Shown: positions 1-64,000 of the stretch, piece after piece
Position numbering within the stretch: position 1 is the first letter of the stretch
How the letters are laid out: each line of letters opens with the position of its first letter
Assembly: GCA_021324445.1 (NCBI GenBank)
Contig: JAJPJC010000293.1
Span: 1 to 64,000, forward strand
Reading direction: 5' to 3'
Length of the DNA stretch: 64,000 nt
Source of the DNA: Isosphaeraceae bacterium
Lineage (GTDB): Bacteria > Planctomycetota > Planctomycetia > Isosphaerales > Isosphaeraceae
The notes under the pieces: generated by a model
Databases searched by the model: none
What the model was told of the DNA's origin: nothing
The model's input: only the letters and a program-made list of their open reading frames with translations
Made by a program: the position numbers and the translations under genes

Positions 1-259
1 AGGGTGAGTTTCCCCTGAAAAACAAGGGGTTTACGAAGTCTATGGGGTTAGCTCTGCTGGAAGCCAGCTCCTGAAAAACTTGACCTTCTTTGCGCAGCGG
101 TCAGTAACGAGTGACACTCGAACACCGTTGCTCTCGAAGAGGAGAGCGCTTCCCCCTCAGATCAAGGGCGTTTCCACCGGCTGATCGCCCGAGCGGCCGG
201 CATCCGGCCGAAGCTTCCGGAGCGTCGAGGCCCGGACTCCCTGGGCGTTCCGTCGCCGT

Positions 260-1087
260 TCAGTCGAGGACCTTGACCAGACCGGTGCGCAATTCGTAGA
301 CGGCGCCGACCACTTTCAGCTCCCCCTTCTTGACCAGTCCTGACAGGATGGGGTCCAGGCTCTTGAGCCGCTCAACACCCTGCGCGACGTTGGCCTTGAT
401 GGCGTTGTCGAGCTTGTCGCCGGGTTTTCCTCTCACCGCGGCGGCGGCCGGGCGGATCAGGTCCACGAGCTCGCGGATCGACCCGGGCAGGACGTCGTTG
501 GCGTCGATATGCTCGATCGCGGCCTTGACCGCGCCGCAGGCCCCGTGACCCAGCACCACGATGAGTCTGGCGCCCAGCTCCGCGACTGCGAACTCGATGC
601 TCCCCTTCACGGAAGGGCCCGCGCCGCTGACGATGTTCCCCGCCACGCGGACCACGAACAAGTCGCCGACCCCCTGATCGAAGACCAGCTCGGGTGAGAC
701 CCGTGAGTCCGCGCAGCCGACGATAATGGCCAAGGGCGCCTGTCCCTCGGCCAGTGGTGCAAAGTCCTCGGGCCGCCGCCGCGGGTGGGTGAGCTCCCCC
801 TTGACGAACCGTTGGTTACCCTCGATCAGTTGAGCGAGCACAGCCTCCGCTTTTCGCCCTGCGTCCGGCTGGTCGGCGCCCGCTCCGGCCGCCGCGCGGC
901 CCAACCCGCTCGGCGAGATCGCAAGCCCGGTCGCTCCGACGGCCAGCCCGGAGAGCCGCAGGAAGTCGCGGCGGGACGATCCATTGGCCTTCACGTCGCT
1001 TCCGAAGCCGTTGTGACCCTGTTGGAGGGCCGTGAGTGTCTCGTCCGCCGTCGGGCCAGATGAGAATTGTTGCATTCGCGCCTTCAT
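260..1087 (-). CDS. Tat-exported beta-class carbonic anhydrase
   Basis: Interconverts CO2 and bicarbonate, here probably outside the cytoplasm. The 275-residue product has a twin-arginine leader (SRRDFLRLSG near residues 38-47, then a hydrophobic stretch ending AAAGAGA). The beta-class zinc site follows: CADSR supplies the first Cys and the Asp-Arg dyad, and HGACGA supplies His and the second Cys. The rest matches a full-length prokaryotic beta enzyme. The start used is the ATG at 1087. The Tat n-region is then unusually long, and a GTG at 994 just before KANGSSRRDF would give a more usual leader, so the start is uncertain. Divergent from the thioredoxin-fold gene. The function call is firm; the export is inferred from the leader. 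Confidence 0.92.
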   Translation of the reverse strand: MKARMQQFSSGPTADETLTALQQGHNGFGSDVKANGSSRRDFLRLSGLAVGATGLAISPSGLGRAAAGAGADQPDAGRKAEAVLAQLIEGNQRFVKGELTHPRRRPEDFAPLAEGQAPLAIIVGCADSRVSPELVFDQGVGDLFVVRVAGNIVSGAGPSVKGSIEFAVAELGARLIVVLGHGACGAVKAAIEHIDANDVLPGSIRELVDLIRPAAAAVRGKPGDKLDNAIKANVAQGVERLKSLDPILSGLVKKGELKVVGAVYELRTGLVKVLD

Positions 1088-1499
1088 TCGTGTTCACTCG
1101 CTTCCTCAGTCGATCCGCCCGTGGCGCGTGGCCTTGGGGCATGGCCCGTCCTCTTCGTCTCGGCCCGGCGCGAGCCACTGGTCGCCACGGCCCCTTCCCC
1201 AACCACCGAAGTCCGGGGAAGTCGGATTACTCTATCAAGACCCCACGTCCTGGAGAATGGGCTACTTTCCTCGGAGGCCGGTCGCATTCGTTAACCATCG
1301 TTGGCCCTGCTCCCTACCCCGGCCCCAATCGATCTGGCACAATGGGCGCGTGGCCAAATGTGACTGGTTACGCAACCATGCCCAGGCTTCCCGGTACGTC
1401 GGCGTGACGGCGGGTGGGAAGATCGGGACAAGAACGCGATGATTGCGTGTCCTGCCCAGACACCGTGGGGCGGGAACCGATCCAGGAGAATCGACCGAC
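1088..1499. other. Divergent intergenic region, no gene seen
   Basis: About 410 bases between two divergently transcribed exported-protein genes. The open frames in it lack convincing codon pattern or Shine-Dalgarno sites. It must hold promoters for both neighbours, but no clear -35/-10 pair could be picked out. Confidence 0.5.
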
Positions 1500-2609
1500 A
1501 TGAGATGGTCTCATCATGCCAGCCCAGTGGGTGCACTCATGGCAATGATTGCCGTTCTCCTCCTGGCGGCCCTGGCGGCGGGGCAAGACGCCGAGAAACC
1601 GCCAGGGGCACCGGTGCAGAAAGTCGACCAGCCGGCCGCGCCGGATGAGGATCTCGAGACGATCAACCAGGCCTACAATCAGGAACTGCTCCGCCTCGAA
1701 CGCCGACGATTGGAACGCATGGCTCGCCTGGCCGCCCGGCAAAACCCGGCCGCGGCGGCAGCGACGTATGAGCAGCTCTTCCGCCTGGCGATCGCCGGCT
1801 CCTTGTTGCGCGATGCCGAACCGATCGCCGAGACCGTGGTGAAGAACGGCAGCGCCTCGCCGACGACCACAGTGTTTGCCTATCTCGTGAAGGTCCTCGC
1901 CGAAGCCGACCGCGGGGCTTATCAACAGTCGCAGGAAAGCTTGCGGCGGCTGGTCGAGGAGACCGACAAGGCCGCTCGCGGCGCGGCTCCCAAGGCCGTG
2001 CTTCAGACCAGCGAAGCCGTGGGAATCTGCGACGCCTACTTTCAGCAACTGATTCATCGGGACCAGTTGGAGATCGCCAGGCAGGCGTTTCAGCTCTTGC
2101 GCCAGCGCGTCCGCAGTCCGGCCCTGGTGGAGTTCGTGTCCGGCCGCCTGAAACGGCTCGAGCTGGTGGGCAAGCCCGCCCCCCCAATCCAGGGAACGGA
2201 CCTCGACGGGAAACCATTCAACCTGGCCGATGCCAAGGGCAAGGTCGTCCTGGTCGTTTTCTGGGCGAGCTGGTGCCTACCCAATGAGGCCGAGATCGAA
2301 GCCATTCAACAGGTCGCCGAGTCCTACCGGGCGCGCGGGTTCACCGTCGTGGGGATCAACCTCGACGTTGTACAGGACGGCGGGCCCAAGCTGGAGACGG
2401 TGATGCCGAACATCCGCCGCTTCCTGCTCGATCACAACGTGCGCTGGCCGACCCTGATCAATGGCTCGGGTCCGAAGGACTATGCCACGGCGTACGGCGT
2501 GACCGAGATCCCGGCCAACGTCCTGATCGGCAGGGATGGAGTGGTCGCCCAGATTGACCTGGTGCAGAAGAACCTGGAATCGGTGATCGCTCGCGTGGTC
2601 GGTCGCTGA
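1500..2609 (+). CDS. Exported TlpA-like thioredoxin-fold protein, single active-site Cys
   Basis: A 369-residue exported protein. The ATG at 1500 is chosen because AGGAGA lies about ten bases upstream and it starts a good signal peptide (MRWSHHASPVGALMAMIAV, cleavage near AAGQDA); a TTG 57 bases earlier is less likely. Residues about 30-210 are alpha-helical and Gln/Arg/Ala-rich. Residues about 225-369 are a TlpA/AhpC-type thioredoxin domain, with VVFWASWC at the active site and the cis-Pro loop EIPANVLI. The usual WCxxC is WCLPN here, so the resolving cysteine is missing. The protein cannot do ordinary dithiol-disulfide exchange alone; it may be monothiol or a binding module. Its substrate is unknown. 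Confidence 0.85.
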   Translation: MRWSHHASPVGALMAMIAVLLLAALAAGQDAEKPPGAPVQKVDQPAAPDEDLETINQAYNQELLRLERRRLERMARLAARQNPAAAAATYEQLFRLAIAGSLLRDAEPIAETVVKNGSASPTTTVFAYLVKVLAEADRGAYQQSQESLRRLVEETDKAARGAAPKAVLQTSEAVGICDAYFQQLIHRDQLEIARQAFQLLRQRVRSPALVEFVSGRLKRLELVGKPAPPIQGTDLDGKPFNLADAKGKVVLVVFWASWCLPNEAEIEAIQQVAESYRARGFTVVGINLDVVQDGGPKLETVMPNIRRFLLDHNVRWPTLINGSGPKDYATAYGVTEIPANVLIGRDGVVAQIDLVQKNLESVIARVVGR

Positions 2610-2666
2610 GACGGCGAGGTTCGGCCGGGGTCCTGGGTACGGCCGAGTCAAGGATCCTGTTGGTTC

Positions 2667-3416
2667 TCAGGGCTGGGGAGCAGGGCCGGGCGGCGCTTCC
2701 GGTGGCCAGGCGGCCTGCTCCAGGGAATCGTAGAGTGCGAGCAGGAACGCGTGGAACAGGTCCGCGATCCGCGCGGTTGATTCCGCCCGGATCGCTTGCA
2801 AGGCCGGGCGCCCATACTCCAGCAGTTTCTGTCGAGCCTCCGTGACGGTCGTGATCGAAGCCGCCTGGTGTTGCTTGGTCTCCTCGAGCACGACCAGGCT
2901 GGCCTGGTCGGAGAGGTTGCGCTTCGCCTTCAAGTCGCCCGCGAGGGGCGATTCGCTCGGCCAAACGAGCGTCCTCGAGGCATCGAAGAAGCTCGCCAGC
3001 GGCAGGATCGGACGGAGAGCCGCCGTGGCCGAACCCGGAGGGGCCGCGGCCGGGACGTTGGCCGTCTGACCCAGCGAGCGCGCTCGTTCCTGCAGGTGCG
3101 CGGGAGGTTGACGCCGCCGGACATCGGAGTGGGCGACGAATCCATTATCCCGAATGCGGTTGAAATAGGCGTTGGGACTGTTCGCGTAAGGACGGAAGGA
3201 TGTCGGCGCGGGACGACCGGCGGCGGCGCGAGTGAGCGCGTGCTGGTTCAAGAAATCCGTGGGAGACGGCACCTGGTTGAAACCGCCGAGGAATCCCATT
3301 CCCCCTCCCAGGTACATCCCGAATTGAGCCCGGGCTGGGCGCCAACCCGGGCCCAGCAGGATGGCTCCTACCAGAATCGTGATTCCACCAGGCGGACGCC
3401 GCTTGTCCCAGATCAT
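2667..3416 (-). CDS. Exported hypothetical protein
   Basis: Family not recognised; 249 residues from the ATG at 3416. That start is preferred over the ATG 30 bases upstream because GAGGAA sits eight bases before it and it begins directly with a signal peptide (MIWDKRRPPGGITILVGAIL, Ala-rich cleavage region ARAQFG). A Gly-rich stretch follows (FGMYLGGGMGFLGGF), then a segment with NSPNAYFNRIRDNGF, and a helical C-terminal half ending PPGPAPQP. It is convergent with the thioredoxin-fold gene, leaving 57 bases between stops. The leader and lack of catalytic motifs suggest a small periplasmic or envelope protein; no function is proposed. Confidence 0.7.
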   Translation of the reverse strand: MIWDKRRPPGGITILVGAILLGPGWRPARAQFGMYLGGGMGFLGGFNQVPSPTDFLNQHALTRAAAGRPAPTSFRPYANSPNAYFNRIRDNGFVAHSDVRRRQPPAHLQERARSLGQTANVPAAAPPGSATAALRPILPLASFFDASRTLVWPSESPLAGDLKAKRNLSDQASLVVLEETKQHQAASITTVTEARQKLLEYGRPALQAIRAESTARIADLFHAFLLALYDSLEQAAWPPEAPPGPAPQP

Positions 3417-3542
3417 GGGCCGTTCCTCGGAACCGAGATCAGCCATCTCGAAGTCGAAGTTGAAAACGTCACGATCTTATCCGGTGCCATGCATGCTCCA
3501 ATATCACAGGCGCCGGCCCGATTCGTGAAATCCTAATGCCAG

Positions 3543-4028
3543 TCGCTTCACACTTTCAAGCCAGAGGACGTCCTCGCGGACCTGTACCGATTGGGGCACT
3601 TGTCCGTCGACCCAAGTCTGATTCGACCGCTGGTTGCAGGCCGGGGCAGCCGGGACCGCACCAAGCCGACCGGTATCTCAAGGTTCTGGACGGCCTGGTT
3701 GCCATGCTCGAGACGCCCGCGGTCGACCTCGTGCTCGCCGGGGTCGAGAATCGCTCGGACGCAACCCTCGGCGACCTGCTCGAGTTCGTGAACGCCTTCA
3801 ATCTCCGCTTCGGCGTGGCTTCCAAGCCGCAACAACAGCAGGTCTATCGTCTTCCGGATCCCAAAGCCGGTGCAACTGCGTGACGAGCTCGCGCCCGCCC
3901 CGGCAGAGTCGGCCGAGCACACGACCAGCGCCACCGAAGCCGAGGACTTCTTCGCCCGGATGAGTTACGACGAACTGCAGAAAAACGCACCCAAACCGCC
4001 AGGTGCCGGGGAACGGCCGCGGCGATGA
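3543..4028 (+). pseudogene. Frameshifted remnant of a small hypothetical protein gene
   Basis: Coding-like sequence continues across two changes of frame. Frame A (from 3543) reads HTFKPEDVLADLYRLGHLSVDPS. Around 3660 it passes to another frame reading KVLDGLVAMLETPAVDLVL through FNLRFGVASKPQQQQVY. Near 3870 it returns to frame A as VQLRDELAPAPAESAEH, then EDFFARMSYDELQKNAP, ending at the TGA at 4026-4028. No ATG precedes the first segment; the frame opens after a TAA at 3534. The two shifts cancel, so either a once-intact gene of about 160 codons has decayed or the assembly has two indels. The divergent neighbour is the exported hypothetical protein; product family not recognised. Confidence 0.55.
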
Positions 4029-4182
4029 CCAGTTCTCACCGGACTCTCCTGCTCCCCAGGATCGATCAGGAATCCGGCACCGGCATTGGCCGAGCCGGAT
4101 TCCCGCCTACGCGTCCTCGTTTCGTCGCCGCGCGGGCCGGGCGAGAACTGTCCGTGTTCCGATCCGTCCCGGGTGACAGGCA

Positions 4183-5907
4183 TCAGAAATAGAGCTGGAA
4201 CCTCAACCAGAACATGTCGGCGGTCTTCTGGAAGCCGCCGGGGCGGTACTCGACCGGGTCGCCGAATTGGCTGTGCAGCCAAAAAATGTAAACCTTAGTA
4301 TATTCATTCCAGTACCAATTCAAGCCGAGCTCGGTCGCGAGGGCCGAGTTGGACCAGAGGTTGGGATCGGCAAAACCGGCGGTGAAGACATTCTCGCCGA
4401 GGCGGAGTTCGCTGACGCGAGCGACGATCTCCCAAGCGCCCGGACCGCGATGATCCCCGCGATTGGTCGGGATGAGCGGCCGGCGCGGAGAGACCCTGGT
4501 CCGCCGTTCGACGTGCTCGCCGGTCAGGAAGTAGGCCGCAGTGACGTAGAAGCCCGAGAAGGGTACCAGCGTCGACGACGGCTGGGCGGTGGTCGCGTAG
4601 CCGCCGTAGCCGTATTGCCACTCACCGAGCAGCGACAGCCCCTTGTAGAAGTACGCCATATGGACCGACCCGAGCAACCGGTTGCCCCGCTCGACCACGT
4701 TGCGGTTGAGGATCAGGAATGGCGTCGTGCCGGCCCCGGGGATGTCGGCATTTGCAGAGCCGCCGCCGACGCGGAACGCCACGGGCACGGGCGCCTGGTC
4801 CTGAGGGCCGACCGCGACTGAAGTGCCAAGATTCCAGAATCTGGCGAACCGCAGCGATTCCGATTCCTGGAACGGCCTGGTGTTGAGGTAGGCGACGAAA
4901 TCCACACCGTTATGGAGACTCTCGAACGAGTTGCGTGAGCCGTTGAAGATCCCGGCCGCGTAGTCAAGCCGTTTGTCGAAGAGGTAGCCCCAGCCCATCA
5001 GCCCGAACTGGCGGTTCAGGCTGAGGTTGGTCGTGAACAGCGACCGTTCCGTCGTCGGCATCCAGTAGTTTGAGATCGCGTACTGGTCGTAGAAGAGCGG
5101 CGTGAAGAAGCGGCCAAAGCGGACCTCGAAACCGTCGTCAAAGTGAATATTGATGAAGGCGTTGAGCACGTTGAGACTGCCGAACCCCCGGTTGATCGAG
5201 AACTCGTACTCGATCGGCCTGGTGATGTTGCCGGTGAAGAAGATCCGCTGGCGGGGCAGGAAGAAGCCGCTATTGGCCGGGCTCTGCTCGCTCTGACTCC
5301 AGATCCGGGTCTCGATCTGGGATTCGTAGTGGACGAGGAGCCGAAACTCCTCGTCGTCGGTCTGGAACTGGAAGCCGGGGCCAAAACTGCCGATCAGTGG
5401 CAATCTCTTGGCACTGGGGGTCTTCGGGACCGCGTATCCCGGTGGGGGCGTACGAGGAGCGAGTTGTCCCTCAGTGTAATCCGGTACGGGGTTATCCAGG
5501 TCGACCGCCTGAGCTCGATCGCTCGGCGAAGTCGTCGCGCCGACGTCGAGGCCCATCGGCCTCCCCTCCCCTGTCCCATCGCCCAGACGCTTCGACAGCT
5601 CTCCGTATTTCTCAAGCAGCTCCCTCATCTGCTCGTTATGCTCTCTCGTGGTCCGCTCCAGTCGCTCAGCAAGCTTCTTGTTCATGTCCTCCATCGCGCG
5701 AAGCCGCTCGGTGAGCTGCTCCACCGTCATCGGTGCGCTCGGCGGCGGGGTGGACGGGGTTGAGCGACCATTGCCTTGCCCCGGCGTTGACGGCGTGGTC
5801 GAGGTGTGATCCTCCTGCGATCGGGCTCCGGGCGCAAAGATGGCCAGGATGAGACAGAACCAGACCTTACGCATCGACCACCGTTCGTCATCCCGCCGTG
5901 GTCGCAT
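4183..5907 (-). CDS. Outer-membrane porin of the phosphate-selective porin O/P type
   Basis: A beta-barrel channel for anions or small solutes, placed in the outer membrane. The 574-residue product begins at the ATG at 5907, which has GGGAGG nine bases upstream; an internal ATG at 5874 would give a shorter leader. After the signal peptide (KVWFCLILAIFAPGARS) come a Ser/Thr/Pro-rich spacer, a coiled coil (about residues 60-110, EQLTERLRAMEDMNKKLAER and onwards), a Pro-rich linker, and a barrel from about residue 165. The barrel has alternating aromatic strands such as YEFSINRGFGSLNVLNAF and FEVRFGRFFTPLFYDQYAIS, and ends in FWLRFQLYF, a typical terminal Phe outer-membrane insertion signal. The coiled coil resembles envelope anchors on planctomycete porins. 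The solute is inferred only from family. Confidence 0.85.
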   Translation of the reverse strand: MRPRRDDERWSMRKVWFCLILAIFAPGARSQEDHTSTTPSTPGQGNGRSTPSTPPPSAPMTVEQLTERLRAMEDMNKKLAERLERTTREHNEQMRELLEKYGELSKRLGDGTGEGRPMGLDVGATTSPSDRAQAVDLDNPVPDYTEGQLAPRTPPPGYAVPKTPSAKRLPLIGSFGPGFQFQTDDEEFRLLVHYESQIETRIWSQSEQSPANSGFFLPRQRIFFTGNITRPIEYEFSINRGFGSLNVLNAFINIHFDDGFEVRFGRFFTPLFYDQYAISNYWMPTTERSLFTTNLSLNRQFGLMGWGYLFDKRLDYAAGIFNGSRNSFESLHNGVDFVAYLNTRPFQESESLRFARFWNLGTSVAVGPQDQAPVPVAFRVGGGSANADIPGAGTTPFLILNRNVVERGNRLLGSVHMAYFYKGLSLLGEWQYGYGGYATTAQPSSTLVPFSGFYVTAAYFLTGEHVERRTRVSPRRPLIPTNRGDHRGPGAWEIVARVSELRLGENVFTAGFADPNLWSNSALATELGLNWYWNEYTKVYIFWLHSQFGDPVEYRPGGFQKTADMFWLRFQLYF

Positions 5908-6433
5908 CTTCGTCGGCCTCCCACAGCGCAACGCCCAAGCCAGGTCCCCCAACTCGAGAGCGAAGTCATCCTCTCCCTCAGGAGAACGAGCCACCCTCGA
6001 GGCCCCGGCGCACGGCAAGGGTGGGGCCCCGCGGAGTCGCCCACAATCGTCGGTACGCCCCCTTGCTGCCGAGGGTCTCGCCGTTCCCGCCCACGCCGCT
6101 CGCGCGACGGCCGCGCCAGCCGTGTTGCCGTTCGGGCCCCAGGTGGAGAAGGTGATGGAGGCAAAGGGCTCCACGCGCACCAGTCCCCCCGACAGGCACC
6201 TTCGTCAGCCGGACCGACTTTCCGGGACTGGAGTTGCGGATCAGGCCCGCTCGCTATCACCGGGTAGCCCAGCTTCCGGAGTCTCAGCTTGATGGGGTGC
6301 TTCTGAACAGGTCGAGGGGTTGGGGCACTCTCGCCTCTCAGACATGCCGATTGGCCTTCTACCACGGTGCAGATACTCAGTCAAGACACGCCCTGGCGCC
6401 TCCGCGCCCGGACGCGCCACCCGCCAGGGTCTT
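5908..6433. other. Intergenic region, no gene seen
   Basis: About 520 bases between the porin start and the transposase remnant. The frames open here give low-complexity Arg/Pro/Ala translations typical of non-coding high-GC DNA. The porin promoter presumably lies here. Confidence 0.45.
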
Positions 6434-6920
6434 TCAAAGGTCGTAAGAATTACCAAGGGGCGGAGTTCCTGACCAACCCCAACGCCGCAAGCGGTCTGGC
6501 GGCATGGCGGCGCAGACCGGCCTGGCCACGGGCCAGTCCAAGTACGCCTCCAGCCGGGTGGTCGTCGCGCGCCGACGGATCTCCAGCCGGCCGTGCCCCT
6601 TGTCGCGGGCCTGGGCGTGGTCGTCCTCCGCGGCCCGCCGGTGCCGCTCCCGAGGGGGAAACAGCCGGGCCGAAGGCCGCCGGGATGTCCGCCTCCCGGG
6701 TGGGCTGATTCGCCTTGACCGGCAGGAAATAATCCTCCCGCCTTCGATCATCGCTGCGCAGAAATCCCGCTGGGTGAAGGCCGCATCGCCCGTGATGAGC
6801 GTCCCCTTCAAGGGGAGGACCTTGAGCAATTCCAACGCCGTCTTGTGCTCATTGGTCTTGCCGGGGACGCGGAGCTGGGCGACGACCGCCTCGAGGTCCA
6901 GGCAGGAGGCGGCCAGGAGT
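6434..6920 (-). pseudogene. ISAs1-family transposase remnant
   Basis: A decayed fragment. One frame reads LDLEAVVAQLRVPGKTNEH and LLKVLPLKGTLITGDAAFTQ, matching the central ISAs1 region with its catalytic-type Asp (TGDA). After MIEGG the frame changes near 6730 and continues DYFLPVKANQPTREADIPAA, the conserved VKxNQP block. It then shifts back to give DKGHGRLEIRRRATTTRLEA and YLDWP, the HGRxExR motif of the family. The N-terminal third and the C-terminus are missing, and no terminal inverted repeats were found. The fragment abuts the truncated gene on the opposite strand, consistent with an old insertion followed by deletion. Confidence 0.7.
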
Positions 6921-6924
6921 CGAA

Positions 6925-7746
6925 AGAACCCCGTGGGATTATAACCCGACGGCAACCGGCGGCTTCTCCCTGACCGCGTCCCCTTCGCCGGCCCAGGGTG
7001 CCTCGACCGGTTCGTCGAACGCCTGCCGGGTGCGCATGGCGTGGGACCAGTCGGGCCGCTCCCACGAGGAATCCACGGGCGACCCGCTGCTCCAGGCCAC
7101 CGTCTCGGGGTCGGGACGGATGGCCGACCTCGACCCGGAGAACCGCCGCGTGACGGACCTGGCTGGGTTCCAGCTCACGAACTCCCTGCCCGCGCCCGCC
7201 GGCGGTGGAACGGGCCCGAGCGTCCGCGGAGTGCTGGGGCTCACCCAGATCCGGGACTTCTGGACCAATCAGGACCCCTCGGTGAACGTCTACATGGTCG
7301 CTTCGGTCTGGCAGTCGGTCCTCGAGGGCGTGACCTGGAACGGTGACATCGGGCAGTCGCCGCTCTTGAAGCAGCTCCAGAACGCCAGCCCGGACCGCCT
7401 ATCCGTCAAGATGACGCTGAGAGAATACGGCGGGACCGGCGGCAAGGTCATCGGGGTCATCGGGCCGTACCGCCAGGGCGAGCCCCGGCAATTCGTCGCG
7501 GCCCGCCGTCTCCTCACCCAGCGGCCCACCGGCCAGCTCCCCTTTCCCGTCGCCTCGGTCCTCGTCGACTCCGGTCGTTCCAAGCTGGTGGTCGACCTGA
7601 GCAACCTGATCCCCGATCCGAAGACACCGGAGAACGGCCCGCTGATCACTCAAACCGCTTCGGAATCGATCCGGCGAGAGGTGGTGTGTGCATCGTGGCG
7701 GATCGGGTCAACTCCCGTGAGCAGTGGAATGGCATGCTTGCGATGA
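6925..7746 (+). pseudogene. 5'-truncated gene of unknown function
   Basis: An open frame with good coding character runs from the edge of the transposase remnant. It reads TPWDYNPTATGGFSLTASP before the first usable start (GTG at 7030), which suggests that the real N-terminus has been lost. Later segments include VLGLTQIRDFWTNQDPSVNV, VIGVIGPYRQGEPRQFVAAR and LVVDLSNLIPDPKTPENGPL. The last 25 residues look unlike the rest, so the 3' end may also be truncated. No catalytic motif or family was recognised. The Asp/Ser/Gly-rich, mostly beta composition suggests an exported structural or enzyme-accessory domain. Read as a gene fragment broken by the adjacent element. Confidence 0.5.
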
Positions 7747-8052
7747 CAGCCGGCAAGTGCAACGAATTCATCTAAAATTCTGGTTTTGACGATATTCGTA
7801 GAATTATGATATAATTAATATAAAGCTTCGATGGGTTCCTGTTTTGCAGGCTTGCTGATGTGGGTGGACCTTCCGCGCCTCCGGGCGTTGGTAACATCGT
7901 GGTGAGGCAATCGGAATTCTTCGGTAACAAAACCGGTGAGTCAATGCGGTCCGGTTCTCGGCCTGGGACTCGGCGGGCGACGGGGCATTCACGCAGCCGG
8001 CGCATCTGAAGTAGGCGACTGGCTGCCTCTCCACCGGACGCCGTGCGGTTCA
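7747..8052. other. AT-rich intergenic region
   Basis: About 300 bases between the truncated gene and the end of the histidine kinase gene. Apart from the promoter-like site and a possible 24-codon ORF at 7831-7905, nothing was recognised. A transcript from the promoter would run antisense into the 3' end of the kinase gene. Confidence 0.45.
7786..7815 (+). promoter_or_regulatory. Orphan sigma-70-type promoter with extended -10
   Basis: TTGACG (7786-7791) is followed after 18 bases by TATAAT (7810-7815), with TG one base before the hexamer (TGATATAAT), the extended -10 form. It lies in a strikingly AT-rich island of about 60 bases. Transcription would start near 7822 on the plus strand. The only frame immediately downstream is a 24-codon ORF (7831-7905, starting MGSCFAGLLMW) with no good ribosome site. 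Confidence 0.55.
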
Positions 8053-9567
8053 TCAGCCCGGGATCCGGCTGGAGGTGACCATCGGGCGGGAGTCCGCCGA
8101 GCCTTGGGCCCCTGCGGGTTGGCATCCGCTCGGGAACCGGATCGTGAATGAAGATCCCTCCCCGGGCCGGCTGCTCGCCTCGATCGTCGCACCGAGCGAC
8201 CGGGCCAGGCGCAAGGCGATCGACAGCCCGAGCCCGACCCCGGTTGTCGCCCGGCCACGGGCGGCCTTCGAGCGGTAGAACGGCTCGAACACATGAGCCA
8301 GATCCGCCTCGGCCATCCCGATTCCCCGGTCTCGCACCGTGATCAGGGTCCAGGTGTCCTCCCGGTGGAGGTGCACGAGGATCGGCGTTCCTGGATCGCT
8401 ATACTTGCTGGCGTTCTCCAGGAGGCTCTCGAGCAGGTCGCCCAGCAGCGAGGGGTGGGCACGCACCCGATGCGGTTCCTGGGAGTCGATCTCCAGGCGC
8501 ACGTCCGCTCCCCTGCGAGCGTCGTGCCGGGATCGGAGGTGTTGCTCCAGCCAGGTCACCAGGTCCATCGCTTCGAGTTCCGGGTGGAGGGATTCTGCAT
8601 CCGCCCGAGCGAGGAAGAGGAGGGCCTCGATGATGCCCCTCATCTGGCGGGCCTTCCGCTGCACGAGCAGGAGGGTCTGCTGATACTCCTCGGCCGTCCG
8701 CTCCTGCCTCAAGGCCAGGCCCACGTTGCCCAGCATGGTCGTCAGCGGCGTCCGCAACTGGTGCGAGGCATCGCCGGTGAACCGCCGCTGCCGCTCGAAC
8801 GACTCCTGGAGGCGGTCGAGCAAGGCGTTGAACGAGCGGCCCAGGTCGTCCAGCTCGTCGCCGGTGGCCGGCAGAGGAAGCCGGCGATCGGGGTGGTCGC
8901 CGCCGATCTCCTGGGCGGCGTCGGCCATCGCCGCCAGCGGTCGCAGGGCACGACGGCACAGCCGCCCGCCCAGGGCCATCGTGGCGGCCCACAGTCCCAC
9001 CGACAGCCCGACGAGCACGAGGGCCAGACGGCTCAGGCTCTCGTGCACCCCAACGAGCGAGACGGCAGCGGCCAACTGGAGCGAGGGATAGAACCGTCCC
9101 CCGATCGCCGGGTTCGGAACCACCGTGGTCGAGCCGGCTCTCTCCGGGTTCGCTGAACCCAGGCGGCGATGCAAGACCCGCCACGAACTCCCTGAGGGAT
9201 CGGTCCTCGTGACGGGACGGCGAGTCGGTGCGGCACCGCGTTCCGGCAGGTCGAGGAGCCGTTCCGCTTGCGGTCCCGGTCCGGAGCCATCGACCCGCCG
9301 CCCCAGGCTGTCGGCGACACGCCAGAGGAAGCCGCCCTCCACGGCCCGGCGTCCGAAGTTCAGGCTCCTCTGCTCGGGCTCCCACTCGACGCCGTCGGGA
9401 TGGACCTCCGCAGCGGCGGCGAGCGTGTTGAGTGCGGCCTCCAGACGCTCGTCGGCCTGGTGGTGGAGGTGCTTCGAGACCAGCAGGTAGAGCGAGGCGG
9501 AGAAGCCCACCAGCACGAGCGCCAGGGCGCCCTGGAAGAACACGAGCAAACGGGTGCGGAGCCTCAT
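8053..9567 (-). CDS. Two-component sensor histidine kinase
   Basis: A membrane kinase that should phosphorylate the OmpR-type regulator encoded immediately upstream. It is 504 residues from the ATG at 9567 (GAGGG eight bases upstream); a GTG at 9582 overlapping the regulator stop is an alternative. Order: first membrane helix (LLVFFQGALALVLVGFSASL), periplasmic sensor of about 130 residues, second helix near LVLVGLSVGLWAATMAL, HAMP, and HisKA with the phospho-acceptor in DASHQLRTPL. The ATP-binding domain shows the N box (LLESLLENASKYSD), G1 (DRGIGMAE), F box (VFEPFYRS) and G2 (GVGLGLSIA). Co-transcribed with the regulator. The stimulus is unknown; the SBF transporter next door may be the regulated target. 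Confidence 0.92.
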   Translation of the reverse strand: MRLRTRLLVFFQGALALVLVGFSASLYLLVSKHLHHQADERLEAALNTLAAAAEVHPDGVEWEPEQRSLNFGRRAVEGGFLWRVADSLGRRVDGSGPGPQAERLLDLPERGAAPTRRPVTRTDPSGSSWRVLHRRLGSANPERAGSTTVVPNPAIGGRFYPSLQLAAAVSLVGVHESLSRLALVLVGLSVGLWAATMALGGRLCRRALRPLAAMADAAQEIGGDHPDRRLPLPATGDELDDLGRSFNALLDRLQESFERQRRFTGDASHQLRTPLTTMLGNVGLALRQERTAEEYQQTLLLVQRKARQMRGIIEALLFLARADAESLHPELEAMDLVTWLEQHLRSRHDARRGADVRLEIDSQEPHRVRAHPSLLGDLLESLLENASKYSDPGTPILVHLHREDTWTLITVRDRGIGMAEADLAHVFEPFYRSKAARGRATTGVGLGLSIALRLARSLGATIEASSRPGEGSSFTIRFPSGCQPAGAQGSADSRPMVTSSRIPG

Positions 9568-9578
9568 GGTGGTGGCCC

Positions 9579-10259
9579 TCACTCGGCTCGTTCGCCGAAG
9601 CGATAGCCACGGCCCCGCAGGGTGTGGATCAGGCGGGGGCCGTGGGCCTCCAGCTTCTTGCGCAGTTCCATGACGTGGAATTCCAGCGTGTTGGAGAGGC
9701 CGTCATACCGCTCGTCCCAGACGTGCTCGTAGATGCGAGTGCGGGAGAGCACCTGATCCGGGTGTCGGAGGAAGAAGACCAGGAGGGCCTGCTCCTTGGC
9801 CGTCAGGTCCAGGCGCCGCCCCGCCCGCTCGGCCCGGTGGGTCGCCAGGTCGATCCGCACGTCGGCGTGGGCCAGCATCGTCCCGCCCGCCCGCTCCCGG
9901 CGGCGGGTCAAGGCCCGGACCCTGGCCAGCAGCTCCTCGTAGTCGAACGGCTTGCAGAGGTAATCGTCGGCCCCGCCGTCCAGGCCCCGCACCCGGTCGG
10001 AGACGGCATCCCGGGCCGTCAGGAAGAGCACTGGGGCCTCCCCCTGGCCCTGGCGGTACCGACGCAGCAGGGTCAGGCCATCCAGGCCGGGGAGCCACCA
10101 ATCCAGCAAGACGAGATCCCACTCACCGGCCCCGAGGGCATGCCAGCCGGTCTCACCGTCCCGTGCGTGCTCCACCGTGTACCCCTCCTCTCGGAGGCCA
10201 CGCACCACGAAATCGGCGATCTCCTCGTCGTCCTCGATGACCAGGATGCGGATGCCCAC
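9579..10259 (-). CDS. OmpR/PhoB-family response regulator
   Basis: A 226-residue DNA-binding regulator. The receiver domain (about 1-120) has acidic residues E9-D10-D11, the phospho-accepting Asp53 (LVLLDWWLPG), Thr in LFLTARD and the conserved Lys in LCKPFDYEEL. The winged-helix effector domain (about 130-222) includes the LTAKEQALLVFFLRHPDQVL helix and the recognition segment SNTLEFHVMELRKKLE, ending with the wing LIHTLRGRGYRFGE. The stop overlaps the possible GTG start of the kinase, so the pair is coupled. A perfect palindrome lies about 120 bases upstream, between it and the divergent transporter gene, and is a plausible binding site. Confidence 0.95.
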   Translation of the reverse strand: MGIRILVIEDDEEIADFVVRGLREEGYTVEHARDGETGWHALGAGEWDLVLLDWWLPGLDGLTLLRRYRQGQGEAPVLFLTARDAVSDRVRGLDGGADDYLCKPFDYEELLARVRALTRRRERAGGTMLAHADVRIDLATHRAERAGRRLDLTAKEQALLVFFLRHPDQVLSRTRIYEHVWDERYDGLSNTLEFHVMELRKKLEAHGPRLIHTLRGRGYRFGERAE

Positions 10260-10380
10260 AGCGGCCCCCTCCCAGAACCACCCCCGATGACAGCGCTCGC
10301 GCGGCAGTCCCGTGCGGACCCGCCTCCCTTCCCCTCCACCGCCACTTTACCACAGGAGCATCAGGGGACGGTGAGGGCAG

Positions 10381-10398
10381 GCTAAGAAAGTTCTTAGC
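10381..10398. promoter_or_regulatory. Perfect 8-bp-arm palindrome, candidate operator
   Basis: GCTAAGAA (10381-10388), two bases AG, then TTCTTAGC (10391-10398): a perfect dyad in the 253-base divergent region between the response regulator and the SBF transporter. Position and symmetry suggest an operator for a dimeric regulator. Being a tight palindrome rather than a direct repeat, it is not the classical OmpR/PhoB site arrangement. Confidence 0.45.
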
Positions 10399-10512
10399 TA
10401 CGCCTCACGGCCTGCTCAGTGCCGCTGCGTAGACTTCCTTCGGCCGGGGGGACGCCTGCCGGACCCGGTTGTCCCTCCAATCGAAGGAATCCTGGACGCA
10501 CGGGAGACGCCG

Positions 10513-11547
10513 ATGAAGACCCTGGCCCAGTTCCTCCACCGCCACCTCCTCGTCGGGCTGCTCCTGGCCTACGGGCTCGCCGCCTGTTTTCCGGCGTGGG
10601 GCGTGTGGATGAAGGACGCCCGGCCGCTGTCCGTGGTCACCGGCGGGGTCGGATCGACCCCGACCGTGCCATCGCTCTTGCTGGCATTCCTGCTCTTTCA
10701 GGCCGGTCTGCGAGTCCAAGGGGAGCGCCTCCGCCGGGTCGCCCGGCGACCGATGGTGTTGCTCGTGGGGCTGGCGGCGAACCTCGCCGTCCCGGTGCTC
10801 TACCTCCTGGGCATCATCCCCCTGCTGAGGACCTGGCATAACCCCTCGGAATCGGCCACGATCCTCGTCGGCCTCGCCCTGGTCGCCGCCATGCCGGTGG
10901 CCGGTTCTTCGACGGGGTGGGCCCAGAGCAGCAACGGCGACCTGGCGCTGAGCCTGGGCCTCGTGTTGTTCTCCACGCTGCTGAGCCCGCTGAGCACTCC
11001 GCTGGCCCTGAAGTTCCTGGAGGTGACCGCCCAGTTCGGCTGCGAAGCGGAGCTTCACCGCCTGGCGAGCCGAGACGCCGGGGCATTCCTGGCGGCCTGG
11101 GTGCTCGTGCCGTCGCTGTGCGGGATGGCGTTACGCTCGGTCTTGAAGCGAGCCTGGTTGAGCCAGGTCGAGGACGGGCTGAAGCCCCTGGCACCTCTGG
11201 TCTTGCTCCTTCTCTGCTACTCCAACGCCTCGGTCTGCCTCCCGCAGGCCCTGGGCACACCCGACTGGGACTTCCTCCTGGTGACCCTCGGGTGCGTGCT
11301 GGGACTGTGCATCCTCACTTTCTCATGCGGCTACGTCATCGGACAACTGCTCCATGCCGACCACGACCAGCGTGCTGCCCTGATGTTCGGATTGGGCATG
11401 AGCAACAACGGCACCGGCCAGGTGTTGGCCTCCATGGCCCTGGCGTCCTTCCCGCTGGTGCTTTTCCCGATCATCGTCTACAACATCCTACAGCACCTGG
11501 CCGCCGGGTGCGTCCACGCCGTGCTTCGCAGGCAGGCCGACCGATGA
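10513..11547 (+). CDS. SBF/BASS-type sodium-coupled transporter
   Basis: A 344-residue polytopic membrane protein of the bile acid:sodium symporter superfamily, whose members take up organic anions with Na+. About nine to ten hydrophobic helices are visible, starting with LLVGLLLAYGLAACFPAWGV. Family-type features are the AAMPVAGSSTGWAQSSNGD crossover (small residues and Asn at the Na+ site) and the second pseudo-repeat segment FGLGMSNNGTGQVLASMA. The ATG at 10513 follows GGGAGA by six bases. It is transcribed away from the two-component pair and followed 25 bases later by a phosphatase gene, so a regulated transporter-phosphatase operon is likely. The substrate cannot be read from sequence. 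Confidence 0.85.
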   Translation: MKTLAQFLHRHLLVGLLLAYGLAACFPAWGVWMKDARPLSVVTGGVGSTPTVPSLLLAFLLFQAGLRVQGERLRRVARRPMVLLVGLAANLAVPVLYLLGIIPLLRTWHNPSESATILVGLALVAAMPVAGSSTGWAQSSNGDLALSLGLVLFSTLLSPLSTPLALKFLEVTAQFGCEAELHRLASRDAGAFLAAWVLVPSLCGMALRSVLKRAWLSQVEDGLKPLAPLVLLLLCYSNASVCLPQALGTPDWDFLLVTLGCVLGLCILTFSCGYVIGQLLHADHDQRAALMFGLGMSNNGTGQVLASMALASFPLVLFPIIVYNILQHLAAGCVHAVLRRQADR

Positions 11548-11572
11548 CATCGGGGAGCGACGGTCCTGAGAA

Positions 11573-12070
11573 ATGTACCAGCTCTCGCCCCACCTCCTGT
11601 GGATTGGCCACGCCGGCGACGGCCGCGACTCCCGCCGCCTGTTCGATTGCGGTATCCGAGCCGTCGTCCAGCTCGCCGTCGAGGAGCCCCCCCTGCAACC
11701 GCCCCGCGAGCTGGTGTATCTCCGCTTCCCGCTCCGCGACGAGTCCGACAATTCCGAGGCCGTCCTGGCGCTGGCCGTTCGTGCGCTGGCGTCCCTGGTC
11801 CGAGACCAGGTGCCCACGCTCGTGTGCTGTGGGGCCGGTATGAGCCGCTCCCCGGTGGTGGCGGCTGCCGTGCTCGCGTTGATCACCGGGGAGCCGGCCG
11901 ATGAGGTCTTGAAGCGAGTCTTGACCGGTCGGCCCGGGGACGTGTCGCCGGGCCTCTGGGATCAGTTGAATTCGTGGATGGTCGGGGCGCGGGACGAGAG
12001 GGGATGTGGAAGGGCTGAGCCCGGCAAGAGAGGCCCAGAAGTCGCTGGTCGTCGGGGAGACACCGGTTAG
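11573..12070 (+). CDS. Dual-specificity/tyrosine phosphatase-like protein
   Basis: A 165-residue cytoplasmic protein with the cysteine-phosphatase signature CX5R in LVCCGAGMSRSP, preceded by the beta strand and helix usual for the dual-specificity fold (LRDESDNSEAVLALAVRALA). The upstream part (LLWIGHAGDGRDSRRLFDCG) matches the start of compact DSP-like proteins. A general-acid Asp is probably in LRDESDN. The last 30 residues (after WMVGARDERG) look non-conserved. It sits 25 bases downstream of the SBF transporter, which suggests co-expression. The protein target is unknown; a phosphoester enzyme is likely from the intact CX5R. Confidence 0.8.
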   Translation: MYQLSPHLLWIGHAGDGRDSRRLFDCGIRAVVQLAVEEPPLQPPRELVYLRFPLRDESDNSEAVLALAVRALASLVRDQVPTLVCCGAGMSRSPVVAAAVLALITGEPADEVLKRVLTGRPGDVSPGLWDQLNSWMVGARDERGCGRAEPGKRGPEVAGRRGDTG

Positions 12071-12244
12071 ATCGTGAGTCCTTGAAGCCGCGTCGCCTGA
12101 CCGCGACCTTCCGTTTCTCCTGATCTTGTGGTGGTATGGAGATTCTCTGCCTTCCTCGTGCCGGTCCGGAGGCGGTTCGAACGGGTCGAGCGCGGGCCCG
12201 AAGAGTGAGCGACTCGGCTTCGGGGTGATCGGGAATCCGACGTC

Positions 12245-14092
12245 ATGTCCTTCCAGGACTCGGGTCGCTCAGAAAAGCCGGCCGAAGAACAGGACGACAC
12301 GGTCGAGTCGAGCGAACTCCGCGCGGTGTACCGCCGCCGGCTGGACGAGCGGGCTCGGGCGCGGGAGCGCTGGTCGCTGTGGGATCGGCGGGTGGCCGAT
12401 GCCCGGCTGATCGCGTTGGTCGGAGCCGTGATCGCGGCGGTCCTGGCCTACCGGAATGGAGGGAGCGCGTCCTGGTGGCTGGCGCTCTCGGGCGGAGTCT
12501 TCCTGCTGCTGGTGGTCTCTCACGAGCCGATTTCCCGGGCCGGTGAGCGGGCGCGGCGGGCCGTCGACTTCTATGCCAAGGGCCTGGCCCGGCTCGACGA
12601 GCGCTGGGCGGGCACCGGGGTCGGCGGCTCGGAGTTCCTCGATGTCGATCACCCCTATGCGGCTGACCTCGACCTCTTCGGCACCGGCTCGATGTTCGAG
12701 CGGCTCTGCACGGCACGCACCCGGGCCGGGGAGGCGGCCCTGGCCTCCTGGCTGCTGGCCCCGGCGAGCCCGGACGTGATCGGCCAGCGGCATGCCGCCA
12801 TTGTCGAGCTGCGCCCGCGGCTGGACTTGCGCGAGGATCTCGAGCTGCTCGGAGCCGAGGTCCGAGCGGGGATCGACCCGGCCGCGCTGGCGGCCTGGTG
12901 TGCCGTGCCGCGCGCCTTCGGCGGCCGCGTGCTGCCCATCGCCGCGGCGGTCCTGGCCGTCCTGGGTACGGCGGCGCTGACCGGCTGGTTGTTCTTCGAG
13001 GTCAGCGCGCTGCCGTTGCTCATCATCCTGGTCATCGACGGATGCTTCGCGCTAAGCCTCTCGCGGCGTGTCCGGCGTGTCCTGGCGGCCGTCGACCGGC
13101 GGACGCATGACTTGGTCCTCCTCTCGGAGCTGCTGGGGCGCCTCGAGCGCGAGCCCTTCGAGGCGCCGCTGCTGCAATCTCTGCGGGCGGCCCTGGAGAC
13201 CGGCGGGCTGCCGGCCTCGGCCCGGATCCGACGCCTGGCGCGGCTGCTCCATCTGCTGGATACGCGCAAGAACCAGCTCTTCGTCCCCCTGGCAGCGCTG
13301 TGGCTCTGGACGACCCAGATCGCGATGCGGATCGACGCCTGGCGGGGCGGCACAGGCCCGGAAGTGGCCCACTGGATCGAAGCCATCGGCGCCTTCGAGG
13401 CCCTCAGCGCCCTGGCGGCCTACGCGGCGGAGAACCCGGCCGACCCGTTCCCCGAGCTGGACCGAGAAACGACCTGCTACGTAGCCGAGGCGGTCGGCCA
13501 TCCGCTGATCCCGGTTGGCGATTGTGTCCGCAACGACATCCGCCTCGGGCCCTCGGCGCGCGTGCTGATCGTCAGCGGATCGAACATGTCGGGCAAGAGC
13601 ACCTTGCTGCGGACCGTCGGCATCAACGCCGTGCTGGCCTTCGCCGGGGCGCCGGTCCGCGCCGCCCGGCTGCGGCTCTCGATGCTCTCCCTCGGCGCGA
13701 CGCTCCGCATCCAGGATTCGCTCCAGGCCGGCCGCTCCCGCTTCTACGCCGAGATCACCCGCGTGCGGCAACTGGTCGACCGGGCACAGGGACCCTTGCC
13801 CCTGTTGTTCCTGTTTGACGAGCTCTTCCACGGCACCAACTCGCACGACCGCTGTGTCGGTGCCGAGGCGGTCGTCCGCGGCCTGATCGACCGGGGAGCC
13901 CTCGGGCTGGTCACCACCCACGACCTCGCCCTGGCCGAGATCGCCGACCGCCTGGCGCCCGCGGTGGCCAATGTCCACTTCGAGGACCGGCTCGTGGACG
14001 GCACGATGCTCTTCGACTACCGAATGCGCCCGGGCGTCGTACAGCACAGCAACGCCCTGGCGCTGATGCGCGCGATCGGGCTGGATGTCTGA
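12245..14092 (+). CDS. Membrane-associated MutS-like ATPase
   Basis: A 615-residue protein with a C-terminal MutS-type ATPase: Walker A in SGSNMSGKSTLLRT near residue 448, Walker B in LFLFDELFHGTNSHDR, and the following TTHD. It lacks the N-terminal mismatch-recognition domain. Instead it has two hydrophobic regions: about residues 55-95 (LIALVGAVIAAVLAY, then LALSGGVFLLLVVSH) and about 229-265 (VLPIAAAVLAVLG onwards, LPLLIILVID). This matches the short family annotated as MutS-related proteins of unknown role, not true mismatch repair. The ATG at 12245 has only a weak ribosome site. A single gene, convergent with the aminotransferase. The role is open; membrane attachment is inferred from hydrophobicity. 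Confidence 0.85.
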   Translation: MSFQDSGRSEKPAEEQDDTVESSELRAVYRRRLDERARARERWSLWDRRVADARLIALVGAVIAAVLAYRNGGSASWWLALSGGVFLLLVVSHEPISRAGERARRAVDFYAKGLARLDERWAGTGVGGSEFLDVDHPYAADLDLFGTGSMFERLCTARTRAGEAALASWLLAPASPDVIGQRHAAIVELRPRLDLREDLELLGAEVRAGIDPAALAAWCAVPRAFGGRVLPIAAAVLAVLGTAALTGWLFFEVSALPLLIILVIDGCFALSLSRRVRRVLAAVDRRTHDLVLLSELLGRLEREPFEAPLLQSLRAALETGGLPASARIRRLARLLHLLDTRKNQLFVPLAALWLWTTQIAMRIDAWRGGTGPEVAHWIEAIGAFEALSALAAYAAENPADPFPELDRETTCYVAEAVGHPLIPVGDCVRNDIRLGPSARVLIVSGSNMSGKSTLLRTVGINAVLAFAGAPVRAARLRLSMLSLGATLRIQDSLQAGRSRFYAEITRVRQLVDRAQGPLPLLFLFDELFHGTNSHDRCVGAEAVVRGLIDRGALGLVTTHDLALAEIADRLAPAVANVHFEDRLVDGTMLFDYRMRPGVVQHSNALALMRAIGLDV

Positions 14093-14414
14093 GGTCGACT
14101 CCTTCCCATTCGAGGGCCCTGTTTCCCCGGCGCGCAGCCCGCTCCCGCGGCCGCGCCGCGCGACCGCTTCGACCGCCGCGCTGCCTCCTGATCCCGGCCC
14201 GGCGGCTCGCCTCAGGTGGCCGGAGCTCGCCCCTGGAGCATCGTGCTCCGCCAGGCGAATCCCGGCTCGCGATGCAGGCAGGCGTTGAGGCCCGCCTTGG
14301 CCTCGACGGGCTGATCGCGCTGCATCAAGCTCGCCGTCGAGCATCCGCAACTAACTCAATCTATCGTCGCTTATACATGCGTTCATTATAGTATAATCCA
14401 GAAGTGGCGCCGAA
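14093..14414. other. Convergent intergenic region
   Basis: About 320 bases between the stops of the MutS-like and aminotransferase genes. Most is GC-rich without a credible gene. Near 14350-14400 it becomes AT-rich and holds the dyad ATTATA-G-TATAAT (14385-14397), which could be a -10-like element on either strand. A 37-codon minus-strand frame (MQRDQPVEAKAGLNACLHRE at its start) looks coding-like and may be a gene scrap. Confidence 0.4.
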
Positions 14415-15542
14415 CTAAGCCGAGGTCGAGGCCGGGGTCTGGGCCAACCTGCGGAGCAGGTCGAGCCCGCGGCGGAGGGTCGCATCGTCGACCGCGTAGG
14501 AAATGCGGAAGTGGCTGTCGCGCTGGGAGAAGACGTTTCCGGGAATGATCAGGAGGTTCTGCTTGATTGCTTCGGCGACGAACTCGCTGGCGGTGCCCCA
14601 GGGCGCGCGGGGGAAGGCGTAGAAGGCACCCTCGGGGAAGGCCAGCTCGAAGTCCTGGCCGAGCACCTCGACGACCATGTCGCGCTTGCGGCGATAGGCA
14701 TCGATCTGGGCGGTCAGGTCCTGGTCCAGGGCCACGACCCCGCCGTGCTGAGCCATGCTGGTCGCGCAGACGAAGCTGAATTGCTGGAGCTTGGCCATCT
14801 CCTGGATCAAGCGGCTCGGGCCGTGGGCATATCCCAGCCGCCAGCCGGTCATGCCGTAGGTCTTGCTGAAACTGTCGGCGACGAGAACGTCCTCGTTCCA
14901 GGTCGCCGGTGAGGCAAAAGGGCGGTCGTAACAGAAGGCCCGATACACCTCGTCGCTGATCAGGAGAATGCCCCGATCCCGGCACAACTCGGCCAGGGCG
15001 CGCATCTCGTCGGCGGTCGCCACGATGCCGGTCGGGTTGACCGGCGAGTTGACCACCACGCACTTGGTCCGCTCGGTGAACAGGGCCGCGACCCTGGAGG
15101 CATCGAGGCGGAAATCGGGGTAGGTGTCCACCAGCACCGAGACGCCCCCCGCCAGGGTCGCCAGGTGCCGGTACATGACGAAATACGGGTCGAAGACGAT
15201 GACCTCTTCACCCGGGTTGACCACGCAGCACAGGGCCAGCAGCAACGCGCCCGAGCTCCCCGCGGTGATCAAGACCTGGCGGTCGGCGTGACCGTACTGG
15301 GCGTCGACCTCGGCCTGGAGCTTCCCCCGCAATTCGAGGATACCCTGGGTGACCGTGTAGGCGTTCCGCCCCCCTTGAATCGCCGCAATCGCCGCGGCCT
15401 TGGCCGGCTCGGGCACGTCGAAATCGGGAAGGCCGATCGAGAGGTTGATCGGCTCCTTCATCGCCCTGGCCAGGTCGAACGCCTTGCGGATGCCCGAGGC
15501 GTCGATGTGCTTCATCCGCTCGGCGATCCAGGAGTCGTTCAC
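14415..15542 (-). CDS. PLP-dependent class I/II aminotransferase
   Basis: A 375-residue fold-type I aminotransferase, probably transferring the amino group of aspartate or a related acid. Visible features: the substrate-loop motif INLSIGLPDFDVPE, the conserved Tyr in NAYTVTQG, the PLP-phosphate segment TAGSSGALLLAL, the Asn-Pro motif VNSPVNPTGIV, Asp/Tyr in LISDEVYRAF, the Schiff-base Lys in DSFSKTYGMTGWRLGY, and the carboxylate-binding Arg in SHFRISYA. Length fits the family. The start used is a GTG at 15542, because the DSWIAERMKHIDASG segment before the next ATG looks conserved. It follows the apt gene by 19 bases, so the two are probably one transcript. Exact substrate not determinable. 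Confidence 0.9.
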   Translation of the reverse strand: MNDSWIAERMKHIDASGIRKAFDLARAMKEPINLSIGLPDFDVPEPAKAAAIAAIQGGRNAYTVTQGILELRGKLQAEVDAQYGHADRQVLITAGSSGALLLALCCVVNPGEEVIVFDPYFVMYRHLATLAGGVSVLVDTYPDFRLDASRVAALFTERTKCVVVNSPVNPTGIVATADEMRALAELCRDRGILLISDEVYRAFCYDRPFASPATWNEDVLVADSFSKTYGMTGWRLGYAHGPSRLIQEMAKLQQFSFVCATSMAQHGGVVALDQDLTAQIDAYRRKRDMVVEVLGQDFELAFPEGAFYAFPRAPWGTASEFVAEAIKQNLLIIPGNVFSQRDSHFRISYAVDDATLRRGLDLLRRLAQTPASTSA

Positions 15543-15561
15543 GGTGGAGGACTCGCTTCGC

Positions 15562-16092
15562 TCAATAGGTGATCAGGCTGACGATCTCGGTCGGCTCGAG
15601 CTTGGCGCGGCCGCCCAAGAAGGCGAGCTCGATCAGGAAGGCGCAGGCGACGACCTTGGCGCCGGTCGACTGGACGAGGTCGCGGCAGGCGCGCATGGTG
15701 CCGCCGGTGGCCAGGACGTCGTCGATCAGCAGGACGCGCCGGCCTGTCCCGAAGGCATCGGTGTGGACTTCCAGCCGGTCCTTGCCGTATTCGAGCTGGT
15801 ACTCCAGGGCGATCGTCGCGTAGGGGAGCTTGCCCGGCTTGCGGATCGGGACGAAGCCGGCCCCAAGTCGCAAGGCCAGCGGGGCGCCGAAGATAAATCC
15901 CCGCGCCTCGGCCGCGGCGATGGCATCGATCCGGCGGCCGGTGAAGACCTGCTCGAGCTGGTCGATCGCCGCCACGAACGCCGCGGGATGCGACAACAGC
16001 GGCGTAATGTCCTTGAACGCGACCCCAGGCTTGGGGAAGTCCGGGATGTCGCGGATATAGTCGCGGAGGTCGATCGTCGCGGCACCGGCCAT
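15562..16092 (-). CDS. apt: Adenine phosphoribosyltransferase
   Basis: Converts adenine and PRPP to AMP in purine salvage. 176 residues, the usual size, from the ATG at 16092. Upstream starts at 16101 and 16122 (GTG) are possible but lack proper spacing to the GGGAG element. The family signature is complete: RDIPDFPKPGVAFKDITPLL near the N-terminus, the base-binding segment AAAEARGFIFGAPLALRLG, the flexible loop RKPGKLPY, and the PRPP motif VLLIDDVLATGGTM with its acidic pair. Followed closely by the aminotransferase and preceded by the foldase gene on the same strand with a 190-base gap. Confidence 0.96.
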   Translation of the reverse strand: MAGAATIDLRDYIRDIPDFPKPGVAFKDITPLLSHPAAFVAAIDQLEQVFTGRRIDAIAAAEARGFIFGAPLALRLGAGFVPIRKPGKLPYATIALEYQLEYGKDRLEVHTDAFGTGRRVLLIDDVLATGGTMRACRDLVQSTGAKVVACAFLIELAFLGGRAKLEPTEIVSLITY

Positions 16093-16254
16093 GGATTTCA
16101 TCGCTCCCGGAGAGGGTGGCACCGCTCCTCGTCGCTGGCAAAGACGACCAGGAGCGGCACCCCACCACTATCGGGAAAGTCGGCCAGGTTGTCCAGAACC
16201 TCAGGGTCGTGGCACTCCGGTGTTCGGGTTTCGGCCCAGGCGTCGGATGTCGAA

Positions 16255-16271
16255 GGTCTTCGCCGAAGACC
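16255..16271 (-). terminator. Hairpin just after the foldase gene
   Basis: GGTCTTC (16255-16261) and GAAGACC (16265-16271) form a seven-pair stem with a three-base loop, 13 bases beyond the foldase stop. There is no T-run after it on the minus strand, so it may only attenuate or stabilise the transcript end. Confidence 0.35.
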
Positions 16272-16284
16272 GAAAACTGAAAAC

Positions 16285-17601
16285 TTACTGAGGAGGATTT
16301 CCACCAGGCTTGAGCGGGCGGAACTGCTGGGCCTGGACTGCGGCGGGCAGCGCCGCGGGTGTCGGCAGCTTGACGGACGAGCCACCGCCGGGGACGGCCC
16401 CGGACCGCGGGCTGGGGCTGGAGCCGGTGCCGTTGTCCCGGTTGCCCATCAGCTTGACGTCGCGATCGACCGCATAGCCGGAGAGCTTCTCCTCGTTGGC
16501 CTCCTTGATCTGGCCGGTCAGACGGTTCTCGAACGCGGCCGACTTGACCAGGTCCTGGAAGACCTTCTCCATGGCCTCCTTGAGCTTCACCTGGTAGATC
16601 AGCTCGTAGGTCTGCTTGCGGACCCGCTCGTCCTTCAAGCTGATCGTCTTGTTCGCCGGGACGAGTTCCTCACGGCGGAGGATGACCCAGCCCGTCTCGC
16701 CGACCTGGATCGGGCCGGTGATGTCGCCGTCCTTGGGCTTGTGGCTGGGGTCGCGGTCGTTGGGGTCGCCATCGACCAGTTGCTGGAAGGCACTGTCGGA
16801 AACGTTCTTGGGATAGGCGTGCCGGGTGATCGGCTCGGTCAAGAGGCCCCCCATCGCCTTGCTGCCGTTATCCATGGACTGCGTCTCGGCCATCTTCACG
16901 AAGCCGCCCGGGTTCTTCTGCAGCTCCTCCCAGATCCCCATGGCCTTGATCTGAGTGTTCACCAGGATCATCCGGCACCGCAGCTTCTCACCATACTGGG
17001 CTTCGAAGGCGTCCTGGAGATCCTGGGGTGTCACCTGGACCTTGCCGGAGCAGAGCTTCCGCAGAGCCAGCGCCGGGAAGATGATCTCCCGGGCGTACTG
17101 CGCCGGGCTGATGTTCCGCTCCCTGTCCAGGGTCAGCAGCCACTTCTCGCGGTCGAGCCCGAACCGCTGGGCGACGTTATCGATCTCCTCATCGATCTCG
17201 GCGCCGGTGATTTCCAGCTTCTGGCGGCGGAGGGCCTGCTCGATCAAGGTGCGGTTGATCAGGGCCTCCAGGATCTTCTTCCCCTCCCGGGCCACACACT
17301 CGTCAGCCAGTTGCTGCCGGGAGATCTCCTGGCCATTGACGATCGCGATCGCATCGGTGGGATTGACCGGGATTCGCGCCGGCCGCACGCCCGGGACCTT
17401 GACGTCGCGGAGGTCCATCGACTTCTTCACGTTCGCCATCTGCGGGTCGGGTGCGGTGGCCCGGGGTGCCGGCGGGGGTATCTGGAATCGCTGGTCGACG
17501 TCCTGCTGGGCTCGCGCCGGGCAGGCCAGCCCGATCCCGAATGCCGCCAGGGCCAACCCAACCAACTGGATCGTGCGCGTGCAATCCTGTGCGCTCTTCA
17601 C
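16285..17601 (-). CDS. Exported SurA/PrsA-like peptidyl-prolyl isomerase
   Basis: Periplasmic foldase or chaperone for exported proteins. 438 residues from the GTG at 17601, chosen because GGAG lies eight bases before it and a signal peptide follows (IQLVGLALAAFGIGLACPARAQ); a TTG 15 bases upstream is an alternative. The SurA-type N-terminal helical region contains AIAIVNGQEISRQQLADE, the usual opening of the chaperone domain. The parvulin-like domain follows (about 215-330: LRCRMILVNTQ, MAETQSMDNGSKAMGGLL, GDITGPIQVGETGWVILRRE). Helical and Pro/Gly-rich tails end the protein. Family assignment is firm. Isomerase activity versus chaperone-only action is not resolved. Confidence 0.85.
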   Translation of the reverse strand: MKSAQDCTRTIQLVGLALAAFGIGLACPARAQQDVDQRFQIPPPAPRATAPDPQMANVKKSMDLRDVKVPGVRPARIPVNPTDAIAIVNGQEISRQQLADECVAREGKKILEALINRTLIEQALRRQKLEITGAEIDEEIDNVAQRFGLDREKWLLTLDRERNISPAQYAREIIFPALALRKLCSGKVQVTPQDLQDAFEAQYGEKLRCRMILVNTQIKAMGIWEELQKNPGGFVKMAETQSMDNGSKAMGGLLTEPITRHAYPKNVSDSAFQQLVDGDPNDRDPSHKPKDGDITGPIQVGETGWVILRREELVPANKTISLKDERVRKQTYELIYQVKLKEAMEKVFQDLVKSAAFENRLTGQIKEANEEKLSGYAVDRDVKLMGNRDNGTGSSPSPRSGAVPGGGSSVKLPTPAALPAAVQAQQFRPLKPGGNPPQ

Positions 17602-17812
17602 GGAACGTCTCCCCAATTCCTTTTGTCCGTGCGGGATTCCCTCGAGTCTCGAGGCAGTCGGGGCGAGAATCTAGGGCTTCTCCCCGGATCGGTCAAGCGC
17701 AATCCTGGCGGAGTGATGCTCGAATCCTCGATCAGCTCGTACGGGAAGCTGGGAAAGTGGTGCGCGACCACGGTATGATGGTGCCGGACCGACAACGAGG
17801 AGGTGAGCCTTG

Positions 17813-19612
17813 ATGAGATCCGACGCGGCCATCATCGGGATGCTGCTGATCGGGGCGTTGGGCCGGCCGCTGCCGGCGGCCTCGCCCGCGGTGGATGCCC
17901 AGCGGTTCGCCAAGCACGTGGTGGTCGCCCAGGAGGGGCATGCAGCGGACCTGGGCCGCGAGATCCTTCGCAAGGGGGGCAACGCAGTGGACGCGGCGGT
18001 CGCCACGGCCTTCGCGCTGGCGGTGACGCTCCCCGAGGCGGGAAACCTGGGCGGCGGGGGCTTCCTGGTCGCCTACCTGGCCGATCGCCGGCAGGTCGTC
18101 ACGGTCGATTTCCGCGAGATGGCACCGGGATCGGCCAGCCCGCGGATGTACCTGGGTTCGGACGGAAAGCCCCGACCGCGCTATCGTACCGGCGCCTGGG
18201 CGGCGGCAGTGCCCGGGACGGTCCGCGGCCTGGCCTTGGCCCACGCCCGCTGGGGCCGGCGACCGTGGTCCGAGCTGGTCCAGCCGGCCGCGAGGCTGGC
18301 GCGACAGGGATTCGCCATCTCCGAAGACCTGGCCGGCTCCCTGAACCGCCAGTTGCGCCGCACCGACGAGGGGAACCGCCGCGCCGCGGCGCGGAACGAC
18401 TTCGGCCGGCTGAGGGACTACCCCGAATCGGTCGCCGCCTTCGGCAAGCCCGACGGCACACCGTGGCGGGCCGGCGACCGGCTGGTCCAGCCCGACCTGG
18501 CCGCCACGCTCGATCGGATCGCCGCCGGAGGCGCCGACGAATTCTACGGCGGCCGGACCGCTCAGCTCCTGGCCAAGTACGCCACCGAGCACGGTGGTTT
18601 CCTCACGCTCGAGGACCTCAAGAGCTACCAGGCCAAGATCCGGGAACCGGTCCACACGTCCTTCCGCGGCGCGGAGGTCTACAGCATCGGTCCGCCCTCC
18701 TCCGGCGGCGTGGTCCTCTGCCTGATGCTCGAGATCCTCGAGCGCTTCGACCTGAAGGCCGACGGCCGCGCCGCGCCCAGGACGCTCCACCGCGTCGCCG
18801 AGGCGATGCGCCGCGCCTACTTCATCCGCGCCACTCAGCTCGCCGACCCGGACTTCGTCCCGGTCCCGGTCGGCGAGCTGCTCTCCCAGCCCCAGGCCGA
18901 GAAGCTTGCCCGCTCGATCGGCGACCACGCCACTCCCAGCGCCGCGCTCGCCCCCTTCCCCATCCAGGCCGCCGAGGCCGATCACACCACTCACCTCTCG
19001 GTGCTCGACCAGGCCGGCAATGCCGTGGCTCTGACCTACACCCTGGAGGACTCCTACGGCGCCAAGTGCGTGGTCGCCGGCGCCGGTTTCCTGCTCAACA
19101 ACGAGATGGGCGACTTCAACCTGATCCCCGACCGGACCGACACCCGCGGCGGGATCGGGACTCCCGCGAACCGGATCCAGCCCCACAAGCGAATGCTCAG
19201 TTCCCAGACACCCACCCTGGTGCTGAAACACGGCCGCGTCCGGGCGGTGACCGGCTCCCCCGGGGGCCGGACCATCCCCAATACCACCCTCTGGGTCGTG
19301 CTCAACCTGCTGGAGTTCGACCTGGACCCGACGGCCGCGGTCGCCGCACCAAGGACGCATCATCAGTGGTTCCCCGACACGCTGAGCCTGGAAGGTCGAG
19401 CCTGGCCCAAGTCCACGCTCGAGGCGCTGGCAGCCCTGGGGCATCGGGTGCGACTGGTCGATCACCAGGGCGTTGCCAACACGATCGTCGTCGACCCCGA
19501 CCCCGACCCCGGTCCCGGCACGGGCGGCCAGGCTGAGCGGCTCGGGCCCCGGCCCCGCCTCCACGGCGTCCCCGACCGCCGCCGGACCACCTCCAAGGCA
19601 TCCGGCGATTAA
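17813..19612 (+). CDS. ggt: Gamma-glutamyltransferase
   Basis: An N-terminal nucleophile hydrolase that cleaves gamma-glutamyl bonds, classically of glutathione, in the periplasm. 599 residues from the ATG at 17813, which follows GAGGAGG by about eight bases. A signal peptide is present (AAIIGMLLIGALGRPLPAAS). The large-subunit part has the family opening VVVAQEGHAADLGREILRKG, then GGNAVDAAVATAFALAV and GNLGGGGFLVAY. The self-processing site is DHTTHLSVLDQAGNAVALT, where the second Thr is the expected new N-terminal nucleophile of the small subunit. The small subunit keeps LLNNEMGDFN and MLSSQTPTLV. The last 40 residues are a Pro/Arg-rich extension. Divergent from the foldase gene. Confidence 0.95.
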   Translation: MRSDAAIIGMLLIGALGRPLPAASPAVDAQRFAKHVVVAQEGHAADLGREILRKGGNAVDAAVATAFALAVTLPEAGNLGGGGFLVAYLADRRQVVTVDFREMAPGSASPRMYLGSDGKPRPRYRTGAWAAAVPGTVRGLALAHARWGRRPWSELVQPAARLARQGFAISEDLAGSLNRQLRRTDEGNRRAAARNDFGRLRDYPESVAAFGKPDGTPWRAGDRLVQPDLAATLDRIAAGGADEFYGGRTAQLLAKYATEHGGFLTLEDLKSYQAKIREPVHTSFRGAEVYSIGPPSSGGVVLCLMLEILERFDLKADGRAAPRTLHRVAEAMRRAYFIRATQLADPDFVPVPVGELLSQPQAEKLARSIGDHATPSAALAPFPIQAAEADHTTHLSVLDQAGNAVALTYTLEDSYGAKCVVAGAGFLLNNEMGDFNLIPDRTDTRGGIGTPANRIQPHKRMLSSQTPTLVLKHGRVRAVTGSPGGRTIPNTTLWVVLNLLEFDLDPTAAVAAPRTHHQWFPDTLSLEGRAWPKSTLEALAALGHRVRLVDHQGVANTIVVDPDPDPGPGTGGQAERLGPRPRLHGVPDRRRTTSKASGD

Positions 19613-19957
19613 TCTTCCTTGGCCGTTGGCCGTTGGCCGTCGTAGGAGCTCCCGCTCCGGTGCGTCGTCGCTGCCCCACTTCGAGTGCCCTGTCGTTCGC
19701 GGATCGGGCTTGTCGGGCCGCGTCAGCGAACCGCGGACCACGGACCAAGTGAAGTTGTTTTTCTGCAACGCTCCACGGGGGATGCGCGGCACGAATGGCG
19801 ATTTGCGCCGTAAAGAATCCAGAGCGAGGGTCCGTGCCCCGGCCCCGGGGTCAAGCAGTGGCACCGGCGAGGGGTCCAACGTGGGTGATGCGTCCGGGAA
19901 ACCCGGCGAAACTCCTCGAGGTCTCGAGCCTGCGACGTGGTACCAGGAGCAGAGGAG
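19613..19957. other. Intergenic region
   Basis: About 345 bases between the gamma-glutamyltransferase and the small hypothetical gene. It opens with three tandem copies of TTGGCCG near 19620-19640. No gene or clear promoter pair was recognised. Confidence 0.4.
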
Positions 19958-20179
19958 ATGACGACACGTTCTCATTCTCAGGGTCATTCCGAGAGTCCGC
20001 TGGTCCTGCTGCGGGTCAGTGATGGGACGTTCCACATGCACCGCTCGTTCAGCGATTTCGAGCGGGCGATCCACAGTGCCGAGGCGTATGCCGGAGCCGG
20101 TTTCAATGTGGCGATGATCTCGGCGACCGGCCGGTTCTTGATGGGGTTCGACCCCCGCCGACAACGGGTCGCGGTCTGA
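19958..20179 (+). CDS. Small hypothetical protein
   Basis: A 73-residue protein from the ATG at 19958, preceded by AGGAG at eight bases, a good ribosome site. The sequence has a compact alpha/beta look: PLVLLRVSDGTFHMHRSFSD, then a helix DFERAIHSAEAYAGAG, then FNVAMISATGRFLMGFDPRR. No signal peptide, membrane segment or catalytic motif is present. It lies upstream of HU on the same strand with 240 bases between them, so it is probably separately expressed. Family not recognised; the strong start signal and codon pattern argue that it is real. Confidence 0.65.
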   Translation: MTTRSHSQGHSESPLVLLRVSDGTFHMHRSFSDFERAIHSAEAYAGAGFNVAMISATGRFLMGFDPRRQRVAV

Positions 20180-20203
20180 GCCCGACGGCCCGGTACTGGG
20201 CCA

Positions 20204-20321
20204 TTTTCCCCGAGAAAACCGCCCTCCGGCCGAGTTCCCCTCAAAAAACCGCGGATTTTCCGGCGAAAAACGCAGTTCCCCCCTGCTTTTCCTGGATGTT
20301 TTCGGAATAATCGTCGAAAAC
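20204..20321. promoter_or_regulatory. Three TTTTC/GAAAA dyads upstream of HU
   Basis: Dyads at 20204-20218 (TTTTC-CCCGA-GAAAA), 20256-20269 (TTTTC-CGGC-GAAAA) and 20298-20321 (GTTTTCG, ten bases, CGAAAAC) lie in the 240 bases before the HU gene. Between them are further TTCCCC and AAAAACCGC-like blocks. The clustering suggests multiple protein-binding sites or an autoregulatory region for HU. Confidence 0.4.
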
Positions 20322-20421
20322 GATCATCAGAAGGCTCGGTCCTCATCCTGTGCGGGCGAGGCCGAACCGAACCGCATTCGCAATGGCGAGGCCGCGTTCT
20401 CAGACAGGAGGGTACCCGTCC

Positions 20422-20793
20422 ATGGCCAAGAAAGCCGCACCCAGGGCCGCCGAACCGAAGGCCGGCTCCTCGACAGGCGACAAGGGAGGCACCCGCAAGG
20501 CGACCAAGGGGGAGATCTACGCGAGGCTGGCGGAGCACAGCGGCCTGACGAAGAAGCAGGTCGCCAGCGTCTTCGAGGGGTTGACCGAGTTGATCAAGGA
20601 GCAATTGGGCAAGAAGGGCCCCAAGGAATTCACGGTCCCCGGCTTGCTCAAGCTCAAGGTCGTCCACAAGCCGGCGACCAAGGCCAAGCAAGGGATCAAC
20701 CCCTTCACCAAGGAACCGATGATGTACAAGGCGAAGCCGGCGCGCAACGTCGTCAAGGCGCTGGTGCTGAAGTCGCTCAAAGAAATGGTCTGA
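20422..20793 (+). CDS. HU-family DNA-binding protein
   Basis: A 123-residue nucleoid protein that bends DNA as a dimer. The ATG at 20422 has AGGAGGG nine bases upstream; earlier in-frame starts lack one. An N-terminal Ala/Lys-rich tail (AKKAAPRAAEPKAGS) precedes the HU fold: TKGEIYARLAEHSGLTKKQV and VFEGLTELIKEQLGKKGP form the helical body, then beta strands with FTVPGLLKLKVVHKPA. The DNA arm region contains INPFTKEPMMYKAKPARNVV, close to the canonical GxNPxTGE..xIxA. The basic tail is unusual compared with E. coli HU but is known in other high-GC bacteria. Convergent with the TIM-barrel gene across a long inverted repeat. Confidence 0.93.
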   Translation: MAKKAAPRAAEPKAGSSTGDKGGTRKATKGEIYARLAEHSGLTKKQVASVFEGLTELIKEQLGKKGPKEFTVPGLLKLKVVHKPATKAKQGINPFTKEPMMYKAKPARNVVKALVLKSLKEMV

Positions 20794-20822
20794 ACCGCAG
20801 AGTGGTCAGTGGTCGGAACGGA

Positions 20823-20898
20823 GCGAGGAGCGAGTGGCGCGGAGCGAGCGACGACCGGAAAACCCTTCCCCTCTCGCTCCGCGCCACTCGCTCCTCGC
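20823..20898. repeat. 26-bp perfect inverted repeat between convergent genes
   Basis: Arms at 20823-20848 and 20873-20898 are perfectly complementary over 26 bases, with a 24-base loop. The sequence is a GCGAGGAGCGAG-type low-complexity unit. The right arm reaches the stop codon of the minus-strand gene. It could act as a bidirectional transcription stop for HU and the TIM-barrel gene, or be a copy of a dispersed palindromic repeat. Confidence 0.8.
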
Positions 20899-23831
20899 TA
20901 CTTTTCCCCCACGACCAGTTCCCAGTGGAAGCCGGGGCGGCTGCCGTCGAGATCGAGGGCGACCCCCTGGCCCCCGGGGAGGGCTTCGAGCCGGGCTGGG
21001 CCGACCCGCTCGCCGGCGTTGTTGAGCACGAAACCCCGCACCGGCCCCTGGTGTCGCCAGACGACGCGCGCCCGGACGGGCTCGCTGAGGAACGGGGGGC
21101 GGCCCGGGTCGGCGACCGCATGCCGCCAGGCATCGACCCAGCGGAAGCCGGTCGGCTCCACGCGCGCCACGGCGGTGACCAGCAACCGCTTCGCCGTGGC
21201 GATCGGCTCCGGCCCGATCGAGCTGACGGCCAGGACGGCCATCGGATTTTCGATCGCGAGATCCAGGTGGTCGAACCGCTCGGGCTTGCCGCCGGCCCAG
21301 CCGGCCAGCGCCTGGGTGTACGGCGTGTCGACCACCAGCCGGCCGCGACGCGGGTCCCAGCCGGTGATCGCCCGGCGTGCCGCGCGGCCGACGGTCCGCC
21401 CGGGGACCTCGACCGGGCGTGCGCCACGCTGCGGCCGGGCCGTGGTCACGCCGCGGTAGAACAGCGAGGCCGCGTGCGGCCAGAAGGCGTAGATGTGCGG
21501 GCTGCCGTTGACGACCTCCGCGAGCTGGAAGACGTCCTCGCCGCCGACCGTACCGGCGGGCCCCTCGCCCCAGGTCATGGGATAGAGGAAAATCCCGCGC
21601 CGGACCAGGGCATCCCAGTCTTCGACGACCGCGGTGTAGACCCCCAGGAGGTGGTCGGCCGCCTCGGTCGATGCCGACCACGCCCCGCGGGTCTGGTTGC
21701 ACCACTGGCCCACCACGTACGGCCGATCGGTGCGGCGCTTGAGATTGGCCAGACCCGCCAGGCCGCCGTCGAGGCTCCAGAGCATGGAGCGGACCTCCGG
21801 CGAGACCCACGTCGGGGCGGCCCAGAACAACCGGTCATCGATCAGGTCCAGCCCCGGGCCAGCCTGGGCATGGGCGAACTCGGGTTCGCGCCGCCAATGC
21901 GAGACCCCGGCGATCGGCACGCGGAGCTTCTCCTGCCGCAGGGCATCCGCCATCCGCCGAGAGTGGTCCGCCTCGACCAACTCCCAGAGCCGCCGCCCCG
22001 CGACGCCGCCCGGAGCCTTCTCGGCCAGGTCATGCCACGCCCTGGCGTAGGCCGGCGGCAGGGCGTCGGGCTGTTCGATCAGGTTGAACAGCGAGATCTC
22101 GCCGGCCAGGGTCACCCAGGCCAGGGCGGGATCGTCCCGCAACGCCAGGCCGGTCTCGGGATTGATGTGCTCGAGCACGGCGCGCGCCGTCGCCAGGGCG
22201 AGCTTGCCGATGGTGGGGTCAAACTCGGCCGCCGGCCCGCCCCCCGGGGGCAGCAGTCCGGGGACGGCCACTCCATCCCCCGATCGGAACCGGCGGCCTG
22301 CCTGGAGCTCGAGCGCGACCGAGATCCCCCGCGCCTTCAGCGCGGCGACCAGATGGTCCAGACGAGCCAGGGCCTCGGGGTCGAACGCCTGGGTGTCCTC
22401 GCGCGTATCGTCGATCAGGCTGCGGTCTGGTCCCAGCGGCAGGTCGAGCTCGCCCAGCCGCACGAGGTTGAGGCCGGAGCGGGCCAGGCGGTCGGCCAGG
22501 GCGTCCGCTCGCTCGGGCTCCACGAACGCCGCCGGCGGGATCAGGCTGACGCCGAGGAACCGCGCGCGCCCCTCCTGGCCATACGCCAACCGTCCGTCCT
22601 TGACCGTCACGAAACCGCCGCGCCCCGCCGGCCGCGGCACCAGGAACGAGACGTCCAGCGCGGAGCCGGCCGCGATCGTGGGCGACGGCGCAACGGGGAG
22701 CCAATTCGTCGTGTCGTCGGCGACATGGTAAGGAGTCCACCATCCGGCCTGGGGGTCGGGGAAGGTCGTCACGCGGACATCGTCGATCCGCAGCGCGCCG
22801 ACCGAATCGATCTTGTCAATCTGGAGGACGGCCCGGACCGCGCCGGGTGGGACGGCCACGCGCACCGGATCGATCCGCCAGCCGCGGGTTCCCGTCCAGC
22901 GGATGAAGATGTTGCCGCCGCTGTGGCGTTCCAGCGGAGTACCGAACATGTCGAGGAAGAAGAACCGGCCGGTCGCACCCTCGGCACCCCGCAGACCGGT
23001 GCATCGGGCCGCGATCGCGACCTCCAGCTCCTGGAACGGCTCGATCGGGATCGCCAGGCCCGCCATCGCCCGCGACCCGCCTCGAGTCAGCTCCAGCGCC
23101 GCCGCCGATTGGAAGCCCGGAAAGACGCGCCGGGCCTCCCGCTCGACCATCCAGGAAGTCGGAGCCGGGTCGCCCAGCTCGAAATCGCCGTTGACGACCA
23201 GGTTCGTGGTCGGGGCTCCCCCTACCGGCACGAGCTCGAACGTCAGCCCGTCGATGTCCAGGGTCCCGGTCGCGCCCAGCAACCCCACCGACATGATCGC
23301 ATCCTTGGTGCCCGGTGGAACGGCGAATCGCTTGACGACCCGGGTCCAGCGATTGCCGACGGAATGGGTCCACGGGCCAAGGCTTCCTCGACCCAGCGCG
23401 CGGAGCTCATCGCCGAGGAAGTCGATGAGCAAACTGGGCTCCTCACCGGTCCGCTGGCCGAGCTGGATATTCTCCGCGCGGACCCACAGGCCCAGCACGA
23501 TCGCCTCGGTCTTGCGACCGTCGACCCCGAAGGCGCGGCTGAGCCGAGCCGGCCGGCCTGGCCGGTCCGTGGCGAACCGCATGAAGTGAGGGCCGGCGGC
23601 GGGGGCCCCTCCCTCGGACATCCAGACCGCGTCGCGGGCATTGTACCAGCCGTCGGGCACGCCGTCCTGGTTCGAGTCGGTCTCCAGGTCGTCCCGCGGC
23701 GGCGGACCCTTCCGCTCGATCAGCTCCTCCTGGGCGGCGGCCGGGCGGACCGCCGCCGGCATCCCCCACGTCCCGGCCAGGATGACCAGGAGCCGCACCA
23801 TCCCGGCGACCCGGCGACCCGACGTCTTCAC
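20898..23831 (-). CDS. Large exported protein with jelly-roll and TIM-barrel (GH5-like) domains
   Basis: A 977-residue exported protein, probably acting on carbohydrate. The GTG at 23831 is used because GGAGGAGGAA sits seven bases upstream and a signal peptide follows (VAGMVRLLVILAGTWGMPAA). The first 400 residues look like beta-sandwich carbohydrate-binding modules (NLVVNGDFELGDPAPTSWM, then IDKIDSVGALRIDDVRV). The central part resembles a cellulase-type barrel: SGLNLVRLGELDLPLGPDRS, FDPEALARLDHLVAALKARG, and WCNQTRGAWSAS. Catalytic glutamates were not assigned. The C-terminal part is beta-rich. The next gene in the same direction, upstream, encodes an exported PCMT. Call rests on fold-like patterns; the substrate is unknown. 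Confidence 0.7.
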   Translation of the reverse strand: MKTSGRRVAGMVRLLVILAGTWGMPAAVRPAAAQEELIERKGPPPRDDLETDSNQDGVPDGWYNARDAVWMSEGGAPAAGPHFMRFATDRPGRPARLSRAFGVDGRKTEAIVLGLWVRAENIQLGQRTGEEPSLLIDFLGDELRALGRGSLGPWTHSVGNRWTRVVKRFAVPPGTKDAIMSVGLLGATGTLDIDGLTFELVPVGGAPTTNLVVNGDFELGDPAPTSWMVEREARRVFPGFQSAAALELTRGGSRAMAGLAIPIEPFQELEVAIAARCTGLRGAEGATGRFFFLDMFGTPLERHSGGNIFIRWTGTRGWRIDPVRVAVPPGAVRAVLQIDKIDSVGALRIDDVRVTTFPDPQAGWWTPYHVADDTTNWLPVAPSPTIAAGSALDVSFLVPRPAGRGGFVTVKDGRLAYGQEGRARFLGVSLIPPAAFVEPERADALADRLARSGLNLVRLGELDLPLGPDRSLIDDTREDTQAFDPEALARLDHLVAALKARGISVALELQAGRRFRSGDGVAVPGLLPPGGGPAAEFDPTIGKLALATARAVLEHINPETGLALRDDPALAWVTLAGEISLFNLIEQPDALPPAYARAWHDLAEKAPGGVAGRRLWELVEADHSRRMADALRQEKLRVPIAGVSHWRREPEFAHAQAGPGLDLIDDRLFWAAPTWVSPEVRSMLWSLDGGLAGLANLKRRTDRPYVVGQWCNQTRGAWSASTEAADHLLGVYTAVVEDWDALVRRGIFLYPMTWGEGPAGTVGGEDVFQLAEVVNGSPHIYAFWPHAASLFYRGVTTARPQRGARPVEVPGRTVGRAARRAITGWDPRRGRLVVDTPYTQALAGWAGGKPERFDHLDLAIENPMAVLAVSSIGPEPIATAKRLLVTAVARVEPTGFRWVDAWRHAVADPGRPPFLSEPVRARVVWRHQGPVRGFVLNNAGERVGPARLEALPGGQGVALDLDGSRPGFHWELVVGEK

Positions 23832-23908
23832 GAGCGGATTCCTCCTCCAGAGATGGCCCGGAGCTCCGAGCCGGATGCTCACGGCCCGTTCCGCCGGCCG
23901 AAACCTGG

Positions 23909-24712
23909 TCAATCTTTGGGCGCCTCTTTCTTCGCGGCCCGGGCGGCGGCCGCCTCGCGCTGCGCCCGACCGGTCATCGGGACGAACAGGGTCGGCTTGA
24001 GCGCCCGCTGAGTGAGCCGGCCGCCCTGCTTCTCGACCAGGTAGACGGTCTGATCGAAGCGTGTCCCCAGGGGGATCACCATCCGGCCGCCATCCTTGAG
24101 CTGCTCGATCAGCGGCTGCGGGATCTTCTCGGGGGCGCACGTGACGATGATGGCATCGAACGGGGCCGCCTCCGGCCAGCCCTCGTAGCCGTCGCCGACC
24201 CGGGTATGGATGTTGGTATAGCCCAGTTCCTTGTGGACCTTGGTCGCGCGGTCGCTGAGTGTCTTGTGGATCTCGACCGAGTACACCTCCTTGACCAGCC
24301 GCGAGAGGATCGCCGACTGGTAACCCGATCCGGTCCCCACCTCGTAGACGCGGTCGCTGGGCTTGGGATCAAGGACCTCGGTCATGAAGGCCACATCATA
24401 AGGCGGGGTAATCGTCTGACCCTCACCGATGGGAATCGACTCGTCGTCGTACGCCTGGCGGTGCGTCTTCGGTGGAAGGAAGCGGTGTCGGGGTACGGTG
24501 CGGAACGCCTCGAGCACTCTCGGGTTCTTGATTCCATGTTCGACGAGATGGCGCTGCACCATCTGGTTGCGGGCCGCGGCGTAGCGGTCCCCCGCACTCG
24601 ACGACCGGGGTCCGGCGGTCTTTCCCGGCTGCGCATCCTGCGCCCGCGCGACGAAGCCACAGCCGGCCGCCAGGGCCAGACTCAAACCGATCCGGACGAG
24701 AGTATGCTGCAT
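23909..24712 (-). CDS. pcm: Exported protein-L-isoaspartate O-methyltransferase
   Basis: Methylates isoaspartyl residues in damaged proteins using S-adenosylmethionine. 267 residues from the ATG at 24712 (GAGGA eight bases upstream). The PCMT signature is complete: MVQRHLVEHGIKNPRVLEAF, VPRHRFLPP, the QTITPPYDVAFMTEVL block, motif I VYEVGTGSGYQSAIL, and the post-motif DGYEGWPEAAPFDAIIVTCA. An N-terminal signal peptide (VRIGLSLALAAGCGFVARAQ) suggests export, unusual because the cofactor is cytoplasmic. The C-terminus is a short Ala/Lys-rich tail. It lies 77 bases upstream of the TIM-barrel gene and probably shares its transcript. A 20-bp palindrome starts 20 bases before it. Confidence 0.9.
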   Translation of the reverse strand: MQHTLVRIGLSLALAAGCGFVARAQDAQPGKTAGPRSSSAGDRYAAARNQMVQRHLVEHGIKNPRVLEAFRTVPRHRFLPPKTHRQAYDDESIPIGEGQTITPPYDVAFMTEVLDPKPSDRVYEVGTGSGYQSAILSRLVKEVYSVEIHKTLSDRATKVHKELGYTNIHTRVGDGYEGWPEAAPFDAIIVTCAPEKIPQPLIEQLKDGGRMVIPLGTRFDQTVYLVEKQGGRLTQRALKPTLFVPMTGRAQREAAAARAAKKEAPKD

Positions 24713-24731
24713 CTTGAGAGTCCTCACGAAC

Positions 24732-24790
24732 GTAGGTCAGGCTGTCCAGCCGGACGTTCCCAGGCTCTCAGGCTGGACAGCCTGACCTAC
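24732..24790. repeat. Palindromic repeat, copy 1
   Basis: Perfect 20-base arms, GTAGGTCAGGCTGTCCAGCC (24732-24751) and its complement (24771-24790), around a 19-base spacer. It lies immediately upstream of the exported PCMT gene. A closely related palindrome occurs 297 bases further on, so this looks like a dispersed REP-type element rather than a unique site. Confidence 0.8.
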
Positions 24791-24951
24791 AGATGAGACC
24801 CCTATCATACAACGAACCAGCCCGGTGGTGCACAAGCATTCGATCGGAGGTGTTCCCAGGAAGGATGCGGCGTCGGTCCATCCACCCGGTGGCTCCGCGG
24901 GGTGGTCGGTGAACGACCCGGGGTTTTTCGCGAACCCCCGCGGATTATCGC

Positions 24952-24980
24952 TTGGTGGGCTGGGGCTCCAGCGGTATAAT
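24952..24980 (+). promoter_or_regulatory. Sigma-70-type promoter for the small exported protein gene
   Basis: TTGGTG (24952-24957), a 17-base spacer and TATAAT (24975-24980). It faces the gene starting at 25153 and puts copy 2 of the palindrome in the 5' untranslated region. Confidence 0.5.
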
Positions 24981-25047
24981 TCCTCACGCAGTCAGGACCG
25001 AGATTCGATCGTAACCTCTTACCCCGGCAAGGAAGAACCTCGCGTAG

Positions 25048-25098
25048 GTCAGGCTGTCCAGCCTGACGGTCCCGGGATGTCAGGCTGGACAGCCTGAC
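25048..25098. repeat. Palindromic repeat, copy 2
   Basis: Perfect 20-base arms, GTCAGGCTGTCCAGCCTGAC (25048-25067) and its complement (25079-25098), separated by 11 bases and preceded by GTAG as in copy 1. Each arm is itself nearly palindromic. It falls between the TATAAT element and the start of the next gene, so it would be transcribed as a stable leader hairpin. Confidence 0.8.
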
Positions 25099-25152
25099 TG
25101 ACTTTCTTGCCGGCGTAATCCAGTTTCCCAGCGGCCTGGAGAACCACGATCG

Positions 25153-25617
25153 ATGGGGATTCCGCCGGGGTGTGTGGCAGGACTCCTGGTCCTCCTGAGC
25201 GTCGGACAGACCCCGCCTGGCCCCAAGGCCGCGGATGTCACCCTGCGCGGCCGGGTGCTCACCCTGGCTTCGGCCCTCCAGTCCCTTGGCATCGCAGCCC
25301 AGGCCGATCCGGAACAAGCCACCAAGCAGGTGGTCCTGCTCGGCGACGATCGCTCCCTCACGCCCCTGTTGTCCGATGAGGCCAGCCGCGCCCTGTTCCT
25401 CGACGAGCGGCTGCGCGGCGGTCGTGCCGAGATCCGGGGCCGGCGGTTCGCCGGCGTCCCCTATCTTCAGGTCACCACCTTCCAGGTGGAGCGCGACGGC
25501 CGGCTCCAAACTCCCGAGTATTATTGCACCGTCTGCTCGATCACCGTCCGTGCGCCCCAGACCTGTCCGTGCTGTCAAGGTCCCATGGAGTTACGCATGC
25601 GGCCCGATCGCCGCTGA
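25153..25617 (+). CDS. Small exported protein with C-terminal Cys cluster
   Basis: Family not recognised; 154 residues. A short hydrophobic N-terminus (CVAGLLVLLSVGQ) looks like a signal peptide or lipoprotein-like leader. The middle is a compact alpha/beta region (LRGRVLTLASALQSLGIAAQ, DDRSLTPLLSDEASRALFLD). The C-terminus has YYCTVCSITVRAPQTCPCC, two Cys pairs spaced like a zinc ribbon or metal site. A sigma-70-type promoter and a palindromic repeat lie upstream. Its role may be metal or redox related, judged only from the cysteines. Confidence 0.65.
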   Translation: MGIPPGCVAGLLVLLSVGQTPPGPKAADVTLRGRVLTLASALQSLGIAAQADPEQATKQVVLLGDDRSLTPLLSDEASRALFLDERLRGGRAEIRGRRFAGVPYLQVTTFQVERDGRLQTPEYYCTVCSITVRAPQTCPCCQGPMELRMRPDRR

Positions 25618-25762
25618 TCGATCCGGGCACCGTACCGATACTGATCCAGACGCGACGACCGTGGCGGTCGCGATCCCAGGTTGCAAGTCCCACCGAGATC
25701 CGTGAATCTGTCCTTTTCCCCATGACGGCGGGAACGACGACCCGCAAGGAAGAATCGCCAGC

Positions 25763-26989
25763 ATGTCTTCTCTCGAAAGTGCCAATCTTCTGCTGGGACT
25801 GGTGGCGGTGGTGGCGGTGGCCTCGACGCTCTGGTCGATGGCGTGTTTGTTCTGGGTGACGCGGCGGCGCCGGAGGCTTGCCCCACACACGCCGCCGGTG
25901 ACGATCTTCAAGCCGCTCAAGGGGTTGGACGAGGAGCTCGAGGAGAACCTCCGCAGCTTCTTCCGCCTGGACTACCCCGTGTACCAACTGATCTTCGGGG
26001 TCGCCGAGGCCGACGACCCGGCGATCGAGGTGGTCCGCACGCTGCAGCGCGAGTTCCCCGACCGGGACGCCCAGCTCGTGATCGGCACGCCGGCATTCGG
26101 GCTGAATCCCAAGGTCGAGAACCTGGCGGCCATGGACCGGCACCGCAAGTACGACGTGATCCTGATCAGTGATTCGAACATCCGGGTTCGCCCGTCGTAC
26201 CTCCGCGAAACGGCCTGCTACCTGGCGGAGCCGGGGGTGGGCCTGGTGACGAACCTCTTCGCCGGGGTGGGCGAGGCGCAGGCCGGCTCGGCGATGGAGA
26301 TCCTGCACTTGAACGGATTCGTCGCCGGCGCCGTCGCCGCGGCGTCGGTCTGCCGGGCCACCTGCGTGGTGGGCAAATCGATGTTGATGCCCATGCAGGC
26401 CCTGGCTGCCGCCGGCGGGTTCGCGGGCGTGCGCAACCTGCTGGGCGAGGACCAGGCCCTCGGTTTGCGGGTCCGGCGCGCGGGCTACTCGATCCGTTTG
26501 AGTCATCATGTCATCACCAACATCAGCCGCGGCCGGAATCTCAAGGCATTCCTGAGCCGCCAGTCGCGGTGGAACAAGGTCCGCCGGGGGATGGCGCCGC
26601 TGCTGTTCCTGGCCGAGCCGGTGACCAACCTGGCCACCGTGGGCCTGGTCTGGGCCTTCTCGGGCGAGCTGGGCATCGCCTGGGGCGGCCTGCTCCTGCT
26701 GGTCGGCCTGGGCCTGGTTCGCGACGCCCTCCAGACCCGCCGGCTCCGCGGCTCGTTACCCAAGTTGCGCCACCTGTTGCTCAGCCCGGCCAAGGACATC
26801 CTCCTGCTCCCGGTCTGGTTCGACGCGGTCTTCAACCGCTGGGTGCAATGGCGCGGCCACAGCTTCCTCGTCGGGCGGATGACGCGCCTGCGCCTGGCCC
26901 GCGTACCCCGCCAGGTCCGCCGACGCGTCCGGCGCGTCCGCCAGCTCCGCAGCCAGCAGGCCCACAAGCCCAATCCCTCGGCGCCCTGA
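25763..26989 (+). CDS. hpnI: Ceramide-glucosyltransferase-like glycosyltransferase (HpnI type)
   Basis: A membrane-bound GT-A enzyme. In hopanoid producers the HpnI member adds an N-acetylglucosamine unit to bacteriohopanetetrol. 408 residues: N-terminal membrane helix (LLLGLVAVVAVASTLWSMAC), then PPVTIFKPLKGLDEELEENL, the first Asp region in FGVAEADDPA, the second in DVILISDSNIRVRPSYL, the acceptor-side Asp in LLGEDQALGLRV, and the QxxRW-type motif in SRQSRWNKVRR. Two or three hydrophobic segments follow, and an Arg-rich tail ends the protein. No other hopanoid genes are adjacent, so it could instead make another glycolipid. The symbol is a family-level suggestion. Confidence 0.75.
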   Translation: MSSLESANLLLGLVAVVAVASTLWSMACLFWVTRRRRRLAPHTPPVTIFKPLKGLDEELEENLRSFFRLDYPVYQLIFGVAEADDPAIEVVRTLQREFPDRDAQLVIGTPAFGLNPKVENLAAMDRHRKYDVILISDSNIRVRPSYLRETACYLAEPGVGLVTNLFAGVGEAQAGSAMEILHLNGFVAGAVAAASVCRATCVVGKSMLMPMQALAAAGGFAGVRNLLGEDQALGLRVRRAGYSIRLSHHVITNISRGRNLKAFLSRQSRWNKVRRGMAPLLFLAEPVTNLATVGLVWAFSGELGIAWGGLLLLVGLGLVRDALQTRRLRGSLPKLRHLLLSPAKDILLLPVWFDAVFNRWVQWRGHSFLVGRMTRLRLARVPRQVRRRVRRVRQLRSQQAHKPNPSAP

Positions 26990-27125
26990 ATTCGGCCCGA
27001 TCCCTTGCCGGGGAAATTGGTTCGGGCGCGGAAAATCCCCCTTGAATTTCGGGCCGCTCGATCGAATGATGATGTTCATTCGGAGTCGGTCGCGCCCCTG
27101 CCGCACACGATCTGAGGGCTCAGGC

Positions 27126-27377
27126 GTGAAGGATAGCGCCCGGTATGTGAAACTGATCGAGTGGTGGGACGAGGACGGGTGTTTTGTCGGCCAGTGTCCC
27201 GGCATCATCGGCCCCTGTTGCCATGGTGATGACGAGACCGCGGTGTATGCCCAGCTCTGCCAGATCGTCGACGAGTGGATCGAGATCATCAAGAGCGAGG
27301 GCGAGCCCCTGCCCCCGCCAACCGCCGGGCGGGGACTGGCTGAGAGGATCTTGGCGGAGGTGAACGGAGTGAGATGA
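27126..27377 (+). CDS. HicB-like antitoxin-fold protein without a toxin partner
   Basis: 83 residues from the GTG at 27126 (GAGGG seven bases upstream). The sequence is the partial RNase H-like HicB fold: KLIEWWDEDGCFVGQCPGI, the conserved HGDDETAVYAQLCQIVDEW, then a short linker ending LAERILAEVNGVR. No separate DNA-binding tail is visible and no HicA-type small toxin lies on either side, so it is a solitary HicB. Such orphans may be regulators or remnants. The next gene on the same strand starts 33 bases after the stop. Confidence 0.75.
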   Translation: MKDSARYVKLIEWWDEDGCFVGQCPGIIGPCCHGDDETAVYAQLCQIVDEWIEIIKSEGEPLPPPTAGRGLAERILAEVNGVR

Positions 27378-27410
27378 ATCTCGGGCCCCCAGCGCGAAAG
27401 GGGTCTCTTG

Positions 27411-29057
27411 ATGGAAGAAAAGGCCGACGCATCGGAATCCGATGCTGCTGATCCCGACCCTTTCCCCGAGCCCTCCCGGGCTCCGCTTGGCCTGATACGC
27501 CGTCCGAGCGTGCCACCGCCGGCTCGAAAACGATATCGCCGCCAGCCGAGCTTCTCCCTGGCCGGTCTGGCCATCCTGGTCTCCTCCCTGATCGCGGCCA
27601 CACCCGTGTGGGCTGGTGCGCTGGAGCAAGTGCGCCGCACGGGCCGGTTGCTCTACGGCAGCGACATGGAGGGCGGCGGGCCCTATGCCTATCCCGACCC
27701 GGGCTCACCCCGCGGGGTGACCGGTTTCGAGGTTGAGCTGATGCGCCTGCTGGCCGGCGACCTCGGCGCGGTCCCGGTCTTCTCCCAGGGCCAGTGGGAC
27801 AAGCTGCTCCAGGTCCTGGACTCGGGCCGAATCGACCTGGTGATCAACGGCTATGAATGGACCGAGCCACGCGCCCGGGACTACCTGGCGACACGGCCGT
27901 ATTACGTCTACCAGTTGCAGGTGATGGTGCGGCGCGGCAGCGCGGTCCGGTGCTGGGCCGACCTGAAGCGGCCCAGGCCCGATGGGGGCCGCTGGACCGT
28001 CGGCGTGCTGGTCGGGTCAGCCGCCGAGACCTTCGCGCGCGAAAACGGCGGGTCGAGCGTGGAGGTTGTCCGTTTCGACGGCGCAACCGACGCCATGACC
28101 GCCGTCCAGAATGGGCAGTACGACGTGACGCTCCAGGACCTGCCGGCGGCGCGGTTCTACGCCGCGCGGTTCCCGGGCCTCGAATCGGTCGGTCCCCCGG
28201 AGTCGCACGGTTACTACGTCATTTTCGTGCGCCAGCAGGATGCGGCCTTGCGCGACGCACTGGACAAGAGCCTGGCTGGGTTGATTGCCTCCGGCGCGCT
28301 GCGGATGCTCTATGAGCGATACGGCATCTGGACGGAGGCGCAGAACGAGCTCGCCCGGTTCACCGGGCCAATCCAACCGGTGGCCAGCCAGCAGGAGCCT
28401 CGCGGCTGGCCGCTGGTCCGGCACTATGGGTCCCGGCTGCTCGACGCGGCGCGGGTGACCGTGACGCTGTCGGTCACCTCGATGCCGCTGGCGATGGTGC
28501 TGGGACTGTTCATCGCGATCGGCCGGCTGTACGGTCCCACGCCCGTCCGCATCCTGCTCTCGGGTTACGTCGAGCTGATCCGGGGCACGCCCCTGATGCT
28601 CCAGCTCTTCGTGCTGTTCTACCTCCTGAAGCTGCCCCCGTGGGTCGCCGGCATCGCCGGGTTGGCGATCAACTACTCGGCCTATGAGGCGGAGATCTAC
28701 CGCGCGGGGCTCCAGGCGATCCCGGCCGGCCAGATGGAAGCCGCACTGGCCCTGGGGATGTCGCGGGCGATGGCCCTGCGGCGCGTGATCGTGCCGCAGG
28801 CGGTCCGGATCGTGATCCCGCCCGTGACCAACGACTTCATCGCGCTGTTCAAGGACACCTCAGTCTGCTCAGTGATCACCCTGGTCGAGCTGACCAAGGA
28901 GTATTCGATCCTGGCCAACAGCACGGGGGGAGCGATCGAGTTCGCCCTGGCTGCCGCCACGCTCTACATGGTGATGAGCGTACCGCTGTCGTGGTTCTCC
29001 CGCTGGTCCGAACGCCGCCTGGGCATCAGCAGTGCGAAAGGAGGGGCGTGGGCATGA
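27411..29057 (+). CDS. Amino-acid ABC importer: fused binding protein and permease
   Basis: Binds and transports a polar amino acid. 548 residues. After an N-terminal cytoplasmic Pro-rich stretch and a membrane/signal helix ([20 protein letters not shown]), residues about 75-310 are a family 3 solute-binding domain: [39 protein letters not shown], and the closing [20 protein letters not shown]. Residues about 340-535 are a HisM-type permease with [20 protein letters not shown] and the EAA loop [19 protein letters not shown] that contacts the ATPase. The gene overlaps the ATPase start by four bases (ATGA), giving a two-gene transporter. The ligand is unknown. Fusions of this type are known in the family. 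Confidence 0.92.
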
Positions 29058-29800
29058 TCGAAGTCATTGACCTGGTCAAGCGGCACGGCGCGGTCGAGGT
29101 CCTCCGCGGCGTGAGCCTGTCGATCGCCCGGGGCGAGGTCGCCGCCGTCATCGGTCCTTCGGGTAGCGGCAAGAGCACATTCCTCCGCTGCCTCAACGGC
29201 CTGGAGCGGTTCCAGTCCGGCTGGGTGACGATCGATGGCCTGCGGTTCGGGGCCGGGGTCCACCCGGTTGACTGGAATCGCATCCACCGCGCGGTCTGCC
29301 GTCGCGTGGGGATGGTGTTCCAGAGCTTCAACCTGTTCCCGCATCGCACGGCGCTGGAGAACGTCATGGAAGGTCCGCTCTTCGTCCTGGGGCTGGACCG
29401 CGATCTCGCGGAGGAGCGCGCGCGCCGGCTCCTGGACCGGGTCGGGCTGTCGGACCGGCTCTCAGCCCTGCCGCGCGCGCTCTCCGGCGGCCAGCAGCAG
29501 CGGGTGGCGATCGCCCGGGCCCTGGCCATGGAGCCCCAGGCGATCCTCTTCGACGAGCCGACCAGCGCCCTGGATCCCCGCATGACGGCCGAGGTCCTCG
29601 CCGTCATGACCGACCTGGCCGGCGACGGCCTGACCATGGTCGTGGTGACCCACGCCATGAGCTTCGCCCGGCGGGTCGCGCACACCGTTCACGTCTTCGG
29701 CGACGGGCGAGTCATCGAGTCCGGCCCCCCGGCCCAGATCTTCGAGGAGCCGCACGAAGAGGCGACCCGGGCCCTGCTCGCCACCGTCCTGGCGGCCTGA
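29054..29800 (+). CDS. Amino-acid ABC transporter ATP-binding protein (GlnQ type)
   Basis: Powers the importer encoded just upstream. 248 residues from the ATG at 29054, in the ATGA overlap with the fused binding protein/permease. All ABC motifs are present: Walker [11 protein letters not shown] loop [17 protein letters not shown], signature [15 protein letters not shown], Walker [12 protein letters not shown], and switch His in [11 protein letters not shown]. The length and the FNLFPH loop are those of polar amino-acid transporters. Downstream is a run of gene fragments, so the operon ends here. Confidence 0.95.
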
Positions 29801-29967
29801 GCGATTGGTTGCTCGATTTCGCTCGCTTGCTCCCCATTGGTCACCAAGTCGCTGTCCGTGTCGGTCGTGGTCCCGGCCCCCACCGTCGCGCTGGGCGCGG
29901 CCCACTCGGTCGTCGCCGCCGTAGTGGAGTCAGGAATGGGCGTATGGCACGAGGGCTCCGTTGATGA

Positions 29968-30225
29968 TTAACGGACCTCTTCAAAGAAAGAGTTGGCACC
30001 CCGAGTGAAGCCCTGACCCGCGATTCTCCCGTCCTCTACACTCCCATCCGGCTGATAAACGGCACCCTCTGCCATCTTCAGGCCCACTGTAACCATGTAA
30101 CGCCCTGGAGGAAACTCGATGTCCTCGTCGAGAGTGGGATGGACGGTTGATCCGTGAGTCACCGTGAAGATCTGGTTGTCGTAAATCCTCTCGCACAGAA
30201 CTTCGCCGGTACGGGATGTCGGCTC
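29968..30225 (-). pseudogene. C-terminal fragment of an unknown gene
   Basis: About 80 codons of coding-like sequence in one frame: GEVLCERIYDNQIFTVTHGS, VHPTLDEDIEFPPGRYMVTV, GLKMAEGAVYQPDGSVEDGR, then GANSFFEEVR and stop. Upstream of about 30225 the frame degenerates into an Arg/Pro/Gly-rich translation antisense to the methyltransferase remnant. No start lies near the fragment, and the family was not recognised. It looks like the surviving 3' end of a gene cut by rearrangement. Confidence 0.45.
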
Positions 30226-30734
30226 CCAGCGCGATCGCCGCGGCGAGGTCGGCCTGGCAGGCGTCGCCCGAATTGCGGCAGAGCTTTCACCAACTGACGG
30301 CGGCCGTGCGGCGGGGCGGGACGGCGGTCTTCGACCAGGGGACGGTCTCCGACGACGACCCGATCTGGGCGGTCTGCCGTGCGCCCGGGCAGCGCCTTCG
30401 ACGTGGCCTGGGGCGGCCCGTACGACCTCGTGCTCCTGACCAACTTCCTCCATCACTTCGACCAACCGACCCGCGCGCAGGTGGCGGCCCAGGCGCACGC
30501 GGCCCTCGCGCCGGGCGGCCGCGCCCTGACGCGGGACTTCATGCCCGAGCCCGATCGGATCACGCCGCCATCGACGGCCAGCTTCGCGCCGGTGATGCTC
30601 GCCACCACGGCCCGCGGCGACGCCTCGACCTTCGCGGAATACCAGGCCCGGTTCGCCCGGGCCGGTTCCCGCGCAGCGAATTCCACGCCCTCCCGCCGAC
30701 CACGCAACAGGCGGTGGTGGCGTATCTGGGGTAA
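30216..30734 (+). pseudogene. Decayed SAM-dependent methyltransferase gene
   Basis: Pieces of a class I methyltransferase appear in two plus-strand frames. The first reads [19 protein letters not shown]; after a shift near 30385 a second reads [40 protein letters not shown] and [15 protein letters not shown], which is the central SAM-fold region. The tail returns to the first frame as [17 protein letters not shown]. The SAM-binding glycine motif that should lie between the first two pieces is missing, so there is also a deletion. Not functional. Confidence 0.6.
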
Positions 30735-30939
30735 ACGGCATGAGGGACCGCGGCGCCGTCACTTGGTGGCAGTGGTCGAGGCTGGGATGTCATCGCAGTG
30801 GCCCCCGAAATCGGTTGGGGTTGATGGTCAAGCGACGGTCGGGATGCGAGGCTCCGGCCTTGTCTTGCCGGTCGCTTCGGGCTAAGTTGAGTGATGGCTT
30901 GAGGTTCTCGACCCGCCGACTCCGATGAGGATCCCACCC

Positions 30940-31635
30940 ATGCGCACGTCCGTCCCGGCCGCACTACCGGCCATTCTGCTGCTGTGGGGGACCACAGCCA
31001 TCGCCCAGAACGAGTCCAAGGCTGACCAGAGCTGGCGTCCGCTCTTCGACGGCAAGAATCTTGACGGCTGGGAGCACATCGGGCCAGGGAAGATGGTCCT
31101 GGACGACGGCGCGCTGCGGACCGAGGGGGGCATGGGTCTGCTCTGGTATACGAAAGAGAAGTTGGGCGATTGCGTGATCCGGGTCGTCTACAAGACCGAG
31201 AGCCGCCGCGCGAACTCGGGCGTCTTCGTGCGAATCGCCGAGCCGCCGAAGGATCCCTGGTACGCGGTGAATCACGGCTTCGAGATCCAGATCTGCGACG
31301 CCGAGGATGACTACCACGGGACCGGTGCGATTTATTCCCTCTCACGATCCCAGGAACGGCCGATCAAACCCCAGGGCGAGTGGAACACGATGGAGATCGC
31401 CCTGCGGGGCCAGCAGATCCTGGTCTCGCTCAACGGTGCGCAGGTGAACGTCTTCGATGCCGCGAAGTCGACGGTGCCCGAGCGGACCAAAGACTACGAG
31501 CCGGAGCGGGGACCCCGGCCCACGTGGGGTTACATCGGTTTGCAGAACCACGGCGACGTCGGCCAGAACTCCCACGTGTTCTTCAAGGAGGTCAGCGTCC
31601 GGCCCTTGACCCCGCTCGATCGTCCCAGGCGCTGA
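30940..31635 (+). CDS. Exported DUF1080 (3-keto-disaccharide hydrolase-type) protein
   Basis: 231 residues from the ATG at 30940 (GAGGAT seven bases upstream); an ATG at 30925 is an alternative. A signal peptide (SVPAALPAILLLWGTTAIAQ) is followed by a concanavalin-type beta-sandwich with family features: WRPLFDGKNLDGWEHIG at the start, DDGALRTEGGMGLLWYTKE, the core RRANSGVFVRIAEPP, the HGFEIQICDAEDDYHGTGA segment, and GYIGLQNHGDVGQNSHVFFK near the end. DUF1080 proteins bind or hydrolyse modified glucosides in the periplasm and are expanded in planctomycetes. A single gene here; substrate not assigned. Confidence 0.9.
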   Translation: MRTSVPAALPAILLLWGTTAIAQNESKADQSWRPLFDGKNLDGWEHIGPGKMVLDDGALRTEGGMGLLWYTKEKLGDCVIRVVYKTESRRANSGVFVRIAEPPKDPWYAVNHGFEIQICDAEDDYHGTGAIYSLSRSQERPIKPQGEWNTMEIALRGQQILVSLNGAQVNVFDAAKSTVPERTKDYEPERGPRPTWGYIGLQNHGDVGQNSHVFFKEVSVRPLTPLDRPRR

Positions 31636-31829
31636 GCCCCCTGGCCTGGGATCGCCTCGCCGGGCGAGCCTTCGATCGATCCCTGTGGGGTGAGGTGACG
31701 TGGCGCGACCTCGCGAGAAGTCCTCTTGAGATGGATCGGCGGACCGACTAAGGTAGCGGCCCTGCGAGGAAATGCACCGCGGGGACCACCGATCGGCCGC
31801 GGCGGAATGGACCTCATGGAGGATGCTCG

Positions 31830-32621
31830 ATGCTCCGTGCCGACACGCAGAACCTCTCCCTGGGCACGCGCGCCCGGCTGCTCGTCAAGTTCCTGATGTA
31901 TCCCGGGACCAACTGGATCAGCCGCGACAAGTCGCGGGTCGTTGGGATGTTCTCCCAGGGATCACCGGAGCGCCCGATCCGGACGCTCGACTGCGGCTGT
32001 GGCAATGCCTACTTCGCGTATCAGGCCGTCCGGCGCCATTCGCGGTGCGTGGGGATCACGATCCACGAGTGGGAGCGCATCCATTGCCAGCAGATGCGCT
32101 CGTTCCTGGGTCTGACCGAGGACCAGCTCGAGCTGCGCCATGCCAGCCTGGAGACGCTGGCGGCGGATCCCGGGGAGCACGGCCGATACGATCAGGTGCT
32201 GCTGCTCGACGTGCTCGAGCACATCCTGGACGATCGCCGGGCCTTGCGGCAGGTCCACGCCGTGACCGCCGCGGACGGGCTGGTTTACATCACGACCCCC
32301 AACCGCGACTGGCAGGGGAATGCCGACCACCTTCGCGTGACGCGCACCGAGAATGGTTGGCACGTCCGCAACGGCTATACGTTCGAGCAGCTCGAGACCC
32401 TCCTGCGGGAGACCGGGTTCGAGCCGGTCGACCGACTCCGGTTCGGCGGCCTGGGTACGAGGGTGGTGACCTGGATCCAGCACCATGTCTTCCGGTCGTG
32501 GATCGACCCGCTCACTGTCCTCGCCTTCCCCGGGCTCTGGCTCGTGAGCGTCCTCCTGGCCCCCTGGCGCGATCCGCACACGATCTTCGTGCTGGCGCGG
32601 AAGTCGAGGGTGGCCGAGTAA
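31830..32621 (+). CDS. Class I SAM-dependent methyltransferase
   Basis: 263 residues from the ATG at 31830 (GGAGG seven bases upstream). The SAM-binding motif is IRTLDCGCGNAYFAYQAV, followed by CVGITIHEWERIHC (acidic end of the second strand weakly conserved), then YDQVLLLDVLEHILDDRRAL and GLVYITTPNRDWQG. The C-terminus has a hydrophobic segment (LTVLAFPGLWLVSVLLAPW) that may attach it to the membrane. Methylation targets in this group include lipids, quinones and sugars; none can be chosen. No operon partner: neighbours are 190 and 165 bases away. Confidence 0.85.
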   Translation: MLRADTQNLSLGTRARLLVKFLMYPGTNWISRDKSRVVGMFSQGSPERPIRTLDCGCGNAYFAYQAVRRHSRCVGITIHEWERIHCQQMRSFLGLTEDQLELRHASLETLAADPGEHGRYDQVLLLDVLEHILDDRRALRQVHAVTAADGLVYITTPNRDWQGNADHLRVTRTENGWHVRNGYTFEQLETLLRETGFEPVDRLRFGGLGTRVVTWIQHHVFRSWIDPLTVLAFPGLWLVSVLLAPWRDPHTIFVLARKSRVAE

Positions 32622-32786
32622 GCCAGGTCGGCGCGCGGACCAGGACCGCAGGCCGGAGGCCTCCCGTGCCGCCGCGGGCCAGGGGCCACCCGGGGTAGGC
32701 GATTGACCGGCACGTTCCCAGCCCTTAGAGTGATTTCGCTGGGAGGAGTCTCCAGGACCCTTGAGTCGTTGCGCCGGTGAGCTTTG

Positions 32787-33776
32787 ATGAGTGCCGTACC
32801 CGGACCGTCGCCATTCTATCTCGGGATCGACCTCGGTGGCACGAACATCAAGAGCGGTGTGGTCGACGACGACGGCCACGTCTTGTCGTTCCTCAGCCTG
32901 GAGACCGAAGCGGAGCTCGGTCCGGAGGCCGGGCTCGATCACCTGGCCGAAGCCGGCCGCCGCGCCGTCGCGGCCAGTGGGGTGTCGTGGGATCAGATCG
33001 CCGGGGTTGGGCTCGGTTCGCCGGGCACAATGGACCTCGGCGCGGGAATGTTGCTCGAGCCGCCCAACCTCCCCGGCTGGGACAACCTGCCCATCCGCCA
33101 GCTCCTCTCGGACCGCTTGAAGAAAGCGACGGTGCTTCAGAATGACGGCAATGCCGCGGCCTACGGCGAGTACTGGACGGGTGCGGGCAAGGGCGCCCAC
33201 AGCCTGGTGATGTTCACGCTGGGCACGGGGATCGGCTGCGGGATCGTCCTCGACGGCCTGATCCTGGAGGGTCGTCACAGCCACGGGGCGGAGTGCGGTC
33301 ACATCATCGTCCAGATGGAGAATGCCCGCCGGTGCTCCTGCGGCGCGTACGGGCACCTGGAGGCCTATGCCTCGGCCACGGCACTGGTGAAGCGCGCCCT
33401 TGAGGCCCTGGCCGAGGATCCGGCACCCAGCCGGCTGCGCCAGCTCGACCCCGAGACAATCACCAGCCGGGCGATTGCCGAGGCCGCCGCCGCCGGGGAC
33501 GAGCTGGCCGGCCGCCTGATGCGCGACACGGCGCATTACCTGGCCGTCGGCGCCGTCTCCCTCATGCACACGATCGATCCCGACCTGGTGCTCTTCGGCG
33601 GCGGCATGATCAACGCGGGCCAGTCGCTGCTCGATGCGATCCGCCAGGACGTCCGCCGCATGGCCTTCCCCATCCCCGCCGCCAGGACCCGGATCGAGTT
33701 CGCCAGCCTCGGCGAGGAGGCCGGGTTCGTCGGCGCCGCGGGCTGGGCGCGGAAGGTCCTCAGCCGGACGCCCTGA
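32787..33776 (+). CDS. ROK-family sugar kinase (glucokinase-like)
   Basis: Phosphorylates glucose or a related hexose in the cytoplasm. 329 residues from the ATG at 32787; a TTG three bases earlier is in frame. The ATP phosphate loop is LGIDLGGTNIKSGVV. The sugar site includes LQNDGNAAAYGEYWTGAGKG with the catalytic Asp and the EGRHSHGAECGHI helix. The ROK zinc motif is present as CSCGAYGHLEAYAS, with His in place of the third Cys. The second phosphate region is LVLFGGGMINAGQ. Full family length. A single gene, convergent with the EF-hand gene. Confidence 0.92.
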   Translation: MSAVPGPSPFYLGIDLGGTNIKSGVVDDDGHVLSFLSLETEAELGPEAGLDHLAEAGRRAVAASGVSWDQIAGVGLGSPGTMDLGAGMLLEPPNLPGWDNLPIRQLLSDRLKKATVLQNDGNAAAYGEYWTGAGKGAHSLVMFTLGTGIGCGIVLDGLILEGRHSHGAECGHIIVQMENARRCSCGAYGHLEAYASATALVKRALEALAEDPAPSRLRQLDPETITSRAIAEAAAAGDELAGRLMRDTAHYLAVGAVSLMHTIDPDLVLFGGGMINAGQSLLDAIRQDVRRMAFPIPAARTRIEFASLGEEAGFVGAAGWARKVLSRTP

Positions 33777-33818
33777 CCCACACGGCCGGACGGTCCAGCG
33801 GTGGGTCGGGCCCGGTGC

Positions 33819-34322
33819 TCAGTCGGACTCCTTGGCCGCGTTCGCCTTCTTCTTGGGGGCAGCCTTGGCCTTGGCCTTGGCGGCGGCCCCGCCGAGGAAC
33901 TCTTGCTGGGTCAAGAACCCATCGCCATTCCTGTCGAGCTGCTCGAACCGGGGCTTGGGTCCGGTGAATTCGTCGCGGCTGACCTTGCCGTCTCCATCCT
34001 TGTCCAGGGTCTGGAACTTCCGGACGGCCTGCTCCTTGGTGCGTGCGGCGAAATCCCGGAGGTCCAGCAGCACGGAGCGGTACTCGTCGGCTTCGAGCTT
34101 GCCATTGTGGTTGGAGTCGCCGCGCCTGAGCAGCCGTTCGAAGGCCGGTAGTGCCGACGGCGGAACTTCTTCCTTGGCGATGGCACCGTCCTGGTTGGCG
34201 TCAAGCTGCAAGAACAGCTCCCGGAACTGCGCCGCCGGCCCGCCGGGCGTCTGGGCCAACCCCACGCCCACCAACATTGCCGCCGAGAGCAGAGCCGCCA
34301 CCCCACGATAGAGTCGATGCAT
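33819..34322 (-). CDS. Exported four-EF-hand calcium-binding protein
   Basis: 167 residues from the ATG at 34322 (GAGGAT eight bases upstream). A signal peptide (GVAALLSAAMLVGVGLAQ) precedes four EF-hand loops: LDANQDGAIAKEE, GDSNHNGKLEADE, LDKDGDGKVSRDE and LDRNGDGFLTQQE. The first, third and fourth have the full DxDxDG-type ligands; the second has DxNxNG. The C-terminus is an Ala/Lys tail. Exported EF-hand proteins are common in planctomycetes; the role is probably calcium-dependent binding in the envelope. The partner is unknown. Confidence 0.88.
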   Translation of the reverse strand: MHRLYRGVAALLSAAMLVGVGLAQTPGGPAAQFRELFLQLDANQDGAIAKEEVPPSALPAFERLLRRGDSNHNGKLEADEYRSVLLDLRDFAARTKEQAVRKFQTLDKDGDGKVSRDEFTGPKPRFEQLDRNGDGFLTQQEFLGGAAAKAKAKAAPKKKANAAKESD

Positions 34323-34515
34323 GGGAGGTATCCTCGAAGTCGTTGTCGGCCGGCGGCCGGAGTGAGGGAGAGCGCAGCGCATCCACCAACTGGGGTTCTA
34401 CCCAAGGGAATAAACCCCGGTGGGGTGCGTCGTGTATCGTCGTCGACACCGTATCGACTGCCGCCCGAGGGGACCTCGGGCAAAGGCCGGTCTTGATGCG
34501 ATGCGCGTCAACCCC

Positions 34516-35010
34516 TCATGGCTTCTGCAGTTTGGACTCGACCAGGAACAGTTGGGTCCCCGTCGAGGTCTTGAATTCCGCCGGGCGGCTCTTTCCGCTG
34601 AGGTCGTAACAGATCCGCAGCGTGTCGCCATTCCGCTCGTCGATGGCCAGGATCGTCTTACCCTTGTTCGGACCCTGGGTGCCGGTGATCTCCAGCGCCT
34701 TCGGATTCGCCGACGGATTCCGCTTGCAGGTTCCCCGATCGGGCTTGGTCCCGGCGGTCACCGGGTCCTGGTCGCCCTTGACCTCGAGCCGAATGGTGGT
34801 GCGGACCTCGTCGGGGAACTTCTTCCCTGCGAGTTCAGCCGCCGACGGCTGCCAGGTGCCTTCAAGGGCGTCGTGGTTGGCGTCGTCGCCCCAAGCGACC
34901 GACGTGCACCAAACGACCAGGGCGCAGGCGACGAACAGTGTGTGTTGTGCGTCATTGGATACCTCTTTCCGGGAATCTCCCTGGGAGATCGGGGCCAACC
35001 CTCGGGTCAT
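34516..35010 (-). CDS. Exported TIGR03067-domain protein with disturbed start
   Basis: The mature part is a lipocalin-like TIGR03067 domain: DALEGTWQPSAAELAGKKFP, IRLEVKGDQDPV, ITGTQGPNKGKTILAIDERN, then ICYDLSGKSRPAEF. The hydrophobic leader LFVACALVVWCTSVAWG is in this frame. The ATG with a proper ribosome site (GAGGT, ATG at 34955-34953) is two bases out of frame; removing one CA from the CACACAC tract at 34938-34944 would join them as MTHNTLFVACAL. As it stands, initiation must use an upstream codon (ATG at 35010 or GTG at 35025), putting about 25 extra residues before the leader. Either a slipped start, possibly switching, or a sequence error. Confidence 0.7.
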   Translation of the reverse strand: MTRGLAPISQGDSRKEVSNDAQHTLFVACALVVWCTSVAWGDDANHDALEGTWQPSAAELAGKKFPDEVRTTIRLEVKGDQDPVTAGTKPDRGTCKRNPSANPKALEITGTQGPNKGKTILAIDERNGDTLRICYDLSGKSRPAEFKTSTGTQLFLVESKLQKP

Positions 35011-35170
35011 GCCGTTGGCGTCCACGGATTGGAACCATCGCGCGGCTCTTGGTCAATACGCGTACACTGGTAGGCCCGGACTCACATCTCAGGAGGCGCG
35101 CAGCGCTCGATCCAGATCCATGGACCAGGCCCGGTCGGGGGCCGCTGCCGGGACGAGCCGCGTCCTCGCT

Positions 35171-36799
35171 TCAGCGGGCGGAGGCAGCAGACCCCATGAT
35201 CTGGTGGTAGATGGCGTTCCCCAGGGAATCGCCCAGGGACAGCCCTTCTGTCGAGTCGAACGAGTAATGAACGCCGAGCCAAACGCGGCTCCAGGCGTTC
35301 TCGAGCGCGGCGGCGCTGAAGCTGTCGAACGAGCGCGTGACGCCCGGTAACATGTCCGAGCCGATGGTGAAATGGATCTGGTCCGTGCCGTAGAAATCGG
35401 CGAGGATCGTGAAGACCGCCCCGCCGAAGGTCGCATGGCCGGAGACATAGCTCGGGAACGGCGGCGTAAAGCTCGGCTGGCCCGACGCGCCCGGAGAGCC
35501 CAGTGGCGTCCAGGTGGGGTCGGCGATGGTCGCCGGGTTGCCGTCGGTATTCGCCAGTTGAATCGCCGTGATGGGCCGCCAGAAGTTGTAGGTGTACTTG
35601 GCGTTCCAGGCCGCGATTGCCACATCGCCCATGGCGACATTGATCAGACCGAACAGGCGGGCGTTCTGAGCCAGGCTGTTGTGCTGCTGGAGAGCGAGGT
35701 CTTCCACGATCTGGTCGAAGTGGACAGGCGGAGTGCCGGTGGTGGGATCGTCGTAAGACCAGAAGAACGCGGCTTGCGTCTCATCGGGCGTGCGGGTCGT
35801 GCTGTTGAGGGCCCCGAGCGACTCGACCTGGTTGAGCGCCTCGGCGTATTCCGGGCTGTTCAGGGCTGGCGGCGGCGGGGGCAGGTAGGTCGCTGGCGAC
35901 TGGATGGCAAAGGGTTTGACGTTCCCCCAATCCGGCCCCCAGGCGACGGTGTAGGTCGGGGGCGTCGGGCGCCACTGGCCGGGGGCTGTCCCCGGGACAT
36001 AGGGCACGCTGACCGCGGAGCCGTCGTTGGTCCGCCACTTGATGATGCCATCGGCCACTTCGCGCCCGACCGCGATGCCGGCGTCACGGGCCGGCCCGGC
36101 CGGGATGGCTGCCAGTGACTGGGCCCTCGTGGTCTTGAACATCGGCGACAGGTTCGGATAAAGCGATGACAGGACCGTATACGCCGCCTCGGTCGCGGCC
36201 GCCTCGGGCGAGGCCCAGCTCGGCGCCGGCACGTGGATCTGGAAGACGGCATGGGTCCCTTCGATGTTGTTGACTGCGTCATACACAGCAGCCGACATCA
36301 TCGCCATCGTGCGACTCACCAATCCGACGTTGCTGACGTCCGCCTTGACCGCGTCGATCATGGTGTTGATCCAGGCGATGACGGCATCGCCGTGGGTCAT
36401 GGTCATCGTCGCTGAGGCCACGGCACCCGCCCGGTCCTTGGCATCGACGGTCAACACGTAGCTCCCAGGCGCCATGGCCACCCGGAACTGGTAGCGGCCG
36501 CCAAGCCCGGCGTGGGTCACGCGCGAGGTCTTACCGATCTCAAGCCGGACGCGCGCGCCGGGAAACGTGTGCCCGCGGACCAGCATGACTCGGTGGGTCG
36601 CCACGCCGTTGATCGTACCGTTGGCCTGGGCCGGCATCGTGATCGTAATGGTCGCCGACGTCTTCAAAGCCGGTGCGGCCACTGCCGCCGGGCTGCCTGG
36701 CAGGATCGACAGCGCCCACCGCCTTTCAAGCCATTCGGTGGAAGGACTTCGCCTGTTACGACTTGCCGTGGCTACCCGCCCGGGTTGTAACAGCTTCAT
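35171..36799 (-). CDS. Exported vanadium-dependent haloperoxidase-type protein
   Basis: A 542-residue member of the PAP2/haloperoxidase superfamily, which oxidises halides with H2O2 or hydrolyses phosphoesters. The ATG at 36799 has AGGAGG seven bases upstream. The N-terminus carries a basic leader with STEWLERRWAL, of the LExR type common on exported planctomycete proteins, then an Ig-like beta domain to about residue 140. The vanadate/phosphate ligands are visible: Lys and Arg in WNAKYTYNFWRPITAI, the PSYVSGHATFGGAV loop, and Arg plus His in SRVWLGVHYSFDSTEG. Size and the extended N-terminal half match bacterial vanadium haloperoxidase homologues. Whether it is a peroxidase or phosphatase is unresolved. 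Confidence 0.88.
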   Translation of the reverse strand: MKLLQPGRVATASRNRRSPSTEWLERRWALSILPGSPAAVAAPALKTSATITITMPAQANGTINGVATHRVMLVRGHTFPGARVRLEIGKTSRVTHAGLGGRYQFRVAMAPGSYVLTVDAKDRAGAVASATMTMTHGDAVIAWINTMIDAVKADVSNVGLVSRTMAMMSAAVYDAVNNIEGTHAVFQIHVPAPSWASPEAAATEAAYTVLSSLYPNLSPMFKTTRAQSLAAIPAGPARDAGIAVGREVADGIIKWRTNDGSAVSVPYVPGTAPGQWRPTPPTYTVAWGPDWGNVKPFAIQSPATYLPPPPPALNSPEYAEALNQVESLGALNSTTRTPDETQAAFFWSYDDPTTGTPPVHFDQIVEDLALQQHNSLAQNARLFGLINVAMGDVAIAAWNAKYTYNFWRPITAIQLANTDGNPATIADPTWTPLGSPGASGQPSFTPPFPSYVSGHATFGGAVFTILADFYGTDQIHFTIGSDMLPGVTRSFDSFSAAALENAWSRVWLGVHYSFDSTEGLSLGDSLGNAIYHQIMGSAASAR

Positions 36800-37252
36800 G
36801 AGGAGCACCTCCTGGTGAGCTTCTGGATTATGCCGGTGGCGGCGCCCGTGGGTCTGACCGGGCGTCGCGAACACGAATATGAGGCAAGCACGCGGGAATT
36901 GCCAGTTGCCGCCACACGACGGGCGCGTGGAAGTGCCCGCGTCTTGAATGCATTGAAGAATGGCAGCGAGTGCCCTTGAAGTCAAGGAGCCGGGGTTGGG
37001 GCCGAAACGGGGGCCGAAACGGGGACATTGCTGGACCACCCGGGAGGCTGGGTAATCTGGGGATGCGGCCTCTCCCTCGCTCGTGAACTCGGGTGCCCTC
37101 TGCCACGGCCCGCTCACGCCTCACTGGGCGACTGGACTTGCCGCGTCCTCCGCCCGGCGATCATGGGGGGAGGCCGACCTGGGGAGACTGGATCATTCGA
37201 GAAGTGTTGATCAGCAAGGGCGCACTCGACCGAGACGAGCCGACGACCGAGC
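36800..37252. other. Intergenic region
   Basis: About 450 bases between the haloperoxidase-type gene start and the remains of the PIN toxin. No gene or clear promoter pair was recognised; the haloperoxidase promoter should lie here. Confidence 0.4.
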
Positions 37253-37701
37253 TCAAGGCGTGATGACCGCCAAGCCCTCGAGGATTGCCACATCGCAAAG
37301 CCTCTGATCGGCGCAGACGAAATGATCGACCGGGAACGAACGATGCGGATGGAGGGCGGCCGCCAACTGGATCGCGTCGAGCGTGCGAAGCTGGCGGCTC
37401 ATCGCCTGCTTGCCGACGAGGTCCCTGCCACATGGAAGTGGATGTTCAGGATCGGGATGAGCCTCACCACCCGGTTCCTGACGTCGGCGAGGAACCGTCG
37501 GCGACGGACACCCAAGTCGGTGACCGAGAAGAGACCGGTCCTGACCTTGCCCGCGAACCCTGAAAGCATCTCGACGGTCGCGAGGCGGGAGATGAAGAAC
37601 TCGGAGCCGGCCTCGCCCAGGATCCGCCGCACGTCCGGCGTCCCGGCCTCGGCGTGGTCGTTCTTGACAGGGGCACTGGTGTCGAAGAAGTAGCGAGGCA
37701 T
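37253..37701 (-). pseudogene. Frameshifted PIN-domain (VapC-type) toxin
   Basis: A PIN ribonuclease of about 150 codons split by one shift. The first part reads MPRYFFDTSAPVKNDHAEAG, with the first catalytic Asp, then FFISRLATVEMLSGFAGKVR. After HFHVA the open frame ends quickly, but the next frame continues DLVGKQAMSRQLRTLDAIQL, AAALHPHRSFPVDHFVCADQ and RLCDVAILEGLAVITP, with the downstream acidic residues (LDAIQLA, FVCADQRL). One base is missing at the CCC run 37423-37425 on the plus strand. SAPVKND where SALVKxY is usual suggests further decay. The ATG overlaps the antitoxin stop by one base. Confidence 0.8.
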
Positions 37702-37982
37702 CAGAAACGCTCCGCTCGCTCTTCCTCGATGATGACCTGGGACATGGAGCCGGGGATCCTGGAGGTTGCCTTCAGCACCTCCTCGAGCGTGATACGATCG
37801 TCACCCTCGCGTGCGCAATACCCGATGAATTCGTGGTCGATCAGCTCTTCCAGGTCAGGCCGCTCCCGGTCTCGAAGGGACTCCAGAGCCGCCTTGACCA
37901 CCGCCTCCTCGGAGGCGAACTCGCCGCTCCGCACCTTCTCCCGGACGAAGTCTTTGAGGTCCTTCTTGAGGGAGAATCTCAT
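37701..37982 (-). CDS. ParD/CopG-type antitoxin of the PIN toxin locus
   Basis: 93 residues from the ATG at 37982; upstream in-frame codons give a non-conserved extension. The first half is a ribbon-helix-helix-like DNA-binding unit: MRFSLKKDLKDFVREKVRSG, EFASEEAVVKAALESLRDRE. The second half (RPDLEELIDHEFIGYCAREG, then ITLEEVLKATSRIPGS) would bind the toxin. The stop overlaps the PIN toxin start (TGATG), the typical antitoxin-first arrangement. The frame is intact although the toxin is broken. Confidence 0.8.
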   Translation of the reverse strand: MRFSLKKDLKDFVREKVRSGEFASEEAVVKAALESLRDRERPDLEELIDHEFIGYCAREGDDRITLEEVLKATSRIPGSMSQVIIEEERAERF

Positions 37983-38090
37983 CGTGCTCGTCCCGCAGAC
38001 TCGGCCTCGGCGGGCGACCATGTCCTGGACCATCCTACCACAATGGAGAGGGATCGGACTCACCATCCCCGGACCGGGGCCGGCATGGGC

Positions 38091-39428
38091 TCACTTCTTC
38101 CGACATCCGCCCGATCCATCGGCGGATTCCGGCGGCGCGTCGTCGCCGCGCCGATAATCCCGACCTCGGAACCGTTCGGGCAGGCAGGGCATCTCCGCGC
38201 GGGCGGCGGGATCGTCGTGGACGTAGCGGTAACCCTGGCCGTAGCCGGCTCCCTTCATCAGCGGCGTCACCGCGTTGCGGAGATGGAGCGGCACCGGCTC
38301 GCGTGCCGAGTCGGCCGCATCGGCGGCCGCGGCCTGGTAGGCCGTCTTGACCAGGTTCGACTTCGGGGCCTGGGCGAGGTAGATGGTGGCCTGGGCCAGG
38401 GGGAAGAGGGCCTCCGGCAAGCCGATCAGGTGCGTGATCTGCGCCGCGGCCGACGCCTGGACGATCGCCTGCGGATCGGCCAGGCCGACGTCCTCGGAAG
38501 CCAGGATGCAGAGCCGACGTGCGATGAACATCGGGTCGGCTCCCCCCTCGATCATCCGCGCCAGCCAGTACAGGGCGGCGTTGGCGTCGGAGTTCCGCAG
38601 CGACTTGATGAACGCCGAGATCAGGTTGTAGAACTCTTCTCCCCCCTTGTCGTAGGCGAACCGCGCCCGGCCCAGGGCCTCGACGAGAGTCGGCCAGCCC
38701 ACGAGGCGGGAGCCGTCCGCATCGGGCTCGGTCGCGTGCACGGCCGCCTCCAGGGCCGCCAAGGCCACCCGTGCATCGCCCTCCGCGACCCGAGCCAGTC
38801 GATCCAGCACCTCCTCGGCAACCGTCGGCCGAAGTGCGGCGAGGCCGCGTTCCGGGTCGGTCAATGCCCGGCGGAGGATGGTGCGGAGGTCCTCCTCCGT
38901 GAGCGGGTTCAGCGTGACGACCCGGCAGCGCGACAGGAGCGCCGCGTTGACCTCGAACGAGGGGTTCTCCGTCGTCGCGCCGATCAGCGTGATCGTCCCC
39001 TCCTCGACCGCCGGGAGCAGGGCGTCCTGCTGGGCCTTGTTGAACCGGTGGATCTCGTCGAGGAACAGGATCGTGCGATTCCCCCGCCGCCGCGCCGCCT
39101 TGGCCTCGGTGATCGTCTGGCGCACCTCCTTCACGCCCGATCCAACCGCCGAGAGGGCGACGAACCGCGCATCGACGAGCCGGGCAAGCAGCCGGGCCAG
39201 CGTCGTCTTGCCGGTCCCGGGCCCGCCCCAGAGGATCAAGGAGGGCAGGGGACCACCCCCCTCGATCAACCGGCGCACGAGCCGCCCCCGGCCGAGGAGA
39301 TGCTCCTGGCCGACGAACTCCTCCAGGCTCCGCGGCCGCATTCGCTCGGCGAGAGGAGCGTCGGGACCGACCGACTCGGCGACCTCGTCGGGATCGTCAA
39401 AGAGACTCTTCGTCTCGTGCCTCGCCAT
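38091..39428 (-). CDS. rarA: Replication-associated recombination protein A, AAA+ ATPase
   Basis: RarA/MgsA acts at stalled replication forks and at the ends of DNA clamp-loader-like complexes. 445 residues from the ATG at 39428 (GAGG seven bases upstream), standard length. Motifs: PLAERMRPRSLEEFVGQEHL at the start, Walker A GGPGTGKTTLARLL, Walker B ILFLDEIHRFNKAQQD, sensor 1 TLIGATTENPSFEVN, and the arginine finger region LLSRCRVVTLNPLT. The tetramerisation part contains EFYNLISAFIKSLRNSDANA and ALYWLARMIEGGADPMFIAR, both nearly invariant. A single gene; divergent from nothing nearby and followed by the antitoxin/PIN locus. Confidence 0.96.
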   Translation of the reverse strand: MARHETKSLFDDPDEVAESVGPDAPLAERMRPRSLEEFVGQEHLLGRGRLVRRLIEGGGPLPSLILWGGPGTGKTTLARLLARLVDARFVALSAVGSGVKEVRQTITEAKAARRRGNRTILFLDEIHRFNKAQQDALLPAVEEGTITLIGATTENPSFEVNAALLSRCRVVTLNPLTEEDLRTILRRALTDPERGLAALRPTVAEEVLDRLARVAEGDARVALAALEAAVHATEPDADGSRLVGWPTLVEALGRARFAYDKGGEEFYNLISAFIKSLRNSDANAALYWLARMIEGGADPMFIARRLCILASEDVGLADPQAIVQASAAAQITHLIGLPEALFPLAQATIYLAQAPKSNLVKTAYQAAAADAADSAREPVPLHLRNAVTPLMKGAGYGQGYRYVHDDPAARAEMPCLPERFRGRDYRRGDDAPPESADGSGGCRKK

Positions 39429-39625
39429 GGCGAACCTCGTGCTGGGCTCTCGGCCGGATTTGCTGACTGGGCGTACACATTCTAACACAGTCACCCGGCG
39501 CATGGAGACTCTCGATGAAGATTCACCTGGCGATTTCGAGATGATCATGGCTGCGCTCGGGTACACCGATCTGCGAGCTGAGGGAGCGCGCCGTGCGAGG
39601 ATTGGAGGCTGGAGGGGCTCGGTTC

Positions 39626-41344
39626 CTACTTCTTGCTTGCTGCCGCACCAGGCCGGGTGGTGAGCCACGGCCACTCCGTCTTCGCATCAAACCCCGCGAT
39701 CGGGGCTGTGGCGACTCGGGTCGTTCGAGGCTCTCGGGCCGTCTTGCCGGTGACGTGAAATGGACCAGGACAGGCGCCGTCGCCGGCTGAAATCTCCAGG
39801 GTCACTGACCGCGCCGAGGCATCACCGGGCTTCGAGGTTGCCGGCGTCACCGAGACGCCCGCGGGCAAGTCCTCGGCGGTGATCTCGATCGGGCCGACAT
39901 CGCCGTCCTTGCGCTGGATCGCCACGGCGATCTTCGACGGCTTTCCGGGAGTCACCTCGAATCGATCTGCGGGCAGCGTGAGGGCGAAGTCGGGCCCGGG
40001 GGCCAGCACACTCAACAGGTAGGCGAAACGTGGACCGCCGCGGCCGTTGAGGTCGCGCACCACCAAGCGGTATTCTCCATCGGCCGGCGCGGTGAACGAC
40101 CGTTCGAGGTCGCGGCTGTTCCGGCCGGTGTCGTCCGCCTCGGCCAGGAGCTTGCCGTCCGCGCCGAGGATCCGAAGCACGGGATCCAGCGGCATGCCGA
40201 GGGCCCGGGCCTCGACGCGGAAGACGCGCCGGTCATCCTTCCGGAGCGTGAGCCGGAAGGCATCCTGGTCGCCCGGCGGGTCGATCCGGCCGCTGAGCGC
40301 GACGTGGCTCGCGATCGACTGCGGTCGCGCCAGGTCGTTGGGCTCGTTCTCGACCCCCGCCGCGAACGGGACCCGGCGAACCTCGGCCGTGCCGGTCAAG
40401 GATGGGTGGAACAGACGAACCAGGTCCCCGACATCGCCCGACGGAATCGTCAGGAGGCGGGCTGACTCGGGGATGTTCCACCCGGCGGCCTCGACCTCCT
40501 GAGGGCCCTCGCGGCCGACGGCCAGGGGGAAGGCATGATCGAGGAATCCGCCGGTCGTGAGCGTCAGGCGATAGATGAAGGTGCTGCCGCCGGCAAATTG
40601 GATCCGGCTATCCGGCTTGTCCGGGAAAGCGAAGAGGCGGACGATGTACGTCCCCGAAGCCGGCGCGTCGAAGATGATCCGGGGGTCGCGGCCGACGTCA
40701 TCATCGTTCTGAGCCAGGACGAACCCTTGCGGCGAGACGACCTGGAGCACGGCGTCCATGGGCGAGCCGAGGGCTCGGTTCGCCGCCAGGTCGGCGACGA
40801 GGGTTTCTCCCTGGAGAAGCGAGACGGCGAATCCATCCACATCGCCCGGTTTGGCCAGCCGGCCGTTGATCGTGACCGACGCGGCGTCCAGGCGTTGAGG
40901 GGCCTGGGGCTCGTCGTTGGGCTCGGCCTCGAGGACTTCCGGCATCTCGCCGATGACGAACGGCCGCAACGCGGTCGCGCCCTCAGCGTCGTGGAGCCGC
41001 AACCAGCGCACGCCCGGCTCGGCGTCGCGGGCCACGGCGATCGACAGCTTGCCCTTCGCCTTCTGGGCCCGGATCACCACGCCCTGACCCTCGACCCAGC
41101 CCTGCACCGGCCAGTGGTCGAACGTCCCGGTGGCTTCGACGTCTACAGTCTGCCCGCGCGCGGCGCCGGGGGGGAAGAGGGCGATCAGGGTCGGCGGCTT
41201 GGCCATCGCGTGCCGCGGCCCGAGCAGGACGATAGCTCCGAGGAGCGCGATCCGGGCGTTCCTCATCAAAGTCGTCGCGGCGGAAACCCCTGCCTTCCGG
41301 CATGAGGAGCCGCGCCCCCCCGAAAAGCCATTCCGATTGACCAT
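39626..41344 (-). CDS. Exported protein with pre-peptidase C-terminal (PPC) domains
   Basis: 572 residues from the ATG at 41344; the ATG at 41266 (MRNARIALLGAIVLL) gives a more standard signal peptide and may be the true start. After an Ig-like opening (LIALFPPGAARGQTVDVEAT) there are two PPC-type domains, each with the E-PND motif: VLEAEPNDEPQAPQRLDAAS to about residue 260, and VENEPNDLARPQSIASHVAL to about 470. Each contains the GDVDGFAVSLLQGE or GDQDAFRLTLRKDD strand. The C-terminal part is another beta domain. It follows the DUF1549/1553 and DUF1501 genes on the same strand, the arrangement repeated across planctomycete genomes. The ligand is unknown. Confidence 0.85.
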   Translation of the reverse strand: MVNRNGFSGGRGSSCRKAGVSAATTLMRNARIALLGAIVLLGPRHAMAKPPTLIALFPPGAARGQTVDVEATGTFDHWPVQGWVEGQGVVIRAQKAKGKLSIAVARDAEPGVRWLRLHDAEGATALRPFVIGEMPEVLEAEPNDEPQAPQRLDAASVTINGRLAKPGDVDGFAVSLLQGETLVADLAANRALGSPMDAVLQVVSPQGFVLAQNDDDVGRDPRIIFDAPASGTYIVRLFAFPDKPDSRIQFAGGSTFIYRLTLTTGGFLDHAFPLAVGREGPQEVEAAGWNIPESARLLTIPSGDVGDLVRLFHPSLTGTAEVRRVPFAAGVENEPNDLARPQSIASHVALSGRIDPPGDQDAFRLTLRKDDRRVFRVEARALGMPLDPVLRILGADGKLLAEADDTGRNSRDLERSFTAPADGEYRLVVRDLNGRGGPRFAYLLSVLAPGPDFALTLPADRFEVTPGKPSKIAVAIQRKDGDVGPIEITAEDLPAGVSVTPATSKPGDASARSVTLEISAGDGACPGPFHVTGKTAREPRTTRVATAPIAGFDAKTEWPWLTTRPGAAASKK

Positions 41345-41359
41345 CGAGGCCCCTTTTTC

Positions 41360-41461
41360 TTCACCGCAGAGACCGCAGGGATCGCGGAGCGGAAAGCAGA
41401 GACCGACGACCCGAAACCTGGGATCGTTCTCGGTCGGGATCTCTGCGGGCTCTGCGGTGAA
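41360..41461. repeat. Inverted repeat with 19-base arms
   Basis: TTCACCGCAGAGACCGCAG (41360-41378) and CTGCGGGCTCTGCGGTGAA (41443-41461) pair at 18 of 19 positions, with a 64-base interior. It sits between the PPC-domain gene and the DUF1501 gene. Sequences of this ACCGCAGAG type are often dispersed repeats; it could also make a long transcribed stem within the operon. Confidence 0.65.
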
Positions 41462-41535
41462 AGATCCTCTTCCCGTCTCAAGCCTTCGGTGGCCAGGGTG
41501 ATCCGGAAATCCCCGCCCGTCAGGGCTGGGGAAGC

Positions 41536-42855
41536 TTAACCCATCAGCTCCCGGATCGGAGTCGGGTCGCTGACCAGTTGCACGGGGCGTCCGCTGGGTG
41601 TGTGCAGGATCTTGGCCGGATCGATGCCGAGCTTGGTGTAGACCGTGGCCGCGAAGTTCTCGGGCGCGAGGATGCGCTCGGTGGCGGCGTAGCCTCGGGC
41701 GTCGGTCGCGCCGACGACCTGGCCGCCGGGGGTGCCGCAGCCGGCGAACAGGACCGACATTGCATTGGACCAGTGGTCGCGCCCCGCGCGCTTGTTGATC
41801 TTGGGGGTGCGGCCGAACTCGCCCAGCGCGACGACCAGCGTGGTCGCGAGCAGACCGCGCCGATCCAGGTCGTCGATCAGCTCGGCGATCGCGGCTTCGA
41901 ATCCACCCATCCGCTGCTTGAAGGACTTGAAGATGTCTTCATGGTGGTCCCAGCCTCCCTCGTAGAGGGTGATGAAGGGCACGCCGGCCTCCACCAAACG
42001 GCGGGCGAGCAGGCAGCGCTGGCCGACGGGAGTCCGGCCGTAGGCATCGCGGACCTTGGCGGGCTCGGAGCCGATGTCAAAGGCGCGCTGCGCCTGCGGC
42101 GAGGACATCAGGTCATATCCCTGCTCGTAGTAGGCATCCAGCGCGACGGCGGGGTCCGCCGCCGCCTGGTCGGTGAAGCGGCGGAAGCGATCGACGCGGG
42201 CTTTGAGGTCGAGGCGGCGCGCCATCCGCGCATCGTCCACACCTCGGGGCGGCGCCACATCCCGGACGCGGAAATCTTTGCTGTTGGGATTGTCGGGTAC
42301 GACAAAGGGGGCGTACTTCGCCCCCAGGAAGTTGGGCCCGCCCGACCGCGACATGCGCGGGATCGAGAAATACGGAGGCAAACCGCCCGCGGCCCCGCGC
42401 TCGTGGGCCGTGACCGAGCCCAGGCTGGGGTGGAAACTGACGAACGCCCCGCAGCCGACCGGGATCCGCGTCGGGGCACCGGTCATCATGTAATGGTTGC
42501 CGGCGCCGTGATTCCCTTGATTGTGGCGGATCGACCGCACGATCGCCAGCTTGTCGGCGATCGCCGCCAGCCGTTTCATCGGCTCGGAGAAGAACACGCC
42601 CGGGAGCTTGGTCGCGATCGGCGCGAATTCGCCGCGGATCTCCTTGGGTGCGCCCGGTTTGGGATCGAACGTCTCATAATGGCTGGGGCCGCCGTCCATC
42701 CAGATGAGGATGCAGCTCGTCGGCCGGGCCTGCCCGGTCCCCGCCACCCCGCGCAGCCGCAGGGCGTCGACCAGCCCGCCGCCGATCAGGGCACTCAGGC
42801 CCAGCCGGATGCAGTCGCGACGGGTCACCGACTCGCAGTTCGAGTAGTACGCCAT
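41536..42855 (-). CDS. Tat-exported DUF1501 protein
   Basis: 439 residues from the ATG at 42855 (GAGG seven bases upstream). A twin-arginine leader is at the N-terminus (SVTRRDCIRLGLSALIGGGL). The family is related to alkaline phosphatase/sulfatase-type folds: the metal-site opening SCILIWMDGGPSHYETFDPK, IRHNQGNHGAGNHYMMTG, the ITLYEGGWDHHEDIFKSFK segment, and TTLVVALGEFGRTPKINKRA with the closing GRDHWSNAMSVLFAG. DUF1501 genes nearly always follow DUF1549/DUF1553 genes in planctomycetes, as here (55 bases apart). The pair is thought to act on exported polysaccharides or sulfated compounds, but this is inference. Confidence 0.93.
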   Translation of the reverse strand: MAYYSNCESVTRRDCIRLGLSALIGGGLVDALRLRGVAGTGQARPTSCILIWMDGGPSHYETFDPKPGAPKEIRGEFAPIATKLPGVFFSEPMKRLAAIADKLAIVRSIRHNQGNHGAGNHYMMTGAPTRIPVGCGAFVSFHPSLGSVTAHERGAAGGLPPYFSIPRMSRSGGPNFLGAKYAPFVVPDNPNSKDFRVRDVAPPRGVDDARMARRLDLKARVDRFRRFTDQAAADPAVALDAYYEQGYDLMSSPQAQRAFDIGSEPAKVRDAYGRTPVGQRCLLARRLVEAGVPFITLYEGGWDHHEDIFKSFKQRMGGFEAAIAELIDDLDRRGLLATTLVVALGEFGRTPKINKRAGRDHWSNAMSVLFAGCGTPGGQVVGATDARGYAATERILAPENFAATVYTKLGIDPAKILHTPSGRPVQLVSDPTPIRELMG

Positions 42856-42910
42856 GGGACGCCTCACCTCTTGGGATCACGAGCACGCGGGGTTTCGGAT
42901 TCCCACAGGA

Positions 42911-45112
42911 TCAATCCTTGAAAACAAATTCCGCCGAGTTCATCAGGGCCCACATCAAGTCCTCGACGGCCGCGCGGCGGTCGGCCTTGGGGCCGTCGAA
43001 GAGCGACTCGCCGACTTCGCGCTCTTCGGTGGTCGGGAACCGGGAATAGGCGAGCAGATACAGCTCCTCGACGATCGCGCGCGGCGACGCCTTACTCCGG
43101 GCCAGCCGCGCGGCGCGGCCGGTCTCGCTGGTGATCTTCCGTTGCAGCTCGGGGGAGTTCATCAAGTGGAGCGCCTGGACGACCGAAGTCTCGCTGGTGC
43201 GCTCGCAGGGCGGGTCCTGGTTGGGGTCGGGCCGGCCGAAGGTGTCGAGGAACAGCGAGGGGACGCGGTGCGTCCAGATGGCCAGGGCTCGCGAGCCCGG
43301 CGGAGCCGCGGCGAACGTGTCGGGCACCCCGGTCACATCCGAGACCGCGTCGAGCAGGACCTCGGCCCGCAACCGCTGCCGGTAGTGGCGCGAGAAGTTG
43401 CGCCCGTCGGCCAGGTTGCGCTCGTGCGGCTCGGAGCTCAGCGCGTAGACCGACGAGCCCAGGATCGTGCGGATCAGGTGCTTGAGGTCGTATTCGTGAC
43501 GCCGGAAGTCGTCGGCCAGGGCGTCGAGCAGCGGGCCATTACTGGGCGGGTTGGTGGCGCGGAGGTCGTCGACCGGCTCGACGATCCCCCGGCCCAGCAG
43601 CTCCGCCCAGACGCGGTTCACGATCACGCGTGCAAAATACGGGTTGTCCGGCGCGGTCATCCACCGCGCCAGCGCCTCGCGCGGGTCGGCGTCCGGATCC
43701 TCCCCGCGCGGCGCCGAGCCGTAGAGCGGCTTCGGCGCCAGGACCTTCCCCGTCAAGGGATGCTTGACCGAGCCCGACTGGCCCGAGTAGATGAGCTCCT
43801 CGCTGCCGGAGATCGGCGGCGAGAGCCCCGTCCCCTTGCGGCCGATCCGGGCGAAGTACGCCGCGAACTCGTAGAACTGTGCCTGGTCCCAGGACTCGAA
43901 CGGGTGGTGATGGCACTTGGCACACTCGAGCCGGATGCCCAGGAACAGTTGGCTGACCATCGGTGCGATCTCGTCCGGCTCGCGGCGGTCGCGGTAGATG
44001 GTGGCCGGCCCTTGCTCGAACGTGCTCCCGCGCGCGGTGACGATCTGCCGCACGAACTGGTCATACGGCAGGTTGCGGCGGAAGGCCTCGCGGATCCAGC
44101 CGTCCAGGTTGAGGACGGCCTTGATGCCGACCCGGTAGGGGTTGGGCCGGAGCAAGTCCATCCACTTGTTGGCCCAGTGGTCGGCATACTCGGGGCGATC
44201 GAGCAAGCGATCGGCGAGCCGCGCCCTCTTCTGAGGCGACGTGTCGGCCAGGAAGTCGCGGGCCTCGTCGGGACTCGGCAGGCGGCCGATCACGTCGAGG
44301 TAGGCTCGTCGCAGATACGTCGCGTCCGCGGCCGGCGCCGAGGGAAGCAAGCCCAGCTTGCGGAGCTTGGCCCAGACGAGTCCGTCGATGAAGTTCGCTC
44401 GCGGCAACGCCTCGTAGCGGGCCGCCGGCACGGAGCCGGGCAAGGGGATCGTCACATCGCAGTGGGCAAAGAGCCCGCCGAACCGCGCCGAGATGGTCGC
44501 CTCGCCCGGGATCGGGCCGGCCAGAACTCGGCCGTCGGCATCCACGCCGACCATCGCCGACTCGCTCGAGGCGAACGCGGCCAGCGCGGTCACGTCCTCG
44601 GTTGTGCCATCGGTCCAGGTGGCGGTGACCTTCAAGGGGAAGGACGCGCCGCGTGCCAGGGTCCGCTCGGTGGGCGCGACCGCGATCCGCGCCAGCCGGG
44701 GCGCGTCGGACGGGGTATGGGGCATGCCCGTGGCGATCCACTGGCGCACCACCTCATACCACGGACTGCCAGGTTGCAGCCGGGGTCCGCCTCCGTGTGG
44801 CACCCGGGCCGTTGCCTTGCGGAGCAGCAAGCTCTCCTCCGGCACCGCCGGGAAGACCCGGCGCCCACGGCCTTCCCGGACGATGGCGTCGTGGTCGAAC
44901 GCCGGGTCAAAACCCAGGAGCGAGAGCGCAAATCCATTCTGCCCTCGCGCCTTGCCGTGGCAGGCCCCTGCGTTGCACCCGGCTCGCGTCAGGATCGGCT
45001 CGATGTCCCGCTCGAACGTCACCGCCGCGCGCTTGCCAGCCCCGAGGGCCGGCAGACCGGCCGCGACGACGGCAATGAGCGAGCCCAGAAGACCAAGAAT
45101 CCCCTGTCGCAT
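42911..45112 (-). CDS. Exported DUF1549/DUF1553 protein with c-type heme motif
   Basis: 733 residues from the ATG at 45112, which begins a signal peptide (GILGLLGSLIAVVAAGLPAL). Near the N-terminus the planctomycete cytochrome-type region has CNAGACHGKARGQNGF, a heme-binding-like CxxxxCH. A bacterial Ig-like domain follows (VAPTERTLARGASFPLKVTA). DUF1549 contains LDVIGRLPSPDEARDFLADT, HWANKWMDLLRPNP and LGIRLECAKCHHHPFESW. DUF1553 contains ARVIVNRVWAELLGRGIVEP, DDLRATNPPSNGPLLDALAD and LLAYSRFPTTEEREV. First gene of the DUF1549-DUF1501-PPC run. The function of the family is not established. Confidence 0.92.
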   Translation of the reverse strand: MRQGILGLLGSLIAVVAAGLPALGAGKRAAVTFERDIEPILTRAGCNAGACHGKARGQNGFALSLLGFDPAFDHDAIVREGRGRRVFPAVPEESLLLRKATARVPHGGGPRLQPGSPWYEVVRQWIATGMPHTPSDAPRLARIAVAPTERTLARGASFPLKVTATWTDGTTEDVTALAAFASSESAMVGVDADGRVLAGPIPGEATISARFGGLFAHCDVTIPLPGSVPAARYEALPRANFIDGLVWAKLRKLGLLPSAPAADATYLRRAYLDVIGRLPSPDEARDFLADTSPQKRARLADRLLDRPEYADHWANKWMDLLRPNPYRVGIKAVLNLDGWIREAFRRNLPYDQFVRQIVTARGSTFEQGPATIYRDRREPDEIAPMVSQLFLGIRLECAKCHHHPFESWDQAQFYEFAAYFARIGRKGTGLSPPISGSEELIYSGQSGSVKHPLTGKVLAPKPLYGSAPRGEDPDADPREALARWMTAPDNPYFARVIVNRVWAELLGRGIVEPVDDLRATNPPSNGPLLDALADDFRRHEYDLKHLIRTILGSSVYALSSEPHERNLADGRNFSRHYRQRLRAEVLLDAVSDVTGVPDTFAAAPPGSRALAIWTHRVPSLFLDTFGRPDPNQDPPCERTSETSVVQALHLMNSPELQRKITSETGRAARLARSKASPRAIVEELYLLAYSRFPTTEEREVGESLFDGPKADRRAAVEDLMWALMNSAEFVFKD

Positions 45113-45247
45113 GCCGGGGCCCCATCCGCGACGACGATCGACCCGCCTTCCACGACTCGATCTTAACCCACCGCCTGGGGAAATCCAACAATCTTTCAAC
45201 AACCGCGAGGTGAGTCTCGGCCCGAGGCGACATCGAGCAGGCGGCTT

Positions 45248-46405
45248 TCAACGCCCGGCGCGATTGCGATCCGACATCCCCCGCAGCGAGGCCGGCACAT
45301 CGGCCAGTGCCTCATCGGGCACGACGAAGGAATTCTCGAGCAGCTTGGCATCATCGTTGACCAGTTCCGGGTACCGACGGCCCGGCAGGAGCTGCACGGC
45401 GAAGACCTCCTGGACGCCCTCCTCGAACCGCAGCAGGGCCGCCGGCTGGCCGGCGGAGAGGTCGACCACGCAGACGCCGCAGGTGCGCTCGCTCGGCGCG
45501 AGGCGCTCGGTGATGGCGATCCCGCTGAAGACGGCCGTCTCCCGCACCTGCGACAACCCGACGAACGCCAGGTTGGCGGCAATGTCCAGCCCGCGCGTGA
45601 AGCCCGGCGCCGCCGCCACCGCCTCGTACCGGCCGCTCGCCGGGTCGATCATGCCGAGCGTGCCGGTCCCCGAATCGCAGACCCAGAGCCGCCCGGCGTA
45701 CCATCGCGGCGAGTGCGGCATCGACAGGCCGTGCGCCAGCACTGCGCCGCTGCTGACATCCATCACGATCCCGCCCCGAGCCTTATTCTCGCGCCAGCCG
45801 GCCGGGGCGTCGGTCGCACCCAGGGCCGTGACGTATCGCGGACGGCCGTCGACCATCCCCAGGCCATTGAGGTGACAGCGGTCGGTCGGCTCCAGCGCCG
45901 TGACAAACGGTGGGCGCCACCGCGGCGTGAAGCTGGCGGAACGGTCGAGCGTGCACAGGCAGGAGAACCGCGTGTTGACCACCCAGAGCTCCGCGCCCTT
46001 TCCCCAGGCCATCTCATGCCCCTGGATGTTGCCCGTGACGTGGCAGCTCCGGGGGAGGAAGCAGGCATCGTGGCGGCCCGGGGGCTCGAGCCGGGCGGTG
46101 ACGGCCGGGACGTCGACATACTCCCACACCTGCACCGACGTGCCGATGGCCAGGCGGTTGCCCTCGATCGCCAGCCCCATGGGAGCCTGGAAGGAGCGGA
46201 AGTGCGTGTTGAGGTGGTCCCCCTCGTCGCGGACCATCACCAGCTTGCCGGCCTGGTAGGTCGTCACCAGCAGCGAGGCGCCCAACCGGCGCAACAGCTC
46301 CGGGAAGTTGGGTGTGTGGACGGCGCGGAGCGGCTCCGGCTGCGACGGGGTACTCGGCGCCTCGCCGGCAGGAGCGGCGCGGTCGGGGCTGGCGTGGGCG
46401 GTCAT
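45248..46405 (-). CDS. TIGR03032 family protein
   Basis: 385 residues from the ATG at 46405 (GGAG nine bases upstream). It matches the TIGR03032 pattern through the whole length: HTPNFPELLRRLGASLLVTT, YQAGKLVMVRDEGDHLNTHF, AIGTSVQVWEYVDVP, DACFLPRSCHVTGNIQGHEM, LWVVNTRFSCLCTLDRSASF, and DRCHLNGLGMVDGRPRYVTA. The repeated short beta segments suggest a six-bladed-propeller-like structure. No signal peptide is evident. In other bacteria it is found near TPR and sulfotransferase genes; here it stands alone between the DUF1549 gene and a toxin-antitoxin locus. Biochemical function unknown. Confidence 0.88.
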   Translation of the reverse strand: MTAHASPDRAAPAGEAPSTPSQPEPLRAVHTPNFPELLRRLGASLLVTTYQAGKLVMVRDEGDHLNTHFRSFQAPMGLAIEGNRLAIGTSVQVWEYVDVPAVTARLEPPGRHDACFLPRSCHVTGNIQGHEMAWGKGAELWVVNTRFSCLCTLDRSASFTPRWRPPFVTALEPTDRCHLNGLGMVDGRPRYVTALGATDAPAGWRENKARGGIVMDVSSGAVLAHGLSMPHSPRWYAGRLWVCDSGTGTLGMIDPASGRYEAVAAAPGFTRGLDIAANLAFVGLSQVRETAVFSGIAITERLAPSERTCGVCVVDLSAGQPAALLRFEEGVQEVFAVQLLPGRRYPELVNDDAKLLENSFVVPDEALADVPASLRGMSDRNRAGR

Positions 46406-46615
46406 GGGGAGACGCTCCACCGTGGGGGGATGGATTCCCGGTCGGCCAAAGAGCTACGGATCATACCAGGAGAAAGAGGCTCCGTGCGCGGGTCGTTCGG
46501 GTGGTACGCTCTGGAGGGCGACGATGGAGGAGTCTCTCTTTCAGTTCTTCCCGCTTCGCTGGAGCTCGCGCGTCAAGGCCTTGCCGGGTTGGTGGCAAGC
46601 CGCTACCTTGGCGGT

Positions 46616-46990
46616 ATGAGCCAACCCGTCAAGATATCCGATGAACTGATTCTCGATGCCCGACTGACCGCAGAGGTCGCGGAGCGCTCGATTGCAGGTC
46701 AGATCGAGTTCTGGGCGCAACTCGGCCGAGCGATCGAACCCTTGCTCGAGGGTTCCCGAGCACTTGCACTGCGGCGGGCCGGCGCGGCCGAGCCGCTTTC
46801 CGAGTGCCTGGCCTCGGTGGATTCGGCTGCGGGACGCCAGCGTGTCGTGGAATACCTCGAGTCGGGGCCGTTTCCCCACTATCGACCAGTTTCCGGCTCG
46901 CCGGGGCTGGTGGTCCGCGTCACGGTCGATGGCACGCAAACTCTGGGGCGATTCGTCGGTCGGGAATTCCAGGCGGTCCCATGCCCCTGA
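46616..46990 (+). CDS. ParD-like antitoxin of the zeta-type toxin locus
   Basis: 124 residues from the ATG at 46616. It has the ParD-like family opening MSQPVKISDELILDARLTAE, then VAERSIAGQIEFWAQLGRAI, a probable ribbon-helix-helix DNA-binding unit. The second half (VDSAAGRQRVVEYLESGPFP, then GLVVRVTVDGTQTLGRF) includes a C-terminal beta part. The stop at 46988-46990 overlaps the toxin start region, so the two are coupled. The frame is intact. It is a pairing seen with AAA/zeta-type kinases in other bacteria. Confidence 0.8.
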   Translation: MSQPVKISDELILDARLTAEVAERSIAGQIEFWAQLGRAIEPLLEGSRALALRRAGAAEPLSECLASVDSAAGRQRVVEYLESGPFPHYRPVSGSPGLVVRVTVDGTQTLGRFVGREFQAVPCP

Positions 46991-47575
46991 TGGAATTCGC
47001 CGAGTTCGATCGGCGGCCGATTCTCGTAGCGATTGCCGGTCCGAATGGAGCCGGGATGACTACATTCTTCCACGCGCACCGGGCCTCGGCGGGGCTGCGA
47101 TTCGTGAATGCCGATGTGCTGGCCGCCGAACTCGCAGTCGAACCGTACGAGGCGGCTCGTCTGGCAGATGCCTTGAGACGGGCCCTGATCGGGCGTGGGG
47201 AGAGTTTCGTCTTCGAGACGGTTTTCTCCGATCCGGTGGGCAACAAGGTCGCGTTTCTGGCCGAAGCCGCTCGGTGCGGCTACGTCGTCGTGTTGTGTTA
47301 CATCGGCCTCGCCGGGCCCGACCACTCGGCAGAGCGGGTGGGTGGCGATGCGCGTTTCGCCGGGCGGTCATGATGTTCCCGACGATAAGCTCCGGTCGCG
47401 GTTTTCTCGAACGCTCACCAACCTTCAGGCCGCCATCGAGCGGTTACCCCACGTCCTGATCTACGACAATAGCGACCTGAATGTCCCGTTCCGTCAGGTG
47501 GCCGTTTTCGATCACGGACACCTGCGTCATTTCCAGGACCCCATCCCGGAGTGGCTGCGACCGATCCTCCCGTGA
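46981..47575 (+). pseudogene. Zeta-toxin-type kinase, P-loop lysine lost and frameshifted
   Basis: Zeta-type toxins phosphorylate UDP-N-acetylglucosamine and need the P-loop lysine. Here the loop reads AIAGPNGAGMTTFFHAHRAS, with Met (ATG at 47056-47058) where Lys (AAG) belongs. The chain continues LRFVNADVLAAELAVEPYEA and ESFVFETVFSDPVGNKVAFL. At 47337-47344 a GGTG duplication shifts the frame, ending the first ORF. Without it the protein would go on ERVAMRVSPGGHDVPDDKLR, SRFSRTLTNLQAAIERLPHV and LIYDNSDLNVPFRQVA to the stop near 47575, the expected full domain. Two independent lesions make an active toxin very unlikely. Confidence 0.85.
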
Positions 47576-47728
47576 GCACCGGGGTGCTGACAAGGTAGTT
47601 CGCCTTGGGGGTTGAGTTCCGCCCTCTCGACGGAGCGGCCGGTCGCCGACAGCCGCTGAGACTCTGGCATGAGTCGGATCCGGCGGCCGGGAGGGTCGGT
47701 TCCTCGCCCGCTCTCTCGATCTCGCATT

Positions 47729-50700
47729 TCACCGAGCCGCCGGGTCCGGGTGCGTCGTCCCGACGAAGACGTCCTCGGGCAGCTCGCCGGCCGGTCCGGC
47801 GAGCACGGCCGTGGCCTCGGCGCGGAAGCCGGCCAGTTCCTTGCTGGATTGTTCGTTGAGGCTCTTTTGCTCCCCCAGCCAGCGCAGGGCGCGGCCGAAG
47901 CAATCGCGAGCCTGGTCGCGGTGCCCCAGCCGATGATGCGCCATGGCCAGGAAGAAAAGATCGAAACCGTCGGCTTGCCCATGGCCGGCGGCCAGGCTCC
48001 GCTCCAGGGTGGCGATCGCCTCGACGTAACGACACGCACGATAGTGGACGATGCCCATCGTGTTCAGGGACATGGCTTCGTCGGGAGCCAGGGCCAGGGC
48101 GCGGCGGCCGAACGCCAGCGCGCGGTCCAGATCGCGGCCGGGCCCCGGGCCGCTGGCCAGTTCCCAGGCCCGGTTGTTGCAGCATCGGGCCAGGATCTCC
48201 CGGACCCTCGCGAAATCGGGCTGCAGCGCCAGCGCAGCCTCCAGGTCCGCAATCGCGGCCTCGAGCTGGTTCAGGTCGGCATGGAGCCCCCCGCGAATGG
48301 CTCGACAGTGCGCGTCGTTCGGCCGGAGGCGGAGGGCCTGGTCCAGGTCCTCGAGCGCCTCGCGGGAGCGATTCAGGTCGAGCAGGGCATGGGCGCGGTG
48401 ATGATACGCGTCGGCATCGTTGCGATCGTTCTGGAGCCGCGCGGTGTAGCGCTGGACCAGCGTGGCAGCGGCCTCAGTGCGGTGTTCGAGGTGCGAGGTT
48501 AGCGGTCCGTAGTCGACCCGCAGCGGGGGCAGGGGCGGCGCCGCGGGGCTGCACGGGTCGTCGCCGGAGAAGGCCGGGGCATCCCAGTCCAGGCCCAGCT
48601 CGACCAGCCGGCGGCGGATGGCGCGGAGGTCCCAGACGTGCACGGCCGGGCCGTCGTTGGTCGTGACGACCAGGCGCGAGCCATCCGGGGTGAAGCTGGC
48701 CCATTGGGCCCCGCAAAGGTCGGGACTCCGCAGTCGCGCCAGGGTGCGTCCCGTCTCGATCTCGGACAGCCAGATCACTTTTCGGGCATCCTGCAGGGCC
48801 ACCAGGCGGCTGTCGTGGGAGAAGCAAAGCGCACCGCCGTCGAACTGCCGCGCCGCGCGCCAGGTGCCGGCCGTCCAGAGCCGGCCCGGCCCGAACTGCC
48901 GCGTGAGCCATTTCCCGTCGGGGCTGAAGAGGACCTCGACCAAGCCCTCGATCGCCAGGTGGGCCACCGGCGCGCCGTCGCGGACTCGCCAGACCTGGGC
49001 GCCGGTATGCCCATGGCTGCCGGTGACCAGCCATTGGCCGTCGGGGCTGACGGCCACCGAGCGGACGTCGTCGAGCGGCCCGACCCGGAAGGCCCGCTCG
49101 GGGGTCTGGACATAGGCCGCCCCGTGGTTGGCCAGAGCCACCACCCGGCCGTCGGCGTCCTCGGCGATCCCGCAGTACCCCGGCGGGAACGACGGGAGGA
49201 GGAGCGGCGGGCCGATGCGGAATTCCCCGCGCTGCCGATCGAGCTGGATCGGCCACCGCCGCACGCCCACTGCCCCGCTGGTGAGCAAATCGCCCGACGC
49301 CTCGAACAGGAGATGCATGGCCGGTCCGATCGTCAGGAAGCCGAGCTTGAGGCCGTGGGCCAGGTCCCAGAGCGCCACGCCGCGGGTCGTACCCACGGCC
49401 AGCACCCGGCCGTCGGGCCGGATCGACGCGCGGAGATATTGAATCGGCTCGGCAGAGACGTGGGCGAACGTGCGGTATTCCAGGGCCGGCTCGACCCGAT
49501 AGGTCGTCAGCTCGTCCCCCAGGGCGACCACGAGGTGCCCGTCCTGGCTGAATTGAGGCTCGATCTCGCCGGTCATCGTCAGCGCGGGGCGTCCCAGGAT
49601 CGGGTCCCAGAGCCGCAGTCCCCCGCCCCAGCCGGTGCTGGCCAGCAAGGTGCCTGCCGGGTGGAACCCCGCGCGCAGGCCGCCGTTGATCTGGCCTTCG
49701 AGGACGGCCTTGCGGATGCCCGTAGCGGTCTCCCAGAGGGAAATCTTCCGATCCTGGCCGGTGATTGCCAGCGTGGTGCCATCTTGGCTCCAGGCGAGGG
49801 TGTCGTGGCCGGGCTGAACGATCGTCTGGACCAGCCGGCCCGTCGCTGCCTCGAGGATGCAGCAGGGGCCGTCGTTGCCGCCGCAATTGATCGCGAGCTG
49901 GACCCCATCGGGGCGGAAGACCAGGTCGCTCGGGGCCCCCTGCACCGGAACCTGCCAGCGGCGGTGGAGCTGACCCGTTGCCAGGTCATAGTCGAGGATG
50001 GCGCCATCGTCGTGCGCCAGCACGATCCTCCGGCCGTCCGGACTGAACCGTGCCGAAGTGCCCGCGACGCGGCCCGAGTCCTGGACTGCGACGGCGCGGT
50101 GGTCGATGTCCCAGACGGTCAGGTCGAAGCGGGGATGATGGCTGCTGGCCAGGTAGCGGCCGTCCGGGCTGAAGCCGAAGACGAAGATATCGCGATCGCC
50201 TCGGGCCTGGAAGCGGGCGAGCTCCTCGTCGTTGGCCACGCGGCGGACCTGGATCGTCCCATCGAGGAACCGCAGGGCATAGCGGGTCAGGGTGGGATCG
50301 AAGGCAAACAGGAGGACCCCCGGGGGCCGGTGGATGACCCGGCCGGTCGGCTCCAGGTCGGGGAGGGCCAGGCAGGCGATCGCCTCGTCGCGGAGCTCGT
50401 CGAGCTGGGCGGCGGGCAGGTGGAGACTCCGCGCGACCCCGGCTGCCTCGCGCAGGGCTGCCAGGCTGCCGTACCGCTGCCCGACCTGGTGGCTCAACTG
50501 GGTGGCCCGCGCCTGGGCCGTCAGGGCTCGGAAGAGGTTCGCGCGCGTCTCGGTCGCAGCCCGCCGGACCTGCTCGCGCTCCGCGGCGATCTCGTTGCGC
50601 TGATGGGCGATCTGGTTGCGCTGGTCGCGGAAGATCCAGGCCATCGCGGTCGAGACGAGGGCGAGGGTCACGACGGCGGCCGCGGCGGTGGCGGTGGCCG

Positions 50701-52090
50701 CGGCCAGGCCGGGGTTGCGGCGGCACCAGCGCCAGGCCTGCTCGAGGGTGCCGCTCCGCCGCGCCAGGATCGACCGGCCATCGAGCAACCGTCGCAGGTC
50801 GTCGGCGAGGGCCGCAGCGGTGGGATATCGTTGTGCGGGCTCCTTCCGCAGGCATTTCAGGCCGATGGTCTCCAGGTCGCGGGGCAGTTTGGGCCTCAGC
50901 CGCGACGGCGGCACTGGCTCGTCGGCGATCACCTGGCGGATGGTTTCCAGCGGCGACTCGGCCTTGAACGGCGGCCGGCCGGTCAACAGCTCGTAGAGGA
51001 TCGCGCCCAGGGCGTAGACGTCGGTCGCCGCCCCGATCGCCTGGTGCCGGCTGGCCGCCTGTTCGGGTGCCATGTAGCTGGGCGTGCCGAGTAACTCCCC
51101 GGTCTGGGTACGCAGCCCCTCGCCGCCCATGAGGAGCTTGGCCAGGCCGAAGTCGGTGATCTTGGGAGTGCCGCCGGCGGTCAGCAGGACGTTGGCCGGG
51201 GTCAGGTCGCGGTGCACCACGCCCTGGCCGTGCGCCGCGTGGATGGCGCGCGCCAGCACCTCCACCAGCTCGACCGCCTGCCGGGTCGGCAGCGGCGTGC
51301 CGGCCAGCGACCGGGCCAGGCTGGGCCCCTCGACCAGCTCGAGCACCAGGAACGGGGAGCCGGCGTGCTGGCTGACCTCGTAGATCTGCACGATGTTGGG
51401 GTGCTGCAACCGGGCCACCGCCTGGGCCTCGACCTGGAACCGCGCCAGGACCGCCGGGCTGGCCCGGGCCCCCGCGTGGACCATCTTCACCGCCACCGGC
51501 CGATGCAGCCGGGTCTGGAACGCCCGGTACACCACGCCCATACCCCCCGAGCCGAGGACGTCCAGGACTTCATAGCCGGGGATGGTGGGCAGCCCCTCCG
51601 AGCCGCAAGGCCCCTCGGCCTGGCGGCGAGCAAGCAAGGTGGCAGTGCTCTCGGCGCGAGTTGGGGGGATCTCGGGGTCCGCCCCCATCGCCCGGTGCAA
51701 CTGGACCTGAAGCTGCAGCGCGGCGGCATACTGCGGGAACCGCCGCAGGTACTCCTCCGCCGCCGGCTGCTCGCCCAGTTCCTCGCGGAGCAGGTACTCG
51801 GCGAAGACCAGGTCGACGGCCTGTTCGGGGTCGTCGCGCACGGTGGGAAAGGCGTCGAGATAGCGCTCGGCCGCGACCCCCTGGCCCAGCCGGTACCGCT
51901 CGGCCTGATCGACCAGCAGCACCTCGAGGAGCTGGCCCGGGTCGCGGACGCTGTCCTGCGCCAGGAAGTCCTCGAGGCGGGGCTGCTGTCCCTGGCGCCA
52001 GAGGCCCCAGAGGCGACGGGCCGGGCCGTCCCGCTCGGCGGAACTCCCCGGCTGCGTCTGCATCGGTTCGATCCGGGTCGGCTCAGCCAT
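47729..52090 (-). CDS. Ser/Thr protein kinase with WD40 and TPR repeats
   Basis: A 1,453-residue membrane-linked receptor-type kinase. N-terminal helical domain (1-165) resembles that of other planctomycete kinases (LEDFLAQDSVRDPGQLLEVL). The kinase domain is at about 173-436: glycine loop LGSGGMGVVYRAF, Lys202, HRD at 293-295, DFG 313-315, and APE 341-343. The catalytic loop is HRDLTPAN, with Thr where Lys is usual. A membrane helix is at about 466-487, a coiled segment to about 560, then WD40-type repeats with FSPDGRYLASS-like and SPDGQWLVTGSHG units to about 1180, and TPRs near 1230-1440 (AYHHRAHALLDLNRSREALE). It overlaps the sigma factor gene by eight bases. Probably senses a cell-envelope or protein ligand. 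Confidence 0.92.
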   Translation of the reverse strand: MAEPTRIEPMQTQPGSSAERDGPARRLWGLWRQGQQPRLEDFLAQDSVRDPGQLLEVLLVDQAERYRLGQGVAAERYLDAFPTVRDDPEQAVDLVFAEYLLREELGEQPAAEEYLRRFPQYAAALQLQVQLHRAMGADPEIPPTRAESTATLLARRQAEGPCGSEGLPTIPGYEVLDVLGSGGMGVVYRAFQTRLHRPVAVKMVHAGARASPAVLARFQVEAQAVARLQHPNIVQIYEVSQHAGSPFLVLELVEGPSLARSLAGTPLPTRQAVELVEVLARAIHAAHGQGVVHRDLTPANVLLTAGGTPKITDFGLAKLLMGGEGLRTQTGELLGTPSYMAPEQAASRHQAIGAATDVYALGAILYELLTGRPPFKAESPLETIRQVIADEPVPPSRLRPKLPRDLETIGLKCLRKEPAQRYPTAAALADDLRRLLDGRSILARRSGTLEQAWRWCRRNPGLAAATATAAAAVVTLALVSTAMAWIFRDQRNQIAHQRNEIAAEREQVRRAATETRANLFRALTAQARATQLSHQVGQRYGSLAALREAAGVARSLHLPAAQLDELRDEAIACLALPDLEPTGRVIHRPPGVLLFAFDPTLTRYALRFLDGTIQVRRVANDEELARFQARGDRDIFVFGFSPDGRYLASSHHPRFDLTVWDIDHRAVAVQDSGRVAGTSARFSPDGRRIVLAHDDGAILDYDLATGQLHRRWQVPVQGAPSDLVFRPDGVQLAINCGGNDGPCCILEAATGRLVQTIVQPGHDTLAWSQDGTTLAITGQDRKISLWETATGIRKAVLEGQINGGLRAGFHPAGTLLASTGWGGGLRLWDPILGRPALTMTGEIEPQFSQDGHLVVALGDELTTYRVEPALEYRTFAHVSAEPIQYLRASIRPDGRVLAVGTTRGVALWDLAHGLKLGFLTIGPAMHLLFEASGDLLTSGAVGVRRWPIQLDRQRGEFRIGPPLLLPSFPPGYCGIAEDADGRVVALANHGAAYVQTPERAFRVGPLDDVRSVAVSPDGQWLVTGSHGHTGAQVWRVRDGAPVAHLAIEGLVEVLFSPDGKWLTRQFGPGRLWTAGTWRAARQFDGGALCFSHDSRLVALQDARKVIWLSEIETGRTLARLRSPDLCGAQWASFTPDGSRLVVTTNDGPAVHVWDLRAIRRRLVELGLDWDAPAFSGDDPCSPAAPPLPPLRVDYGPLTSHLEHRTEAAATLVQRYTARLQNDRNDADAYHHRAHALLDLNRSREALEDLDQALRLRPNDAHCRAIRGGLHADLNQLEAAIADLEAALALQPDFARVREILARCCNNRAWELASGPGPGRDLDRALAFGRRALALAPDEAMSLNTMGIVHYRACRYVEAIATLERSLAAGHGQADGFDLFFLAMAHHRLGHRDQARDCFGRALRWLGEQKSLNEQSSKELAGFRAEATAVLAGPAGELPEDVFVGTTHPDPAAR

Positions 52091-52676
52091 CGCCGCTCTC
52101 CCCTTCGAGCTGCTGCTCGACGCGATCGAGGGCGCGGGCCAGTTGCTTGCGACAGGCGTCGGCCGTTCCCCCCAGCTCGGCGGCGATCTCGGCCCACTCC
52201 CAGCCCTGGGCCCGCAGGTCGGCCAGCCGCCGCTCCTCGGCCGAGAGCCGGCGGCGGTACTCCTCCAGCAGCTCGCGACCGGCGACCAGCCGGCTCGGGC
52301 TGGGAACCGCCACCGCTCGCCCCTCCAGGTAGGCCGGGTCCTGCGCCTCCAGCCGCCGATAATCGCGCCGCCCGGCGCTGTGCCGCCGCACCTGCTGGGT
52401 CAGCTTGTGCCGCGTCATGACCACCAGCAGCCGCAGCAACTGGTCGGGCTGCTCCAGGTCGTACTGACCGGCGGCGGCGCGTGCGAAGAAGCTGGCCATC
52501 ACCGACTGGCAGACATCGGTCCAGTCGAACCGGCTGGCCAGCCGCTGATCCCGCAGCCGCAGCCGCACCTCGCGACGGACCACCGGCTCATAGCGCTGGA
52601 CCAACTCGCGCGCGGCCTGATCGTCGCCGGCACGGATGCGGCGAATGAAATCTGCAAACGCGGCATCCTCAGACAT
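52083..52676 (-). CDS. ECF-type RNA polymerase sigma factor
   Basis: 197 residues. Region 2: FADFIRRIRAGDDQAARELV, then FDWTDVCQSVMASFFARAAA and LLRLLVVMTRHKLTQQVRRH, as in planctomycete ECF sigma factors. Region 4: LSAEERRLADLRAQGWEWAE, IAAELGGTADACRKQLARAL, a helix-turn-helix for -35 recognition. No anti-sigma gene is adjacent. Instead the stop codon overlaps the start of the kinase/WD40 gene, so the two are coupled, and kinase action on the factor or on its pathway is the natural inference for ECF-STK pairs of this phylum. Confidence 0.93.
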   Translation of the reverse strand: MSEDAAFADFIRRIRAGDDQAARELVQRYEPVVRREVRLRLRDQRLASRFDWTDVCQSVMASFFARAAAGQYDLEQPDQLLRLLVVMTRHKLTQQVRRHSAGRRDYRRLEAQDPAYLEGRAVAVPSPSRLVAGRELLEEYRRRLSAEERRLADLRAQGWEWAEIAAELGGTADACRKQLARALDRVEQQLEGESGDG

Positions 52677-53245
52677 GCTCGGCCCCCCTCATCTCAACGC
52701 GAACTCCCATCCATGTTTGTACCGAGCGCCTCCGCCCAGGTCCAGTAGAGTCCCTCGGTGGAGCGGTTCGGCGCCGACATGTCAAGGGTCGCACAACTCG
52801 GAGCAGGCTTTCCCGATTACTACGCGTCTCCGCTGCCATCCTGACACGCGCCGGTCCGAAGCGGGGCCAAACCCAGAATCTTCGATCTTCTTCCCCAAGA
52901 CCTGTCCGGCTGCCGGGCGGGACGCGGAGCGGAAGAGAACTGGGTCCGACCCAGGAACTGGCCCCGGCCGATTCCCCCGTCAGGAGAGTCCACGCGCGAA
53001 AGAATCGTGTCCGCTTCCCGCGGGAAACGCGATGCGATCGGCAGAGGCGGCCCATCAACGACCCCACGGCGAATCGAATCGACGGCAGGCCGCGGGGCGG
53101 ACGATCGAGGCCGAAAGTTCGGCAGTGGGGGCGAGGACCAGCCATCCTCGACTCCTGCGCACGGCCCGCGCGCCGCCGGCGCCGGGACGATGGTGATGTT
53201 TGGCTGTGACGATCCCATTCCACTCTCCACAAGGAGTCTCTTCCC
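52677..53245. other. Divergent intergenic region
   Basis: About 570 bases between the sigma factor gene (minus) and the tectonin-repeat gene (plus). Long frames here give low-complexity Arg/Pro translations and are read as non-coding. Both promoters should lie in it; no consensus pair was identified. Confidence 0.5.
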
Positions 53246-55138
53246 ATGTTGCGCGATTGGTTCCGTCAACGGTTGGACCAGAAACCACGGGGGCAGGCGC
53301 GAGTTCATCGCCCCAGGCGCTCGCGTTCCCTTCGCGCCGAGCTGGATTGCCTGGAGGGCCGCGCCCTGATGGCGGCGACGAGTGCCGTCGCCTGGACGAG
53401 CGGCGGCGTGACGCATTCCGCGTTCTACGCGATCGGCCCGAATGACAACGTCGAGGTGAGCGTCGACGGCGGCAGCTTCACCAACCTGGGCGGCTACGCC
53501 AAGCAGATCAGCGCCGGCCTGGACGCCTTCAACAAGCCGGAGGTCTACGCCATCGGCGCCGACAACGCCGTCTGGCTCAACAAGGGGTCGGGCTGGGTTA
53601 GCCTGGGCGGCTACCTCAAGGAGATCAGCGCGACGGTTGAGAACACCATCTATGCCATCGGCACCGACGACAACATCTACGTCGGCCACGGGACCCCCGG
53701 GCTGGGCTGGTTCAACACGGGCCTGAAAGCCAGGCAGATCAGCGCCGGCGTCGACGGCGGCAACCCGGAGGTCTACGCCATCGGATTCAACAACAACGTC
53801 TACGCCGGCAACGGGTCGGGCGGGCCCAGCGGCTTCGCCAACTGGGGCGGCTACGCCAAGCAGATCAGCGCGACGGTCGATAGCACCGTCTATGCCATCG
53901 GCGCCGACAACGCCGTCTACAAGGACAGCGGCAGCGGCAGTGGCACCGGGTGGGTCAGCCTGGGCGGCTACGCCAAGCAGATCAGTGCCGGCATCGACGC
54001 CAGCTTCCGCCCATTTGTCCTGTCCATCGGCCTCAATGACGGCCTCTGGTCCAATCACGGGTCAGGCTGGGTCAGCTTTGGCAACACCTATGTGACGGCG
54101 GTCAGCGGGACATCGATCGCCAACTTCGGCGTCAGTCTGCCCGCCGACACGGCGTACGCCGTCGCCCAGGGGCACGGGGGCTTGCAGCACGAGGGGACGA
54201 GCTTCACCTCCCTCGGCGGCTCCGTCCAGACCCCCTCCGGTTCGGCGGCCAATAACACGAATAGCTGGGAGCCCGCCACGCGCGACACCAGCGCGATCAG
54301 TTGGGCGAGCGGCGGCGTGACGCATACGGCGCTCTACGCGATCGGCCCGAATGACAACGTGGAGGAGAGTGTCGACGGTGGCAGCTTCACCAACCTGGGT
54401 GGCTACGCCAAGCAGATCAGCGCCGGCCTCGACGCCTTCAACAAGCCGGAGGTCTACGCCATCGGCGCCGACAACGCCGTCTGGCTCAACAAGGGGTCGG
54501 GCTGGGTCAGCCTGGGCGGTTACGTCAAGGAAATCAGCGCAACGGTCAACAATGCCCTCTACGCCATCGGCACCGACGACGCCGTCTACCTGAGCTACGG
54601 GACTCCCGGGTTCGGCTTCGTCCGCCTGGGCGCCTACGCCAAGCAGATCAGTGCCGGCGCCGACTTCCTCGGCAACCATTTTGTCTTCGCCATCGGCGCG
54701 GACGACGCCGTGTACGAGAACACCGGCACGCCCAATAGCTGGATCGACCTGGGCGGTTACGCCAAGCAGATCAGCGCGGGGATGAACCACGTCGTCTATG
54801 CCATTGGCGGGGATAACGCTGTCTACGAGAACAGCGGCAGCGGGTGGGTCGATCTCGGCGGCTACGCCAAGCAGATCAGCGCCAGCGTGACCAGCGCCGC
54901 GTCGGGTTCCCTGGGCTCGTTTGTCTTCGCCATCAGTCTCAATGATGGCCTCTGGTCCAACCACGGGTCGAGCTGGGTCAGCCTGGGCGGCTACGTGACG
55001 GAGGTCAGCGCGCCGGCCGCCGGGAACTTCGGCATCAGCCTGCCCGGCGACCTGGCTTACGTCGTCGGCCAGGGGCACGCGGGCTTCCTGCACAAGGGGA
55101 CGAGCTTCGTATCGATTTCGGGTGGAACGATCGAATGA
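53246..55138 (+). CDS. Exported tectonin-like double beta-propeller protein
   Basis: 630 residues from the ATG at 53246 (AAGGAG nine bases upstream). A basic leader with ELDCLEGRALMAATSA is of the LExR type seen on exported planctomycete proteins. The rest is two halves 303 codons apart. Each half has seven repeats of about 40 residues, each opening YAIGADNAVW-like and closing GGYAKQISA-like (first half: YAIGPNDN, YAIGADNA, YAIGTDDN, YAIGFNNN, YAIGADNA, LSIGLNDG, YAVAQGHG). The count of seven suggests two tectonin/tachylectin-like propellers. Such repeats bind sugars or lipopolysaccharide in other organisms. No enzyme motif. Ligand unknown. Confidence 0.85.
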   Translation: MLRDWFRQRLDQKPRGQARVHRPRRSRSLRAELDCLEGRALMAATSAVAWTSGGVTHSAFYAIGPNDNVEVSVDGGSFTNLGGYAKQISAGLDAFNKPEVYAIGADNAVWLNKGSGWVSLGGYLKEISATVENTIYAIGTDDNIYVGHGTPGLGWFNTGLKARQISAGVDGGNPEVYAIGFNNNVYAGNGSGGPSGFANWGGYAKQISATVDSTVYAIGADNAVYKDSGSGSGTGWVSLGGYAKQISAGIDASFRPFVLSIGLNDGLWSNHGSGWVSFGNTYVTAVSGTSIANFGVSLPADTAYAVAQGHGGLQHEGTSFTSLGGSVQTPSGSAANNTNSWEPATRDTSAISWASGGVTHTALYAIGPNDNVEESVDGGSFTNLGGYAKQISAGLDAFNKPEVYAIGADNAVWLNKGSGWVSLGGYVKEISATVNNALYAIGTDDAVYLSYGTPGFGFVRLGAYAKQISAGADFLGNHFVFAIGADDAVYENTGTPNSWIDLGGYAKQISAGMNHVVYAIGGDNAVYENSGSGWVDLGGYAKQISASVTSAASGSLGSFVFAISLNDGLWSNHGSSWVSLGGYVTEVSAPAAGNFGISLPGDLAYVVGQGHAGFLHKGTSFVSISGGTIE

Positions 55139-55178
55139 CTCTCAGCTCTCGCCTCTGACCCTCGGCTTTCTCCCCTCT

Positions 55179-55212
55179 CGTTGTGGCCAGGTCTCCCGAC
55201 CTGGCCACAACG
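55179..55212. repeat. 15-bp perfect hairpin downstream of the tectonin gene
   Basis: CGTTGTGGCCAGGTC (55179-55193), loop TCCC, then GACCTGGCCACAACG (55198-55212): a perfect 15-pair stem with a four-base loop, about 40 bases after the stop. No T-run follows. It may terminate or protect the transcript, or be a dispersed palindromic repeat. Confidence 0.75.
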
Positions 55213-55224
55213 CCGACCGCAAGT

Positions 55225-55565
55225 CTCCCGTTTCGAGCCAATGCTCACCTCAGCTTCACCCTGAACCTGACCTTCGGGATCAACCAGAGGGGCGGCTTCG
55301 TCGACCCGACGCAGAACGATGCGAACCGCCCGTTACTGAATCTGGTAGTCACGGCCGACCTGAAGGGCTCCTCCGGGGTCGCCGCCGACCTGATGGCGTC
55401 TTTGTGCAAGACACCGGCAGCAGCCAGAGTCCCAGTCAGCTCAACGTCCCCGTCTGCTTCAGCTCGCTGGTCAAGGCCCCGATCCACGGTTTCAGCGCCA
55501 CGAACATCAACCAGGTCGACTTTGCGAGCAATGCATCGCGGACGTCGACCTCCATTATGGGATGA
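55225..55565 (+). pseudogene. Short decayed gene fragment
   Basis: One frame reads LSFTLNLTFGINQRGGFVDP, TQNDANRPLLNLVVTADLKG and SSGVAADLM. Near 55395 the coding look passes to the next frame as GVFVQDTGSSQSPSQLNVPV, CFSSLVKAPIHGFSATNINQ and VDFASNA, ending at 55565. The two pieces join sensibly across the shift, so this is probably a fragment of a larger beta-rich exported protein. No start codon or ribosome site fits. Family not recognised. Confidence 0.4.
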
Positions 55566-56093
55566 CTGTTCGCGGGAGTTGGACCACGGCGTGATGGGCT
55601 GCCGGGCGGCGTGGGCCGGGCCCCTGGCCCGCACCCCTGAGGCGGGTCGGGATCGCGCTTCGGGTCCCCACCGGATCAACCCCTCGTCGATGGCTGAGGA
55701 GGGGATGCGGGGAGTCTCCCTCTGGTCTGCAGAGCCATTGCTGGATGGCCCCAAGAATGTGAGGCTGGCCCACCCGCTCCAGGCTGCAAGGCTGCAAGAC
55801 CCATGAGGTTGTGGCCTTCGATCGACCGCGGGTCTTCAAACACCGGTGAGGTGCGGAACTGCTGAGTGACACGTTGGTTGATGGACCAACCGAGGGTCGA
55901 GGTGATATGATGAGGCGGAGTACGATGGCCACGGGGGTGCCGCCCCACGCGGAAGCATCGAGGCATTGGGAGTGTCACGCGCCGGCGGCAGCGACTCGAC
56001 GCTCGTTCAGCATGAGACGTCCGCGACCCATCCGTCCTTTGGCCGCCCTGGCTGACCGCGCCGGGCGGACGCGCCACTTCGGGGAACCGGCCG
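55566..56093. other. Intergenic region before the kinase-FGE operon
   Basis: About 530 bases without a convincing gene. The promoter of the downstream kinase operon should lie here; none was identified by eye. Confidence 0.4.
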
Positions 56094-58901
56094 ATGTCAG
56101 CCGAGCTGCAGGGTCCTCAGGAAGGACGTGAACGGCAAGCGCCTTCCGCGCCGCCATCGCCGCCCACGCCCGACCCGGACGCAGCCCGCGGAGACGCCTC
56201 CAGCCATGCAACTTTCAAGCAGTTCGCGTTCGACCAATCCGGCGACGACTCCCCTCCGGCGAAGGGGCGGAGGGACCGCCCGGCAGGTCCCACCAGGCGG
56301 GACGACCGGCAGGCTGCAGCCGAGAGCCGTCAGGACCGCTCGAGTCGCCGCCCTGAGCCAGACCGCCCGTCGGTCGAGGGACTCTCCCGGGCCGCGCAGT
56401 TGATGATCCAAGGCTTCGTGACGGAATGGGAGCAAGGGCAGGAGCCACAGATCGAAGACTACCTGACGGGCACCGGATCCCGCCGCGCCGCCCTGCTGGT
56501 CGAGCTGGTGCGAGCGGACTTGAAGTTCCGCCTGGAAGCGGGTCTGCCTCATGAGGTCGAATTCTATCTGAATCGCTATCCAGAGCTGGAGGATGAGGCG
56601 CGCGCCGGTCTGATCGTGCGTGACTACCAGCTGCGCCGCGATCACGGCATGGCCGTGTCGGTGAACGATTATCTCGATCGGTTCCCCCCGCTCAAGCACA
56701 TCCTGACCCCGCGCCTCGCCGCGATCTCAGCTCCCGAATCGGACCAGCCGACGACCCATTGGGAGTCGCCGCCGCCCGCCCCCAGCAACCGGGCGACCAC
56801 GACCGTGCGCCGGACACCGAGCGCTTCCTCCCTCTCAGGCGTAACCTCGCCCAGCCTGTTCGACTCTAAGTTTGAGAAGATCGAGATGATCGGCAAAGGC
56901 GGGATGGGTGAAGTCTGGCGCGTCCGGCACCGGGCCCTCGGCGAAGACCGCGCCGTGAAGTTCATTCACCCGCACCACGCCCACAACGACGAATTGAGGA
57001 AGCGACTCCACCGCGAGGCTCAGGCGATGGCCCGCGTGCACCACCCCCACGCTGTCCGGGTCTACGACGTCTGCATGGAAGACCCGCCGTACATCGAGAT
57101 GGAGTACCTTCAGGGACAGCCTCTGAACAAGCGACTCAAGCCCAAGGTTCCCCTGCCGCTCAAACAAACGGCGGAGATCCTCAAACAACTTTGTGACGTC
57201 CTCCAGAGTGCCCATGACAGCCGGATTATCCACCGCGATCTCAAGCCGTCGAACCTGATGTTGATCGACACCGGCAACCCCGAGGAGATCGACCTCAAGG
57301 TCCTGGATTTTGGTCTCGCCAAGTTCCTCCTCGGCACCCAGGCCCAGGAACTCACCGCAACCGGCGTTCCCATGGGCACCCCGGTGTACATGAGCCCCGA
57401 GCAGTTCCAGGGCGCGTCGCGTGTGGACGCGCGGGCTGATATTTATTCGGTCGGGGTGATCCTCTACGAGTTATTGACCGGCTGCCGCCCCTTCGAGTCA
57501 TCGCATTTCCAGCTCTTCAACGACATCCTGCACACCCCCGCTCCCTCGTTCCAGGAGCGGAACCCCCACGCGGAGGTCAAGCCGGAGATCGAGAAACTGG
57601 TCCTGGGCTGCCTGGAGAAAGACCCGAGGCGGCGGCCGGCCTCGGCCCGCGCGCTGGCCCAGGAGTTCCTTCGGTTGGCCGCACCGGAGATCGGATCGCC
57701 CCCACCCGTGGTCGTGCCTTCCAAGGTCGATCGGCGCTGGATCCTCGCCGCGTTCGCGGGACTCGGACTGGGTGGCGTCGTGCTGGCCAGGTGGCCTCGT
57801 TCCTCCCCGGAGCTCCTCAATCCGAGCCCTTCCCAACGGCCGACAGAAGGCGTCCCCGAGGAATTGTCGATCGAAGCCTTCCCCGCCGAACTGAAGGTCC
57901 AGGCCGGCGAGAGCGGCTCGATCTACATCCGCGTCTCTCCCGATCATTTCGCCTCCACGACCGAAGTGAGGGTGGGCGACGGCCTCCCCAAGGAGATTCG
58001 CGTCGAACCCCAGCAGCCGACCGAGGGGCCTCAGCGACAGTTCAGCGTTCAGATCCCCGACCCCAACACCGTTCCTCAGAGTCGCTCGCTGGTGTTCATC
58101 GCTACCGACGGGCCGACGACCAAGACCTTGCCCGTCCGGTTGGTCATCCAAGATCCGCCCGTCGCCACCTTGCCTGACCACTGGAGGCGGCTCGAGACAT
58201 CACGCCTCGTCGACATTGGCGACAAGACGTATTATCCAACGGTCATCGAACGCACGATCGACAGAGTCAAGCAGCCCGTCGTCGCCCGCCTGGTCAACAA
58301 GGAGGGGACCGGCTCGCGCGTCGCGTTCTACATCATGCGGGACAAGGTCTGGGTCGAGCTCTTCGCGGCCTTCGCCCGGGAGAACCCCGAGAAGGTCAAG
58401 GGATCCCGGTGGAACAAGGACCGTAATCCGCGCTGGCCGGTGCTGGGCGCCACCGGGGTGGAGGCCCAGGCATTCGCCGAGTGGCTCGGGGGACGGGGTC
58501 AAGGATTCTTGCCCAGCCGCGAGGAATGGGACCTGGCAGCCGGGAAGGACGAGCAGGATCGCGGGGCGAGCACCTACCCGCACGGGTGGAAGCCGACGGA
58601 TCGGACGGGGACGATGATCGCCGTGAACGTCCTCGACGAGAATCCACGTCCAGTCGGTGCCGCCCGTCTCGACGTCAGCCCCTACGGTTGTCGCGATATG
58701 CTGGGCAATGGCTGGGAATGGACTCGCCTGGTGGACGGTCGCAACGACGTCGATCTGCGTGCCGAGACCTACAGGGCCCCGGAACCCTTCAACTTCGAGA
58801 AGATCCAGCAGGACACCGTGCCCGTCGAGCGCTTCGACAGACCGAACCCCGAGGTCGGTTTCCGCGTGGTGATCGAACTCGAGCGGAAGCGCCCGAATTG
58901 A
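56094..58901 (+). CDS. Ser/Thr protein kinase fused to a C-terminal FGE/C-lectin-like domain
   Basis: 935 residues from the ATG at 56094 (GGGGAA upstream). An Arg/Pro/Asp-rich N-terminus precedes a helical domain (95-210). The kinase domain is at about 261-530: IGKGGMGEVW, Lys288, IIHRDLKPSNLML with HRD at 380-382, DFGLAK from 405, and YMSPEQF. A membrane helix (WILAAFAGLGLGGVVLA) lies at about 549-565. Outside it are an Ig-like part (590-690) and a formylglycine-generating-enzyme-like domain (about 715-930) with FLPSREEWDLAAG, SPYGCRDMLGNGWEWTRLV and closing NPEVGFRVVIEL. The catalytic cysteine pair of true FGE is not present, so this is probably a binding domain. Followed 22 bases later by the WD40/caspase-like gene. 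Confidence 0.9.
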   Translation: MSAELQGPQEGRERQAPSAPPSPPTPDPDAARGDASSHATFKQFAFDQSGDDSPPAKGRRDRPAGPTRRDDRQAAAESRQDRSSRRPEPDRPSVEGLSRAAQLMIQGFVTEWEQGQEPQIEDYLTGTGSRRAALLVELVRADLKFRLEAGLPHEVEFYLNRYPELEDEARAGLIVRDYQLRRDHGMAVSVNDYLDRFPPLKHILTPRLAAISAPESDQPTTHWESPPPAPSNRATTTVRRTPSASSLSGVTSPSLFDSKFEKIEMIGKGGMGEVWRVRHRALGEDRAVKFIHPHHAHNDELRKRLHREAQAMARVHHPHAVRVYDVCMEDPPYIEMEYLQGQPLNKRLKPKVPLPLKQTAEILKQLCDVLQSAHDSRIIHRDLKPSNLMLIDTGNPEEIDLKVLDFGLAKFLLGTQAQELTATGVPMGTPVYMSPEQFQGASRVDARADIYSVGVILYELLTGCRPFESSHFQLFNDILHTPAPSFQERNPHAEVKPEIEKLVLGCLEKDPRRRPASARALAQEFLRLAAPEIGSPPPVVVPSKVDRRWILAAFAGLGLGGVVLARWPRSSPELLNPSPSQRPTEGVPEELSIEAFPAELKVQAGESGSIYIRVSPDHFASTTEVRVGDGLPKEIRVEPQQPTEGPQRQFSVQIPDPNTVPQSRSLVFIATDGPTTKTLPVRLVIQDPPVATLPDHWRRLETSRLVDIGDKTYYPTVIERTIDRVKQPVVARLVNKEGTGSRVAFYIMRDKVWVELFAAFARENPEKVKGSRWNKDRNPRWPVLGATGVEAQAFAEWLGGRGQGFLPSREEWDLAAGKDEQDRGASTYPHGWKPTDRTGTMIAVNVLDENPRPVGAARLDVSPYGCRDMLGNGWEWTRLVDGRNDVDLRAETYRAPEPFNFEKIQQDTVPVERFDRPNPEVGFRVVIELERKRPN

Positions 58902-58923
58902 GGCTCCCAGGGAGGCCGTCACG

Positions 58924-61900
58924 ATGAGGCCGCGTCGTCTGCTGATGGTTCCGCTGCTGGCCGTCCTGGCCGGGTCCGCCTGGGCGCAGGAGGCCGCCCT
59001 GGCGGTCCCGCCCGGCGAGAAGGATCCGGTGCTCCGGCTGGAAGGTCGCGGCCCGCTGAGCCCGGTCCTGGGCGTGGCTTTCGGCCCGGGCGGCGGCACG
59101 CTCTACGAGGCCGGCTGGGACAAGGTCGTCCGGGTGTGGCGGCGCGACGCGCGGACCGGACAGTTCTCCCTCGATCCGTCCGCCACCCTGCGCATTCCGA
59201 TCGGGCCCGGTGATCAAGGCGTGCTGCAGGCGCTGGCGGTCTCGGCCGATGGGGCCTGGCTGGCGGTCGGTGGCAATGCGGTCCTCCCCGAGAATGCCGG
59301 CTTCCGACAGCTCGGCCTGGCCTTGCCCCGGCAGAGCGTCGCCGATCCGGAGGCGCAGGGGGTCGTCTACCTCTTCGACCTGCGGGCCAATCCCCCGAGC
59401 TGCCGCCAGCTCCGCGGGCACCGGGGCACGGTGACGGCACTGGCCTTCGCCACCATCCCCCAGGGTCGCCAACCCGTTCTCGTCTCCGCCGGCGAGCAAC
59501 GCAACCCTCAGGCGCCGATGCGGCAGGGGCTGGTGCTCCGCGCCTGGGACGTGGCCGCGGGAATCCCGTTGGGTCAGGCTGAGGGCGGCGACTTCCAGGG
59601 GAAATTGCCGTGGCTGGCGGCCTGGTCCGTGCCGCCCGACCATCGCCGCATCCGCGCGGCCGCGGCGTGGACCAACTCCTTCTTCCTGGTCTGGGACGTG
59701 GGCGTCGCACCACCGCAGCCGGTCCGCGACCCCCACAGTCGAGGCCAAGACCTGGGCCAGAGCACCGTCCTCAGCTATCTACCCGACCGGGATCTGCTCC
59801 TGACCGGTCATTTCGGGGTACCACCCCAGGGGGAATTGCCCGAAGGATACCTCGACACCTGGGTCCCGGCCGCGCCGCCGGTCCCGAACCAGTCGGCCGT
59901 CGTGTCGTGGGCGGCCGGGCGACCCATTCCAGCGGACGTCAAGGGCGTGCCCGTGGCCCAGGCGCTCGTCTCATCCCGGCCGGGGGGGCCACGCGACCTG
60001 CTGGCGGTGGTCCTTCAGTCGTGGACCCGCCAAGATGGTCCGGGTGCGATGGTGGAGTACAGGCTCCAGCTCCTCGACCTCGCCCCCGCGCGGTTCGGCT
60101 CCGTCCGGGTGCAGGCGGCCCTCTGGAATGGCCCCAGGGTCCTACCCGTTATCGCATCCCCGCCGGATGGCAGTTGGTTGGCCATCGTCGGCAACCCCGA
60201 GAACGAGATCCTCGTCCAGTCCGTGGCCGACCTGCTCCAGGACCCGGCTCGCTTCCAGAAGCTCCACGGCGTGGGGGAGCCGATCCAGGCTGCGACCTTC
60301 GTGCGGAACGGAGCGGGTGACTGGGGCCTCCGGATCCGCCGCACGCCCCAGGCGGGCCCGGACGACCTCGTCCTTGACTTGACGAACCGGCGGATCTCAC
60401 CCTCGGCGGCCGGTTGGATGACGGCGCAAGCAGGATCCGATGACTGGCAAACCATCCTCCGCCGACCCTACGCCGCGCCGGGCGGGTCGCTCTACCCGTG
60501 GTACTTATGGATTTATGAGCGCGAGAATGTGATAGGCCCGGGGGTCTGCATCCGACCCGATCGCCCGTCCGCCAGCCCGACGGACGTCCAGGTGACGGCC
60601 CATGCCCTGCTACCCCCCGGCCGCGCACCCGTGCCCATCGCCGCGATCGCCGCGGTCGAACCCGGGGTCGGGCCGACGCTCGCGCTCTATAACGGCAGGA
60701 CGGGGGAGCGGTTCCGGCAGCTCTCCAGCCACACCGGGACGATCCGGAGCCTCGCCTTCTCCCAGGATGGACGATTCCTCGTCTCGGCAGCCGACGACCG
60801 GACGGCCTGCGTCTGGAGCCTGACCGACCTCGACCGGATCCTCCAGAAGCGCGGGGCCTTGCCGGGTCTCGTCCTGACCAGGAGCGACAATCGGTACGTC
60901 GTGGCCGACATCCAGAGCGACAGCCCTTACCGACAGGGAGTCGACCTGCGGGTGGGGGACGTCATCGAGGGATACGTTGAGGGTCAAGGACCGATGCACA
61001 ACCTCAGCTCGGCGCTCGAGGTTCATTTCACGGCGGCGACCCGGCTGCCGGGCCAGACCTTGTCCCTCCGCCGGCGCCGCGACGGCCAGGGCTCGCAAGC
61101 CATCGAGCTGAAGCTGGCCCAGGCGATCGACGGGCGCATGCCGCTCCTGACGCTGTTCCTGGCACGGGAGGGGCCGGGGATGCCGGTCGAGTGGCTCGCC
61201 TGGAATCCCTTCGGACCCTACGACTCGAGCGGGCCGGGCATTGCCTCGCTCTTCGGCTGGCACTTCAATGCGCCAGAGCGACCCGCGCTGCCCGCCCGGT
61301 TCGCCCTGGCCACAAGCTACCCGCAATTCCGTCGCCCGGGGCTGCTCCGCGACCTGATCCGCGAGGGCCAGTACCAACCGCCTCCGCCCGAGCCGCCCCT
61401 CAGATCGACCGACCTGCAACTCTTGCTGGATCCCCTCGGCGAGCCCCGGGGTGATCTGCTCCTGGTGCGGGAGCCGCCGGCAGTCCTGAACCTGGTGCTC
61501 GATGACCCGGAGTTCGCCCAGCGGATCGCATCGGTCCGCTGGCGACTCGATCAGGGCGAGTTCACGCCGATGGAGGCCGACGAGCAGTCCTGGACCGCGG
61601 ACCTCTCCCGCATCCCCTGGGATCGCAAAACCCGCGAATTGACGGTCGAGGTGCGGTCCCGAGGATCGACCCCGCAGACGATCCTCAAGAGCCAGAAAGT
61701 CTGCTACATCCCCAAGGCGCCGCGCGTGCGCCCCCAGATCCCCCAGGGCGTCACCGCCTTCAGCGTCGATCAACGCCAGTTGCCCTTCGCGGTGGATGTT
61801 GAGCCGGCGGTGGGCGAGAAGGCCCGGGTTGTTCTCATTCGGCGGCACGGGGACGAGCCCTTGCACCGGGAGGAGTACGGAGCGGACGCGGCCCCGGGGC

Positions 61901-64000
61901 TGCTGCGCATCGCTACGGTGCTCGATCTCAAGCCGGGCGACACTGCGATCGACCTGGAGGCCGTCAACGAGGGAGCGCGCGACGACTTCCGCGACGAGGA
62001 GACGACACGGTTCGGCCCCCTGACGGTGCACTACAGCCCCAGGCCCGTGAAGCTCCCCAGCATCGAGCTCGAGGCGCTGGTGCTCCTCCCGGAGGGTGAG
62101 CGTGCCCCCTCCAGGAAGATCCCGATCCGGGGGATGGAGACCCTCATCGTCGAGTCCACGCCCCGGGTGCGTGTTCTCGGGAGGATCACCGCCGAGGACA
62201 ATCTCCTTCGCGTGGAGCGGCAGACAGCCGGCAAGGACAAGGACTGGAAGGCCCTCGACGGCTCCAGGGCGGGCCTGGGGAAGACGTTCGCGATCCAGGA
62301 GGAGATCGACCTGGTCCCAGACCACCAGACCATCGTCTTCCGCGCCCGGGCCGGCAACGTCGACGCGGAGGCGACGGTGTCCAGGGGGCTGACCATCGCG
62401 TATCATCCCGACCTCCCCGTGCTGGACCCGCTCGTGGCCGATCCTGCCGGCCCGATCGTCCGGTTCGGGACGGGAGGGAGCCAATCGGATCCGACGGTCC
62501 GGCTGTCGGCCGCGATCAACGGCGCGCCCGAGCGGATTGGCCGGGCCGAGATCCTGCTCAATGATCGGCCGCTCCGCGAGCCGCTGACCATCGACCGCAA
62601 GGGCAAGCGGCTCCTGGGCTCGGTCCCGTTGTCTCGCGGACCCAATCGAATCGGTGTCCGCTTGAGCAACCGCTGGCATACCACGGACTTTGGGCCGATC
62701 TTCGTGGAGTACCGTCGTCCGCCTCAGGTCGAGCCGTTGGTGGTCACGATGCGGGCCGGCCGCCCGTTGGCCCAGCTCTCGGCCCGGGTCGCGTCGCTGA
62801 CCACCCTGACGCGCGCCGAGGTCGAAGTCGTGCATCAACCCGGAACTCTGCCGGCTGCCCACACCTACTTGGCGCACCGGGAGCCGCGTCCGCGGGATCT
62901 CTGGGCCGTTTCCGCCGAGGTCCCGCTCGAGCAGGGTGCCAACCAGATCATCCTCCGAACCTGGAACGAAGACGGGGCGTCTCCGGAGCAGCGGGTGCTG
63001 CGAGTTTATGAGAAACCGGTCGAGCGGAAGCCGGACGTGATCGTGCTGACGCCGGAGAAGCTCAACGTGGAGCAGCCCAGAGTCGTTCTCCGGTTCCGGG
63101 TCCGTTCGGAGAGCCCCCTGACGCGCGTGGAGCTGAGCAGCGAGCGGTCGTCGGCCGCCCCGCGTTCACTGGCGAAGTTCCCGGTCCAACAGCTCGCGCG
63201 CGGGGCCGATGGCCGCTTCGAGCTCCGCGCGGATCCGACCATCCTCCTGGAGTCCGGCCCCAACTCGTTCAAGATCGAGGCTCAGAACGCTGGGGGTGTG
63301 TCGTCGGTCGACCTGCTCTTCACCTACACCCCGCCGCCCCTGCACGTGGTCCTCGACGGCGTGGAACCAGAGGCCGGAGGCGAACCCCAGGTGCCCCGGG
63401 CGCGGGTGGAAGGCCCCCCCAGCCTCGCCAGGCCCCTGCCCAGCAGCACCATCGTGCTCCGGGGCCGGGTCATCTGGCCCGATACCGATGCCATGCGCGC
63501 CCAGGGCAATCCCCGCCTCCAGGTCTGGGTCAACGGCTTTCCCCATGTGGTGGCCGCACTGGCGCCCCCCGTCCCGGGCTCGCCGGTGCGTGCCTTCCGG
63601 GCCCGGGTCTTGTTGAGCCGGTTGGAGAACAACGAGATCGATCTGAGGCTGCGTGGTGCGCCGCTGGATGTCCTGGGCGACCGCAAGTTCCTGGCCTCCT
63701 GCCGCAAGGTCGAGGCGAACTGGCGGCTCCACCTGCTGGTCATGGGCATCGGCGCGGTGGACCAGGACGAGTTGCGGGCTCGTGCCATCGCGGCCCTCAA
63801 GGGCCGGCCGGTCGACGCCGAAGAGACCACCTTCCAGACCCCGGCGTTTCCGACCGCGACACTTTACGGCCGCGGCCGCGCCGTCATCAATCGACCCTGG
63901 ATGATCGGCCGGCTCAACCAGATCAGGAAGGCGATCGCCATGGGCCCCATCCCCTCGAACGACGTGGTGATTCTCTACTACCAAGGGGGAGAGGTCATCG
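58924..64000 (+). CDS. Exported WD40 protein entering a caspase-like domain (3' end outside window)
   Basis: An uninterrupted frame of 1,692 codons from the ATG at 58924 (GGGAGG eight bases upstream) to the window end, with no stop. A signal peptide (LLMVPLLAVLAGSAWAQ) is followed by WD40-type repeats: SPVLGVAFGPGGGTLYEAGW with VVRVW, GHRGTVTALAFATIPQ, and SSHTGTIRSLAFSQDGRFLV with CVWSLTD near residue 640. Then a PDZ-like segment (VVADIQSDSPYRQGVDLRVG) and about 850 residues of beta-rich Ig-like domains. From about 1,600 the sequence reads WRLHLLVMGIGAVDQDELRA and PSNDVVILYYQGGEVI, the strand pattern of caspase/C14 proteins. The expected His-Gly is QGGE here. Operon partner of the kinase-FGE gene. 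Confidence 0.8.
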   Translation, partial: MRPRRLLMVPLLAVLAGSAWAQEAALAVPPGEKDPVLRLEGRGPLSPVLGVAFGPGGGTLYEAGWDKVVRVWRRDARTGQFSLDPSATLRIPIGPGDQGVLQALAVSADGAWLAVGGNAVLPENAGFRQLGLALPRQSVADPEAQGVVYLFDLRANPPSCRQLRGHRGTVTALAFATIPQGRQPVLVSAGEQRNPQAPMRQGLVLRAWDVAAGIPLGQAEGGDFQGKLPWLAAWSVPPDHRRIRAAAAWTNSFFLVWDVGVAPPQPVRDPHSRGQDLGQSTVLSYLPDRDLLLTGHFGVPPQGELPEGYLDTWVPAAPPVPNQSAVVSWAAGRPIPADVKGVPVAQALVSSRPGGPRDLLAVVLQSWTRQDGPGAMVEYRLQLLDLAPARFGSVRVQAALWNGPRVLPVIASPPDGSWLAIVGNPENEILVQSVADLLQDPARFQKLHGVGEPIQAATFVRNGAGDWGLRIRRTPQAGPDDLVLDLTNRRISPSAAGWMTAQAGSDDWQTILRRPYAAPGGSLYPWYLWIYERENVIGPGVCIRPDRPSASPTDVQVTAHALLPPGRAPVPIAAIAAVEPGVGPTLALYNGRTGERFRQLSSHTGTIRSLAFSQDGRFLVSAADDRTACVWSLTDLDRILQKRGALPGLVLTRSDNRYVVADIQSDSPYRQGVDLRVGDVIEGYVEGQGPMHNLSSALEVHFTAATRLPGQTLSLRRRRDGQGSQAIELKLAQAIDGRMPLLTLFLAREGPGMPVEWLAWNPFGPYDSSGPGIASLFGWHFNAPERPALPARFALATSYPQFRRPGLLRDLIREGQYQPPPPEPPLRSTDLQLLLDPLGEPRGDLLLVREPPAVLNLVLDDPEFAQRIASVRWRLDQGEFTPMEADEQSWTADLSRIPWDRKTRELTVEVRSRGSTPQTILKSQKVCYIPKAPRVRPQIPQGVTAFSVDQRQLPFAVDVEPAVGEKARVVLIRRHGDEPLHREEYGADAAPGLLRIATVLDLKPGDTAIDLEAVNEGARDDFRDEETTRFGPLTVHYSPRPVKLPSIELEALVLLPEGERAPSRKIPIRGMETLIVESTPRVRVLGRITAEDNLLRVERQTAGKDKDWKALDGSRAGLGKTFAIQEEIDLVPDHQTIVFRARAGNVDAEATVSRGLTIAYHPDLPVLDPLVADPAGPIVRFGTGGSQSDPTVRLSAAINGAPERIGRAEILLNDRPLREPLTIDRKGKRLLGSVPLSRGPNRIGVRLSNRWHTTDFGPIFVEYRRPPQVEPLVVTMRAGRPLAQLSARVASLTTLTRAEVEVVHQPGTLPAAHTYLAHREPRPRDLWAVSAEVPLEQGANQIILRTWNEDGASPEQRVLRVYEKPVERKPDVIVLTPEKLNVEQPRVVLRFRVRSESPLTRVELSSERSSAAPRSLAKFPVQQLARGADGRFELRADPTILLESGPNSFKIEAQNAGGVSSVDLLFTYTPPPLHVVLDGVEPEAGGEPQVPRARVEGPPSLARPLPSSTIVLRGRVIWPDTDAMRAQGNPRLQVWVNGFPHVVAALAPPVPGSPVRAFRARVLLSRLENNEIDLRLRGAPLDVLGDRKFLASCRKVEANWRLHLLVMGIGAVDQDELRARAIAALKGRPVDAEETTFQTPAFPTATLYGRGRAVINRPWMIGRLNQIRKAIAMGPIPSNDVVILYYQGGEVI

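Follow-up and report, generated by a model that had tools for sequence, protein, structure and literature searches.

Why does a gene for a receptor kinase stand directly ahead of a gene for a giant exported protein in an Isosphaeraceae bacterium, and do the two products work together? The pair lies at the end of the window, the whole stretch of 64,000 nucleotides analysed, which forms the first part of a contig of 106,035 bases in a genome of 10.8 Mb. As originally predicted, the two genes are on the same strand and separated by 22 bases, and both frames are as described, gene 2 being open over 1,692 aa at the window edge. Read past position 64000 on the contig, the frame of gene 2 runs through a caspase-fold domain and stops at 64428. 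The features of the pair are as follows.

56094..58901, + strand: gene 1, Ser/Thr kinase-TM-Ig-like-FGE receptor, 935 aa (ORF, Pfam, 4-way alignment)
56871..57668, + strand: gene 1 kinase domain, residues 260-525 (Pfam, alignment)
57738..57794, + strand: gene 1 probable single TM helix, residues 549-567 (sequence; helices of relatives at the equivalent place)
57861..58163, + strand: gene 1 putative Ig-like ectodomain segment, ~residues 590-690 (from sequence, no Pfam match)
58326..58739, + strand: gene 1 FGE / C-type-lectin-like domain, degenerate, residues 745-882 (Pfam)
58909..58915, + strand: ribosome-binding-like AGGGAGG ahead of the gene 2 ATG, in the 22-base gap
58924..64428, + strand, beyond the window edge at 64000: gene 2, exported WD40/PDZ-like/Ig-like/pseudocaspase giant, 1,834 aa (ORF, contig sequence)
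58924..58986, + strand: gene 2 signal peptide MRPRRLLMVPLLAVLAGSAWA (sequence)
59020..60828, + strand: gene 2 WD40 beta-propeller region, ~residues 33-635 (Pfam; low-confidence model and Foldseek)
60841..61128, + strand: gene 2 weak PDZ-like segment, ~residues 640-735 (PDZ_2 E 0.12; secondary structure)
61192..61269, + strand: gene 2 WxxWxPxGxYDxS...GW motif, common to shorter WD40-caspase proteins
61531..63693, + strand: gene 2 putative run of Ig-like segments, ~residues 870-1590 (sequence, alignment)
63721..64428 (window part to 64000), + strand: gene 2 pseudocaspase domain, residues 1600-1834, His and Cys absent

Gene 1 had been predicted to encode a Ser/Thr kinase with a membrane helix and an external FGE domain, and it proved to match the Pfam families Pkinase (1.3e-52) and FGE-sulfatase (1.6e-15). 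The kinase residues Lys289, HRD (380-382) and DFG (405-407) are invariant in the four orthologues first aligned. The helix at ~549-567 is borderline in the window copy (~1.59 Kyte-Doolittle by hand, missed by a scan with a threshold of 1.6); most relatives have a clear single helix at the equivalent position in the hydropathy scan. As the positively charged KVDRR is located just N-terminal of the helix, the kinase would be inside and the FGE domain outside. Formylglycine-generating enzyme has its active-site cysteine pair at the C-terminal end. The FGE match in gene 1 spans only model positions 37-194 of 255 and the FGE region contains a single Cys; a role as sulfatase-modifying enzyme was rejected on the basis of this degenerate match, which leaves out the C-terminal part, and of the lone Cys. 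Gene 1 has what characterizes the planctomycete FGE receptor kinases, namely a Pkinase domain, a single TM segment (here the borderline one) and an outside FGE domain. Kinases with an outside FGE (sulfatase-modifying-factor) domain are common in planctomycetes, FGE being the third most abundant accessory domain of these kinases according to PMC11032199. Like the TM Ser/Thr kinases with a periplasmic FGE domain described there, gene 1 has the kinase inside, one helix and FGE outside; however, the passages on the FGE domain in that paper mention no partner gene, whereas here the ectodomain family is tied to a giant, and the kinase is exchangeable for TIR.

Upstream of the pair, at 53246-55138, a gene encodes a 630-aa tectonin-repeat protein with an export-like N-terminus (Pfam Tectonin 7e-21). 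An ECF sigma factor gene overlaps a kinase-WD40-TPR gene on the - strand (47729-52676), and this kinase shares the N-terminal helical segment of gene 1.

Gene 2 had been described as an exported giant with WD40, PDZ-like and Ig-like parts. Export and the propellers were borne out by the signal peptide and by a Pfam WD40 match (6e-16), and an AlphaFold model of residues 1-825, of low confidence (pLDDT 50), has double WD40 propellers as its matches in Foldseek (E 1e-14). The PDZ part is hinted at by the PDZ_2 hit, and the Ig-like segments were read from the sequence without a confirming profile.

Gene 2 was also said to enter a caspase-like fold at the window edge. Profile-profile comparison shows the final ~235 residues to be a homologue of the WD40-caspases' caspase domain: aligning 31 giant C-terminal domains by hhalign with the C-terminal domains of six WD40-caspases carrying DxCHSG gave a score of 60.5 (probability 95, E 1.9e-8), while the controls scored 20.4 (best of 150 column-permuted) and 17.8 (reversed), and an unrelated profile gave a probability of 0.1%. 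The position of the domain matches that in the shorter WD40-caspases, and the WD40 part and the W..W.P.G.YD motif are common to both. Because of this homology, and because the domain occupies the equivalent end of an equivalent architecture, the assignment of the gene 2 C-terminus to caspase family C14, as a fold, holds. Neither Pfam nor a sequence search of the PDB gave a match for the domain, Peptidase_C14 is matched by none of the giant C-terminal domains, and an AlphaFold model from a 3-row alignment, with a pLDDT of 58 and without a match in Foldseek, was of too low quality to bear the fold out by structure.

The fold of the original prediction was retained, with one correction: the positions of the catalytic His (GHG) and Cys (DACHSG) are occupied by other residues in 33/33 relatives read. 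In the window giant, the GHG position reads YYQGGE and the D-A-C-H-S-G position LLDVTRAP; the hydrophobic strands and the LD around the lost dyad are kept in the giants. The missing dyad argues that the end of gene 2 is a pseudocaspase and not a protease, and a dead caspase fold is well supported. That the receptor might release or activate the giant as a working protease of caspase type is hardly credible: such a reading could appeal to the homology of the fold and to the existence of relatives with intact dyads, but the empty His and Cys positions led us to reject an active caspase or orthocaspase.

Dyad loss is known from caspase homologues elsewhere. In one survey, 8.6% of bacterial orthocaspases were without the dyad (PMC6426788), and in an earlier one it was kept in only 64% of planctomycete sequences (PMC3501461). 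The giants resemble the pseudo-orthocaspases (PMC6426788) in a caspase p20-like fold that has no His-Cys dyad. Pseudo-orthocaspases are defined by the missing dyad together with a p20 fold that a sequence profile recognises; the giants are homologous to intact domains, yet have no Peptidase_C14 match. The known pseudo-orthocaspases come mainly from Alphaproteobacteria and Cyanobacteria and carry Tyr/Ser replacements, whereas the giants are planctomycete, too diverged for Pfam, and their replacement is not fixed. Gene 2 likewise resembles the WD40-containing prokaryotic caspase homologues or orthocaspases (PMC3501461), which are exported WD40 proteins with a W..W.P.G.YD motif and a C-terminal caspase fold, but differs from them by its far longer Ig-like run, its PDZ-like segment, the absence of the dyad and the adjoining FGE receptor. 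The WD40 proteins of L007, L016, L020, L024, L028 and L029 bear half-degenerate caspase domains in their C-terminal 270 aa; with the His retained and DGxH in the Cys region, they form a series of intermediates from intact to dead.

Is the pairing of the two genes conserved? The survey used a profile of the Ig and C-terminal part of the giant (A3) as query, and long matches were counted. Relatives of the giant are present in 36 of 310 genomes: 2/45 in its own family (Isosphaeraceae), 14/95 in a second family and 20/170 in a third. The full-length giant was found in 5/392 sampled genomes of the phylum; carriers include a Fimbriiglobus MAG and an uncultured Schlesneria. The expectation that the genes would be neighbours in relatives was confirmed, as an FGE receptor is immediately adjacent to the giant in 23 of the 34 loci with usable flanks, across three families. 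Fifteen of these pairs are same-strand (7 to 228 bases apart), 7 divergent and 1 convergent, the latter (L165) being assigned by eye as a kinase-TM-ectodomain protein ending GFSLVIP. Two loci hold partial pairs, with one gene between (L173) or a kinase fragment at the contig end (L178). In the other nine (L155, L156, L157, L162, L175, L177, L180, L182 and L056/L184) no FGE receptor adjoins the giant, whose partner may be encoded at a distance or may not be needed. In a tree of the giants, loci with and without the pair are scattered across the clades, and the sister Isosphaeraceae loci L002 and L188 differ in orientation, one being same-strand and the other divergent. At the two loci of genome G548 where the receptor is missing (L155:4078-5616, L156:4364-5749), both giants adjoin one family of YHS/HEAT-type proteins, and the barrel-like gene beside both differs from the usual one.

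With ~21 FGE genes in its own genome, chance adjacency to the giant is expected at ~0.5%. The binomial p for 23/34 is 1e-44 at this FGE density and still 2e-26 if 100 kinases per genome are taken as the background; both ignore kinship, and since the loci are related they serve as a guide only. Chance adjacency was rejected on this test. The neighbourhood could also be a coincidence arising from a general habit rather than a specific partnership, given that kinases often adjoin WD40 genes in planctomycetes (PMC5587647), which raises the background for pairing, and that nine loci are unpaired. However, the neighbour is specifically an FGE receptor of one ectodomain family, adjacency is kept despite changes in orientation, and the p values are far under any plausible background; we regard coincidence as very improbable. 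That the pairing of giant and receptor is real is well supported.

The kinship of the ectodomains follows the pairing. The best matches of the Ig+FGE ectodomain of the window receptor are the partners at other loci, those of other families included (3.6e-29, 1.9e-27, 1.8e-25 and onwards), while among the remaining FGE proteins encoded in its genome the best match reaches only 7e-7. In two genomes of one genus, a TIR-TM-FGE protein replaces the kinase-TM-FGE protein beside the giant (L158:4601-6166, L172:3629-5194). It matches TIR_2 (5e-21) and FGE (1e-9), with a helix between the two, and the FGE part of both proteins still matches the window ectodomain (5e-7, 1e-6). Judged from these sequences, the cytosolic half is exchangeable, with the ectodomain and the neighbouring giant left in place.

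A third gene, encoding 492 aa here, is located downstream of the pair at window coordinates 64771-66249 (L002:9772-11250). Its family occurs within 5 kb of the giant in nine loci, this one included, and has one other relative in the same genome. Nameless in Pfam and NCBIfam, the family has aromatic C-terminal residues and the look of a beta-barrel, and the gene probably encodes an outer-membrane barrel. The original description was of a pair of genes; the pair stands, and to it are added this frequent, outer-membrane-like third gene and the replacement of the kinase by TIR. While reading the flanks we also noticed, 7 kb downstream of the module, a MoxR-like AAA gene with a vWA-domain gene behind it (L002:16461-19001, window ~71460-74000), probably an unrelated common pair. 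MoxR and vWA, together with VMAP, make up the core of the ternary conflict systems of PMC7159879, but around the other loci no such frames were noticed.

Do FGE receptors stand beside any WD40-caspase? Around five shorter WD40-caspases with an intact DxCHSG, none has an adjoining FGE receptor (0/5, roughly 6 kb of flank read), and the general association was rejected for these, although a second type of locus exists in Isosphaeraceae. There, a kinase-FGE gene adjoins a gene for an exported protein of ~1,450-1,600 aa with caspase folds at both ends of its propellers, the C-terminal fold retaining His and Cys (GHT, DACQ). This type is complete in L214, L216, L218, L220, L223, L224 and L232, and both the kinase-FGE and the double-caspase gene are present on contig 132 of the genome studied here (L244:3167-10580); in L229 and L231 the receptor is absent from the stretch read. 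The second type is thus like the window locus in its kinase-FGE gene adjoining an exported WD40 protein with caspase folds, but differs in having two such folds, one with His and Cys, and in usually facing a WD40-pseudocaspase gene. There is thus more than one kind of locus in which an FGE receptor is paired with an exported WD40/caspase-fold protein.

How might the two proteins work together? Architecture, conserved adjacency, absence of the dyad, exchange of the cytosolic domain and specific ectodomain kinship are supported. On these we build a model to which we give about even credence: the gene pair, often with the barrel gene, would form an envelope-spanning signalling module of a receptor and a non-enzymatic giant scaffold. 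The receptor would hold an enzyme domain in the cytosol (a kinase here, TIR in two relatives), cross the membrane by one helix and expose its Ig+FGE ectodomain in the periplasm. As the giant has a signal peptide and the FGE domain is outside, the two would share a compartment, the giant being exported to the side of the ectodomain as a scaffold or co-receptor. Its WD40 propellers and Ig repeats may bind other envelope or foreign molecules, its dead caspase fold may offer a binding surface, and the FGE ectodomain would dock on it. The cytosolic kinase or TIR would then be switched on or off when the giant changes, be it through a bound ligand, damage or the state of the outer membrane. Of the originally predicted partnership in ligand sensing, the genetic association is well supported; physical binding, the ligand, the direction in which the signal runs, the part played by the barrel and the purpose of the module are what we infer.

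For this purpose, immune recognition and envelope monitoring are the main rivals, and both are compatible with the receptor/scaffold mechanism. In the first, the giant would display or bind foreign or kin molecules, and the receptor would respond through its kinase or, with consumption of NAD, through its TIR domain, perhaps to the point of cell death. FGE/C-lectin sensors linked to kinase, TIR and caspase-like, often inactive, domains have been proposed in conflict systems of multicellular bacteria (PMC7159879, PMC10907252). The sensor is common to both; here, by contrast, a single-pass receptor stands with an exported partner, and neither a diversity-generating repeat nor a STAND core was found. 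The interchangeable TIR-FGE and kinase-FGE proteins, the WxxxE-type glutamate (PWEEPE) retained in the TIR domain and the patchy distribution of the giant fit an immune role. Yet PADLOC assigns neither the giant nor the outer-membrane protein to a defence family; its hits to the kinase are generic and confined to the kinase domain, and those to TIR are weak and partial. A diversifying repeat would require the FGE 3' end to recur, but in the stretches searched (the window, L002 and L036; of the contig, all but the last ~13 kb) it has no second copy; no STAND NTPase or nuclease was noticed among the neighbours, and the caspase is dead. We hold an immune or self/non-self purpose to be unlikely.

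The giant could instead be a structural scaffold, periplasmic or associated with the outer membrane, whose assembly state is monitored by the receptor. Such envelope homeostasis agrees with the outer-membrane-like barrel gene at 9 loci, with an exported giant built of propellers and Ig repeats, and with a single-pass receptor, but we consider it doubtful as the patchiness of the giant (three families) speaks against a housekeeping role and TIR would be an unusual output for homeostasis. A bolder reading, somewhat less likely than not, is a planctomycete envelope recognition system in which the FGE domain reads the state of the exported pseudocaspase giant and passes it to a swappable cytosolic kinase or TIR, with the outer-membrane barrel as third part. 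The recurrence of the pair in three planctomycete families points to an undescribed envelope signalling module; its parts are of known kinds, and no account of such a pair or triad was found in the open-licence papers searched.

WD40 proteins, caspase homologues and receptor kinases are unusually numerous in planctomycetes, mostly without known partners or signals. Through the conserved pair, a single family of receptors is linked to a single exported partner, and it becomes testable what a sensor of the FGE type perceives and for what reason a caspase fold persists although its active site is missing. Where TIR takes the place of the kinase, envelope sensing is joined to a domain familiar from immune systems. 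If the bolder reading is true, this would be a bacterial receptor/pseudoenzyme module in which eukaryote-like immune and death signalling domains work outside the cytosol.
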